From: Candidatus Staskawiczbacteria bacterium RIFCSPHIGHO2_02_FULL_43_16
GTDB lineage: Bacteria > Patescibacteriota > Minisyncoccia > Minisyncoccales > Staskawiczbacteraceae
Direction: 5' to 3'
DNA length: 47,298 bases
Assembly: GCA_001821935.1 (NCBI GenBank)
Contig: MHOU01000002.1
Coordinates: 58,793 to 106,090, forward strand
In this document: piece by piece, positions 1-47,298 of the stretch
How the letters are laid out: each line of letters begins with the position of its first letter
Position numbering within the stretch: the first letter of the stretch is position 1
The notes under the pieces: generated by a model
Seen by the model: the letters and a program-made list of their open reading frames with translations, nothing else
Told to the model about the DNA's origin: nothing
Databases searched by the model: none
Made by a program: the position numbers and the translations under genes

Positions 1-40
1 TGCCGTCGCAATAATGTGGCAATTATGACGGCCAAAATGC

Positions 41-74
41 GCCTCGCAGCCAGCACCGCTGCGAGGCTTTTTTC
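41..74 (+). terminator. Rho-independent terminator of an upstream gene
   Basis: GCCTCGCAG-ccagcac-CGCTGCGAGGC hairpin followed by a T run. Confidence 0.8.
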
Positions 75-179
75 ATACGCTTGACTTACGGCTTGATATC
101 GGCTAGTATAGAGGTAAATAGACATAGGCGGCCGGAGGGCCGTTTTAAAAAACAAAAAAATCGGTTAATATATAAACAC

Positions 180-374
180 ATGGACATTGTTCAAAAAACC
201 CAAACATTTTTTAAAGAAGTTTACGTTGAACTGCGTAAAGTAAATTGGCTGACGCGCGGCGAGGTTTTGCGCTACACGCTGATTGTGCTGGCGGTGACCA
301 TTGTGGTATCCGCATTTTTGGGCGGACTGGATTATATCTTTTCAGAATTAATTAAAAGATTTATCATTAAGTAA
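180..374 (+). CDS. secE: Preprotein translocase subunit SecE
   Basis: MDIVQKTQTFFKEVYVELRKVNWLTRGEVLRYT...; SecE signature, single TM, directly upstream of nusG; start trimmed from the ORF at 81. Confidence 0.9.
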   Translation: MDIVQKTQTFFKEVYVELRKVNWLTRGEVLRYTLIVLAVTIVVSAFLGGLDYIFSELIKRFIIK

Positions 375-375
375 A

Positions 376-927
376 ATGTCAAAGCAAGTTGTAGAACAAG
401 GGAAAAATTGGTACGTGATTCACACCTATTCAGGGTATGAAGACGCGGTGGCCAAGAATTTAAAGCAAAGAATTGAAAGCCTTTCCATGGAAGGCAAGAT
501 TTTTAATGTCATTGTGCCCAAAGAAAAAAAGGTTAAGATCAAAAACGGAAAGAGAAAAACCGTTGAAGAAAAGATTTTCCCGGGGTATGTATTAGTAGAA
601 ATGGTGGTAGATGATGAAAGTTGGTATGTGGTGCGAAACACGCCGCGCGTGACAGGATTTTTAGGGGCAGGAACCACACCTATTCCCGTTTCAGCCGCCG
701 ATATGGCTGATTTAATGAAAAGAATGGATGCGGGTGAACCGGAATTTCAAATTGACTTTGAAATTGGCACCGCGGTTAAAATTATGGACGGGCCGTTTAA
801 AGGGTTTGAAGGCAATGTTTCGGAAATTGACCAGGCGCGCGGAAAAATTAAAGTGCTGGTGAATATGTTTGGTAGAGACACACCGGTGGAGTTGGATTCA
901 TTGCAGATAAAGAAGATAGGCACATAA
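376..927 (+). CDS. nusG: Transcription termination/antitermination protein NusG
   Basis: NGN and KOW motifs (WYVIHTYSGYED..., FPGYVLVEM, VKIMDGPFKGFEG). Confidence 0.95.
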   Translation: MSKQVVEQGKNWYVIHTYSGYEDAVAKNLKQRIESLSMEGKIFNVIVPKEKKVKIKNGKRKTVEEKIFPGYVLVEMVVDDESWYVVRNTPRVTGFLGAGTTPIPVSAADMADLMKRMDAGEPEFQIDFEIGTAVKIMDGPFKGFEGNVSEIDQARGKIKVLVNMFGRDTPVELDSLQIKKIGT

Positions 928-1098
928 ATTTTTAATTTCCAATTTTTAATTTTTAAATAAAACTTGAATTTTTAAAAATTGAAATATTAAAACGTTATTT
1001 ATAAAATTTAAAATTACAAAATTGTAAAAATTAAACTAAATATTGCTCTTGGCGCAGAATAATTCTTTGCCATTACATATTATTTAGTTTTCAGAATT

Positions 1099-1521
1099 AT
1101 GGCTAAAGAAATAAAAGCAATCGTGAAAGTGCAAATTGAGGCGGGCAAAGCCAATCCGGCGCCTCCGGTAGGACCGGCGCTGGCGCAGCATGGGTTAAAT
1201 ATCGCGGAATTTTGCAAGGCGTTTAATGATGCCACCAAAGACAAGATGGGCTACACCATTCCCGCGGAAGTAACCATTTTCAAAGACAGAAGTTATACCT
1301 TTAAATTGAAAACTCCTCTGGCCTCGCAATTGTTGAAAAAAGCGGCCGGGGTGGAAAAAGGATCCGGCGAGCCCAACAAAAAAATGGTGGGAAAAATCAC
1401 CAAAGCCCAGTTAAAAGAAATTGCGGAAATGAAAATGCCGGATTTAAATACAACCGATGTTGAACAGGCGATGAAAGTAATCGGTGGAACAGCGAAAAAT
1501 ATGGGGATAGAGGTAAAGTAG
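1099..1521 (+). CDS. rplK: 50S ribosomal protein L11
   Basis: [34 protein letters not shown]... canonical L11. Confidence 0.97.
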
Positions 1522-1529
1522 AAATATTT

Positions 1530-1562
1530 AAAAGCGGGCCGCTTCAACGGCCCGCTTTTGTT
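1530..1562 (+). terminator. Terminator after rplK
   Basis: AAAAGCGGGCCG-cttcaa-CGGCCCGCTTTTGTTTT. Confidence 0.85.
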
Positions 1563-1675
1563 TTGGCACCAGGCAGAATATTGCGCAAATATTGCTCATA
1601 TTTTGACAAAAAGAGGACAGTTAGCTAATATGGCTACACCTGTTCTTTCAACCAAACTTCTTATGGGGAAAAACC

Positions 1676-2344
1676 ATGATTACCAGCCATGCCTCGTTGG
1701 AGATGTTTCAGGAGTTCAACTGGAAAATTTACCAGTTGAATGATGACCGTCACTGTTCTTCGGTCGTTGACATCATTTCCTACCTGCACCGCGACATCAC
1801 CAGGATTTTGAAGGCGGTCAGGAAGGAGAAGCACCAAGAACTTGAAAAGCGGATTTGCGTGACGTTTAGCTGGGCGTTTGCAGTGGCCAGCCGGCTCCAC
1901 ATTAACGTGGCACATGAAATGTGGAAACGCTTTCCCGGCTGTTGCCCTTACTGCAAAGGGGCTGTTTGCGATTGCAAAGAGCGTGCCGATAGCCGCCAGG
2001 CGCTTACAGCGGCAAGGGACCGCCCCGAGTCTTTGCGTGATTGGCAGAAAATGTTTGCTGCCATTTACCCAAACAACAAGCTGCAAGATTCAGTTATGCA
2101 TCTGGCTGAGGAAATTGGTGAATTAAGCGAAGCCATCAGGAATTTTTTCGCTGTCCACAGCGATGAGGCATTTAACAACATTGCCGAAGAAATCGTGGAC
2201 ATTTTCGCCAATCTTTTGGGAACGGCCAATTGCCTGGACTTTGATGTGGCGGCGCTTTTGGCCGATTACTACAAAGATGGTTGCCCCAAGTGTCAGCAAT
2301 GTCCTTGCCGGTGTGGATATATTGTTGTTGACCAGCCGGTGTAG
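1676..2344 (+). CDS. MazG-like nucleotide pyrophosphohydrolase with two Cys clusters
   Basis: HLAEEIGELSEAIRNF...EEIVDIFANLLG resembles the MazG-like EExxE...ExxD pattern; CCPYCKGAVCDC and CPKCQQCPCRC clusters. Confidence 0.6.
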   Translation: MITSHASLEMFQEFNWKIYQLNDDRHCSSVVDIISYLHRDITRILKAVRKEKHQELEKRICVTFSWAFAVASRLHINVAHEMWKRFPGCCPYCKGAVCDCKERADSRQALTAARDRPESLRDWQKMFAAIYPNNKLQDSVMHLAEEIGELSEAIRNFFAVHSDEAFNNIAEEIVDIFANLLGTANCLDFDVAALLADYYKDGCPKCQQCPCRCGYIVVDQPV

Positions 2345-2371
2345 GCTAGATTGTAAAAACACTTTTTCTTG

Positions 2372-2404
2372 AGCCCCGAGAGAGTTTGTCTCCCGGGGTT
2401 TTTA
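2372..2404 (+). terminator. Terminator
   Basis: GCCCCGAGAGAgtttgTCTCCCGGGGTTTTTATT. Confidence 0.8.
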
Positions 2405-2460
2405 TTGTGTTGCTTTTTTATTATAGAATGAGTAAAATGTAGGAACTAATTAAACTTAAC

Positions 2461-2555
2461 GAGCAAGGTATCCAGCGCAAATAGGGTCTGAATGTATATT
2501 ATTATATATCAACCCCATTTGCGAGGTGAATTTCCTCGCTTCGCTCCGTAAATTC
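2461..2555 (+). promoter_or_regulatory. Conserved structured leader, copy A (dcd)
   Basis: AAGGTATCCAGCGCAAATAGGGT...ACCCCATTTGCGAGGTGAATTTCCTCGCTTCGCTCCGTAAATTC-ATG; same architecture upstream of thrS and rpmG. Confidence 0.7.
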
Positions 2556-3149
2556 ATGATTCTTTCAGATAAAGACATTAAAAAAGCGCTCAAAGAAGGC
2601 AAGATTGGTATCACGCCCATGTTCCCTAATTCTTTGCAGCCGGCTTCGGTGGACGTTCATTTGGGGTCGGATTTTCTGGTTTTTAAAAATACCAATAATA
2701 TTTGCATTGACCCCAAAGAACCGATTGACGACATGATGGACGAATTAACCATTGATGACAAGCGCCAATTTATTTTACATCCGGGCGAATTCGCTCTGGG
2801 CATGACGTATGAAACGGTTTCAGTTCCTAATGATATGGTGGTGCAGTTAAACGGGAAATCTTCATTAGGCAGGATCGGGCTGATTGTGCACGCCACGGCG
2901 GGTTACGTGGATCCGGGCAACACCTTAAAAATCACTCTGGAATTGCATAATTTGGCCAACCTGCCTATTAAATTGTATTATAAAATGCCCATTGCCCAGA
3001 TTGCGTTTGTTAAACTTTCCAGTGAAGCAGATGTGCCTTATGGCAAGAAAGCCTTAAATAGTAAATACTTTGGCAGTGTAAAGCCGATAGCCAGCCAGTA
3101 CCATAAAAATTTCACCAAAAATAACGAGTGGATTAAGTTTAAAAAGTAA
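2556..3149 (+). CDS. dcd: dCTP deaminase
   Basis: MILSDKDIKKALKEGKIGITP...QPASVDVHLGSDF...GKSSLGRIGLIVHATAGYVDPG. Confidence 0.92.
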   Translation: MILSDKDIKKALKEGKIGITPMFPNSLQPASVDVHLGSDFLVFKNTNNICIDPKEPIDDMMDELTIDDKRQFILHPGEFALGMTYETVSVPNDMVVQLNGKSSLGRIGLIVHATAGYVDPGNTLKITLELHNLANLPIKLYYKMPIAQIAFVKLSSEADVPYGKKALNSKYFGSVKPIASQYHKNFTKNNEWIKFKK

Positions 3150-3152
3150 TTT

Positions 3153-4208
3153 ATGGCAGAAAAAGGTGAGCATGGCAATCCGGATTTGCCAGAAGAAAAT
3201 TTTTTATCAGAACCATTAAAACCCCATCTTTTTGATCCAGAAAAGTACTTAGAAGATAAGGTTCTGTGGAAGGATAAGCTAGTTTCAGAAGAAGCTTTGA
3301 AAACTTCACTAGAAAGATTAACCAAGCCACTTCAAAAAATTGATTACCAAGACAATGGATATGCCTATATTCAGGGTGAAAATCTTAGTTTTGAATTTAA
3401 ATATTCTCCACCAAATGAGGATGAAAAAGAGGGGATTAACGAATATATAAATAGCCGTTTTTCTAGGGAAGAGATTAGTAAAGGCTATCTAGATTTGGGG
3501 AGTTGGAGGAAGTTGGACTATTTAGTATTTGATGAAGTGGCACACAAAGGAAACGTGCTATCCTATTTAGGAATAAACTCAAGAGTGTTGTTTTGTCCGA
3601 CAAAAGAAGACTCGCATGGTTTGATTAAATTTATTGATTACCGGGGTGGTGGGAGCGGGTGCGATATTTATATTGTTGGAGATATGGCCAGTCCACGTTC
3701 TCTCATTACGTTATTTCATGAAATGGGCCACTTTTTTGATTTTGAAGAATTGAAAAAGCAAAAAGTTGAATCTTTCATAAGAGAGGGCTGGCATTCAAAA
3801 AACGCAGAAAAAATTAGGAAAGAAAGGTCAGCATCGGCATTTGCTTTTAAGTGGATGCGTCCGTTTTTGAAAGATAAACAGTTAAAAGAAGATACGGTAA
3901 ATTTTTTGAAACGTTATGCGCTTGCAGATTATAATTGTTCAGCGGAAGAAGAGTTTAGCAACGAATTGGTAAGAAAGAAACATGCCGCACAAGTAGCTGG
4001 CGACTGGGAGGTTGAACAAGAAGAAAGCAGGCGACAATCCTTATTTGGTGACTTTTGGCTTTGGCGAGATACCGAAGAATATCAACAGTGGAAGGCAAAA
4101 GAAGGAAATAAAAATTTGGAAGATTACGAGATATTTCCAGCGTGGGAAAAATGGGTTGAAGAAACTAATTATGACTTTAAAAAAGATCTTGAAGCAAAAG
4201 AATTATGA
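3153..4208 (+). CDS. Putative zinc metallopeptidase (HExxH, gluzincin/IrrE-like)
   Basis: SLITLFHEMGHFFDFEE with downstream ERSASAFAFKWM. Confidence 0.55.
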   Translation: MAEKGEHGNPDLPEENFLSEPLKPHLFDPEKYLEDKVLWKDKLVSEEALKTSLERLTKPLQKIDYQDNGYAYIQGENLSFEFKYSPPNEDEKEGINEYINSRFSREEISKGYLDLGSWRKLDYLVFDEVAHKGNVLSYLGINSRVLFCPTKEDSHGLIKFIDYRGGGSGCDIYIVGDMASPRSLITLFHEMGHFFDFEELKKQKVESFIREGWHSKNAEKIRKERSASAFAFKWMRPFLKDKQLKEDTVNFLKRYALADYNCSAEEEFSNELVRKKHAAQVAGDWEVEQEESRRQSLFGDFWLWRDTEEYQQWKAKEGNKNLEDYEIFPAWEKWVEETNYDFKKDLEAKEL

Positions 4209-4651
4209 GTGAAGACGATAAAAAAATAATAAAGATCAAGCGGTTTGACAAAGAAATCCCATTGCCTAAATATAAAACCGAAAGCGCTGCCGCGTTTGAT
4301 TTATGTGCGAGGGTGGGGGTCCAGATTCCCGCCAAAGAATTTAAATATGTGCCATTAAATGTTGCCGTTGAAACGCCTCCAGGATATTTTTTATTGCTTG
4401 TAGCGCGCAGTTCAACCCATAAAAAGGGAATTTGGATGGCCAATGGCGTTGGTATTGGCGACCCAGATTTTTCAGGTGATGGCGATGAATATAGTGCTGT
4501 GTATTATAATTTTACGGACAAGCCGGTGCTGATTGAAAAGGGTGAACGGATTGCTCAGGGATTGATTGTAAAAAGAGAGCCGGTCAAGTGGCAGGAAGTG
4601 GATGTGATGGAAAATAAAACCCGCGGCGGGTGGGGAACAACAGGGAAATGA
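4205..4651 (+). CDS. dut: dUTP diphosphatase (dUTPase)
   Basis: ESAAAFDLCARV, ARSSTHKKG, GVGIGDPDFSGD, KGERIAQ, RGGWGTTGK motifs; 4-nt overlap with the upstream CDS. Confidence 0.9.
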   Translation: MSEDDKKIIKIKRFDKEIPLPKYKTESAAAFDLCARVGVQIPAKEFKYVPLNVAVETPPGYFLLLVARSSTHKKGIWMANGVGIGDPDFSGDGDEYSAVYYNFTDKPVLIEKGERIAQGLIVKREPVKWQEVDVMENKTRGGWGTTGK

Positions 4652-5259
4652 TTAAACATAATTACCCGGGAAAATTTATTGTGATTGAGGGGCTAGATGG
4701 ATCGGGGAAAAGTGCCCAAGTTGACCTTTTGGCAGATTTTTTAACGCAAAAAGGTAAAGAAGCTATTTTAAAAAATGAGCCGACTACGGAATCTGAGGCG
4801 GGTGTGAAAATAAGAAAAATTTTAAAAGGTGAGATAAAAGCGGAGCCAATGGAACGGCAAAAGCTTTTCGTCCAAGATAGAACGGAGCATTTGGAAAATA
4901 AAATCATTCCGGCGCTCAAAGAGGGAAAATTTGTAGTATGCAGCCGTTACGCATTTTCAACCATTGCTTATGGGTATTCAGACGGACTGGATGAAAATTT
5001 ATTAATAGAAATGAATAAAGACTTTTTATTACCAGATGCCACGATTGTTATTGATGTTTCTCCGGCAGAGTGTATTAAAAGAATTGAAAAGCGGGGACAG
5101 GCAAAAGAGCTTTTTGAAAAGGAGAAAAAATTAATAAAAGTGAACGAAATTTATAAAAAATTACCGGAAATATTTGAAAATATTTTTATAATAGACGGAG
5201 AAAAACCAATTGAAGAGGTGTCTGAGCAAATAAGAAATGTTGTAAGCAAATTTTTATAA
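4648..5259 (+). CDS. tmk: Thymidylate kinase
   Basis: FIVIEGLDGSGKSAQ P-loop, DRTEHLENKIIPAL, SRYAFSTIAYGYSDG. Confidence 0.92.
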   Translation: MIKHNYPGKFIVIEGLDGSGKSAQVDLLADFLTQKGKEAILKNEPTTESEAGVKIRKILKGEIKAEPMERQKLFVQDRTEHLENKIIPALKEGKFVVCSRYAFSTIAYGYSDGLDENLLIEMNKDFLLPDATIVIDVSPAECIKRIEKRGQAKELFEKEKKLIKVNEIYKKLPEIFENIFIIDGEKPIEEVSEQIRNVVSKFL

Positions 5260-5270
5260 CACATACATCC

Positions 5271-6977
5271 ATGGAAGAATTAGATAAGTTTGCGCCAGTG
5301 TTTGAAGATTTGGGGTTTAGCCCGGAAGACATGCGCTTAATTGCGCCGTTTTTTACTAATTTAGACAAATCGGTTTACAGTATTACCTTTTTACCACCGG
5401 AATTGATTGGGGCATTGTGTAGCCGCGCCAGCCGGGCCAAAGATGATTTACGTCCTGCGTTTTTGAAAGAATTCGTAAAACCTTCACTGGATTTAAAAGA
5501 AGAAGATTTGCTAAAAATGGCTCCAGGGGATGCCGATGAGGTGAAGCGTTATGCTATATCATTAAAAGCGCTAATTGAATTTTTACATCAGCACCCCGCG
5601 GAACTTATTTTTTCCAACAAAAAAGCGCGCGATTTTTATATTAAATGGCTGGCCCAGTTTGGAGATGATTCCATTGCCCAGATGGCCGGTGCGCATTTGG
5701 CTTATACCGGCATTTCCCAGCTTGCCATAAAACAAATTGAAGATATGCGCATGGGCATTGCGCCTATTGAAAAATCTACCCGTTACGTGGATTATTCTTC
5801 AAAAGTAAATGGAAGTTTCAGGTATTATACTGATCCAACATTGCAGGATATGGGGCTTTTAGCTGAATACAAAGCTGCCATGGACAACCTGTTTGAAACT
5901 TATACTCTAATTTTGGAAAAGTATATGGAGTTTTTGAAAGGTAAGTATCCGGGCGAAGAAGAGCGGACACTAAGAACTAAGGCCTTTGATACGGCGCGGC
6001 TGTTATTGCCGGTTTCAACCTTAAGCCAGGTGGCATTTTATGGAAATGGCCAAGCTTTTGAATATATGATTAACCGGGGATTAGACCATAAATTGGGGGA
6101 AGTGCGCTGGTCCAGCCAACGGGCATGGGAAGAATTAAATAAGGTGATGCCAGCATTTTTACGCAGGCTGGAAACCGATGATTCAAAAAGTTACCGCACC
6201 TATATGTCCCAAAAAGGCGAAAGAGTGAGGGGCGCCTTAAAAAACGTTGGCTATGCGCCAAGCAGTGCCGACAGCCAACAACAGGCCGTAAAATTACTGG
6301 AATATGACCCAGAAGGCGAAGATAAAATTATTGCGGGGCTCATTTACCAGGAATCCACCGAAGCCTTTGATGTTATTTTAGGGAAAGTAAAAAAAATGAC
6401 GGTGGCTCAAAAAGAAGGGTTTTTGCAAGAAGTATTGGCTGGTAGAAAAGCCAAGTATTATAAAATTCCCCGGGCGTTTGAAAATATTTATGTCCGGTTT
6501 GAAATTATCATGAACATTGGGGCGTGGCGTGATTTGCATCGGCACAGAACCTTAACTCAAATGCGCCAGCGCTTCACCCCTGAACTGGGTTTTGATGTGC
6601 CGGAAGGCTTGAAAGAAGCCGGCTTAGATGAAAAATATATTTCCGCTACCAAGCAGGCAGAACAAGTATTTGAAGAAATTACCGCTACCAATCCGGAAAT
6701 GGCGCAGTATTGCTGCACCTTGGGCCACCGTGTGCGGTTTATGCAATATCAAAACATGCGAGCGTTCTTTTGGGAAGCGGAATTAAGAACTACCAGCCAA
6801 GGTCACCCGGATTACCGAAAAATTGAACAGGAAAAAGCCCGTCAAATCCAGGCCATTTACCCATTAATTGGAAAATACTTGATGGTTGATTTTGCAGATT
6901 ACGATTTCGCCCGCAGAGGGGACACTAAAAAAATTGAGAGCAAAGAAAAGGAGCTGAATGCGTTTTTGAATAAATAA
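5271..6977 (+). CDS. ThyX-like flavin-dependent thymidylate synthase family protein, two-module (568 aa)
   Basis: C-terminal half carries RHRTLTQMRQRFTPEL (ThyX RHR-type motif); N-terminal half has a related layout (GDDSIAQMAGAHLAYTGISQLAIKQIED...STRYVDY); operon with dcd/dut/tmk. Confidence 0.75.
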   Translation: MEELDKFAPVFEDLGFSPEDMRLIAPFFTNLDKSVYSITFLPPELIGALCSRASRAKDDLRPAFLKEFVKPSLDLKEEDLLKMAPGDADEVKRYAISLKALIEFLHQHPAELIFSNKKARDFYIKWLAQFGDDSIAQMAGAHLAYTGISQLAIKQIEDMRMGIAPIEKSTRYVDYSSKVNGSFRYYTDPTLQDMGLLAEYKAAMDNLFETYTLILEKYMEFLKGKYPGEEERTLRTKAFDTARLLLPVSTLSQVAFYGNGQAFEYMINRGLDHKLGEVRWSSQRAWEELNKVMPAFLRRLETDDSKSYRTYMSQKGERVRGALKNVGYAPSSADSQQQAVKLLEYDPEGEDKIIAGLIYQESTEAFDVILGKVKKMTVAQKEGFLQEVLAGRKAKYYKIPRAFENIYVRFEIIMNIGAWRDLHRHRTLTQMRQRFTPELGFDVPEGLKEAGLDEKYISATKQAEQVFEEITATNPEMAQYCCTLGHRVRFMQYQNMRAFFWEAELRTTSQGHPDYRKIEQEKARQIQAIYPLIGKYLMVDFADYDFARRGDTKKIESKEKELNAFLNK

Positions 6978-6989
6978 TTTATAAAAATA

Positions 6990-7026
6990 AAAAAGGCCGT
7001 CGGATGCGGGAGCACCGACGGTCTTA
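6990..7026. terminator. Bidirectional terminator
   Basis: AAAAAGGCCGTCGGatgcgggagcaCCGACGGTCTT. Confidence 0.7.
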
Positions 7027-7033
7027 TATATGG

Positions 7034-7381
7034 TTAGTAGCACTTCAGTGTGCTTTCGACTTCATTGCCGATATTATTACTGATTTCGACAAGCGTCGTC
7101 CTCAGGCAAAAGATGCGGAAGGCAAGATTCAAGAGAACCTCAATCACTTGTCCGGATGGGTCTTCTCCCTCGAACTTGGGAGAGAGGATGATCAGGTGTT
7201 CCTTTTTTGGGATGTGGTTGATTTCACCGGGCTCGGGGTGAATTTCCCGAATAAATCGTTTTTTCCCCCTTTGGCAAACGATTCCGATGGAATCGATGTC
7301 TATATCACGTGTGATGGGTGTTCCGCCGTACGAGTAGACCACCAGAGCTCCGACGGGAACTTCCGAGATTTTCTTGGTCAT
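7034..7381 (-). CDS. Hypothetical protein (115 aa)
   Basis: MTKKISEVPVGALVVYSYGG...; minus-strand SD GAGGAA, TTGACA/TAATAT promoter further upstream, shared terminator downstream. Confidence 0.6.
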   Translation of the reverse strand: MTKKISEVPVGALVVYSYGGTPITRDIDIDSIGIVCQRGKKRFIREIHPEPGEINHIPKKEHLIILSPKFEGEDPSGQVIEVLLNLAFRIFCLRTTLVEISNNIGNEVESTLKCY

Positions 7382-7492
7382 TGCGTAATTCCTCTAGATA
7401 TAAGGTACTGTTTATTTCACGTTTTTATATTACACTTATTAATTACTAATGTCAATAGTTTACGCTGTATGAAAAAATGATAGAATAACTCA

Positions 7493-8944
7493 ATGAAATC
7501 TACCTATAAACCAACCATTGGGCTGGAAGTCCATGTAGAATTAAGGACTAACAGTAAGATGTTTTGTAGTTGCCCTAACGACCCGAACGAAAAAAGACCA
7601 AACCAGAATATTTGTCCAACGTGCATGGGACACCCGGGGACGCTTCCGGTGGCAAACGAAGAGGCCATTAAAAAAGTGATTAAAACTGGGTTTGCTTTAA
7701 ATTGTGAAATTGCGACTGAATCAAAATTTGATAGGAAAAATTATTTTTACCCCGATATTCCTAAGGGCTACCAGATCAGCCAATATGACATGCCTTTGTG
7801 TGGGAAGGGTTTTTTGGAAATTAATGGCAGAAAAATAGGGATTACCAGAATTCATTTAGAGGAAGATACGGGCAGCTCGCTTCATCCTGAAGGGGCAGAC
7901 TATTCGTTGGTTAACTATAATAGGGCGGGCGTGCCATTGATGGAGTTGGTAACCGAGCCGGACATAACCAGTGGCAAGGAGGCCAGTGATTTTGCCAAAG
8001 AGTTGCAGTTGATTTTTAAATATTTGGGAGTTTCGGATGCCGATATGGAAAAGGGATTGATGCGGGTGGAAGTGAATATCAGTGTCAGCAAAACTAAAAA
8101 GCTTGGCACGAAGGTAGAAATTAAAAATTTAAACAGTTTTAAGGTGGTAGAAAAATCCATTGATTTTGAGATTGCCCGGCAAACGGAACTTTTGGAAAGC
8201 GGGGGAGATGGCTCGCCCGTAGGGCTACGCCCGAGAGTGGTGCAGGAAACCCGTGGCTGGAATGATGAAGAAGAAGAAACCTTCAGCCAGCGGGAAAAGG
8301 AGTCCGCCCATGATTACCGGTATTTCCCCGAGCCGGATTTGCCGCCACTGCATTTTGACCATGAATATTTGCAGAAAATAAAAGGCGAGGTCCCGGAATT
8401 ACCTCAACACAAGCGCTTAAGGTTCGCCAAAGAATATGGCTTGGAAGAAAGCCAGATAGAAGTGTTTGTGGCAAATAAAGATTTGTCAGAATATTTTGAA
8501 AAGGTGGCATCTGAGGGGCAAGAGAAAAGTTTATATAAACTGGCGGCCAATTACTTGATTTCCGATGTGCAAGGGCTGTTGGGCAATACGGAATTCGTGG
8601 AAGAAACTTTTAAAATCACGCCGGAAAATTTTGCTGAATTTATTGCCATGATCCACAAAGGTGACATTAACAGTAAAACCGCCAAAATGGTTTTGTTGGA
8701 AATGTTTAACACGGGAGTTGACTCTTCGCATATTGTGGAAAGCAACAACTGGGGTCAGATGAAAGACGATGGCCAATTGGAAGCAGTTGTTAAAAAAGTT
8801 ATTGATGCTAACCCGAAAGTGGTGGCGGATTACAAAGCGGGTAACGCCAATGTGCTACAATTTTTGGCCGGCCAGGTCATGAAAGAAACCCGCGGCACCG
8901 CCAACCCGCAAAAGGTGCAAGAATTATTGAAGAAATTTTTGTAG
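7493..8944 (+). CDS. gatB: Aspartyl/glutamyl-tRNA amidotransferase subunit B
   Basis: YKPTIGLEVHVELRTNSKMFCSC...CPTCMGHPGTLPVAN...HLEEDTGSS. Confidence 0.96.
   Translation: MKSTYKPTIGLEVHVELRTNSKMFCSCPNDPNEKRPNQNICPTCMGHPGTLPVANEEAIKKVIKTGFALNCEIATESKFDRKNYFYPDIPKGYQISQYDMPLCGKGFLEINGRKIGITRIHLEEDTGSSLHPEGADYSLVNYNRAGVPLMELVTEPDITSGKEASDFAKELQLIFKYLGVSDADMEKGLMRVEVNISVSKTKKLGTKVEIKNLNSFKVVEKSIDFEIARQTELLESGGDGSPVGLRPRVVQETRGWNDEEEETFSQREKESAHDYRYFPEPDLPPLHFDHEYLQKIKGEVPELPQHKRLRFAKEYGLEESQIEVFVANKDLSEYFEKVASEGQEKSLYKLAANYLISDVQGLLGNTEFVEETFKITPENFAEFIAMIHKGDINSKTAKMVLLEMFNTGVDSSHIVESNNWGQMKDDGQLEAVVKKVIDANPKVVADYKAGNANVLQFLAGQVMKETRGTANPQKVQELLKKFL
8212..8235. repeat. Quasi-palindrome in frame in gatB (SPVGLRPR)
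   Basis: CTCGCCCGTAGGGCTACGCCCGAG. Confidence 0.65.
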
Positions 8945-8946
8945 AT

Positions 8947-9107
8947 TAGACCTGTTGCGTATTAAGGATTGTTACGAAAATCGAAGATTTTGGATCAGAA
9001 ATTTGATAGAATTTTGAGGCTTGCCCGCTGGGCCCGCCGAGAAATTATTGCAAATTTCTGGCCGAAATATGCGATTTGCAGTAAATCCTTAATACGCAAC
9101 AGGTCTA
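8947..9107. mobile_element. MITE-like element, copy 1
   Basis: Perfect 24-bp terminal inverted repeats TAGACCTGTTGCGTATTAAGGATT / AATCCTTAATACGCAACAGGTCTA; core shared with 37073-37232. Confidence 0.65.
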
Positions 9108-9169
9108 TGTAAAAACATCAAAAAAGCCCGGAAAATCCCCGGGTCGTAGCGATACGATTTCGGGGATTT

Positions 9170-10084
9170 TTAATGTAAAAAGTTTTTAATCAGTTTTTGT
9201 GCTTCCGTTTGGTTTTTTACCCAATGAATCCTTTGATCACGTTTAAACCAGGTCATTTGGCGTTTGGTAAATTGCAATGATTCTTTTTGGATTGCATCAA
9301 TCATCTCCCCGTAGGAGATTTTTTGTTGTAGGTATTGTGCGACAAAGCGATATTCCAGGCCAAGTTCTTCAAGTCTTTTAAACGAGAGGCCAGTTTTTGC
9401 CTGTCTGCCGACAGGCAGGTGGAGATTTTTAACTTCAATAATAATTCCTTTGATTCTTTTTTTCAGGCGGGCGGCAATCAATTTTTTTAGTTCTTGGGGA
9501 GATTTTTTAATGCCAATAAGCAGTGGACGCCCGACGTCCACCGTGGACGTCGGGCGTCCACCTGCTGGTGGGACGGGTTTTCCCGTGGTTTTGACTATTT
9601 CAATGGCGCGGATGAGGCGGCGGGGGTTTTGGGGGTCAATATTAGCGGCGCGGGCGGGGTCTAGTTTTAAAAGCATCTGGTAAAGCTCTTTGATGGTTTT
9701 TCTTTCCAGTTTTTTCCTTAACTTCCAATTTGGTTTAACTTCCGGAATAACAATGCCGTCAACGATTGATTGGATGTAAAAACCGGTTCCGCCAACTAAA
9801 AAGGGTAGCCGTCCGCGTTTTTGAATTTGTAATATAGTCCGTCTGGCTAATTTTTGGTACTGGGCGACCGTGAATTTGCGCGTGGGGTTGGCCACATCAA
9901 GTAAATGATGAGGAATGCCTGCCATTTCGCGCTTCGTAATTTTCCCGGAACCAATATCCAGCCCCCTGTACACCTGCCGGGAATCGGCAGAAATAATTTC
10001 TCCATTAAAAAGCCGCGCCAGCTTTATGGCTAGCGCAGATTTTCCCGAGGCAGTTGGCCCCAAAATTACGACTAATTTATCCAT
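9170..10084 (-). CDS. miaA: tRNA dimethylallyltransferase
   Basis: VVILGPTASGKSALAIKLA, ADSRQVYRGLDIGSGKIT, HHLLDV, FLVGGTGFYIQ. Confidence 0.95.
   Translation of the reverse strand: MDKLVVILGPTASGKSALAIKLARLFNGEIISADSRQVYRGLDIGSGKITKREMAGIPHHLLDVANPTRKFTVAQYQKLARRTILQIQKRGRLPFLVGGTGFYIQSIVDGIVIPEVKPNWKLRKKLERKTIKELYQMLLKLDPARAANIDPQNPRRLIRAIEIVKTTGKPVPPAGGRPTSTVDVGRPLLIGIKKSPQELKKLIAARLKKRIKGIIIEVKNLHLPVGRQAKTGLSFKRLEELGLEYRFVAQYLQQKISYGEMIDAIQKESLQFTKRQMTWFKRDQRIHWVKNQTEAQKLIKNFLH
9409..9430. repeat. Palindromic repeat inserted in frame in miaA (LPVGRQA)
   Basis: CCTGTCTGCCGACAGGCAGG. Confidence 0.6.
9523..9561. repeat. Palindrome in frame in miaA
   Basis: GTGGACGCCCGACGTCCAC-C-GTGGACGTCGGGCGTCCAC, perfect 19-bp arms, encodes ..GGRPTSTVDVGRP.. 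Confidence 0.75.
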
Positions 10085-10085
10085 A

Positions 10086-11726
10086 CTATCTCATCTCTTC
10101 TTTTTTGTCTTTGATAAAATACCGCCACTTTTCCAAAAATTCAATGAACACGGAAAAGGGCATGTCTATTAACACATTAAAAAAGGTGGTGATAGCGTTG
10201 TATTTTTTCCATTTGTGGCTCATCCAGCGGCCGGCGCCGGTGATGGGTAAGAGTAGCACGTCAGAAATAAACATGAAAAGCCCACCGCCTCCACTTTCAA
10301 TGGTCAGTTCTTCAGAGCGCGAACGCACCGCCGTGCCAGCGAACAAAATCAAGGCGATGAAAATGATGTTGATAATAATGGAGCTGACCGGGAAGTGAAG
10401 ATAGTTAAACACCCAGTAAATGCCCCCGAAAGAAACCACCGCTCCCATCAGGTAAATAAAAGAAAGCATCAGCCTGGTTGAGACACCGCGTTTCTTGGGG
10501 AGTTTTATCTCATAGATATCGGGCACGTCTTTTTTATGGACGATTTTGAAGGTTTCCATAATGGCCAAAGTCATATTTTTCGTGGAAGGCGGTTTGATGG
10601 TGGCAATGAGCACGGCCATGAGAGCGGTAGGAATGGCAACGTCGGCCGCTAGGGAAAGGGGGTTAATATCTCCGTCGCTGAACAATTTTGCCAATATGAA
10701 TTCAAGCAATATCAGTGAAACGATTTTGGTAATGAAAATTGACGCGGTAGAATACACCGCCGCCCGCCTGATTTTAGCCTTTAAATCCAATAGCCTGGCT
10801 GCGTAAGCTTCGCGGATTGCCCCCTCTAAAAAGGCCGGGTTTTGCAGCTGATTCATTATTTTTTCCGTTTCATCTGCTTGCGCAGCCAGATTTTTTGCCA
10901 GCACATCACCCAGCAGCAAATAAGGCGTGTCATATTTTTCACAAATGGCGTAAAACTTTTTTGCCAGAGGGTGCTGCAAATCTTGTTCAAGGGTTTTGAG
11001 GATCTTATAAATATGCTGGGCAATGGCAGCCAATTGGGCCTCTGACGGATTATCCCAATACGGATATTTATATTTCATCAGGTTGTAATTGATAATGGGC
11101 GTGTCAAACTTAAACAGCGCTTGCTGGACGGCAATGTATATTTGCAAATTCGTATCTTCTTTCTTTAACAACCCGATCCGATAAACCGCCTCTTGTACCT
11201 GGATGCGTTCTTGCATGTGGGAGAACATGTAATCTATCAGTGCCATTTCTTTGAGCGAAGGGGCCAGGGTTTCTTCAATTTCACAGGCCGCGATTTCCAG
11301 CAGATCATGATAAAAATTTAAACCGGCCTTGCCTTTTTTGTTTTCCGGGTTGTTTTTTAAAATAAATACATATTTTTCAATGATGCGCTGGACATCAGAC
11401 ACCTTTGATTCTTCAATAGTGTCATTTAAAAACCAGCCTCCGCGCACTAGTTCCAGCACCAAGGGTTCGGCCACATTTTGGGTGGTAAAGTTATTTAATT
11501 CCAAATCCAAAAACCGCCGTTTCAGTTTCCTGATAATGGCGGCGCGGCGCATTAAATGCTCTTCCTTCCAGTCAATGATGGTGCGGATGTGTTCGTAAAA
11601 AGAGGCGAACTTTGAAGCCACCTCGTCAACGTGTATGGTGGGAGCACCTCCTGTGGGTTTAAGAGATTTTTGCCAAAGCGAGTATTTTTCAATAAGCTCT
11701 TTGGTGGACTGGGTTAGCTCATTCAT
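10086..11726 (-). CDS. Large membrane protein of unknown function (546 aa)
   Basis: Long ORF with several hydrophobic segments in the C-terminal half; overlaps the thrS end by 4 nt. Confidence 0.7.
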   Translation of the reverse strand: MNELTQSTKELIEKYSLWQKSLKPTGGAPTIHVDEVASKFASFYEHIRTIIDWKEEHLMRRAAIIRKLKRRFLDLELNNFTTQNVAEPLVLELVRGGWFLNDTIEESKVSDVQRIIEKYVFILKNNPENKKGKAGLNFYHDLLEIAACEIEETLAPSLKEMALIDYMFSHMQERIQVQEAVYRIGLLKKEDTNLQIYIAVQQALFKFDTPIINYNLMKYKYPYWDNPSEAQLAAIAQHIYKILKTLEQDLQHPLAKKFYAICEKYDTPYLLLGDVLAKNLAAQADETEKIMNQLQNPAFLEGAIREAYAARLLDLKAKIRRAAVYSTASIFITKIVSLILLEFILAKLFSDGDINPLSLAADVAIPTALMAVLIATIKPPSTKNMTLAIMETFKIVHKKDVPDIYEIKLPKKRGVSTRLMLSFIYLMGAVVSFGGIYWVFNYLHFPVSSIIINIIFIALILFAGTAVRSRSEELTIESGGGGLFMFISDVLLLPITGAGRWMSHKWKKYNAITTFFNVLIDMPFSVFIEFLEKWRYFIKDKKEEMR

Positions 11727-13483
11727 TGTTTTTCTGAAATTTCAGTTTTCATTTTTTCCAAAAAGGCTTCAACCGGCATTTGGCCCAAGTCTCCCTGCCT
11801 GCCGGCAGGCAGGCCTTGCCCTCGCGCACGCACGGAAACGGCGCTTGCTGCGATTTCTTTATCGCCCATAATTAATAAATAGGGGATGTGCTGCATTTCG
11901 GCTTCGCGGATTTTTTTACCCAATGTATCGTTTTCTTCGTACATCTTAAATCTTAAATCATGCATCTTAAACTGCTCTGCAATTTTTTTAGCGTATTCAA
12001 AATGCTTATCTGAAATAGGAATAATAGCAATTTGCACCGGCGCCAGCCATAGCGGAAAATTCCCGGCCACGTGTTCAATATATACCGATAAAAATCGTTC
12101 TACGGAACCCATGAGGGCAAAATGTATCATCACCGGAGTTTGGGCTTTCCCGCCGGTATCAATATATTCTAAGCCGAATCGTGCGGGCTGCACAAAATCA
12201 AGTTGGGGAGTAGCCAGTTGCCATTCGCGGCCCAAAGAATCTTTAACCATAAAATCTATTTTGGGCCCGTAAAAAGCCGCTTCGCCTTCGGCAACAAAAT
12301 AATCCAGGTTGTTTTTCTTAGCGATGTCCAGCAAAATGTCTTCAGCCTTTTTCCAAAGTGAAACTTCGCCTAAATACTTTTTAGGATCTTTAGGGTCTCT
12401 GAATGAAAGGCGCGCCCGAAGCGGCATGCCGAATGTTTCGTAAAATATTTTAGTAACGTCAATTAATTCTTGGTAAATTTGTTCAATTTGATCCGGCATG
12501 CAAAAGGTGTGGCTGTCATCTTGAGTAATTGAGCGTACGCGCGAAAGCCCCAATAGTTCGCCGGCTTTTTCATCGCGGTACACGGTGGTGGTTTCCATGT
12601 ATTTTATCGGCAAATCTTTATAGCTGCGGGGTTTTGAGGCGTAAATCTGTTGGTGGTGCGGGCAGTTCATGGGTTTCATTACCAGTTCATCTTTAGTTTC
12701 TTGGCTTTTTACCAAAAATAGTTCACCGCCGAATTTATCCCAGTGGCCGGAAGTTTTATACAAATCATTCTTGGTAATATGCGGGCTCCACACTTTCTGC
12801 CAGCCTTTGGCCGCGCGCAGGCTTTGAGAATATTCGTTTAGCAATTCCCGCAGCCAAGTTCCTTTTTGGGTAAATAATGGCAAGCCCTTGCCGACTTGAT
12901 CGGAAATAGTAAATAAATCCATTTTTTCTCCCAAAATCCTGTGGTCTCTTTTTTTGGCTTCTTCTAACTGCTTCAAATACGCCTCTAATTCTTTTTGAGT
13001 CGCAAAAGCCGTGCCGTAAATACGGGTTAACATTTTATTTTTTTCATCACCGCGCCAATACGCGCCGGCAACTGAAAGCAGTTTGAAATTCTGCAGTTCT
13101 TTTTGCGGGTTTTGTGAGTGGCCGCCTTTACATAAATCCAAAAAGTTTCCCGGGTCGTTTTCGGTAATGGCTTTACCTTCTTTGGCAAAGTCTTTGATAA
13201 GTTCAAGCTTATAGGGGTTATCTTTAAAATGTTTTTTGGCGGTTGCCACCGAAACTTCTTTTACTTCAAAAGCGTGCCATGTGGCAAGGATCTCCCGCAT
13301 CTTTTTTTCAATGGCCGGGAAATCTTCTTGGGAAATGACCGTTTTGCCCATGTCAAAATCTTGGTAAAAACCATTTTCAATGGCCGGCCCGATGGCGTTT
13401 TTAGCTTTAGGCCACAATGTTTTTACTGCCGCGGCCAGCAAGTGGGCGAGTGAATGGCGTAGTTGCTCTGCATGTTCTTCCAT
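11723..13483 (-). CDS. thrS: Threonyl-tRNA synthetase
   Basis: LRHSLAHLLAAAVKTLWP, KGGHSQNP, MKPMNCPHHQQIYASKPRSYKDLPIKYMETTTVYRDEKAGELLGLSRVRSITQDDSH. Confidence 0.96.
   Translation of the reverse strand: MEEHAEQLRHSLAHLLAAAVKTLWPKAKNAIGPAIENGFYQDFDMGKTVISQEDFPAIEKKMREILATWHAFEVKEVSVATAKKHFKDNPYKLELIKDFAKEGKAITENDPGNFLDLCKGGHSQNPQKELQNFKLLSVAGAYWRGDEKNKMLTRIYGTAFATQKELEAYLKQLEEAKKRDHRILGEKMDLFTISDQVGKGLPLFTQKGTWLRELLNEYSQSLRAAKGWQKVWSPHITKNDLYKTSGHWDKFGGELFLVKSQETKDELVMKPMNCPHHQQIYASKPRSYKDLPIKYMETTTVYRDEKAGELLGLSRVRSITQDDSHTFCMPDQIEQIYQELIDVTKIFYETFGMPLRARLSFRDPKDPKKYLGEVSLWKKAEDILLDIAKKNNLDYFVAEGEAAFYGPKIDFMVKDSLGREWQLATPQLDFVQPARFGLEYIDTGGKAQTPVMIHFALMGSVERFLSVYIEHVAGNFPLWLAPVQIAIIPISDKHFEYAKKIAEQFKMHDLRFKMYEENDTLGKKIREAEMQHIPYLLIMGDKEIAASAVSVRARGQGLPAGRQGDLGQMPVEAFLEKMKTEISEKQ
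11794..11813. repeat. 20-bp perfect palindrome in frame in thrS (LPAGRQG)
   Basis: CCTGCCTGCCGGCAGGCAGG. Confidence 0.8.
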
Positions 13484-13575
13484 GAATTGATGTAGCGAAG
13501 CGAAGAAATTCACCTCGAAAATCAGGCTAAGATATATAATATACCTTGTGGCCTGATTTTCGCTGGATACCTTGT
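13484..13575 (-). promoter_or_regulatory. Conserved structured leader, copy C (thrS)
   Basis: Reverse strand: AAGGTATCCAGCGAAAATCAGGC...GCCTGATTTTCGAGGTGAATTTCTTCGCTTCGCTACATCAATTC-ATG. Confidence 0.7.
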
Positions 13576-13725
13576 TCGTTATTTTAATGACTATTTAATC
13601 ATGCTACCATTTCCTTTTTCCACAGAAAAGACTTGACACGGTTTTTTGGTTATGATTAAATGGGTTTTGTGGGCAGAGAGGGTTCTTTGTCCAGTATGGA
13701 GTTTTTCACCCTTAGGAGTGCAGTC

Positions 13726-13956
13726 ATGGAAAATCGCGGTCATCAGCGCAAGATTCATTTGGAGATGGCGAAATCTCCGGCGCAAAGGGCCCTCGAAATG
13801 AGGAAAGCGATCGAAGAAGTCAACTCAATAACTTGGGTTGAAAAAGGCACGAGAGATCGTACGATCAAGATGCTCCAGGATGGCTCCCATTCTGTCGAGC
13901 GGATCATGAAGACGTTTCGTGCTCTTGCCGAGCGGCACCAGCCTCAACCCGCGTGA
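13726..13956 (+). CDS. Small orphan protein (76 aa)
   Basis: TTGACA promoter near 13632, SD AGGAG, ATG at 13726, terminator follows. Confidence 0.6.
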   Translation: MENRGHQRKIHLEMAKSPAQRALEMRKAIEEVNSITWVEKGTRDRTIKMLQDGSHSVERIMKTFRALAERHQPQPA

Positions 13957-13975
13957 TTTTTCTGCGCCGTTTACG

Positions 13976-14006
13976 GCCCCACATAGAAAGGTGTGGGGCA
14001 TTTTTT
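13976..14006 (+). terminator. Terminator
   Basis: GCCCCACAtagaaaggTGTGGGGCATTTTTT. Confidence 0.85.
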
Positions 14007-17000
14007 ATGCTTCTTGTACAATCTCCTGTACGTCATCGGCTACAATTTTGATTTCACCGTTGCGGTCATCCACCCGGCCGGCAAAAAAGACAATTTTATT
14101 TTCTTGCAAGGCGACGGGATTTTTTTCCATCAAGTTGGGGAAGACCACCACCTCCGTTTTGGCCGTTAAATCTTCAAATTTGATAAACAGCATGGGCTTG
14201 CCGGTTTTGGTGATGATTTTTTTGGCTTGGGTTATCAGTCCGCCCAGCAGGACTTTTTTATTCACCCAGGTTTTGTCAATTTTGGCAATGGCAGTAGTGC
14301 GGGTTTCAAATAATTTTCTAAAACTGTTCAAGGGGTGGCTGGAAACATACAACCCCAGCAATTCCTTTTCCCAGGTTAATTTTTCCAGCATTTTGGCGGG
14401 AACGGCCGCGTCCATTTTTATTTCCGTGGTTTTCATGATGGCCGGGGCGCCGGCAAACAGGCCGATCTGCCCGGTAGATTTGTTTTTTTGGTTTTCGCGG
14501 GCGATTTCCAATAACTTTTCCAGGTTTTGCAGCATCTGGTTTCTCTCCGCAAATTCATCAAAGGCACCGGCTTTTATAAGCGCTTCCATACTTTTTTTAT
14601 TCAAATCTTTGCTGGCCACCCGGTGGATGAAATCGCTGACGGAAGTGAACTTGCCGTTGGTTTTGACTTCCAGCGCCACGGTGTCAATAATATTTTCACC
14701 CACATTTTTAATGGCCAAAAGTCCGAAGCGGATTTTCTGCTGGCCGGGCACCACGGTAAAGTTTTTCAAGCTTTCATTAATGTTGGGGGGAAGCACTTCA
14801 ATGTCCATTTTTTTACATTCTTCTATTAACAGGGCGATGCGTTCCACATCCGCCTTTTCCGAAGTTAACACCGAAGCCATAAATTCCACCGGGTAGTGGG
14901 CTTTTAAATAGGCGGTTTGATAAGCAATGGTGGCATATGAAACCGAATGGGATTTATTAAATCCGTAAGCGGCAAAGGGTAAAATCCATTGCCATAATTC
15001 TTCGGCTACTTTTTTTTGAAAACCGTTTTTGACGGCGCCATCAATAAATTTAGTTTCTTGCGCGTCAAGCAGGGCTTTGATTTTCTTGCCCACTGCTTTT
15101 CTTAATACATCGGCTTCTCCTAGCGTAAAACCGGCAATAACTTGGGCAAGCTTCATGAGTTGTTCTTGGTAAATCATGATGCCTTGGGTGCTTTTTAATA
15201 GGGGTTCAAGTTCGGGAATGATGTAGGTTATTTGCTGCCGGCCGTGTTTTCGCTCAATGTAGTCTGGGATAAATTGCATGGGGCCGGGCCGGTACAGCGC
15301 CACCATGGCTGCAATGTCTTCAAATTCGGTAGGTTTTAACTCTTTTAAGTAGCGCTTCATTCCGTCTGATTCCAATTGAAACACTGATGTAGTTATGGCA
15401 TCTTGCAAAAGCTTGAAGGTTTTTTGGTCGTCATGGGGTATTTTTTCAATATTTATGGATTCGCCGCGGATGACGAAAATTCGCGCCAAAGTATCTTCAA
15501 TAATGGTCAGGTTTTTTAACCCCAAAAAATCCATTTTCAAAAGCCCTAAGTCTTCAATGGCGTGCATTTCATACTGGGTGATAATGGAGTCGTCTTCTTT
15601 CCCCGGGGGATGTTGCAAAGGAACCGACTGGTCTAGGGCGTCTGCGGAAATTACCACCCCGCAGGCATGGGTGGAAGCATGGCGGGCCACCCCTTCCAAT
15701 TTTAATCCCAGGTCAATTAATTTTGTGGCTTGCGGGTCATTTTTATACAATTCTTTAAATTCCGCCACTTTTTCCAGGGTTTCAGTCAAATCCATTCCCA
15801 GGGGAATCATTTTTGCCATCGTATCGCAGTAGCTGTACGGGTATTGCAAAGCCCGGCCCACATCGCGCACTACGGCGCGGGCGGCCATGGTTCCAAAGGT
15901 GATAATCTGGGCCACGTGGTCATGGCCGTATTTTTCACCCACATACTTAATCACCTCATCACGCCGCCGGTCGGTAAAGTCCATGTCAATATCGGGCATG
16001 CTGATGCGCTCCGGATTTAAAAATCGTTCAAACAGCAGGTCATATTTTATCGGGTCAACGCTGGTGATGTCGGTAAGGTAACAGACCAGGGAACCTGCCG
16101 CCGATCCCCGGGCGTTCCTGCTGATTCTTTTTTCCAGGGCCCATTTGGTAAAGTCATGCACAATTAAAATATAGCCGGCAAATCCGGTTTTGTTGATAAT
16201 GGAAAGCTCGTAGTCCATTCTTTCCCTGATCTCGGGCGTGATATGGGGGTACTTTCTTGCCAGCCCTTCTTCGCAAAGTTGGGTTAAATAACTTTCGGCG
16301 GTTTTTCCTGGAGGTACCTGGAAAGAGGGGAGCCGCGTTTTTCCCAGTTCAAATTCAAAGTCGCACATGTCGGCGATTTTCTGGGAGTTTTCCAAAGCCT
16401 GGGGCGTGTCTTTGAAAATCTCTGCCATTTTGGCGGGTGAGAGCATGGAAAAATCATCGCCTTGCAACGTGAGGCGTTCGGGGTCATTGGGGTCGGAACC
16501 GGTGTTGATCAACATTAAAACATCCTGGGCTTCGGCGTCTTCGGCGCGCAAATAGTGAATATCATTGGTGGCCACCAGCGGCAAGCCGGTTTTTTGGGCC
16601 AGTTCAATAATTTTTTTATTCAACACCTGTTGTTCGGGGATATTTTGGTGGTATTGCAATTCTAAATAAAAAGAATCCGATCCGAAAATTTTTGAATAAT
16701 GGCGCGCCAAGGTTTCGGCTTCATCCAGCTTACCGGCCAATAACAATTTGGGGATTTTTCCGTTTAAGCAGGCGCTGGTGCCGATCAAACCTTCGGCGTG
16801 TTTTTCCAAAAGCTCTTCATCAATGCGCGGCTTGTAATAATAGCCTTCCAGGTGGGCGGTGGTAACCAGTTTGACCAGGTTTTCATAGCCCTTCTGGTTT
16901 TTGCAAAGCAAAATCATGTGCCAGCTTTTGGCGTCAATGTTGGGGCGCTTGTCTTTATGGCCTTCAAAGGCCATGTAGACTTCACAGCCAATGATGGGCT

Positions 17001-17181
17001 TGATGCCGCGGGCGCGGGCTTCTTTGAAAAATTCCACCGCGCCATACATGACGCCGTGGTCCGTTAAGCCAACCGCACCCATGCCAAGTTCTTTGACATA
17101 ATCAACCAGTTGGGGAATTTTTGGCAGGCCATCCAGCAGGGAATAATGGGAATGGGTGTGCAAGTGAACAAATTTTGGCAT
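14005..17181 (-). CDS. dnaE: DNA polymerase III alpha subunit
   Basis: FVHLHTHSHYSLLDGLPKIPQLV (PHP), RGSAAGSLVCYLTDITSVDPIKYDLLFERFLNPERISMPDIDMDF. Confidence 0.97.
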   Translation of the reverse strand: MPKFVHLHTHSHYSLLDGLPKIPQLVDYVKELGMGAVGLTDHGVMYGAVEFFKEARARGIKPIIGCEVYMAFEGHKDKRPNIDAKSWHMILLCKNQKGYENLVKLVTTAHLEGYYYKPRIDEELLEKHAEGLIGTSACLNGKIPKLLLAGKLDEAETLARHYSKIFGSDSFYLELQYHQNIPEQQVLNKKIIELAQKTGLPLVATNDIHYLRAEDAEAQDVLMLINTGSDPNDPERLTLQGDDFSMLSPAKMAEIFKDTPQALENSQKIADMCDFEFELGKTRLPSFQVPPGKTAESYLTQLCEEGLARKYPHITPEIRERMDYELSIINKTGFAGYILIVHDFTKWALEKRISRNARGSAAGSLVCYLTDITSVDPIKYDLLFERFLNPERISMPDIDMDFTDRRRDEVIKYVGEKYGHDHVAQIITFGTMAARAVVRDVGRALQYPYSYCDTMAKMIPLGMDLTETLEKVAEFKELYKNDPQATKLIDLGLKLEGVARHASTHACGVVISADALDQSVPLQHPPGKEDDSIITQYEMHAIEDLGLLKMDFLGLKNLTIIEDTLARIFVIRGESINIEKIPHDDQKTFKLLQDAITTSVFQLESDGMKRYLKELKPTEFEDIAAMVALYRPGPMQFIPDYIERKHGRQQITYIIPELEPLLKSTQGIMIYQEQLMKLAQVIAGFTLGEADVLRKAVGKKIKALLDAQETKFIDGAVKNGFQKKVAEELWQWILPFAAYGFNKSHSVSYATIAYQTAYLKAHYPVEFMASVLTSEKADVERIALLIEECKKMDIEVLPPNINESLKNFTVVPGQQKIRFGLLAIKNVGENIIDTVALEVKTNGKFTSVSDFIHRVASKDLNKKSMEALIKAGAFDEFAERNQMLQNLEKLLEIARENQKNKSTGQIGLFAGAPAIMKTTEIKMDAAVPAKMLEKLTWEKELLGLYVSSHPLNSFRKLFETRTTAIAKIDKTWVNKKVLLGGLITQAKKIITKTGKPMLFIKFEDLTAKTEVVVFPNLMEKNPVALQENKIVFFAGRVDDRNGEIKIVADDVQEIVQEA

Positions 17182-17313
17182 AATTTTTGCGTTTTGATAA
17201 CCTATTTTACTTTTTATTAAAAACTTTCACAAGTTGACTTAATTAAGTATTAGTGATATGATTAAGGTGCGTCAAAATAGGTGTCAATCTTTTGTATGTA
17301 AAGAGAGGGTGCT

Positions 17314-17472
17314 ATGAAAAATGAAACGATCAGGGGCATTTTAGACAGTGCGCTGGGAGCCGAGGAAAAGGTGGCGCAGCTTCGTGGGCTTCTGGTGGCC
17401 GAAGAGGCGGCTGAAAAGCCAAAGGAAATGACTCACGAAGAAATGATCAAAGAGACGCTGGAGCGTCGTTAG
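17314..17472 (+). CDS. Small orphan protein (52 aa)
   Basis: MKNETIRGILDSALGAEEKVAQLRGLLVAEEAAEKPKEMTHEEMIKETLERR; TTGACT-N17-TATGAT promoter and SD AGAGAGGG; absent from the supplied ORF track. Confidence 0.55.
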   Translation: MKNETIRGILDSALGAEEKVAQLRGLLVAEEAAEKPKEMTHEEMIKETLERR

Positions 17473-17555
17473 CCGTCGTAGTTGAAGGGCGAAAGCCAAA
17501 CCTTGAAGCGACACACTGCTTCGAGGTTTTTTAATGCGCCAAAATCTGCTACCAT

Positions 17556-18221
17556 ATGGTAATGAAACCGAATTTCAACGAAGAAAAAAAGTTATGGAAG
17601 CAGGGGATTGAGTGTGTGGTTGGGTTGGACGAAGCCGGGCGCGGACCGCTGGCCGGCCCGGTGGTGGCAGGTGCGGTTGTGGTTAATTCAAAATTCAAAA
17701 ATCAAAATGCAAAATTACAATTTAAAATTCAAAATTTAAAAATTGACGATTCAAAGAAATTGACGGAAAAACAGCGAGAGGAATGTTATGAATCGTTAAC
17801 CAATCATAAGGATATTACATTTGGCGTTGGCGTTGTTTCGGAAAAGGTGATAGACAAAATAAATATTTTAGAGGCGACGAAATTGGCGATGGCGCGGGCA
17901 TTAAAAAATTTGAGTGCAGCCTCGCCCATAGGCCTACGGCCGAGGGATTTTTTGCTGCTAGACGGCAACTTTAAAGTAAAATCAAAAATTCCGCAAAAAA
18001 GCATTATCAAGGGCGATGCCAAAGTGTTTTCCATTGCCGCCGCCAGTATTATTGCCAAGGTGACGCGCGACCGCCTGATGCAAAAAATGCACACAAAATA
18101 CCCCCATTACGGTTTTAATAAGCACAAAGGTTATGGGACGGCCTTGCATATTAAGAATTTAGAGCAGTTTGGGGCGTGTAAAATACATAGGAAAACCTTT
18201 AGAGGTACAAAACAGAATTAG
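17556..18221 (+). CDS. rnhB: Ribonuclease HII
   Basis: VVGLDEAGRGPLAGPVVAGAVV, DDSKKLTEKQRE, SIAAASIIAKVTRDRLM, YPHYGFNKHKGYGTALH. Confidence 0.95.
   Translation: MVMKPNFNEEKKLWKQGIECVVGLDEAGRGPLAGPVVAGAVVVNSKFKNQNAKLQFKIQNLKIDDSKKLTEKQREECYESLTNHKDITFGVGVVSEKVIDKINILEATKLAMARALKNLSAASPIGLRPRDFLLLDGNFKVKSKIPQKSIIKGDAKVFSIAAASIIAKVTRDRLMQKMHTKYPHYGFNKHKGYGTALHIKNLEQFGACKIHRKTFRGTKQN
17921..17944. repeat. Quasi-palindrome in frame in rnhB (SPIGLRPR)
   Basis: CTCGCCCATAGGCCTACGGCCGAG, related to gatB 8212-8235. Confidence 0.65.
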
Positions 18222-18473
18222 GGCGTTTTTAGAACCCAAAAAATGAGATGATTTCTAGGCACAGCGAGGAAGCATAGTCTCTGCACTACGCTGACGAAGC
18301 TGTAACGCAGAAATCAGCCATTTTTTGGGTTCCCTCCGGGCGGGCGGATTCAGGCAAGCTTCATCGTTGCTTCGGAACAAACAATACCTCCGGCATTCAA
18401 TTTGTTCCTCGCGCCTTTAATCTTGCCTGAATCCGCTACCGCTAAAAACGCTCTAATTCTGTTTTGTGCCTCT
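18201..18473. repeat. Nested inverted-repeat element overlapping the rnhB 3' end
   Basis: Outer 32-bp IR (30/32 matches) AGAGGTACAAAACAGAATTAGGGCGTTTTTAG with two further inner IRs. Confidence 0.75.
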
Positions 18474-18559
18474 TGCCCTGTCAGCAGCTTGAAATAACTA
18501 TGGTAAGGTATACAATAAAAATAGAACCTTATTTCATCCTTTTTTTGGGAGGGTCAGCC

Positions 18560-19006
18560 ATGTTCCATGATGCAATCAAGTACCTTCGCACCCAGCTCTG
18601 GTTTTGGATGGTCATGCTTTTGGTAATTACTCTGGTGGCGCTTTCAGCCATGGGCCTGGTGCCCTGGTATGCGATCTTTGAAGCACTCGGGGCCTGGCCG
18701 CTTGTCGCAATTGGAGTTTTGGTTATTATTCCTTTTTTTTGGGGAGTGGGCAAAGCGTTCCACTGGTCTTGCCAGGAGGAGAATCCACGGTTAATAGTAT
18801 TCGCCTTAGTTGCGGCGGTTACAGGGGTTTTTGCCGCCACCGGACATTTCAAACTTTTGGAGTGGTGGGTGGTCTGGTTGATATTGGCCGTTCTGGCCGT
18901 GTTGGCCATAACCATCATTGGCGGAGTTTCCCTTTGGCAAGAAGTTTCCCAAAGGAAGCAGCCAAGATCGCACGCTGCTGTAAAAACCAAAAAACCCAGC
19001 GCCTAA
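18560..19006 (+). CDS. Membrane orphan protein (about 4 TM)
   Basis: SD GGGAGGG then ATG at 18560; hydrophobic segments; terminator AAAAGTG...CACTTTTGGGTTTTTTT follows. Confidence 0.6.
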   Translation: MFHDAIKYLRTQLWFWMVMLLVITLVALSAMGLVPWYAIFEALGAWPLVAIGVLVIIPFFWGVGKAFHWSCQEENPRLIVFALVAAVTGVFAATGHFKLLEWWVVWLILAVLAVLAITIIGGVSLWQEVSQRKQPRSHAAVKTKKPSA

Positions 19007-19217
19007 AAGCCGAACCCAAAAGTGAAGGGGGTAGCACTTTTGGGTTTTTTTATGCATTGCAGCCTCCTATATATTGCAAAAAAGAAAGTTATTTGGTATA
19101 GTAAACCTCAAATAGAATCTTGTATCTTGTATCTGGTAGCTTGAATGGAATTTTGAATACGGAATTTGTGCGTCGTATTCTAGCTTCTAGATACTAGATT
19201 CTAGATTCTCAACAACA

Positions 19218-19460
19218 ATGGCTGTTCCGCGACATAAACATACCCGTTCTTCCGTAGGCCAGCGCCGGATGCATATTTTCATCAATCCGGTGGCTTTAGC
19301 AACCTGCAAAAAATGCGGCCGGGCGGTCAAGCCCCATACCATCTGTTCCAACTGCGGATATTATAAAGGCAAAGAGATGATTAACGTGATGGCAAAATTG
19401 ACCAAAAAAGAAAAGAAAGTGAGGGAAAAGGAAATAAAGGAAGCAGAGAAAAATAACTAG
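19218..19460 (+). CDS. rpmF: 50S ribosomal protein L32
   Basis: [17 protein letters not shown]...[26 protein letters not shown]. Confidence 0.95.
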
Positions 19461-19564
19461 AATTCGGTATCTTGTATTCTGGAGCTGGAATAGAATTGAG
19501 AATGCTGATTCAAAATTCAGTATTCAATTCAAGCTACAAGATACAGAATACAGAATTCAAGCAC

Positions 19565-19990
19565 ATGGCTTCACGGCACTTATCACGTTCAATTGTTATG
19601 CAAAGCCTATACGAATGGGATTTTTATGGTGCCAATGCCGGCGCCCTTGATGCCATTGTTGACCGGAATGTCAAAAATTTCGGGCCCGGTTTGGAAGATT
19701 TGAATTTTGTGAAAAGTTTGGCAGCGGGGGTGGTAAGCCATTTGCAAGACATTGACGCCATTATTGAAAAAGCGGCCCCCGAATGGCCCATTGCCCAAAT
19801 TCCCCTGGTTGATAAGAATGTATTAAGGCTGGGTTTATTTGAACTTTTATATGCTAACAAAGAAGAAGTTCCGCCCAAAGTAGCCATTAATGAAGCCATT
19901 GAATTGGCTAAAAGTTTTTCAGGAACCATTTCCGGCAAGTTCGTTAACGGGGTATTAGGAACCGTGTACAAGCAGTTGGAAGAAAAATAA
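19565..19990 (+). CDS. nusB: Transcription antitermination factor NusB
   Basis: [19 protein letters not shown]...[32 protein letters not shown]. Confidence 0.92.
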
Positions 19991-19993
19991 AAA

Positions 19994-20689
19994 ATGACAG
20001 AATTTTCACTTTTTGAAAAAAAGCTGGGATTGAAATTTGCCAATAAAGATTTGTTGACCCAAGCCTTTGTGCATCGCAGCTACTTAAATGAAAATCCGGA
20101 GTTCGGGCTGGACCAAAATGAACGCCTTGAATTTTTGGGAGACGCGGTGCTGGAACTGGTGATTACGGTTCATTTATACCAAGAATATCCCAATGAAGAC
20201 GAAGGCCAGCTCACCAATTGGCGGGCGGCGCTGGTGAATGCAAAAATGCTGACCACGGTGGCGGAAGAACTGGGCTTTAATGACTTTTTACTTTTAAGCC
20301 GCGGGGAAACCAAAGAATTGGGAAAGGCGCGCCAATACATTTTGGCCAATACGTTTGAAGCATTGATCGGCGCGATTTATTTGGATTCTGGCTATGAACC
20401 GTGTGATGTGTTTATAAAAAAGTATTTGCTCAGCCGCCTGCCGGAAATTATCCAAAGCAAGTCGTATAAAGACGCCAAGTCACATTTCCAGGAAGAGGCT
20501 CAGGAAAAAGCCGGGGTGACACCCATGTATAAGGTCGTCAAAGAATGGGGCCCAGACCATAAAAAAGAATTCACCGTTGCGGTTTTCTTGGGTAAAGAAA
20601 TGGTGGCGGAAGGCAAGGGCTATTCAAAACAGGAAGCAGAAGAAGAAGCAGCAAAGGCCGCGCTCATTGCAAAGCAATGGGCGGCCTAG
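19994..20689 (+). CDS. rnc: Ribonuclease III
   Basis: NERLEFLGDAVLELVITVHLY, NTFEALIGAIYLDSGY, C-terminal dsRBD. Confidence 0.96.
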   Translation: MTEFSLFEKKLGLKFANKDLLTQAFVHRSYLNENPEFGLDQNERLEFLGDAVLELVITVHLYQEYPNEDEGQLTNWRAALVNAKMLTTVAEELGFNDFLLLSRGETKELGKARQYILANTFEALIGAIYLDSGYEPCDVFIKKYLLSRLPEIIQSKSYKDAKSHFQEEAQEKAGVTPMYKVVKEWGPDHKKEFTVAVFLGKEMVAEGKGYSKQEAEEEAAKAALIAKQWAA

Positions 20690-20776
20690 AATCTGGAATC
20701 CTGTATTTTGTAGTTAGAATACAAGATTCAAAATTCAATTCAAGCTACTAAATACTAAATTCAAAATTCATAAAAA

Positions 20777-21160
20777 ATGCTAACAATACGACTTACAAGA
20801 AAAGGAAAAAAGAACCAGCCGTTTTTCAGGGTGGTGGTGATTGATAAAAGGCGCAGCGCAAAAGGTGGGCGGCCTTCAGAAATTTTAGGCTACGTTGATC
20901 CGCTGACAAAAAGGAAGTCCTTGGAAAAAGACCGGATTTTACATTGGATCAAAATGGGAGCCCAACCTTCGGCTACTGTGCATAATTTATTGGTGGCGGA
21001 AAAAATTATTGACGCGCCTAAAATAAAAAAATTCAGCGTTTCTAAAAAATCTAAAGCCGCCGCCGCAAAGGTAGTGGCAGACGCCGCCGCAGGCGCCGCG
21101 GCGCCCGCGGTTGAGCCAGTAGTCGAAACTCCAACAGAACTCGAAAAACCAGCAACTTAA
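20777..21160 (+). CDS. rpsP: 30S ribosomal protein S16
   Basis: MLTIRLTRKGKKNQPFFRVVVIDKRRSAKGG. Confidence 0.95.
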   Translation: MLTIRLTRKGKKNQPFFRVVVIDKRRSAKGGRPSEILGYVDPLTKRKSLEKDRILHWIKMGAQPSATVHNLLVAEKIIDAPKIKKFSVSKKSKAAAAKVVADAAAGAAAPAVEPVVETPTELEKPAT

Positions 21161-21177
21161 CTATATTCTATTGTGCG

Positions 21178-21215
21178 ACACAAAAAATGCCTCTTGCAAG
21201 AGGCATTTTTTGTGT
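21178..21215 (+). terminator. Terminator, 38-bp perfect palindrome
   Basis: ACACAAAAAATGCCTCTTGCAAGAGGCATTTTTTGTGT. Confidence 0.9.
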
Positions 21216-21402
21216 AAATAGGCTCATTTTCACTAAAAACGCTCAAATGGCTTGACAAGCACCCTTGATAGTAGTATAATTAAAGTATAGAGAATAAGCG
21301 TCAAATTCTCTAGAAGCGTAGCACATTTACTACATTTTGACGCACAAAAATCCCATATGGGCGGTATAATGGTATACCGAAGTCTTCAAAAGGAGATATA
21401 CC

Positions 21403-21999
21403 ATGTTGCAGAGCATCAAGACCGTTGACCAGTGGACCGGCAACGAAATTCGGAGCCATGCGAAGCCTGAAGGCGAAGAGAAACGCGTGGCCGCCGGCCT
21501 GAATGCCATCGGCGGACGGTCGCCGGGTAATGTCGTCCAGCACCTCTGGCCGTCCACGAAAATCTCCGGTGCGCCCTCGGGGTACAGCGACTACGACGTC
21601 GTGGTCCCGTTCCTATTCGCCTCGTTTGGCGGATGTTTCGGGCAACGGGCGGCAGCCCTGTTCGGCCACGCGGTGTTCCATGTGACCGGAACTGGGGCGA
21701 TCGAGCCTGAGTCTCGGTACACCCACGACGAGGAGTGGGTCAGAGATCCTATTCTGCTCGTCATGGGCTCGGACGAAGAGTGGCACGCCTATCAGGGTGT
21801 CGTCGTCACCGAGGGAGCGCTCAAAATGGTGGAGGCTGAATTGGCTCGCCGGACCATCATGGGCAATGAGCAGTTCGAGCCCACCGGCCTCGAAATCACT
21901 TTCGAGGATTTGGCAGAAGCGATCTGCCAGATGAAAACCTGGGATGATTGGCGGGCGGCCAAGGAATCCCTGGTCGGCACCGTTGCGGTTGCCAACTAA
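21403..21999 (+). CDS. Orphan protein (198 aa)
   Basis: TTGACA-N17-TATAAT promoter upstream, SD AAGGAG, GC-rich ORF with no recognised family. Confidence 0.65.
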   Translation: MLQSIKTVDQWTGNEIRSHAKPEGEEKRVAAGLNAIGGRSPGNVVQHLWPSTKISGAPSGYSDYDVVVPFLFASFGGCFGQRAAALFGHAVFHVTGTGAIEPESRYTHDEEWVRDPILLVMGSDEEWHAYQGVVVTEGALKMVEAELARRTIMGNEQFEPTGLEITFEDLAEAICQMKTWDDWRAAKESLVGTVAVAN

Positions 22000-22609
22000 A
22001 TAAAATCTCTCCTCCTGGAAAAAATCAGGAAGGGCTCATTCTTCTGGGGTTGTCAGAAGTTGGGTGGTCGGCCGAGCCATCTGTAAAAAACTGAGGCCGT
22101 TAGTTGTTCTTTGTCGTTCTGACCTAGCCGATTAAAAATCAGACGACGTAAAATACCTTAGCTTCGCAAGAAGAAAAGGGAACAAGGCCTTTGAAAGGGA
22201 CGCCAGCACTTTTGCCCGTCCCTCTCCTCTCTGAAATCATAAAAATTTGTGATTTGAGAGAGGGGTGGAAGCAATCTACCTCGGCAGAAGCAAGACCAAT
22301 CGTGCCCGCCATCAATGGAATTTGCGTGCACGTACAAGCCAGGTTATTTAATCTGGCATAGTAGCGAGAGGGGGGCTGGAAAACAATGATTCTTTTCCAG
22401 TTTCCCCTCCCTTTCTTTAAAAGTGTGGTATAGTGGTTTTAAACTTTGAAAGAAGGGTGGGGAGGAATAAGAATGCTTGTAATTTTTTATAATCATTCTT
22501 ATCTCTCTTTATGGGAGATGGTATGGCCAAACTTCACACACGGTTGGCCATATCTTTAATAGAGCATAGCTCTTTGTATGTGTGTAACATTTTTTTCGGA
22601 GGAATTGCC

Positions 22610-23440
22610 ATGACGTGGTTTTTCTGGCTTGTGCTGTCGTGCGTTGATGAATTACAGGAAATCGTGGACGAAATTCTGGGTCGCGACTATGCGGAACGGA
22701 AAAAGACTTCGCGGTTTACCCCGATGGCATTCCTGCCACCGCCGCCCGCGCCGCAAGTTCCGGCCAAAGTGGCGGAACCGGTTTTGTATGAAGAGCCAGC
22801 GGTCGTCGAAAAAGTAGTTCTCAGTCAAGAAGATCAAAAGACGATTGCGATTCGCAACATCGAAATCAATGGAGATGTTTTTTGCCCAGACGAGTATTGT
22901 CCTATTGATGTTTCGCCGGCGCCAGCGATGCCCCCTTTCAAAAAGAGGTCCCAGCCTCAGCTCTGGGACGAGGCACTGAACTTGTTGCAGGAGTATATCC
23001 TGGCGCTCAGTGATGGTAGTATCGCCCAAGCTGAGGAGTTGAAAAATCAATTCTTTGTTGCGGGATCGGATGGTTATCGTCTCGTGGTAACCGTAGAGAA
23101 AATCCTGAACAAGGGATTTGATAGCGACCAGGAAGGGATGGTCTTTTTCTGGGATCAAGGGAAAAAGTCTTCGTCGGTTTTGGACGAAGTGCCCCTCGGC
23201 CAGCGCGGGCAAAGCTTCATTTACGCCTTACTCAATAAGGCGAAAAGTGAAGACAGGGAGAAGCCGGTTAAAAATCGCGTCCTGAAACCAATTTCAGTGG
23301 ATCCTGAATCCATTGAACACCTTCTCATTCAGGGGTGGAAAATTCACAAGGAAGTTGGGCGGCAGGTGATTCTCGTCAAGGACGGCAAGTCCGTCACGCG
23401 TTACCGGCCGGAATCGGCTTCCAACAAAAAAAGCGGGTGA
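22610..23440 (+). CDS. Orphan protein with Pro-rich segment
   Basis: SD CGGAGGA and ATG at 22610; MTWFFWLVLSCVDELQEIVDEIL..., PPPPAPQVPAK linker. Confidence 0.6.
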   Translation: MTWFFWLVLSCVDELQEIVDEILGRDYAERKKTSRFTPMAFLPPPPAPQVPAKVAEPVLYEEPAVVEKVVLSQEDQKTIAIRNIEINGDVFCPDEYCPIDVSPAPAMPPFKKRSQPQLWDEALNLLQEYILALSDGSIAQAEELKNQFFVAGSDGYRLVVTVEKILNKGFDSDQEGMVFFWDQGKKSSSVLDEVPLGQRGQSFIYALLNKAKSEDREKPVKNRVLKPISVDPESIEHLLIQGWKIHKEVGRQVILVKDGKSVTRYRPESASNKKSG

Positions 23441-23732
23441 AAACCCGGACATTGAAGGTCTGCGCTGGCGCAACGGTGCCAGCGCAGACCCCTTTCTTTC
23501 AAATCATTAGTTGAATAGCGGATATCGATTTAATATCAGATTTTCCCGAATTGAAAAAAAAATTCTTTAGTGATTTGAAAGAAGGGAGGACTCGTAGTCC
23601 TTGCCCAGTTCATTACACCGTACATGCGTGTGCATGTGCCAAGTCCCAGTGAAGTTTTCTTGTTCCCATGGCAAGAGGCTTCGGAGTTCCGACACACTCC
23701 ACAAAAAAATGTCGCAGAAAAAGGAGTTTACC

Positions 23733-24140
23733 ATGGCGGGATATCTGACCGTATGTTTTCAATGGCCGGGGAACCGTGATTTGTTGGAGGATTCCACGTT
23801 GTGAGAACTCCACGAGGCTCGCCTCAGTCGGAAGTTCCCCGACGCGGAGGATGACTTCTGCTTCGCGCATAAGGAGCAGGTCCTCATTCAAGAGGAGGAA
23901 CTGCCCGACTTTGCGGCCAGGGAAGATCGGGTAGTCCAGCAGGAGACCCGCGGAGAAATGCTCCAGCGGCTTTGCAGGACAACCAGGGTGACGGCACGCC
24001 GCCGAAAGTGCCAGCCGGTGTTTATCCAAACAACCGCGCAAGAGGAGGAGCCAACTCATAAGCCGGTGTTCAATTCCCATACGGAATCGATGGGTATCCG
24101 GCACAAGAGGTGGCACTTCACCCGATATGCAAGGGGATAG
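23733..24140 (+). pseudogene. ORF interrupted by in-frame TGA at codon 24 (decayed or recoded)
   Basis: SD AAGGAG, ATG 23733, TGA 23802-23804, then about 111 open codons in the same frame to TAG 24138-24140, terminator follows. Confidence 0.5.
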
Positions 24141-24220
24141 AAGGCCAAGGGGAAGCAAGGTGCGCAAGTGCCTTGTTTCTCCCCTTATTTTAGTCCAGTA
24201 TTAAGGTATGGTGGATTAAA

Positions 24221-24400
24221 ATGAGGGGACAACAAGTTGTTCATTTCAAGGATTGGGGGATCAGCATGGTTTCGCAGCGTGGAGGCAGGAAGTACGCGAC
24301 AGTTTGGCAGCCTGCCAAGCTGGTAATTCGGAGGAGGACGCCGGCGCCCATTGATATGCGTCCACCGAAGGCGCAAAAGAATTTGCGCAAGAAGAAGTAG
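24221..24400 (+). CDS. Small basic orphan protein (59 aa)
   Basis: MRGQQVVHFKDWGISMVSQRGGRKYATVWQPAKLVIRRRTPAPIDMRPPKAQKNLRKKK; the inner ATG at 24266 may be the true start. Confidence 0.45.
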   Translation: MRGQQVVHFKDWGISMVSQRGGRKYATVWQPAKLVIRRRTPAPIDMRPPKAQKNLRKKK

Positions 24401-24533
24401 TTTTCAGGGTCGGATGCCGCGGCATCCGACCCTTATTTTTTTCAAAAAATTTGACATAATTTTTTAAATGGATACAATGGATTTAAGCAGAACGGTCGAG
24501 CTGCAGAATATAAAAAACGATAACAGCAAGAAT

Positions 24534-24851
24534 ATGGCAGATTTTGACAAAGAGTTTCTTGAATATCTTGTTAAGGCATTGGTTGATAACCCAAACGACG
24601 TCAAAGTAGAAAGGAAAGTTGACGAAATGGGAGTGTTGCTTTCATTGACCGTAAACCCAGCCGATATGGGCCAGATCATTGGACGCGAAGGTTCAACCGC
24701 CAAAGCAATCAGGAACTTAGTGAGAATTGTTGGATTGAAAAACCACGCCAGGGTAAACCTTAAAATTGAGGAACCCATCGGCGGAAGGGTAACCAGGCCA
24801 ACAGCTGAAAAACCGGCAGCTCCGGATGATATAGAGAGTATTTCTCTGTAA
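24534..24851 (+). CDS. khpA: KH-domain RNA-binding protein (KhpA-like)
   Basis: FLEYLVKALVDNPNDVKVERK...DMGQIIGREGSTAKAIRNLVR; the ORF extends upstream to 24468. Confidence 0.85.
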   Translation: MADFDKEFLEYLVKALVDNPNDVKVERKVDEMGVLLSLTVNPADMGQIIGREGSTAKAIRNLVRIVGLKNHARVNLKIEEPIGGRVTRPTAEKPAAPDDIESISL

Positions 24852-24906
24852 TTTACAAAAACAAAAAACTGTGCTAAAATAAGCGCAGTTTTTGTTTGTA
24901 AAAAAT

Positions 24907-25611
24907 ATGATCAAATTTGATATCATCACTATTTTCCCTGAAATTTTAAGCTCATATTTGGGCGAGAGTTTGATTGCGCGGGCCAGAGCAAAAAAGCTGA
25001 TAAAAATCACTACCCATAATTTGCGTGATTTTGCTGATGATGCCCGCGGCACGGTTGACGACCGGCCATACGGGGGCGGCCTTGGCATGGTAATCAAGAT
25101 TGAACCAGTGTATAAAGCGGTTCAATCTTTAAAATCAAAATTTAAAAATCAAAATGCAAAATTAAGGAAAGTTATTTTATTCACACCAAGGGGAGAAAAA
25201 TTTACCCAAAAAATGGCGCACAAGCTTTCAAAACTGGACCAAATTATTTTTATTTGCGGGCGATATGAAGGTGTTGACCAGCGGGTGGCTGAAAAAATCG
25301 CGGATATGGAAGTTTCCATTGGTGACTATGACTTAATGGGTGGGGAACTGCCGGCTATGGTGGTTATTGAAGCCATTTCGCGGTTGGTGCCGGGCGTGCT
25401 AGGCAAAGAAGCGTTATTAAAAGAACGCATTACCAAAAGCGGGGGATTTATTGAATATGCGCAGTATACGAGACCCGAAGAAATTAAGGTGAAAAGTACC
25501 CTTCGACGCGACTCAGGGCAAGAAAGTTGGCGAGTTCCAAAGGTGCTATTATCTGGCGATCACAAAAAAATAGAAGAATGGAAAGGTTTGCACGGGAAAG
25601 TGATTGAATAA
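24907..25611 (+). CDS. trmD: tRNA (guanine-N1)-methyltransferase
   Basis: IKFDIITIFPEIL, DDRPYGGGLGMVIKIEP, FICGRYEGVDQRV, SIGDYDLMGGELPAMV. Confidence 0.95.
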   Translation: MIKFDIITIFPEILSSYLGESLIARARAKKLIKITTHNLRDFADDARGTVDDRPYGGGLGMVIKIEPVYKAVQSLKSKFKNQNAKLRKVILFTPRGEKFTQKMAHKLSKLDQIIFICGRYEGVDQRVAEKIADMEVSIGDYDLMGGELPAMVVIEAISRLVPGVLGKEALLKERITKSGGFIEYAQYTRPEEIKVKSTLRRDSGQESWRVPKVLLSGDHKKIEEWKGLHGKVIE

Positions 25612-25642
25612 TTGAAAAAAATCTGATATGGTGTATGATAAC

Positions 25643-25725
25643 GGGCAGGTGGCTGAGCAGCAAAGGCACTAGACTGTAAATCTAGCGGGGTTTCCCCTTC
25701 ATAGGTGCAAGTCCTATCCTGCCCA
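25643..25725 (+). tRNA. tRNA-Tyr (GTA)
   Basis: Acceptor GGGCAGG/CCTGCCC, anticodon loop CTGTAAA, long variable arm, T arm GGTGCAAGTCC. Confidence 0.9.
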
Positions 25726-25747
25726 CAGGTTTTAACAATTGAATATT

Positions 25748-25819
25748 GCCGATGTAGCTCAGTGGCAGAGCATTTCCATGGTAAGGAAAAGGTCGTGAGT
25801 TCAATCCTCACCATCGGCT
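25748..25819 (+). tRNA. tRNA-Thr (GGT)
   Basis: GCCGATG/CATCGGC acceptor, anticodon loop ATGGTAA, T arm GAGTTCAATCCTC. Confidence 0.9.
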
Positions 25820-25851
25820 CAGAGAATAAAATTAATTAAAAAAGACAAGCA

Positions 25852-25981
25852 AGGTATCCAGCGCAAATGGGGTCTCAAGGGAATGTTTGTTCTCATTTTT
25901 TGCAAAATGCGAACTGAGTGTCGCTACGCTCCCTCAAACCCCATTTGCGAGGTGATTTTCCTCGCTTCGCTCCGGAAAATC
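25852..25981 (+). promoter_or_regulatory. Conserved structured leader, copy B (rpmG)
   Basis: AAGGTATCCAGCGCAAATGGGGT...ACCCCATTTGCGAGGTGATTTTCCTCGCTTCGCTCCGGAAAATC-ATG. Confidence 0.7.
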
Positions 25982-26143
25982 ATGGCCGCAAAAAAACCAT
26001 TTTTGAAAGTGCAATGCACCGCGTGCAAAACCGTCAATTATTTTACTAAAAAGTCAAAATTGATGGCTGACAAAAAACTGGAAATTTCCAAGTTTTGCAG
26101 CACCTGCAAAAAGCACACGGTTCACAAAGAAGGTCGCAAGTAG
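25982..26143 (+). CDS. rpmG: 50S ribosomal protein L33
   Basis: MAAKKPFLKVQCTACKTVNYFTKKSK...KLEISKFCSTCKKHTVHKEGRK. Confidence 0.88.
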   Translation: MAAKKPFLKVQCTACKTVNYFTKKSKLMADKKLEISKFCSTCKKHTVHKEGRK

Positions 26144-26249
26144 GTAGTGGCTCAGTTTTGAGCCTAATCCGCTTTGAAGAGGTTATTTATCCTTAAAAAA
26201 GTAACAATTAACGGGATTCGCCCGTTTTTTTTGTTTATTAGATAAAGAT

Positions 26250-26277
26250 TTGACAATACCCTATGGGGGTATATAAT
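26250..26277 (+). promoter_or_regulatory. Promoter with CsoR-type operator in the -35/-10 spacer
   Basis: TTGACA-ATACCCTATGGGGGTA-TATAAT; TACCC...GGGTA dyad. Confidence 0.8.
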
Positions 26278-26283
26278 GGATAC

Positions 26284-26559
26284 ATGAAATACATGCATGA
26301 AGAAAATAGGGGTAAAGTAATACGTCGCCTTACATTGATAGAGGGTCAGGTTCGAGGCCTCCAAAAGATGATTGAAAATAACACCTATTGCATTGATGTT
26401 ATCACCCAGACATCAGCAGTGAAGCAAGGACTTTCAAATGTTGAAGATTTGTTACTTGAAAACCACCTTAGTGGTTGCATTTTGGATCAGGTAAAATCTG
26501 GTCAGACCGATAAAGCCAAAGAGGAAATATTAAAAGTGTATAAACTTAAAAGAAGGTAA
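26284..26559 (+). CDS. csoR: CsoR-family copper-sensing repressor
   Basis: VIRRLTLIEGQVRGLQKMIENNTYCIDVITQTSAVKQGL...HLSGC. Confidence 0.92.
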   Translation: MKYMHEENRGKVIRRLTLIEGQVRGLQKMIENNTYCIDVITQTSAVKQGLSNVEDLLLENHLSGCILDQVKSGQTDKAKEEILKVYKLKRR

Positions 26560-26560
26560 A

Positions 26561-28828
26561 ATGTATACACAAACGTACAGAATAAAAGGGATGCATTGCG
26601 CCTCATGTTCTTCTGTCATTGAAAAAACTCTTAAAAAGGTGGCGGGAGTACAAGATGTGCAAGCGAATTTTGGCACGGAAACCGCCAAAGTGTCTTTTGA
26701 CGCGACAAAAACTAATCCACAAGAACTTTCCAAAAAAATCGAGCCGCTGGGGTATTCGTTTATTATGCCCATGCATGCGGGTCATGGTGGTCAAACCGCA
26801 GAACAGATGGGCATGTCGGCTGAAGAGCACGCCGCCCACACGGGACTTGGCCAATCCAAGCAAGAAAAATTAGCCGAAGTGGCTGACATGAAAATGAAAA
26901 TTATGATGGTAATGCCCCTAGCCACTTTTAGTATTTTGCTGATGGCATGGGAAACGTTAACCGCCGTTGGCGTGGCGCCAAAAATGCCGGAAACGTTATT
27001 TGAATTTTTCCATCACCTTTTGCCCATCTTTGCCACCGCCACGTTTTTTATTGCCGGCAAGCCGTACCTGATGGGTTTTTACCGCTTTTTACGCTATGGC
27101 AAAGCCAATATGGATAGCTTAATTGGCATTGGCACTTCGGCCGCGTTTTTATACAGTTTCATTGTTACGGCATTTGAAGGCCCACTTAGTCCGTTTTTGA
27201 ATGTTGAGAATGTTTATTACGACGTGACTATTGTAGTTATTGCTTTTATTACCCTGGGGAAATATTTGGAAGCCAAAGCAAAAATCAAAACCGGAGATGC
27301 TATTGAAAAACTACTGAATTTACAAGCCAAAACAGCTCTGGTTATTAGGGGCGGCAAAGAAACAGAAATTTCTGTTGATCAGGTTTTGCGCGGTGACCGG
27401 ATTGTGGTCAAGCCAGGCGCGCGGATTCCGGTAGATGGAACGGTATTGGAAGGTTCTTCATTTATTGACGAATCCATGGTTACGGGCGAGTCCATGCCCG
27501 TTGAGAAAAAAGCTGGGGATGCCGTTGTGGCCGGTACCATAAACACTACCGGAGCTTTTATTTTTGAAGCGAAGAAAATAGGTTCAGAAACATTGTTGGC
27601 CCATATTGTCAAAATGGTGCAAGAAGCGCAGGGAAGCCGAGCGCCCATCCAAAAACTGGCCGACCAAATTTCAGCCGTATTTGTGCCAATCGTCATTGTT
27701 CTGGCCTTTCTTTCACTTGGCGCGTGGCTAGTTATTGGTACGGCATATTTTGGCTTTGCACAGGCGCTTTCTTATGCGTTAGTATCATTTGTGGGTATTC
27801 TGGTTATTGCCTGTCCATGCGCCTTGGGTTTGGCCACTCCGACTGCTATTATTGTGGGCGTTGGTAAGGGCGCAAAAGAGGGGATTTTAATCAAAGATGC
27901 CGCCACGTTGGAAAAGCTCCACAAAGTTGATATGGTGGTAGTTGATAAAACAGGCACCATCACCAAGGGTAAACCGGAAGTGACTAGCGTATCGGATGAA
28001 AGTATTATGCAAGTATTTGCTTCACTGGAAAGCAAGTCTGAACACCCCGTTGCCCATGCTATTGTTGAATATGTCAAAAAGAAAAATGTCGCCCTGTTGC
28101 CGGTTTCACATTTTGAAATAATACAGGGAAAAGGATTGAAGGGGACTATTGAAGGTGTTGAATATTTTGCGGGCAGCTTTAAATTAATGGCTGATATTGG
28201 CTTGTCGTTTGAGGGTGGCCCGCAATTGGTTCTGGCCACCAAAGAAAAAGTACTGGGAACCGTTATGGTGGCTGATGCCATAAAACCCGAGGCCATTGAA
28301 GCGGTTAAAAATCTCCATAAACTTGGCATTAAAGTGATCATGCTCACGGGGGATCACAAAAACACGGCTCTGGCCATTGCCAAAGAGGTGGGGATTGATG
28401 ATGTGCTAGCCGAAGTTTTGCCCGATGAAAAACTTAACAAGATAAAAGAATTGCAAAAGCAAGGCAGGATTGTCGCCATGGCGGGGGACGGTATTAACGA
28501 TGCTCCGGCTTTGGCCCAAGCGGATGTGGGTATTGCCATGGCCACCGGCACGGATGTGGCGATTGAAACGGCCGGCATTACCTTGCTTGGAGGAGACATT
28601 TCAAAACTGGTTAAAGCCATTCGACTTTCCAAACTTACCATGCGAGGCATTAAGCAAAATCTTTTTTGGGCGTTTATTTACAATATTGTTGGCATTCCGC
28701 TGGCGGGCGGCGCATTTTTCCCATTTTTTGGCTGGTTATTAAACCCCATTTTTGCGGGCATGGCCATGGCGCTTTCCAGCGTTTCAGTGGTGGCAAACTC
28801 ATTGCGAATTAAGGCAAAAAGAATTTAA
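26561..28828 (+). CDS. copA: Copper-translocating P-type ATPase
   Basis: N-terminal HMA GMHCASCSSVIE; CPCALGLATPTAI, DKTGTITKG, HP motif, MAGDGINDAPALAQADVGIAM. Confidence 0.97.
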   Translation: MYTQTYRIKGMHCASCSSVIEKTLKKVAGVQDVQANFGTETAKVSFDATKTNPQELSKKIEPLGYSFIMPMHAGHGGQTAEQMGMSAEEHAAHTGLGQSKQEKLAEVADMKMKIMMVMPLATFSILLMAWETLTAVGVAPKMPETLFEFFHHLLPIFATATFFIAGKPYLMGFYRFLRYGKANMDSLIGIGTSAAFLYSFIVTAFEGPLSPFLNVENVYYDVTIVVIAFITLGKYLEAKAKIKTGDAIEKLLNLQAKTALVIRGGKETEISVDQVLRGDRIVVKPGARIPVDGTVLEGSSFIDESMVTGESMPVEKKAGDAVVAGTINTTGAFIFEAKKIGSETLLAHIVKMVQEAQGSRAPIQKLADQISAVFVPIVIVLAFLSLGAWLVIGTAYFGFAQALSYALVSFVGILVIACPCALGLATPTAIIVGVGKGAKEGILIKDAATLEKLHKVDMVVVDKTGTITKGKPEVTSVSDESIMQVFASLESKSEHPVAHAIVEYVKKKNVALLPVSHFEIIQGKGLKGTIEGVEYFAGSFKLMADIGLSFEGGPQLVLATKEKVLGTVMVADAIKPEAIEAVKNLHKLGIKVIMLTGDHKNTALAIAKEVGIDDVLAEVLPDEKLNKIKELQKQGRIVAMAGDGINDAPALAQADVGIAMATGTDVAIETAGITLLGGDISKLVKAIRLSKLTMRGIKQNLFWAFIYNIVGIPLAGGAFFPFFGWLLNPIFAGMAMALSSVSVVANSLRIKAKRI

Positions 28829-28832
28829 ATTC

Positions 28833-29852
28833 ATGAAAACCTACACATTCCACGTAAATGGTATGCACTGCGCTTCCTGTGTTTTTCTCACGGAGAGCGA
28901 ACTCTTGCAAATGCCGGAAGTAACAAAAGCCAAATCTTCCCTGGCCAGCCATAGTGTTGAAGTGACGGGTGAATTTGGCGACAAAACACCAGAGCACATT
29001 GCGCGGGATTTGAGTGAGATATTAAAACCGCATGGCTACACCCTTTCGGTTGAAAAACGAAACCATGCAGTCAAGTGGGCTGATTTTACATTGGCATTTC
29101 CCATCGCACTGGGATTTATAGCCTTATTTATTCTTTTGCAAAAGTTGGGTATCGTGAACTTAGTGACGACTTCACAAGTTGGTTATGGTACGGCATTTAT
29201 TATTGGGCTTATCGCTTCTGTTTCTACGTGCATGGCAGTGGTTGGCGGGCTGGTGCTTTCCATGTCTGCTAACTTTGCCAAAGAAGGAGATAAAGTAAAA
29301 CCGCAAGTACTTTTTCACATTGGTCGATTGGTATCGTTTTTTATCTTGGGCGGAGCAATCGGCGCACTGGGCGCTGTTTTCCAGTTTGGCTCAACGGGCA
29401 CGTTTATTCTCAACCTTATCATTGCCATAGTTCTTTTAATCCTCGGCATTAACCTGTTGGATATTTTCCCGTGGGTAAAAAAAATCCAGCCAACCATGCC
29501 CAATTTTATTGGCAAACACATCCACGGGCTTAAAAATATCAATCACATTCTCACACCTTTATTGGTCGGAGTGGCAACATTTTTTCTGCCGTGCGGATTT
29601 ACCCAATCCATGCAGATTTATACGTTGACTACCGGCAGTTTTTGGACGGGGGCATTGATGATGGGGGTATTTGCCCTCGGTACACTTCCGGTGCTGGCGC
29701 TATTAAGTTTTAGTTCCCTTGGTATCCATAAAAAAGCCCAGTCGGGGGTATTTTTTAAGACAGCCGGGCTAGTTGTCATCTTTTTTGCAGCCTTTAATAT
29801 TATTAACGCCTTGGCGGCAGTAGGAATTATCCCGCCGGTCTTTAATTTTTAA
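28833..29852 (+). CDS. HMA domain fused to a DsbD/CcdA (SafE-like) transmembrane domain
   Basis: HMA motif GMHCASCVFL; multi-TM domain with FFLPCGFTQSMQ. Confidence 0.75.
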   Translation: MKTYTFHVNGMHCASCVFLTESELLQMPEVTKAKSSLASHSVEVTGEFGDKTPEHIARDLSEILKPHGYTLSVEKRNHAVKWADFTLAFPIALGFIALFILLQKLGIVNLVTTSQVGYGTAFIIGLIASVSTCMAVVGGLVLSMSANFAKEGDKVKPQVLFHIGRLVSFFILGGAIGALGAVFQFGSTGTFILNLIIAIVLLILGINLLDIFPWVKKIQPTMPNFIGKHIHGLKNINHILTPLLVGVATFFLPCGFTQSMQIYTLTTGSFWTGALMMGVFALGTLPVLALLSFSSLGIHKKAQSGVFFKTAGLVVIFFAAFNIINALAAVGIIPPVFNF

Positions 29853-29860
29853 AAATTTCC

Positions 29861-30253
29861 ATGAATATGAAAATAATTATTATATCCATATTAGCCGTTG
29901 CCGTTGTTGCCGGGGGAGCTATGCTGGTGATAAGCGGCGCTAGTAATTCAAGCAGTCAGACAGTGGATAATGTGAGTATGGTTGGTGGCAAGCAAATCAT
30001 AACCATTAGTGCCAAAGGTGGCTATTCACCAAGGTTAACCAATGCTAAAGCCGGCGTGCCCACCGTCATTAAGATGAATACGCAGGGTACCTTTGATTGT
30101 TCCTCTGCCATTGTCATTCCAAGCCTGGGCTATCGCAGCAATCTTCCGCCGTCAGGGGAAACATTAATTGACGTGCCGCCACAAAATGCCGGCACGGCAC
30201 TGCAAGGATTGTGCTCAATGGGAATGTATAGTTTTTCCATAAACTTTAATTAG
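29861..30253 (+). CDS. Membrane-anchored cupredoxin-like protein
   Basis: N-terminal TM; beta-rich domain with FDCSSAIVIPSLG and LCSMGMYSFSINF, compatible with Cys/Met copper ligands. Confidence 0.65.
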   Translation: MNMKIIIISILAVAVVAGGAMLVISGASNSSSQTVDNVSMVGGKQIITISAKGGYSPRLTNAKAGVPTVIKMNTQGTFDCSSAIVIPSLGYRSNLPPSGETLIDVPPQNAGTALQGLCSMGMYSFSINFN

Positions 30254-30404
30254 GGAGGGTGTCGCTATAAGCCCCCGCGGCGGGGGTACGGTGGTATTGA
30301 CAGTAATTGAGATGCATGCTAGAATTAAGCATTAAGGGGAAACAATGTGTTTCTGCCAAAAACGAATAGAAAATGAGGCCCTTTGTCAATTTGGAGGATT
30401 TTTC

Positions 30405-31325
30405 ATGGCTCGTTACGTGATTTTGCTTGTGGTTCTTGCAGTAGCTGGGTGTGGTGACGACGCAGCTAAAAAAAAGAAGGAACAAGACCAAGCTGTGCAG
30501 AATGAAAAAGCTGTCAATGTCGCCAAGGAAGCCATGCAGGAAATACTCAAGAAGCATGAGGCTGACAAGGCGGTTGAGAAAGCGGCGAAAGAAATGGTGG
30601 CCAAAGAGGCCAAAGCAGAACTTAAGAAATACTTTGATGACCTCAAGGAAGAGGCTCGCAGGAAAGAAGAGTTAATCAGGGCTCAAGAAGAGGCCTTGGC
30701 GAAAGCGAAAAAGGAATTTTCCTCCAAGGAAATCATCAAGGAAGCTGTCAGGGAAGCTTTGACGCCGTTCGAAAAACAGGTTCGTGAACGCCTTGAAGCT
30801 CTGGAAAAAGCTAAGAAAGAACCGCCGGTGGTTGAACCCAAAAAGGCGGCGACAGCTGATTCTCCGGGACATGCGCTTGCCAGCGAGCAGGCTCGCCTTG
30901 AAGCGCGCCAAAAGATTGAGAAGGAAATCAGGGCGCTTAATCAGGAGTGGCACCGCTGCCACTACGAGGCCAAGCTGATTAAGAATTTCAGCTTGAGTTT
31001 TGGCAATCAGGGGTCTCTTACTCCACTGCCGATGGAAACTTATGTCTACCGGGACAGAGTCCAAAAAGGTGTGGATTGGGAGAAGTTTGACGATGAGATA
31101 AAGAAGAAAATAACCAGAAGTAGCGATCAAAAAATCGCTGATGACAATGAGGAGGGAAGGCGCTACAAACAACGTCTGGCGGTAAAGGATCAGCTACAGC
31201 AGAAGGTAGAAAGGGCGCGGGAAATAGAACGCGAGTTGGTGTCAAGGTGGCGCCAGCTTTATCCCGTGGCTGGCGAGAACCAAATCGCCATGATGGCCAA
31301 TTATTGGCTAGCCCGCGCCCAGTGA
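30405..31325 (+). CDS. Orphan lipoprotein with Lys/Glu-rich coiled coil
   Basis: SD TTGGAGGA; MARYVILLVVLAVAGC lipobox; TTGACA-N17-TAGAAT promoter upstream. Confidence 0.7.
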   Translation: MARYVILLVVLAVAGCGDDAAKKKKEQDQAVQNEKAVNVAKEAMQEILKKHEADKAVEKAAKEMVAKEAKAELKKYFDDLKEEARRKEELIRAQEEALAKAKKEFSSKEIIKEAVREALTPFEKQVRERLEALEKAKKEPPVVEPKKAATADSPGHALASEQARLEARQKIEKEIRALNQEWHRCHYEAKLIKNFSLSFGNQGSLTPLPMETYVYRDRVQKGVDWEKFDDEIKKKITRSSDQKIADDNEEGRRYKQRLAVKDQLQQKVERAREIERELVSRWRQLYPVAGENQIAMMANYWLARAQ

Positions 31326-31440
31326 TTAGGCTCCGGTTGACGCAAGTTGACCGGAGCATTTTTTTGCATTTGAAAAACCTGAAGAATTTTGATACACTTG
31401 GTTTAGGATTTCGAGTTTCGGATTTAGGATTTTAATATTT

Positions 31441-31514
31441 AGGGGCGTGGTGAAGTGGTATCATAAAGGTCTCCAAAACCTTTGGTCCAGGTTCGATTCC
31501 TGGCGCCCCTGCCA
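31441..31514 (+). tRNA. tRNA-Trp (CCA), 3' CCA encoded
   Basis: AGGGGCG/CGCCCCT acceptor, anticodon loop CTCCAAA, T arm CCAGGTTCGATTCCTGG. Confidence 0.9.
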
Positions 31515-31651
31515 ACACATGCTAAGTCAAGAGACTGAGACGCCTAGAGCTATTTTTCAGTTTGAAACATGATGGCGCTAGGGCGCTAAACTCTAATTAG
31601 TCCACAAAAATCACCCTTTAAATCGGGGTGGTTTTTTGTTAAGATTACACA

Positions 31652-32524
31652 ATGCTTACGGAAAAACAAATAGCTTACCTGGCGACAATCCCAGAAGATA
31701 GAATAGCAATAATTAAGCCTTTTAATCCTAAAGGGTTGTTTGTGACACAAGAAATCATCTCGCAAATAAAATCTGTTGCACCGAACTTAGAAGTAAAATC
31801 ACTTGGTTCACTAGCCCTGGGAATTGCTGGCGCAGAGGATATTGATATCAGTATCTTCTGTGAAAAAGAAAAACATGCAGAGCATATTAGTAATTTGGAA
31901 AAAGTGCTCGGTAAGTATGATCGGCTCGTTGAGGATTCGGCAAAGTGGGATTTTGAAAAAGATGGTTTCCATGTGGATGTCATTCTTGTTGACCATAATA
32001 ACAAATTTTCCAAGAGAGTGGACAAAGTGTTCGGGGAATTAAGAAACAACCCAGAGCTTCTCAAAGAATACGAAAAGATGAAGTTGAGTTTCAATGGGAA
32101 AAGTTATCGTGAATATCAGACAGCAAAGTTTGAATTCTTTAATAAGGTTTTTGGAGCTAAAGAGTTTAAAATTATTATAGAAAATCTAAAGGGAACATAT
32201 AAGTCTTTTGAAATAGAAAATGACCCCGTTTGGAAGGATTACCCTCTTTCTGGTGTTACCTACCCCGTTGATTACGGCTATATTGAGGGCTACCAAAGCG
32301 AGGATGGACAAGATTTAGATGTCTTCCAAGGTTCGGGTGATTTGAATGGCTACATAAAAGTTTGGCGGTGCGATGTGCCTATTGAAACCAAAATTGTAAT
32401 TAATGTCACCCAGGAGGAGTGGGAACAAATTATAAAAACTTTTAATCCGGTAATAAAAGAAAAAGCACTGTTCAATAATAACGAATTAGAGAGTTTTTTG
32501 ACGGGCTATAGAAATGGAAAATAA
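31652..32524 (+). CDS. Nucleotidyltransferase-like domain fused to an inorganic pyrophosphatase-like domain
   Basis: N-term SLGSLALGIAGAEDIDISIF...FHVDVILVDH; C-term YPLSGVTYPVDYGYIEGYQSEDGQDLDVFQG. Confidence 0.65.
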   Translation: MLTEKQIAYLATIPEDRIAIIKPFNPKGLFVTQEIISQIKSVAPNLEVKSLGSLALGIAGAEDIDISIFCEKEKHAEHISNLEKVLGKYDRLVEDSAKWDFEKDGFHVDVILVDHNNKFSKRVDKVFGELRNNPELLKEYEKMKLSFNGKSYREYQTAKFEFFNKVFGAKEFKIIIENLKGTYKSFEIENDPVWKDYPLSGVTYPVDYGYIEGYQSEDGQDLDVFQGSGDLNGYIKVWRCDVPIETKIVINVTQEEWEQIIKTFNPVIKEKALFNNNELESFLTGYRNGK

Positions 32525-32525
32525 T

Positions 32526-33053
32526 ATGTTTCAAAAAGAAAACTTTGAAAATCTTTTGGCAGTGGCGTTATCTAAAAAGATAATTACTTCTGGGGATTTG
32601 AAGCCGTTTAGGGAAACAGAATTAGTGCTAGAGGATTTTTTGAATTGGCTTAATCAGGAAAAAGGATACTTGTTGCATGGTGGTGCCGTCTTAATTCCTG
32701 CTAGTGAAAAGTTAATTTCCAAAAGGAAAGTGTTCCATGCTACTGATGACGGAGGAGTTGCGATTATCAAAGCGCTGTTTCCAAATAATTTACCCGGGCA
32801 AACAAATTTGAATTACAGGATTGATAAAAGTGGTGTTCAGGAAGTTGTTCTTGAAGGAAATCCAACGGGTGAATTGATGCGCGAAAAGGGTTATATTTAC
32901 ATATTGGAAAACGAGGGTTTTTCCAATCAGGGAACTCAAGGTATTGCTGATTTTGAGAAACCTTGGGCGGAAGGTAAAACACAAGACTATCTTTTTGTCA
33001 TTGAAGTTGAAAAATCAGATTTTAATTATTCTTATCGGGTGGGTGAGAAATAG
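32526..33053 (+). CDS. Hypothetical protein, possibly ADP-ribosyltransferase-like fold
   Basis: YLLHGGAVLIPASE...KVFHATDDGGVAIIKAL...GYIYILENEGF; directly abuts the upstream fusion gene. Confidence 0.4.
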   Translation: MFQKENFENLLAVALSKKIITSGDLKPFRETELVLEDFLNWLNQEKGYLLHGGAVLIPASEKLISKRKVFHATDDGGVAIIKALFPNNLPGQTNLNYRIDKSGVQEVVLEGNPTGELMREKGYIYILENEGFSNQGTQGIADFEKPWAEGKTQDYLFVIEVEKSDFNYSYRVGEK

Positions 33054-33097
33054 TTTAAGTGCTTAATGAACAAAAGCAAAGCCACCTGCATACTTAA

Positions 33098-34236
33098 ATT
33101 CTATTCCAAACTGCAACGTTTTTAAATTTTAATCTTTCTTTTTCTCGGATTTTTTATCCCCGATTAAACACTTCTCTGGGAGTAGAATAGTGTAATCTTT
33201 TCCGCGGCCGGTGATTTAGCAATCTGACAGCTTTCTGAACATCTTGTTGAGTTATTGTAGCAAAGTTGCTCTTCTTTGGGAAGAACTGCCTGAGCAACCC
33301 GTTGGCATTTTCATTGCACCCCCGCTCCCACGAGTGGTATGGATGAGCAAAGTAAATAGTGAGTCCTGTTTGCTGTTCAGTGGCTTCGTGTTCCCAGAAA
33401 ATCGAGCCGTTATCGTAGGTGATGGTATATTTTTTCTTTTTTGAAATCCTTTTGAACCGCAAAATCGTTTTCTCTTTTGCCGTTTCTGCTAACCCTCGCT
33501 CGAGTTTGTCGGCCAGTATCAATCCCGATTTTCGTTCCACGTGGGTAAGGATAGCGGGCTTTTTGTCTTTGCCGATAATGGTGTCCCCTTCAAAGTCGCC
33601 GATACGACCGCGCCGATTAATGATTTCCGGACGCTGGTCAATTCTCCGTTTTTTTAACGCTTCCCTCTGCTTTTCGCGTATTCTGGTGTCATACCGGCGC
33701 CGATACTTGCCCTTCTGGCAACGAAGGTATTTTACCAGGTCTTTTCGTTTTTCATAGATGAATTTGTAAATACTATCTTTGCCGATTTTCTTGCGTTTGT
33801 GATGTTTATTCCACCTGCCGGCAATCTGCTCGGGCGACCAGTAGGTTTTTAGTTTTTTAACCACATACTTTCGCAAAGATATGTCATTTCCAATTTTCTT
33901 AAACCGTGCATTGGCGTTGATTCTTTTTTCTCTGGCCGAGCGTTTTGATTTTCTGACATAGTACCTGCCGTTGGCCCCTTCGCCCCGCTTACGTTCGCGC
34001 CAGATAGTGGTTCTGTTTCTGCAAAGCTGTTTGGCAATATCTTTTTTCTTGACCTTGGCCCGAAGTAGAGCCGCTAACTCATTTTTCTTACCTGTTGTAA
34101 AATGTGCATGGGGCATGTCCGTTATTTGGTTACTAGTTAATGTTGGTTCATTAACCATTGTACCCAATAACGGCTGCTCCGTTTGAATCTCAGTTAGTTT
34201 CACGATTTTTTACCACGTTGCAGTTCGGAGCAGAAT
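33098..34236 (-). mobile_element. IS30-family insertion sequence
   Basis: Imperfect TIRs ATTCTATTCCAAACTGCAACGT / ATTCTGCTCCGAACTGCAACGT (19/22) bracket the transposase ORF. Confidence 0.8.
33154..34203 (-). CDS. IS30-family transposase
   Basis: HTH with KKKDIAKQLCRNRTTIWRERKRG; GDFEGDTIIGKDKKPAILTHVERKSG, NGSIFWEHE, YHSWERGCNENANGLLRQFFPKK. Confidence 0.93.
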   Translation of the reverse strand: MKLTEIQTEQPLLGTMVNEPTLTSNQITDMPHAHFTTGKKNELAALLRAKVKKKDIAKQLCRNRTTIWRERKRGEGANGRYYVRKSKRSAREKRINANARFKKIGNDISLRKYVVKKLKTYWSPEQIAGRWNKHHKRKKIGKDSIYKFIYEKRKDLVKYLRCQKGKYRRRYDTRIREKQREALKKRRIDQRPEIINRRGRIGDFEGDTIIGKDKKPAILTHVERKSGLILADKLERGLAETAKEKTILRFKRISKKKKYTITYDNGSIFWEHEATEQQTGLTIYFAHPYHSWERGCNENANGLLRQFFPKKSNFATITQQDVQKAVRLLNHRPRKRLHYSTPREVFNRG

Positions 34237-34250
34237 GTAGGGCACCCCTA

Positions 34251-34279
34251 TTGACAAGGTTACTTGTATATGCTATAAT
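34251..34279 (+). promoter_or_regulatory. Consensus sigma70 promoter
   Basis: TTGACA-N17-TATAAT. Confidence 0.85.
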
Positions 34280-34564
34280 CAGAATATAGATAAGGGAGGT
34301 TTTTACCCGACACTTATGTCACCGTAGAGTGACGCGAAGGCAGTACTTTTTAGGGCAATTCTTCCAGGGGAGACGGTTGAAGACATTAATCTGCCCTCAA
34401 CCGCCTCTTCATGGAAGAGCATTGCGAAATTCCGAGTAAGTGCTTGGAATACGTGCCATCGCAATGATTTGACACAATAAAGACCTTTCGGGTTATGCGT
34501 AGCATGGCGCATGACAGAGCACACCGAGAGGCGTTTTCCCGAATAGGGAGAAGGAGTTACTACC

Positions 34565-34828
34565 ATGGCTACGATTATTCGCAGTTTTTCTGGTGAGGTG
34601 GTCGAGGGTATGGAGAACCCGAAACCCGTTGAATTCACCGTCCCCGAGGCCCAGTATCAGGAGATGACTCGCTGGGCGAGCCAGGAGGGAATTACCTACG
34701 AGGACGTCCGGGAGTTGGCCGACTTCTGGAACGCGTTCGAAGCCGACGAGGCTTTGAACCAGGAGGCCATCGGAGCTGAAGTGGGCGACGAAGCCTACTT
34801 CGAGCTCTATTCCCAGGTTGGCGAGTAA
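34565..34828 (+). CDS. Acidic orphan protein (87 aa)
   Basis: Consensus promoter about 285 nt upstream; SD GGAGAAGGAG; ORF MATIIRSFSGEVVEGMENPK... Confidence 0.65.
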   Translation: MATIIRSFSGEVVEGMENPKPVEFTVPEAQYQEMTRWASQEGITYEDVRELADFWNAFEADEALNQEAIGAEVGDEAYFELYSQVGE

Positions 34829-35131
34829 TCGCCGCCACCGGGATTCCGCATTAGCAAGGTGCTTGCGTGATGACAACGCTGGCGATGCGGAATAAAAAGC
34901 ACCAATTGTTTTCAAAGAGGGGGAAGCGTTTTGCCCCCTCTCTCTTTCCAAGAATGTAACAGGAGTTATGTTCTTAGAAAGGGATGATGGAAATATGCAA
35001 AGCATATTTTCTTCGCCGCTTGGCAATAAATATTTGTGAATCTTTATTGTCTTCGCTTGCTAGAAAATAAAAAACCCGATTCCATGTGAATGGGACCGGG
35101 CTTGGAAAAGTGAGAAGTTGGAAACATGGCA

Positions 35132-35746
35132 TTACGTCATGTCGTCCAAAAACTTTCTCATTCTTTTCCTTCGGGTTGCTGGCTGGGAGGTTTGCTGGGC
35201 CAGCCGCAAGATTTCTTCTTCAATCGTTTTGCCCTCTTCTGCTTCAAGCAGTTTGATGCGCGCGTCGGCTAAAGAAGGAATTGAGGTTTTTTTCAGGAAG
35301 CTGGTAAAAAAGGTTTTTACCGCTCCAATCAAACCATCTTCATTGATATCCTCGGTTTGCGCGGGAATGACACAATGGTGGAATCGCCCGCGGGTAATCC
35401 TTTTTGCGCTTAACTCTCCAAGCCCGGTATCACGCAGTCGGTCTCGGTAATGCACGATGGCCTCGTGGTTAAATACGGTGCCAATGTAAGCAACTTGACC
35501 GTGAGAGTTGATTGCGTACAGGCGTTGGCAGATACAGCCGGGTTCTGCGGGAAACTGGAAGCGCTGCCCAGAGAAACAGGTAATTTGCCGAGGCTTGCGA
35601 TCTGCCATTTCTTCAAAGAATTCCCGGGTTGGTTCCCAAACCAGCTTGGCCCGGTCTTCATTGTTGTGACTTTGATATTCAAACAACAAAACGCGCAATG
35701 CGGTTATCGCAATAGTCAGATCGCGGTCTTCAAAGAGAAATTTCAC
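35132..35746 (-). CDS. Orphan protein (204 aa), GTG start
   Basis: SD GAAAGGA; terminator AGCCCGGTCCCATTCACATGGAATCGGGTTTTTT on the minus strand. Confidence 0.6.
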   Translation of the reverse strand: MKFLFEDRDLTIAITALRVLLFEYQSHNNEDRAKLVWEPTREFFEEMADRKPRQITCFSGQRFQFPAEPGCICQRLYAINSHGQVAYIGTVFNHEAIVHYRDRLRDTGLGELSAKRITRGRFHHCVIPAQTEDINEDGLIGAVKTFFTSFLKKTSIPSLADARIKLLEAEEGKTIEEEILRLAQQTSQPATRRKRMRKFLDDMT

Positions 35747-35939
35747 GGTTCACCATTTTTCCTTTCATTAAAAGAGCCAGGTTATTGTCCGGGGTTTAAT
35801 ATAGCATAATAATTGGTAAAGTCAAGAGACGAGTGTCCATAACGTGGTTGTGGTCAATCGTCTCTTGGGAATTTTTGCCCAGAGGTCGTGTGAGCTTGGT
35901 CAGCTTGCGCGGAAATTTACAGACTATTGGAGAGTCGTC

Positions 35940-36503
35940 ATGACTCACAATTCCATCGTTGACGTCGTTGTCCTGGCCCCAGTCGCTGATTGCCACAGCG
36001 ACGAGTATCTGGTGAAATTGGGCAGTGAGCCCAATGCCACCGACGAGCAGATTGAAGAGGCCTTCGAGGCCCTCAATCGGCTGGAGGCCAAGCACCGCGA
36101 CGCGCTGGCAACCGAGGATCGCTTGGACCGCGAGGCGAAAGCCGCCGCGGTGGCCAAGTTGGAACAGGCCGACAAGGTGGCCGCCACCATCAAGCGCGTG
36201 GAGGCGAACATCAAGAATCGCTTCCGCGACGGCCTGGTGCAGCGCGGTGGCCAGCGGGTGCTGGACGACTCCGCCAAGGTGAAGGGGTTGGCGGCGCGTT
36301 TCGACGCGGCCGTCAGCACCGGAAACCTGGGCGGGGCGGTGGCGGCTCTGAAAGAGTTGCGCCAGGCGAACATCGCCGCGGGGATGCTCCACCATTTCGG
36401 TTCGGTCCGGGCGCACGATGAATTCCTGTTCCAGGCGGGCGAGCAGTTGAAGCGCCTCCGCGCCGAAACGCCCGGCAAGAAACGGGGCAAGCGCCGCACG
36501 TAG
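35940..36503 (+). CDS. Orphan coiled-coil protein (187 aa)
   Basis: Leader hairpin CAAGAGACGA...TCGTCTCTTG; terminator GGGGTTGC...GCAACCCCTCCTTTTTT downstream. Confidence 0.65.
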   Translation: MTHNSIVDVVVLAPVADCHSDEYLVKLGSEPNATDEQIEEAFEALNRLEAKHRDALATEDRLDREAKAAAVAKLEQADKVAATIKRVEANIKNRFRDGLVQRGGQRVLDDSAKVKGLAARFDAAVSTGNLGGAVAALKELRQANIAAGMLHHFGSVRAHDEFLFQAGEQLKRLRAETPGKKRGKRRT

Positions 36504-36667
36504 CATGAGGCTACGGAGGCTCAGGACACCAGAGCTTAATGTTGGTGTTGCTATCATGGGGTTGCAATTTTTCACTCTCGCAACCCCTCCTTTTTTAAGC
36601 CCAGAACATGTTTGCGGATTTAAAAAAGGAAATAATTGGTAACCAGTTCTTACAAAAGGAGGATCAG

Positions 36668-36874
36668 ATGACCAAGGTTCCTTTCACGGTTGACCAGCTC
36701 TTGAAGCTGGCCAAGATTGGCAGCGACAAAATCGTTGCCGATTACCGCAGCGGCGGCGAGATTTGGCACTGGGAAGGCATTCTTCCCGGTTCCGAATCCG
36801 AGACGTTTGAGGAAATTGAGCAGGAGCTTCGCAAGAAGTTCCCCGATGGCGTTATCGTTGACGATATCGCCTAG
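36668..36874 (+). CDS. Small orphan protein (68 aa)
   Basis: SD AAAGGAGGA, ATG at 36668; MTKVPFTVDQLLKLAKIGSDKIV... Confidence 0.65.
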   Translation: MTKVPFTVDQLLKLAKIGSDKIVADYRSGGEIWHWEGILPGSESETFEEIEQELRKKFPDGVIVDDIA

Positions 36875-36883
36875 CCGTTAATT

Positions 36884-37016
36884 GGGGATGATTGGTTTCG
36901 ATGCCCAGTGTTGCCGGTAGGCTGTGGTAGGCCACCGCGGGAAAGGCTTTTGTACCAACCCCGCGTCCGGAATAACAGCGCTGTGGTACGCCCGGGTTCG
37001 ATTCCCGGCATCTCCA
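36884..37016 (+). ncRNA. tmRNA-like RNA of reduced size (133 nt)
   Basis: 5' GGGGATGATTGGTTTCGATG and 3' CCGGGTTCGATTCCCGGCATCTCCA form a tmRNA-like tRNA domain; acceptor GGGGATG pairs with CATCTCC; hairpin downstream. Confidence 0.55.
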
Positions 37017-37072
37017 ATAAGGGGAGGCTCTGCGAAAGCACCCTCCTTCTCTTCTTTCAAATCATTAGTCAT

Positions 37073-37232
37073 AGGCCTTTTTCATAATAATCTTTCTACT
37101 GCAATTTACATATTTTGGCTCCGGCTTTGTAAAATTTTTTCAACGTATCCTGCGGATATGTTTCAAAAATTTTACTTCGCCTCGCTCAAAATCTGAAAAT
37201 TTAGTAAAGAAAGTTATTATGAAAGAGGCCTA
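37073..37232. mobile_element. MITE-like element, copy 2
   Basis: TIRs TAGGCCTTTTTCATAATAATCTTTCT / AGAAAGTTATTATGAAAGAGGCCTA; core matches the reverse complement of 8947-9107. Confidence 0.6.
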
Positions 37233-37459
37233 GCAACAGAAATCACTGACTGCATATTGTAGATATAACGGCAGATTTTCAGAATGATATTTAGGATTTA
37301 GTGGTTTGAAAGGAGGGCTGTGCAACCCTTCACATCAAAATCTCACCCACTTCAGAGTAATTTTCAAATGAAGATTTTTCTGAAGTGGAACTTTGTCAAA
37401 CAGCCTAAAGGTTGAGTGTTCAACCTTGGCTTATCGAAGAATTCCTAGGAGGATTTCAA

Positions 37460-38095
37460 ATGCAGTTGTCCATGTCTTGTTCGGCCCGCGTTGAAACTCG
37501 TATGGAGCTAACCGTTGAGCAACGAGCAATGGCGATTCAATCGCACATGCTCACGTTGCGACTCGAATTGACCGAAGCTCTGCGGGGAGAGAAGTATTTG
37601 CCATGGGCGAACTGCCCGGCGTGTGGTAAAGGCCTCAAACCGGTGGAGATCATCCGCGGGTTCAAGGATGACCCCAATGACTTCACCACCGAATGCCCCA
37701 AGTGCAAGCATCGGTTCAAGGCGAATCTTCGGCACTACATTCGCGGAGACTACGCTGAATTGCCGTTCTACTGCGCTTCGCAGGTGCTGGCGCAACTGCA
37801 GCCGTTGGTTGCTGTGTCCATCGACGAGTTCAAGAAAAAGCACCCGGCGATTTACTACTCGGCCGTCGTCCATCACGGAACTGTGAGGAATGCCTTCCAA
37901 AAGATCGGCATTCCTTATGCCTTCGATGAGACGTTCGACTGGAAGGAGAAGGTCAAGCCCTTCCTCGGCCAGTTACCTGACACCATCATCGCCGAGGTGG
38001 CTGGTGTGTGTGCGGCGACGGTTCGCAAATTCCGCAAGGGTCGGCAGATTGCAGCCTGCACCCGAGCGGATATGCTCGAAAACGCCGTTGTCTAA
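37460..38095 (+). CDS. Orphan zinc-ribbon protein (211 aa)
   Basis: CPACGKGLKPVE...CPKCKHRF; SD AGGAGG; C-terminal HTH-like segment IIAEVAGVCAATVRKFRKG. Confidence 0.6.
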   Translation: MQLSMSCSARVETRMELTVEQRAMAIQSHMLTLRLELTEALRGEKYLPWANCPACGKGLKPVEIIRGFKDDPNDFTTECPKCKHRFKANLRHYIRGDYAELPFYCASQVLAQLQPLVAVSIDEFKKKHPAIYYSAVVHHGTVRNAFQKIGIPYAFDETFDWKEKVKPFLGQLPDTIIAEVAGVCAATVRKFRKGRQIAACTRADMLENAVV

Positions 38096-38225
38096 CGAAG
38101 TCGACTGATATTTCTCGGTTGACAATTCAAAGCCGTTTTTCCCAAGGGAAGAACGGCTTTTTTCATAAATAAACCTTCTCAAAATCTGCGAAGTAACTTA
38201 GTATTAAGACAGTTGCTTCACACAC

Positions 38226-38453
38226 ATGGAAATCCAATCAAAACAACAAATTGACGAACATAAAAAAGAAATCGAACAAGAGCTCACTGAAATGCTTCAG
38301 GAAACTGATAGTGATTTTTCGTTGCAACATATTAGGGATGTTATTTTCAATGAAGAAGATAATGATGACATGATGAAAATTGTGGTCATGTTTGATAATG
38401 GCGGGGGAGCATCAGAAATGGAAAACGCCCTGGAAATCGCCACGGACGCTTAG
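38226..38453 (+). CDS. Small acidic hypothetical protein
   Basis: Intact 75-aa ORF in the gap between neighbours. Confidence 0.45.
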   Translation: MEIQSKQQIDEHKKEIEQELTEMLQETDSDFSLQHIRDVIFNEEDNDDMMKIVVMFDNGGGASEMENALEIATDA

Positions 38454-38801
38454 AATTATTTCCCCCACAAAATTTTAAATGGCTTGTCTCCGGTTGAAAA
38501 GGTATTGAAGTTTCAAAAATAACCATAGAAATTATCGGCAAATTATGCTAGGCTGAAGCCAATATAGCAGTTCTAACTGCTTCCAAAGCCCGCTGCATAA
38601 CTGGACTTTTTTCGTAAATTTCTTCTATTTCCCGCTGGTCACGTAGATGCCAAAGAACTTCCTATTGAGGATTTGTCCGCAAACACCATACACCACGAAA
38701 GGCACTCTATTGAGAAAATCAGACAAGGAATTAGTTATTCAGAAATTGATGTAGAACATACCTCATCAAATCCTACAAAATAATAGCTAAATTTTAAAAA
38801 T

Positions 38802-39308
38802 ATGAGTTACGAACACATACCATTCGGCACACCAGAAAAGTTTAATGTGGTTGTTGAAATCCAAAAAGGTGGTCAAGTAAAGTATGAATATGACGAAGAA
38901 TGGCACGAGATAAAAGTAAGTGCCATTTTTAAAAACGGTTTTATTTTTCCGTTTGACTATGGTTATGTGCCACAAACTCGTGGTGGAGACGGAGACCACC
39001 TTGATGTATTTGTATTAGGTTCGCAATCTGTTCAAATGGGAGCAATTGTTGAATGCCGTCCGATTGGAATGATTGAGTTAATTGATAGAGGAGAAAAAGA
39101 CGATAAAATTTTGGCTATTCCCTTAAATGATTTAGGTTTTGAAAACATTAAAACATTGGAAGATTTGCCATTTGATTATAAAGGTATTTTTGAGGAATTT
39201 TTTAAGGAATTGGCAATTCAAAGAAATAAAACAATGGAAATTAAAGGATATAGAGATGAAAAAGTAGCAATGCAAGAGTTAGAATTGGCAAATAAAAACT
39301 TCAAATAA
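38802..39308 (+). CDS. ppa: Inorganic pyrophosphatase
   Basis: FPFDYGYVPQTRGGDGDHLDVFVLG. Confidence 0.88.
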   Translation: MSYEHIPFGTPEKFNVVVEIQKGGQVKYEYDEEWHEIKVSAIFKNGFIFPFDYGYVPQTRGGDGDHLDVFVLGSQSVQMGAIVECRPIGMIELIDRGEKDDKILAIPLNDLGFENIKTLEDLPFDYKGIFEEFFKELAIQRNKTMEIKGYRDEKVAMQELELANKNFK

Positions 39309-39452
39309 GTTTATTGTTGGAAAAACAATAGAAAAAAAACTTTAAAAACCGATATGCCTTGTATCGGTTTTTGGTTGATAATTCCCAAACTTTGTGTAAT
39401 ATGTATTTAACGTTTATTAACTATCCTGTCCTTTGACATAAGGAGTCTACCA

Positions 39453-39743
39453 GTGACCGGAAGAAAAGTCCAAGAGGCAATCGCCATTTACCGTTGTTAC
39501 TTCAAAGACGAAGGTATCGGTAAGGTTGATTTCCCCCACGATGTCCCGACAGAGGGATTTGCTGGCCGCCTGACAATTATGGAACACTGCCACGGAATGC
39601 TGGATGCAATGGAGGCGATGGTCGCTGATGGCACGCCCGAAAAGATGGAAAAGGTGTTTCGGTGGGTAGGCTTCATTCAAGGTTGCCTGTGGTCACAAGG
39701 TGTCTTCTGTTTGGATGAGTTGAAAAAGCATAACCGTTCCTAA
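39453..39743 (+). CDS. Hypothetical protein (96 aa)
   Basis: Intact ORF; TTTGACATAAGGAG upstream (possible SD AAGGAG). Confidence 0.5.
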   Translation: MTGRKVQEAIAIYRCYFKDEGIGKVDFPHDVPTEGFAGRLTIMEHCHGMLDAMEAMVADGTPEKMEKVFRWVGFIQGCLWSQGVFCLDELKKHNRS

Positions 39744-39768
39744 ACCACAACGAGAGAGGAAAAAAGTA

Positions 39769-40068
39769 ATGCCACCTTTGACCAAGTGTCCCAACTGCCA
39801 AAATCCTATCTGCACTCTGGGCGGAAACAGGTTTTGCGGAGCTTGTGGGTTTGAATATCCATTAGGCACTGCCTTTGACCTGACGATGCAAGCCATAGAT
39901 AATTCGGATGCGGCTGGCTCGGAGGGGTCTATCCTGTCAAATATCAAGAAATGCACAGAAGACCTCCACGCCTTCAAAGCTGAAAGTATCAAAAGGATTA
40001 GAGCCAAGCTCCCAGAGTGGAACGAAAGGTTTTGTTCCAAGTGCGGGAAAAGGTTGGTTGAGGATTGA
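39769..40068 (+). CDS. Hypothetical protein with two zinc ribbons
   Basis: CPNCQNPICTLGGNRFCGACG and CSKCGKRL. Confidence 0.55.
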   Translation: MPPLTKCPNCQNPICTLGGNRFCGACGFEYPLGTAFDLTMQAIDNSDAAGSEGSILSNIKKCTEDLHAFKAESIKRIRAKLPEWNERFCSKCGKRLVED

Positions 40069-40209
40069 AGCCCTGCCAAAAAGAACGAACATAGCCCATC
40101 ACTCGGATGGGCTTTTTATTTTATGAAGGTTGCAAAAACCTCAAAATCGGGTTAAAGTGAAGCCAATATAGCAGTTTTAAACGGCTTCCAATGCCCACTG
40201 CACAAAAAT

Positions 40210-41226
40210 ATGAAATTCAAACTCACTAAAAAAATTAAAACCGCGGTGTTGATTATCTTGGGTATTTTATGCCTGGTTTTGGTGTGGGAAATTTTTGTGC
40301 CAAAATCGTTTACCCCCAAAGAGCCAGTGGTGTATAACGCCGAAAGCGGGCTGGGGCAGGCAGAAATTGCCAATGACCTTGAAAGCCAGGGTGTTATTAA
40401 AAACAGCTTCTTTTTTAAATTGTATTCGTTTATTTCCGGCAATGCCGGCAGGCTCCAGGCGGGCATTTATGACTTTTCCCCCTCCATGTCCATTGCGGGC
40501 ATTGTTAACCGGCTGGCTAAAGGTGACGTGATGAAAAACCGGGTGGTTGTTTTGGAGGGCTGGGATATTGATGATATTGCCAAATACGTGGGTGCCAAAA
40601 AGTTCTACTTTAAAGATGAGTTTATAAAAGCCACAAAAGCTGATTACAGCGACGAATTTTCATTTCTCAAAAACCGGCCCAAGGGCGCGGGGCTGGAAGG
40701 CTATATTTTCCCGGATACTTACAGTGTGCCGGCTCACATCATGCCCCATGATTTTATAAAAACCGCGCTGGCTAATTTTGATAAACGGTTGACACCAAAA
40801 TTACGGGCGGAAATTGCCAAGCAGAAAAAAACCATTTTCCAGATTGTGACCATGGCTTCTATTTTGGAAAAAGAAGTGCCTTCATTGGCGGATAAAAAAA
40901 TCGTGGCGGGGATTTTATGGAAACGCATTAACAGCGGCATGGCCTTGCAGGTGGATTCAACCATTAATTATATTACCGGCAAAAGCGACAGCCGAGCCAC
41001 GCTGGCGGATTTGAAAATTGATTCAAAATATAACACCTATAAATATTTGGGGTTGCCGGCCGGGCCCATTTCAAACCCGGGAATGGAGAGTATTTTGGCA
41101 GCCATTTACCCTACCAAAAGCCAGTACTGGTTTTATCTTTCAGCTGATGGCACCGGTGAAACGGTGTATAGTAGGACGTTTAAGGATCACAAAGTGGCGA
41201 TATCAAAGTATTTAAGGGAGCAATAG
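40210..41226 (+). CDS. mltG: Endolytic transglycosylase MltG
   Basis: N-terminal TM; FSPSMSIAGIVNRLAKGDV, LEGYIFPDTYSVPAH, MASILEKEV, LGLPAGPISNPGMESILAAIYP. Confidence 0.93.
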   Translation: MKFKLTKKIKTAVLIILGILCLVLVWEIFVPKSFTPKEPVVYNAESGLGQAEIANDLESQGVIKNSFFFKLYSFISGNAGRLQAGIYDFSPSMSIAGIVNRLAKGDVMKNRVVVLEGWDIDDIAKYVGAKKFYFKDEFIKATKADYSDEFSFLKNRPKGAGLEGYIFPDTYSVPAHIMPHDFIKTALANFDKRLTPKLRAEIAKQKKTIFQIVTMASILEKEVPSLADKKIVAGILWKRINSGMALQVDSTINYITGKSDSRATLADLKIDSKYNTYKYLGLPAGPISNPGMESILAAIYPTKSQYWFYLSADGTGETVYSRTFKDHKVAISKYLREQ

Positions 41227-41413
41227 CGAACACTTATACCCGACTTCCCATGCCGAAGGCAATAAATAGAAGGGTATGAAGTTTTTATTGTGCGACAAGT
41301 TCATTGACAAAATTCTATAATAGTGTAATGTATAACTATCAAAGGAATGTTTCTTTGATAGGGAGCAACTAGGTTGCACCTTGAAAATGTGGTCTTCAAA
41401 TAGGGAGCTTACA

Positions 41414-41830
41414 ATGGAAGTCTTGGTATGCGTTTTTTTAGTATTGGGGGGTGGTCTTTTGGTGGCCTCTGGAGCGATCTTTCGGGATTGCACAGACAAG
41501 ACGGGCGGAGTCTTGGCGTTGGCAATAGGAGGTGTTTGCTTGGTCGCTTCTATTTCCATTGCCTTTGCGATTGGGCGTACCTCCAGCATATCAATAATTG
41601 AAATGGCAGATAAGAGATTGGTTGCGGGGGACACCTATACCCTTGTCACCGATTCGCAAAAGGACGGCGAGAACTTTTACGCCGTCATCAAAACGGACTC
41701 CGGAAAAATCTTTGGAGTGGCGTTCAAAACTCTGCCGGCAAAACGAGCCGTAGCGGCCAGCGACAACAAGGGTGGGGTTGTGTTCGTTCCTATTTTTGAC
41801 CTTGACGAAAAGTCAAAAGAAAAAAAGTAG
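41414..41830 (+). CDS. Orphan membrane protein (138 aa)
   Basis: Leader hairpin CTATCAAAG...CTTTGATAG; two N-terminal hydrophobic helices. Confidence 0.55.
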   Translation: MEVLVCVFLVLGGGLLVASGAIFRDCTDKTGGVLALAIGGVCLVASISIAFAIGRTSSISIIEMADKRLVAGDTYTLVTDSQKDGENFYAVIKTDSGKIFGVAFKTLPAKRAVAASDNKGGVVFVPIFDLDEKSKEKK

Positions 41831-41902
41831 GGAAGTGCCAATTTCCCAAAACCAAAACCCGAGAGCAGCAATGCTCTCTTTTTTTCTAAAAAAACCAAAA
41901 CC

Positions 41903-41931
41903 TTGACAGGGGAGTGAATATAGACTAGTAT
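41903..41931 (+). promoter_or_regulatory. rplJ promoter
   Basis: TTGACA-N17-TAGTAT. Confidence 0.75.
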
Positions 41932-41944
41932 AGTGGTATATCGT

Positions 41945-42041
41945 AAGCCGCAGACTACAGGTCGCGAAAGCATAAACTCCTGTAATAGGCAAAAAACATA
42001 CTCGTGTTTTTTGGTGTCTGCAGGTCGCAGGCTTTTTGTTT
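41945..42041 (+). promoter_or_regulatory. Probable ribosomal protein L10 leader
   Basis: Structured GCCGCAGACTACAGGTCGC...GGTGTCTGCAGGTCGCAGGC with GCAGAC/GTCTGC pairing upstream of rplJ. Confidence 0.55.
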
Positions 42042-42126
42042 AAATTAGGTGTTAGATATTAGGTGTTAGATATTAGCCGAACGGTCGGAAAACTAGCATC
42101 TAAAACCCAACACCCAAAACCCATTT

Positions 42127-42630
42127 ATGGCATTAACAAAAGAAAAAAAATCAAAATCGCTGGAAAGTTTGAAAGAAAAAATTGCCAAGCAAAAATCGGT
42201 TATTTTTGCTGATTTTTCCAAGGTCAATTCGGCGGATTTGTTTAAGCTCCGCAAAGAATTGAAAGAAAACGGCTGTTCCCTGAAAGTGGGCAAGAAAACC
42301 CTCGTCAGGATAGCGTTCGGGCAATCGGGAATTTCATTTTGGAATAACATACAAAAAGTGGTTCCGGGGCAGCTGGCATTGGTGTTTGGCATTGACGATG
42401 AAATTGCGCCCGCGCGCCTGGCCAACAAATTTGCCAAGACCAACGAAAATTTCAAGATTTTAGGGGGAATTTTTGAAAACAGGTTCATTGACCGGGAGCG
42501 GGCATTAGTGTTGGCCAACTTGCCAACCCGTAACGAGTTGCTGGGCAGGATGGTCGGTTCGCTTTCCAGTTCAATGGCAAGTTTTGTGAGAGTATTAGAT
42601 AAAATAAGTAAAATTGAATCTGGAAGCTAG
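42127..42630 (+). CDS. rplJ: 50S ribosomal protein L10
   Basis: MALTKEKKSKSLESLKEKIAKQKSVIFADFSKVNSADLFKLRKELKENG. Confidence 0.93.
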   Translation: MALTKEKKSKSLESLKEKIAKQKSVIFADFSKVNSADLFKLRKELKENGCSLKVGKKTLVRIAFGQSGISFWNNIQKVVPGQLALVFGIDDEIAPARLANKFAKTNENFKILGGIFENRFIDRERALVLANLPTRNELLGRMVGSLSSSMASFVRVLDKISKIESGS

Positions 42631-42718
42631 TAGCTAGAAGCTAGAATAGAATAAAAGAATTCAGAATTCTGTATTCAACATTCAACTCAAGCTACAAGAT
42701 ACTAGATTCTTAAAAAAA

Positions 42719-43135
42719 ATGGCAGACGAAGTAAAAAAAGAAGAAACAAAAGTTGAGGTTCCGGCTAAATTTGAAAAATTGGTTTCGGAAGTAGAAAAAA
42801 TGTCAATTGTAGAATTGGCAGAATTAGTGAAGGTGCTGGAAAATAAATTTGGTGTTTCAGCCACCGCTCCGGTGGCAGCTGCCGCGGCCGCAGCCGGGCC
42901 GGCTGAAGAAGCAAAAACTTCTTTCAATGTTGAATTAAAAGAAGTGGGAGCCCAGAAAATTGAAGTGATTAAAGTGGTCAGGGATATTACGGCCAAAGGA
43001 TTGAAAGAATCAAAAGACCTGGTTGACGCCGCCGCCACTGCCCCCCAAATGATTAAAGAAGGGGTGAAAAAAGAGGAAGCAGATGAAATGGTAAAGAAAT
43101 TTGCCGCCGCGGGAGCAAAAGTGGAAATAAAATAA
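42719..43135 (+). CDS. rplL: 50S ribosomal protein L7/L12
   Basis: [41 protein letters not shown]-type C-terminal domain. Confidence 0.95.
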
Positions 43136-43144
43136 ACATGCCAA

Positions 43145-43174
43145 GAAGCCGCTTGAAAAAGCGGTTTTTGGTTG
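43145..43174. repeat. 30-bp direct repeat, left copy (rplL terminator)
   Basis: GAAGCCGCTTGAAAAAGCGGTTTTTGGTTG, identical to 45613-45642. Confidence 0.9.
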
Positions 43175-43192
43175 CACGGGAACGAGCCACCC

Positions 43193-43221
43193 TTGACAAT
43201 CATACTGTTAGGATATATAAT
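43193..43221 (+). promoter_or_regulatory. Promoter of the DGR target gene
   Basis: TTGACA-N17-TATAAT. Confidence 0.85.
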
Positions 43222-43305
43222 TAACGCAGAGCACCTTGAACAGATTTACCTGGGGCTTTGGGCCACGTTGGCTTGGGGTTAGGGGTGAATCAGGAGGGTT
43301 TTGTA

Positions 43306-44100
43306 ATGTTTAAGCAGCTGGAAAGCTTTGTTGGCGTCATCTGGAGTTTGGTTCTGGCCTTGAAGGCCGCGGCTGAGCAGCAAGGGGAGGAGCCGGAAGA
43401 TTTCATCCAGTTTCTGCAAACCAGGGATGGGAAAATTTTGGTGCCCGGCATGGTGGAGTTTGTGGTCATGGCTCGGCGGGGCAAAAAGCCGGGCAAACCG
43501 GTTTCCCGGCAACTTGAGGAATGGAGGATTTTTTACAAAAAATTCTTCAACTACAAGCTGGATGTGGAGAGTATTCGTATTCCGACGCGCTTGGACGGTT
43601 ATGACCGCTTGATTGTGGTGGCGAAAGGGTTCACCCTTAACCAAATTTACGCCGCCATGGCAAAGCAGTTTACCTGCTCAAGCTACGCGGATGATTTGGA
43701 TAAGGTGGTGATTCACAATGCCCGCGACGCCAATCGCGATGGCACTTACGCCGTCTGGGTCCGCGACCAAAGAGAGGCAGACAAGGAAAACCGGAGCAAG
43801 TCTGCCTATGACTTGTGGGGAACCAAAAATCCGGTTTTCGTTCCCGAAATGCCCTTTATTACGCTCGGGGAGCGCATGCTCTACGAGTTGAAACATTGGG
43901 ACGAAACGGGCGACCAGCTGGACCAGGATAGCTGGACGCAATGCCTTGGCTCGCGCGGTGCCGATGGCGATGTGCTGTGCGTCCGCTTCGCGCCGGGTTA
44001 CGTGCACGTCAGCTGGAGCGGCTGCCTTAACTCCGGTCCCGATCTGGGCGCCCGTTCCGCAGTTTCCCGTCCGCTGGAGCCAAGCGGAGCGCAGGCGTAA
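43306..44100 (+). CDS. DGR target protein, C-terminal variable domain (C-type-lectin/FGE-like fold expected)
   Basis: SD AGGAGGG then ATG 43306; C-term FITLGERMLYELKHWDETGDQLDQDSWTQCLGSRGADGDVLCVRFAPGYVHVSWSGCLNSGPDLGARSAVS contains the VR. Confidence 0.9.
   Translation: MFKQLESFVGVIWSLVLALKAAAEQQGEEPEDFIQFLQTRDGKILVPGMVEFVVMARRGKKPGKPVSRQLEEWRIFYKKFFNYKLDVESIRIPTRLDGYDRLIVVAKGFTLNQIYAAMAKQFTCSSYADDLDKVVIHNARDANRDGTYAVWVRDQREADKENRSKSAYDLWGTKNPVFVPEMPFITLGERMLYELKHWDETGDQLDQDSWTQCLGSRGADGDVLCVRFAPGYVHVSWSGCLNSGPDLGARSAVSRPLEPSGAQA
43948..44067 (+). repeat. DGR variable repeat (VR)
   Basis: 120 bp, ungapped match to 44375-44494; 20 differences, all at TR adenines. Confidence 0.95.
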
Positions 44101-44122
44101 GCGGACTACGTCAATTTTGTCA

Positions 44123-44160
44123 GGCGCTTTGCAACACGGTTGTTGCAAGGCGCATTTTTT
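44123..44160 (+). terminator. Terminator after the DGR target gene
   Basis: GCGCTTTGCAACacggttGTTGCAAGGCGCATTTTTTTT. Confidence 0.85.
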
Positions 44161-44374
44161 TTGTGTAAGATTCTAGCGTGGTCACTATAGCCTCCCAATA
44201 AGCAAGAGTTTATACTGCCACAAGGAAACTGCTTGCCTGATTATATCGAACAATGCAAAAAAGCTGGTTCGGAATACTACCGCGCGACGGACGCGGATAT
44301 GGGTTTCAATCCCATTCAAACAACCCACGCTTATTGGGTTGTTGGTGATACGGAAGTAAGCAGGCAATAAAACG

Positions 44375-44494
44375 GGCTCGCGCAATGCCAATGGCAATGT
44401 GCTGTGCGTCAACTTCAAACCGGGTTACGTGCACGTCAACTGGAACAACTGCAATAACTCCAATCCCAATCTGGGCGCCCGTTCCGAAGTATCC
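44375..44494 (+). repeat. DGR template repeat (TR)
   Basis: GGCTCGCGCAATGCCAATGGCAATGTG...; AAY codons at variable positions, would encode GSRNANGNVLCVNFKPGYVHVNWNNCNNSNPNLGARSEVS. Confidence 0.95.
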
Positions 44495-44501
44495 TAGCTA
44501 A

Positions 44502-44539
44502 TATACCCTATTTTTAAAACGTTTTAAAAATAGGGTATA
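44502..44539. repeat. 38-bp perfect palindrome between TR and RT
   Basis: TATACCCTATTTTTAAAAC|GTTTTAAAAATAGGGTATA. Confidence 0.95.
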
Positions 44540-44616
44540 AGCAAAAATATGAAAAAACCAAATATTAAACAGGTGGTGGTGGGGGGGGGATTAACGGCCA
44601 AACGTTATTTGAAAAA

Positions 44617-45624
44617 ATGGTGGCGTGGGAAAATATATCCGGCGCTTGGGATAACTTCAAAAATGGTAAAACCAGAAAGCCAGAGGTAAAAGAATTTGAA
44701 AAGAATTTAAAAGCCAATTTGAATGGCATTCAAAAAGAACTCAAAACAAAAAAGTATCACCACGCGTCTTATGATACATTTTACGTAAAAGACCCAAAGC
44801 TAAGAGAAATTAATAAGGCCTGCGTGCGTGACCGGGTGGTGCACCATATTCTTTTTAGAAAGCTTTATTCTATTTTTGACCGCGCGTTTATTTTTGATTC
44901 TTATTCTTGCAGAATCGGGAAGGGCACGCACCGGGCGGTCAGAAGGCTGCATGAGTTTTTTAGGAAGGAAAGCAAAAATAATTCCAGAATGTGCTGGGTG
45001 CTAAAATGCGATGTGAAAAAGTTTTTTGAATCTATTGACCGGGATATTCTGGCGCGGCTTCTTTTTGTTAGAGTTAAAGATGAGGGTGTATTGTGGTTGA
45101 TTTCGGCCATTATTAAGAGTTTCCCAAAAGGCTTGCCCTTGGGGAATATTACCAGCCAATTATTTGCCAATATTTACCTGAATGAGTTAGACCAATTTAT
45201 CAAGCAGACGCTTAAAGTAAAATATTATATCCGCTACTGCGATGATTTTGTTATCTTAAGCCGCGATAAACAGCATTTGGAAAACTTAATTTTAAACATA
45301 GATGAATTTTTACGAAATAATTTGGGGTTGTCTTTGCACCCCGCTAAAGTCACCATTACAAAATATCGCCAGGGGATAGATTTTTTGGGGTATGTAAGCT
45401 TTCCGGGATATTCCATATTGAGGGTTAAAACGAGAAAAAGAATGTTTAGAAAAGTGCTAGGTAAAATAGAAGATTACAAAAGCGGGGTTATTTCCAAGGA
45501 ATCTTTTAGCCAAACTGTTCAGTCATACTTGGGAATGTTAAGCCATTGTAATGCCTATATCGTAAGAGTGGAGTTAATCAAAATAATTAAAGAATCTGGC
45601 ATGACAACTCTGGAAGCCGCTTGA
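44617..45624 (+). CDS. DGR reverse transcriptase
   Basis: KCDVKKFFESIDRDIL, GLPLGNITSQLFANIYLNELDQF (xGxxxSQ), YIRYCDDFVILS, HPAKVTITKYRQGIDFLGY; next to TR. Confidence 0.95.
   Translation: MVAWENISGAWDNFKNGKTRKPEVKEFEKNLKANLNGIQKELKTKKYHHASYDTFYVKDPKLREINKACVRDRVVHHILFRKLYSIFDRAFIFDSYSCRIGKGTHRAVRRLHEFFRKESKNNSRMCWVLKCDVKKFFESIDRDILARLLFVRVKDEGVLWLISAIIKSFPKGLPLGNITSQLFANIYLNELDQFIKQTLKVKYYIRYCDDFVILSRDKQHLENLILNIDEFLRNNLGLSLHPAKVTITKYRQGIDFLGYVSFPGYSILRVKTRKRMFRKVLGKIEDYKSGVISKESFSQTVQSYLGMLSHCNAYIVRVELIKIIKESGMTTLEAA

Positions 45625-47298: not shown

Follow-up and report, generated by a model that had tools for sequence, protein, structure and literature searches.

A two-hairpin RNA element lies directly upstream of unrelated genes in the genome of a Candidatus Staskawiczbacteria bacterium and, in most copies, takes the first base of the start codon into its second stem. 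The element is a structured RNA, with compensatory changes in its stems beyond those of shuffled controls. Our preferred reading, to which we give a probability of roughly 0.5, is that it is a dispersed structured 5' leader of the Staskawiczbacteria family that would mask the start codon and so gate translation. Members of this family (Staskawiczbacteraceae) are tiny uncultured bacteria. The stretch of DNA that was analysed, hereafter the window, comprises 47,298 nt of Candidatus Staskawiczbacteria bacterium RIFCSPHIGHO2_02_FULL_43_16 (contig MHOU01000002.1, forward strand 58,793-106,090, assembly GCA_001821935.1) and belongs to a genome of 740,502 bases in 12 contigs.

A two-hairpin leader upstream of dcd, thrS and rpmG

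An earlier, sequence-only reading of this DNA had proposed that dcd, rpmG and thrS share a common upstream module, and all three copies were found as it described them. In the copies of the window's own genome, which were examined in stretches taken around matches, the order from 5' to 3' is AAGGTATCCAG, a first hairpin (P1), AGG, a second hairpin (P2) and then the TG of the start codon. P1 is a 12-pair hairpin whose loop is either short (24 nt) or long (~63 nt), and P2 is TGAATTT/AAATTCA with a loop that is again either short (CCTCGCTTCGCTCCGT) or long (~74 nt). The loop variants are recombined differently from copy to copy; thus, the loops behave as modules. A conserved UCGCUUCGCU occupies the apex of the P2 loop, where the pattern RY-NNN-RY forms a two-pair mini-hairpin with covariation of its own. 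The earlier reading was correct that a second stem is present but had drawn it one pair too short, leaving out the pair that is formed by the first base of the start codon. In relatives, other hairpins replace P1 (TCCCGCTTAGCGGGA; ATCCTTCGCC...GGCTCAGGAT), including in nested or tandem arrangement.

The copy upstream of dcd (2465..2556, + strand; 108.4 bits with covariance model R1) has as its final base the A of the ATG start codon (2556-2558, +). The P1 arms, which are supported by covariation, lie at 2476..2487 (CGCAAATAGGGT) and 2512..2523 (ACCCCATTTGCG), and the stem they form is 92% complementary, with a single A-C mismatch. The 5' arm of P2, TGAATTT, likewise supported by covariation, lies at 2527..2533 and its 3' arm, AAATTCA, whose last base is the first of the start codon, at 2550..2556 (all on the + strand). 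Between these arms, at 2537..2544 (+), is the conserved apical segment of loop 2, CGCTTCGC, containing the mini-hairpin GC-TTC-GC, the two-pair covariation of which was reached in 0/2000 shuffles. The gene itself, dcd, encodes dCTP deaminase (2556..3149, +; Pfam PF22769, DCD, 5.1e-42).

On the minus strand, the copy upstream of thrS occupies 13483..13573 (111.4 bits, model R1) and runs into the ATG at 13483-13481. Its P1 arms lie at 13551..13562 (CGAAAATCAGGC) and 13516..13527 (GCCTGATTTTCG); its P2 arms, taken from a direct reading of the sequence, are TGAATT at 13507..13512 and AATTCA at 13483..13488, the latter ending on the A of the start codon. Pfam domains PF00587, PF03129 and PF07973, including those of the class II synthetase core and the anticodon, identify the product of thrS (11723..13483, -) as threonyl-tRNA synthetase. 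(Note that the 5' start of the element in this copy, ACAAGGTAT, is found at 13567-13575 and again in the copy's own loop 1 at 13541-13549, a recurrence that suggests a nested origin for this loop.)

The third copy, upstream of rpmG, has the long form of loop 1 and spans 25851..25982 on the + strand (86.7 bits, model R1), with, on that strand, its P1 arms at 25862..25873 (CGCAAATGGGGT) and 25938..25949 (ACCCCATTTGCG) and its P2 arms at 25953..25959 (TGATTTT) and 25976..25982 (AAAATCA). The last of these finishes with the A of the ATG (25982-25984, +) that starts rpmG; this gene (25982..26143, +) encodes ribosomal protein L33 (Pfam PF00471, 1.3e-14).

Paired positions change together

The suggestion that paired positions co-change, pointing to a selected RNA structure, was borne out, with covariation that is strong when compared to shuffled, slid and swapped controls. 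Among nine copies from the window's own genome, 5 pairs had changed on both sides. In an alignment of 48 family copies that was fitted to the model, and is thus biased towards it, two-sided change occurred at 15 of 18 pairs (12/12 in stem 1 and 3/6 in stem 2), 93.8% of pair cells held standard pairs, and covariation was 0.532, as against 0.142 in shuffled alignments (0/500) and at most 0.087 in slid ones. An alignment-free test avoids this bias. In that test, the two P1 arms of the same copy paired at -15.1 kcal/mol compared to -9.8 kcal/mol when arms were exchanged among copies within one genome (0/5000); for P2 the corresponding values were -3.79 and -3.28 (3/5000).

Three properties of P2 count against gating. 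Within single genomes its covariation is modest; in the window's genome it is weak and AU-rich, such that it might melt readily; and it is absent from the predicted minimum-energy folds of the short-loop dcd and thrS copies. Two further candidate features were rejected. A third stem, joining the 5' flank (AACGAGC/AGCGAAT) to loop 2, paired no better within copies than after swapping within the genome (3064/5000), and a promoter in loop 1 (TATATTATA) was set aside because that sequence is absent from the mini-hairpin copies of three relatives (G005, G003 and G019).

Stem 2 usually includes the initial base of the start codon

Among 106 copies, the end of P2 lies 0-3 bases from the start codon. 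With P2 read in symmetric register, U faced the initial base of an AUG in 54 copies, C faced that of a GUG in 26 and U that of a GUG in 1. In the other AUG copies (n=25), in most of which P2 ends just before the ATG, the opposing base was C in 8 and A or G in 17. The association of U or C opposite with A or G as the first base gave a Fisher p of about 2e-14, in a set of copies that are not independent of each other. The pairing has switched repeatedly, as seen in genus g9, in the pyk gene of genus g3 (CGAATTT...AAATTCG-TG) and, in G005, at rpmJ (CAAATT...AATTTG-TG). Moreover, lysS orthologs switch both bases between G047 (U, ATG) and G048 (C, GTG), and one further ortholog does so between G048 (U, ATG) and G050 (C, GTG). 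The fact that the first start-codon base usually forms the closing pair, and switches together with its partner, argues that most copies carry that base with them, and that the 3' border of the element lies between the first and second bases of the start codon. In about a quarter of copies P2 stops just before the start codon rather than on it, which counts against gating.

Translation from an in-frame GTG further upstream, which would add the peptide VNFLASLRKF and which the earlier reading had named as a finding that would count against it, does not hold as a general start. Across 108 family copies, an upstream RTG was in frame and open in 36, out of frame or interrupted in 38 and missing in 34, and in the long-loop-2 copies of the window's own genome the frame of the upstream GTG is broken by stops. 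We therefore rejected initiation at this codon, most copies having it out of frame, interrupted or not at all.

Initiation in a family that has lost the anti-Shine-Dalgarno sequence

The only Shine-Dalgarno (SD)-like sequence in the leader precedes P2, and the sequence-only reading had P2 bring this sequence close to the AUG. That proposal failed, given that the anti-SD has been lost in the family and that GAGG is not conserved in relatives. In particular, CCUCC was missing from 20 of the 21 16S tails recovered from the family; in G005, for example, the 3' end of the 16S gene reads GGATCATTTTTTT in place of GGATCACCTCCTTT, and the others of the 20 differ from this in small ways. The sole exception among the 21 is G016, whose tail is canonical and which may be a contaminant. 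A 16S gene for the window's own genome was not found in its assembly, and GGATCACCTCCTT, with one mismatch allowed, had no match there; that this genome, too, has lost the anti-SD is probable by extension from its congeners. A strict SD core was present at the hairpin junction in only 22 of 106 copies, and 19 of 20 listed genes of the window that have no element are without an SD. In the window's own genome, GAGGTGA is conserved before P2. (A 2018 survey of 16S ends reports loss of the anti-SD in Bacteroidetes, Mycoplasma and Carsonella, and a text search of it for these candidate phyla had no match (PMC6107228).)

It had also been suggested that CGAGG pairs with CCTCG and so hides the SD. This match, like its extended form GAGGUGA/UCGCUUC, exists at the level of the consensus, without copy-specific covariation: the alternative hairpin of RRGUGA with the loop sequence UCGCUUC reached -6.1 kcal/mol compared to -3.5 kcal/mol with shuffled loops, yet the pairing within copies was not better than after swapping, and both this hairpin and the CGAGG/CCTCG pairing were rejected.

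Upstream of the element, TATAAT-like -10 boxes were found 119 times where 78 (sd 9) were expected, with a peak 15-30 bases upstream. A peak at this distance implies that many copies would form nearly the whole of the 5' UTR.

Copies, targets and distribution

Building a covariance model and searching the genome and its relatives, the check that had been proposed for the module, brought the number of copies to 16 in the window's own genome and to as many as 31 in relatives. The 13-mer AAGGTATCCAGCG, with at most 1 mismatch, had 14 matches in the 740-kb genome, as against 0 for a reversed control pattern, and all 14 run straight into a start codon. The covariance model adds copies at hppA and ftsH, giving the 16, each of which (16/16) adjoins a start codon. 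Targets in this genome include, as identified by Pfam, dcd, rpmG, thrS, serS, tgt, hisS and rplQ. In the family as a whole, model R2 found copies in 22 of 36 genomes, with numbers that range from 0 to 31 (the maximum in G050), and the element lies 5' of dozens of unrelated, mostly housekeeping genes. With the stricter filters used in the large-scale searches, a class sample of 293 genomes yielded 3 copies in 2 genomes outside the family (G135 and G294), and a phylum sample of 389 genomes yielded no copy except in the window's own genome. (In G294, which lies outside the order, the element stands in tandem before one gene (L219, ~1330-1590), and only the last unit of this array has a P2 3' arm and a start codon.)

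With Rfam 15 at the gathering cutoff, only tRNAs reached the cutoff in the window and 8 relative loci; the T-box model had no match at its gathering score in the window, the thrS copy included, and a permissive scan of the dcd copy returned a single chance microRNA match. The element was also not found in open-licence literature on structured leaders or SD-less initiation in Patescibacteria or Parcubacteria. The two-hairpin RNA thus appears to be previously uncatalogued.

The window contains other hairpin leaders. A second, unrelated dispersed family consists of long imperfect hairpins (TAGAATCTGGTATCTTGTA...CTACTAGATACTAGATTC) that end a few bases before the ATG, at 19090-19217, 19460-19564, 20680-20776 and 42630-42718, before rpmF, nusB, rpsP and rplL. 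More hairpins, again unrelated, lie directly 5' of the start codons of rplJ and rplK (42040-42126 and 1030-1098), and hairpin-like repeats are found 5' of the orf10086 orthologs in G008, G010 and G011 (L190, L191 and L192). Dispersed hairpins that abut start codons may be a general theme of the lineage.

Gain and loss between close relatives

The idea that the module is a spreading leader element gained support from its many copies, from its presence and absence between congeners and from near-identical copies at unrelated genes. The congener G005 is collinear with the window. Its dcd, rpmG and thrS genes are without the element, with a gene and a native leader before the element's position that are similar to those of the window; conversely, rplK, rpsP and rplJ carry the element in G005 and do not in the window. 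Copies at unrelated genes of the same genome are up to 98% alike, and a greA copy has been retained between close genomes (96%); in distant genomes, copies at the same gene are no more alike than others. This pattern of similarity indicates repeated gain by copying together with some inheritance. That copies at the same gene are ancient orthologs throughout was rejected, since such a relation was seen only in some pairs of close genomes.

No terminal inverted repeats were found in the dcd copy, in which inverted repeats were limited to the P1 and P2 arms and one imperfect pair that reaches into the gene. Comparison of filled and empty sites at dcd, rpmG and thrS, where the flanks are highly diverged, showed at most one duplicated base. 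One copy in G005, located in a tRNA cluster (L060, 1018-1115), abuts no start codon; it stops exactly where mature tRNA-Val begins, at the first base of that tRNA. This copy is not explained by a purely translational role and better fits a reading in terms of processing or of a selfish element. (Note that its start lies within an apparent remnant of another subtype, with AATGTGTCGC before and AAGGTATCC after the boundary.)

Two other genes of the window were noted. A reverse-transcriptase gene (44617-45624; Pfam RVT_1, 2.5e-23) would be of interest if the leader spreads via RNA, and an ORF at 33154-34203 resembles an IS30-type transposase by eye, Pfam detecting only a helix-turn-helix (HTH_23, 2.4e-06).

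Proposed gating of initiation and the alternatives

We propose that copies would arise within a genome and become fixed at the start codons of unrelated, mostly housekeeping genes, entering downstream of the short SD-less leaders that these genes already have. P1 would provide a compact, stable 5' end. P2 would close the start codon by holding its first base in a pair, until opened by ribosomes, by a helicase or by an RNA-binding protein specific for the conserved loop, which is a possible protein site. For ribosomes without an anti-SD, access to the start codon is likely to be a main handle on initiation. We infer the gating itself, a transcription start near the 5' end of the element and a trans-acting factor, and spread through an RNA intermediate may occur. 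Housekeeping genes are atypical targets for an OFF switch, which counts against gating. So does the finding that, in Flavobacterium, start codons of highly translated genes are less structured (PMC6847099).

The same anatomy could mark a mobile RNA module that provides, within its own stem, the start codon's first nucleotide and acts as a lineage-specific initiation signal in place of the SD, setting both the choice of start codon and the output of many core genes and possibly spread via RNA, and we advance this reading tentatively; what raises the possibility of an RNA intermediate is that the module lands at start codons and, in one case, where a mature tRNA begins. It is conceivable, if doubtful, that the element is a selfish small repeat, akin to MITEs or double-hairpin elements, whose hairpins serve its own copying, whose copies at start codons are tolerated and whose effects on host genes are incidental. 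Near-identical copies before unrelated genes, turnover between congeners, numbers from 0 to 31 within one family, tandem and nested copies and the copy at the tRNA 5' end would all be expected of such a repeat, and its hairpins, which keep structure rather than sequence, are reminiscent of the mobile double-hairpin elements of fungal mitochondria that PMC5910586 cites. However, AT-rich intergenic DNA should, by a rough estimate from composition, hold more ATGs that are not starts than ones that are, and yet the association with start codons is near-total; moreover, the start-codon base covaries with the element, terminal inverted repeats and a clear target duplication are lacking, and some copies are retained at the same gene between close genomes, as at greA.

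A role in mRNA stability or processing, with P1 shielding the 5' end or offering a site to a ribonuclease, and with a cut at the foot of P2 leaving a defined, nearly leaderless 5' end, strikes us as unlikely. The element does fill nearly the entire UTR behind a promoter-like box, the tRNA copy ends where a processing element should, and ERIC and NEMIS repeats have been proposed to work via RNases (PMC2229807); by itself, however, such a role does not account for the start codon's initial base sitting in a stem and changing along with it. Among the targets are three genes for tRNA synthetases and several for ribosomal proteins, which bring to mind a metabolite riboswitch, a T-box or an autoregulatory leader of ribosomal proteins; we regard such a leader as very improbable in view of the lack of an Rfam match, of a pathway common to the target genes and of any conserved core except the two stems and a short loop. 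A hairpin brings SD and AUG together in gene 38 of phage T4, and the GAGGTGA of the window's genome would allow P2 to loop out the spacer in the same manner and set GAGGTG beside the AUG; with the anti-SD gone from nearly all recovered 16S genes of the family and no conserved GAGG in relatives, we give this arrangement scarcely any credence.

Start-codon gating by P2 thus remains the reading that we favour, and it suggests that the element is a route, so far undescribed, by which to control where and when protein synthesis starts. For the question of how bacteria that have no anti-SD choose their start codons, the leader offers a testable handle on SD-less initiation, with orthologs that do and do not carry it in closely related genomes as a natural experiment. 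Known mobile repeats offer no ready account of how a dispersing element comes to target start codons.

Relation to known leader hairpins and dispersed repeats

In RNA thermometers and the expression platforms of riboswitches, a leader hairpin covers the translation start and is opened for initiation. The leader described here likewise has a hairpin that includes the translation start; those systems, however, as a rule hide an SD and are dedicated to a single regulon, whereas the leader is found where there is no SD system and before many unrelated housekeeping genes. We know of no tie between the double-hairpin elements of fungal mitochondria and start codons, nor of a role for them in mRNA leaders. 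As with the leader, these elements have two adjacent hairpins and have been proposed to be mobile (Paquin et al. 2000, as cited in PMC5910586).

Among bacterial repeats, BOX, RUP, NEMIS/Correia, ERIC and other small ones resemble the leader in being dispersed units of ~100 nt with predicted RNA hairpins; BOX, with its variable number of boxB modules, is modular as the leader is, and some repeats of this type affect the neighbouring mRNA (PMC3049150, PMC2229807). Their positions between or in genes are variable, and several carry terminal inverted repeats as well as TA target sites; the leader, in contrast, ends at a start codon with which it covaries and shows extensive compensatory change. 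Rickettsia palindromic elements share with it a palindromic make-up, a length of 100-150 nt, a reduced host genome and an association with conserved protein genes and some RNA genes, but they can be fused in frame inside coding sequences, whereas the leader stops at the start codon (PMC2229807).
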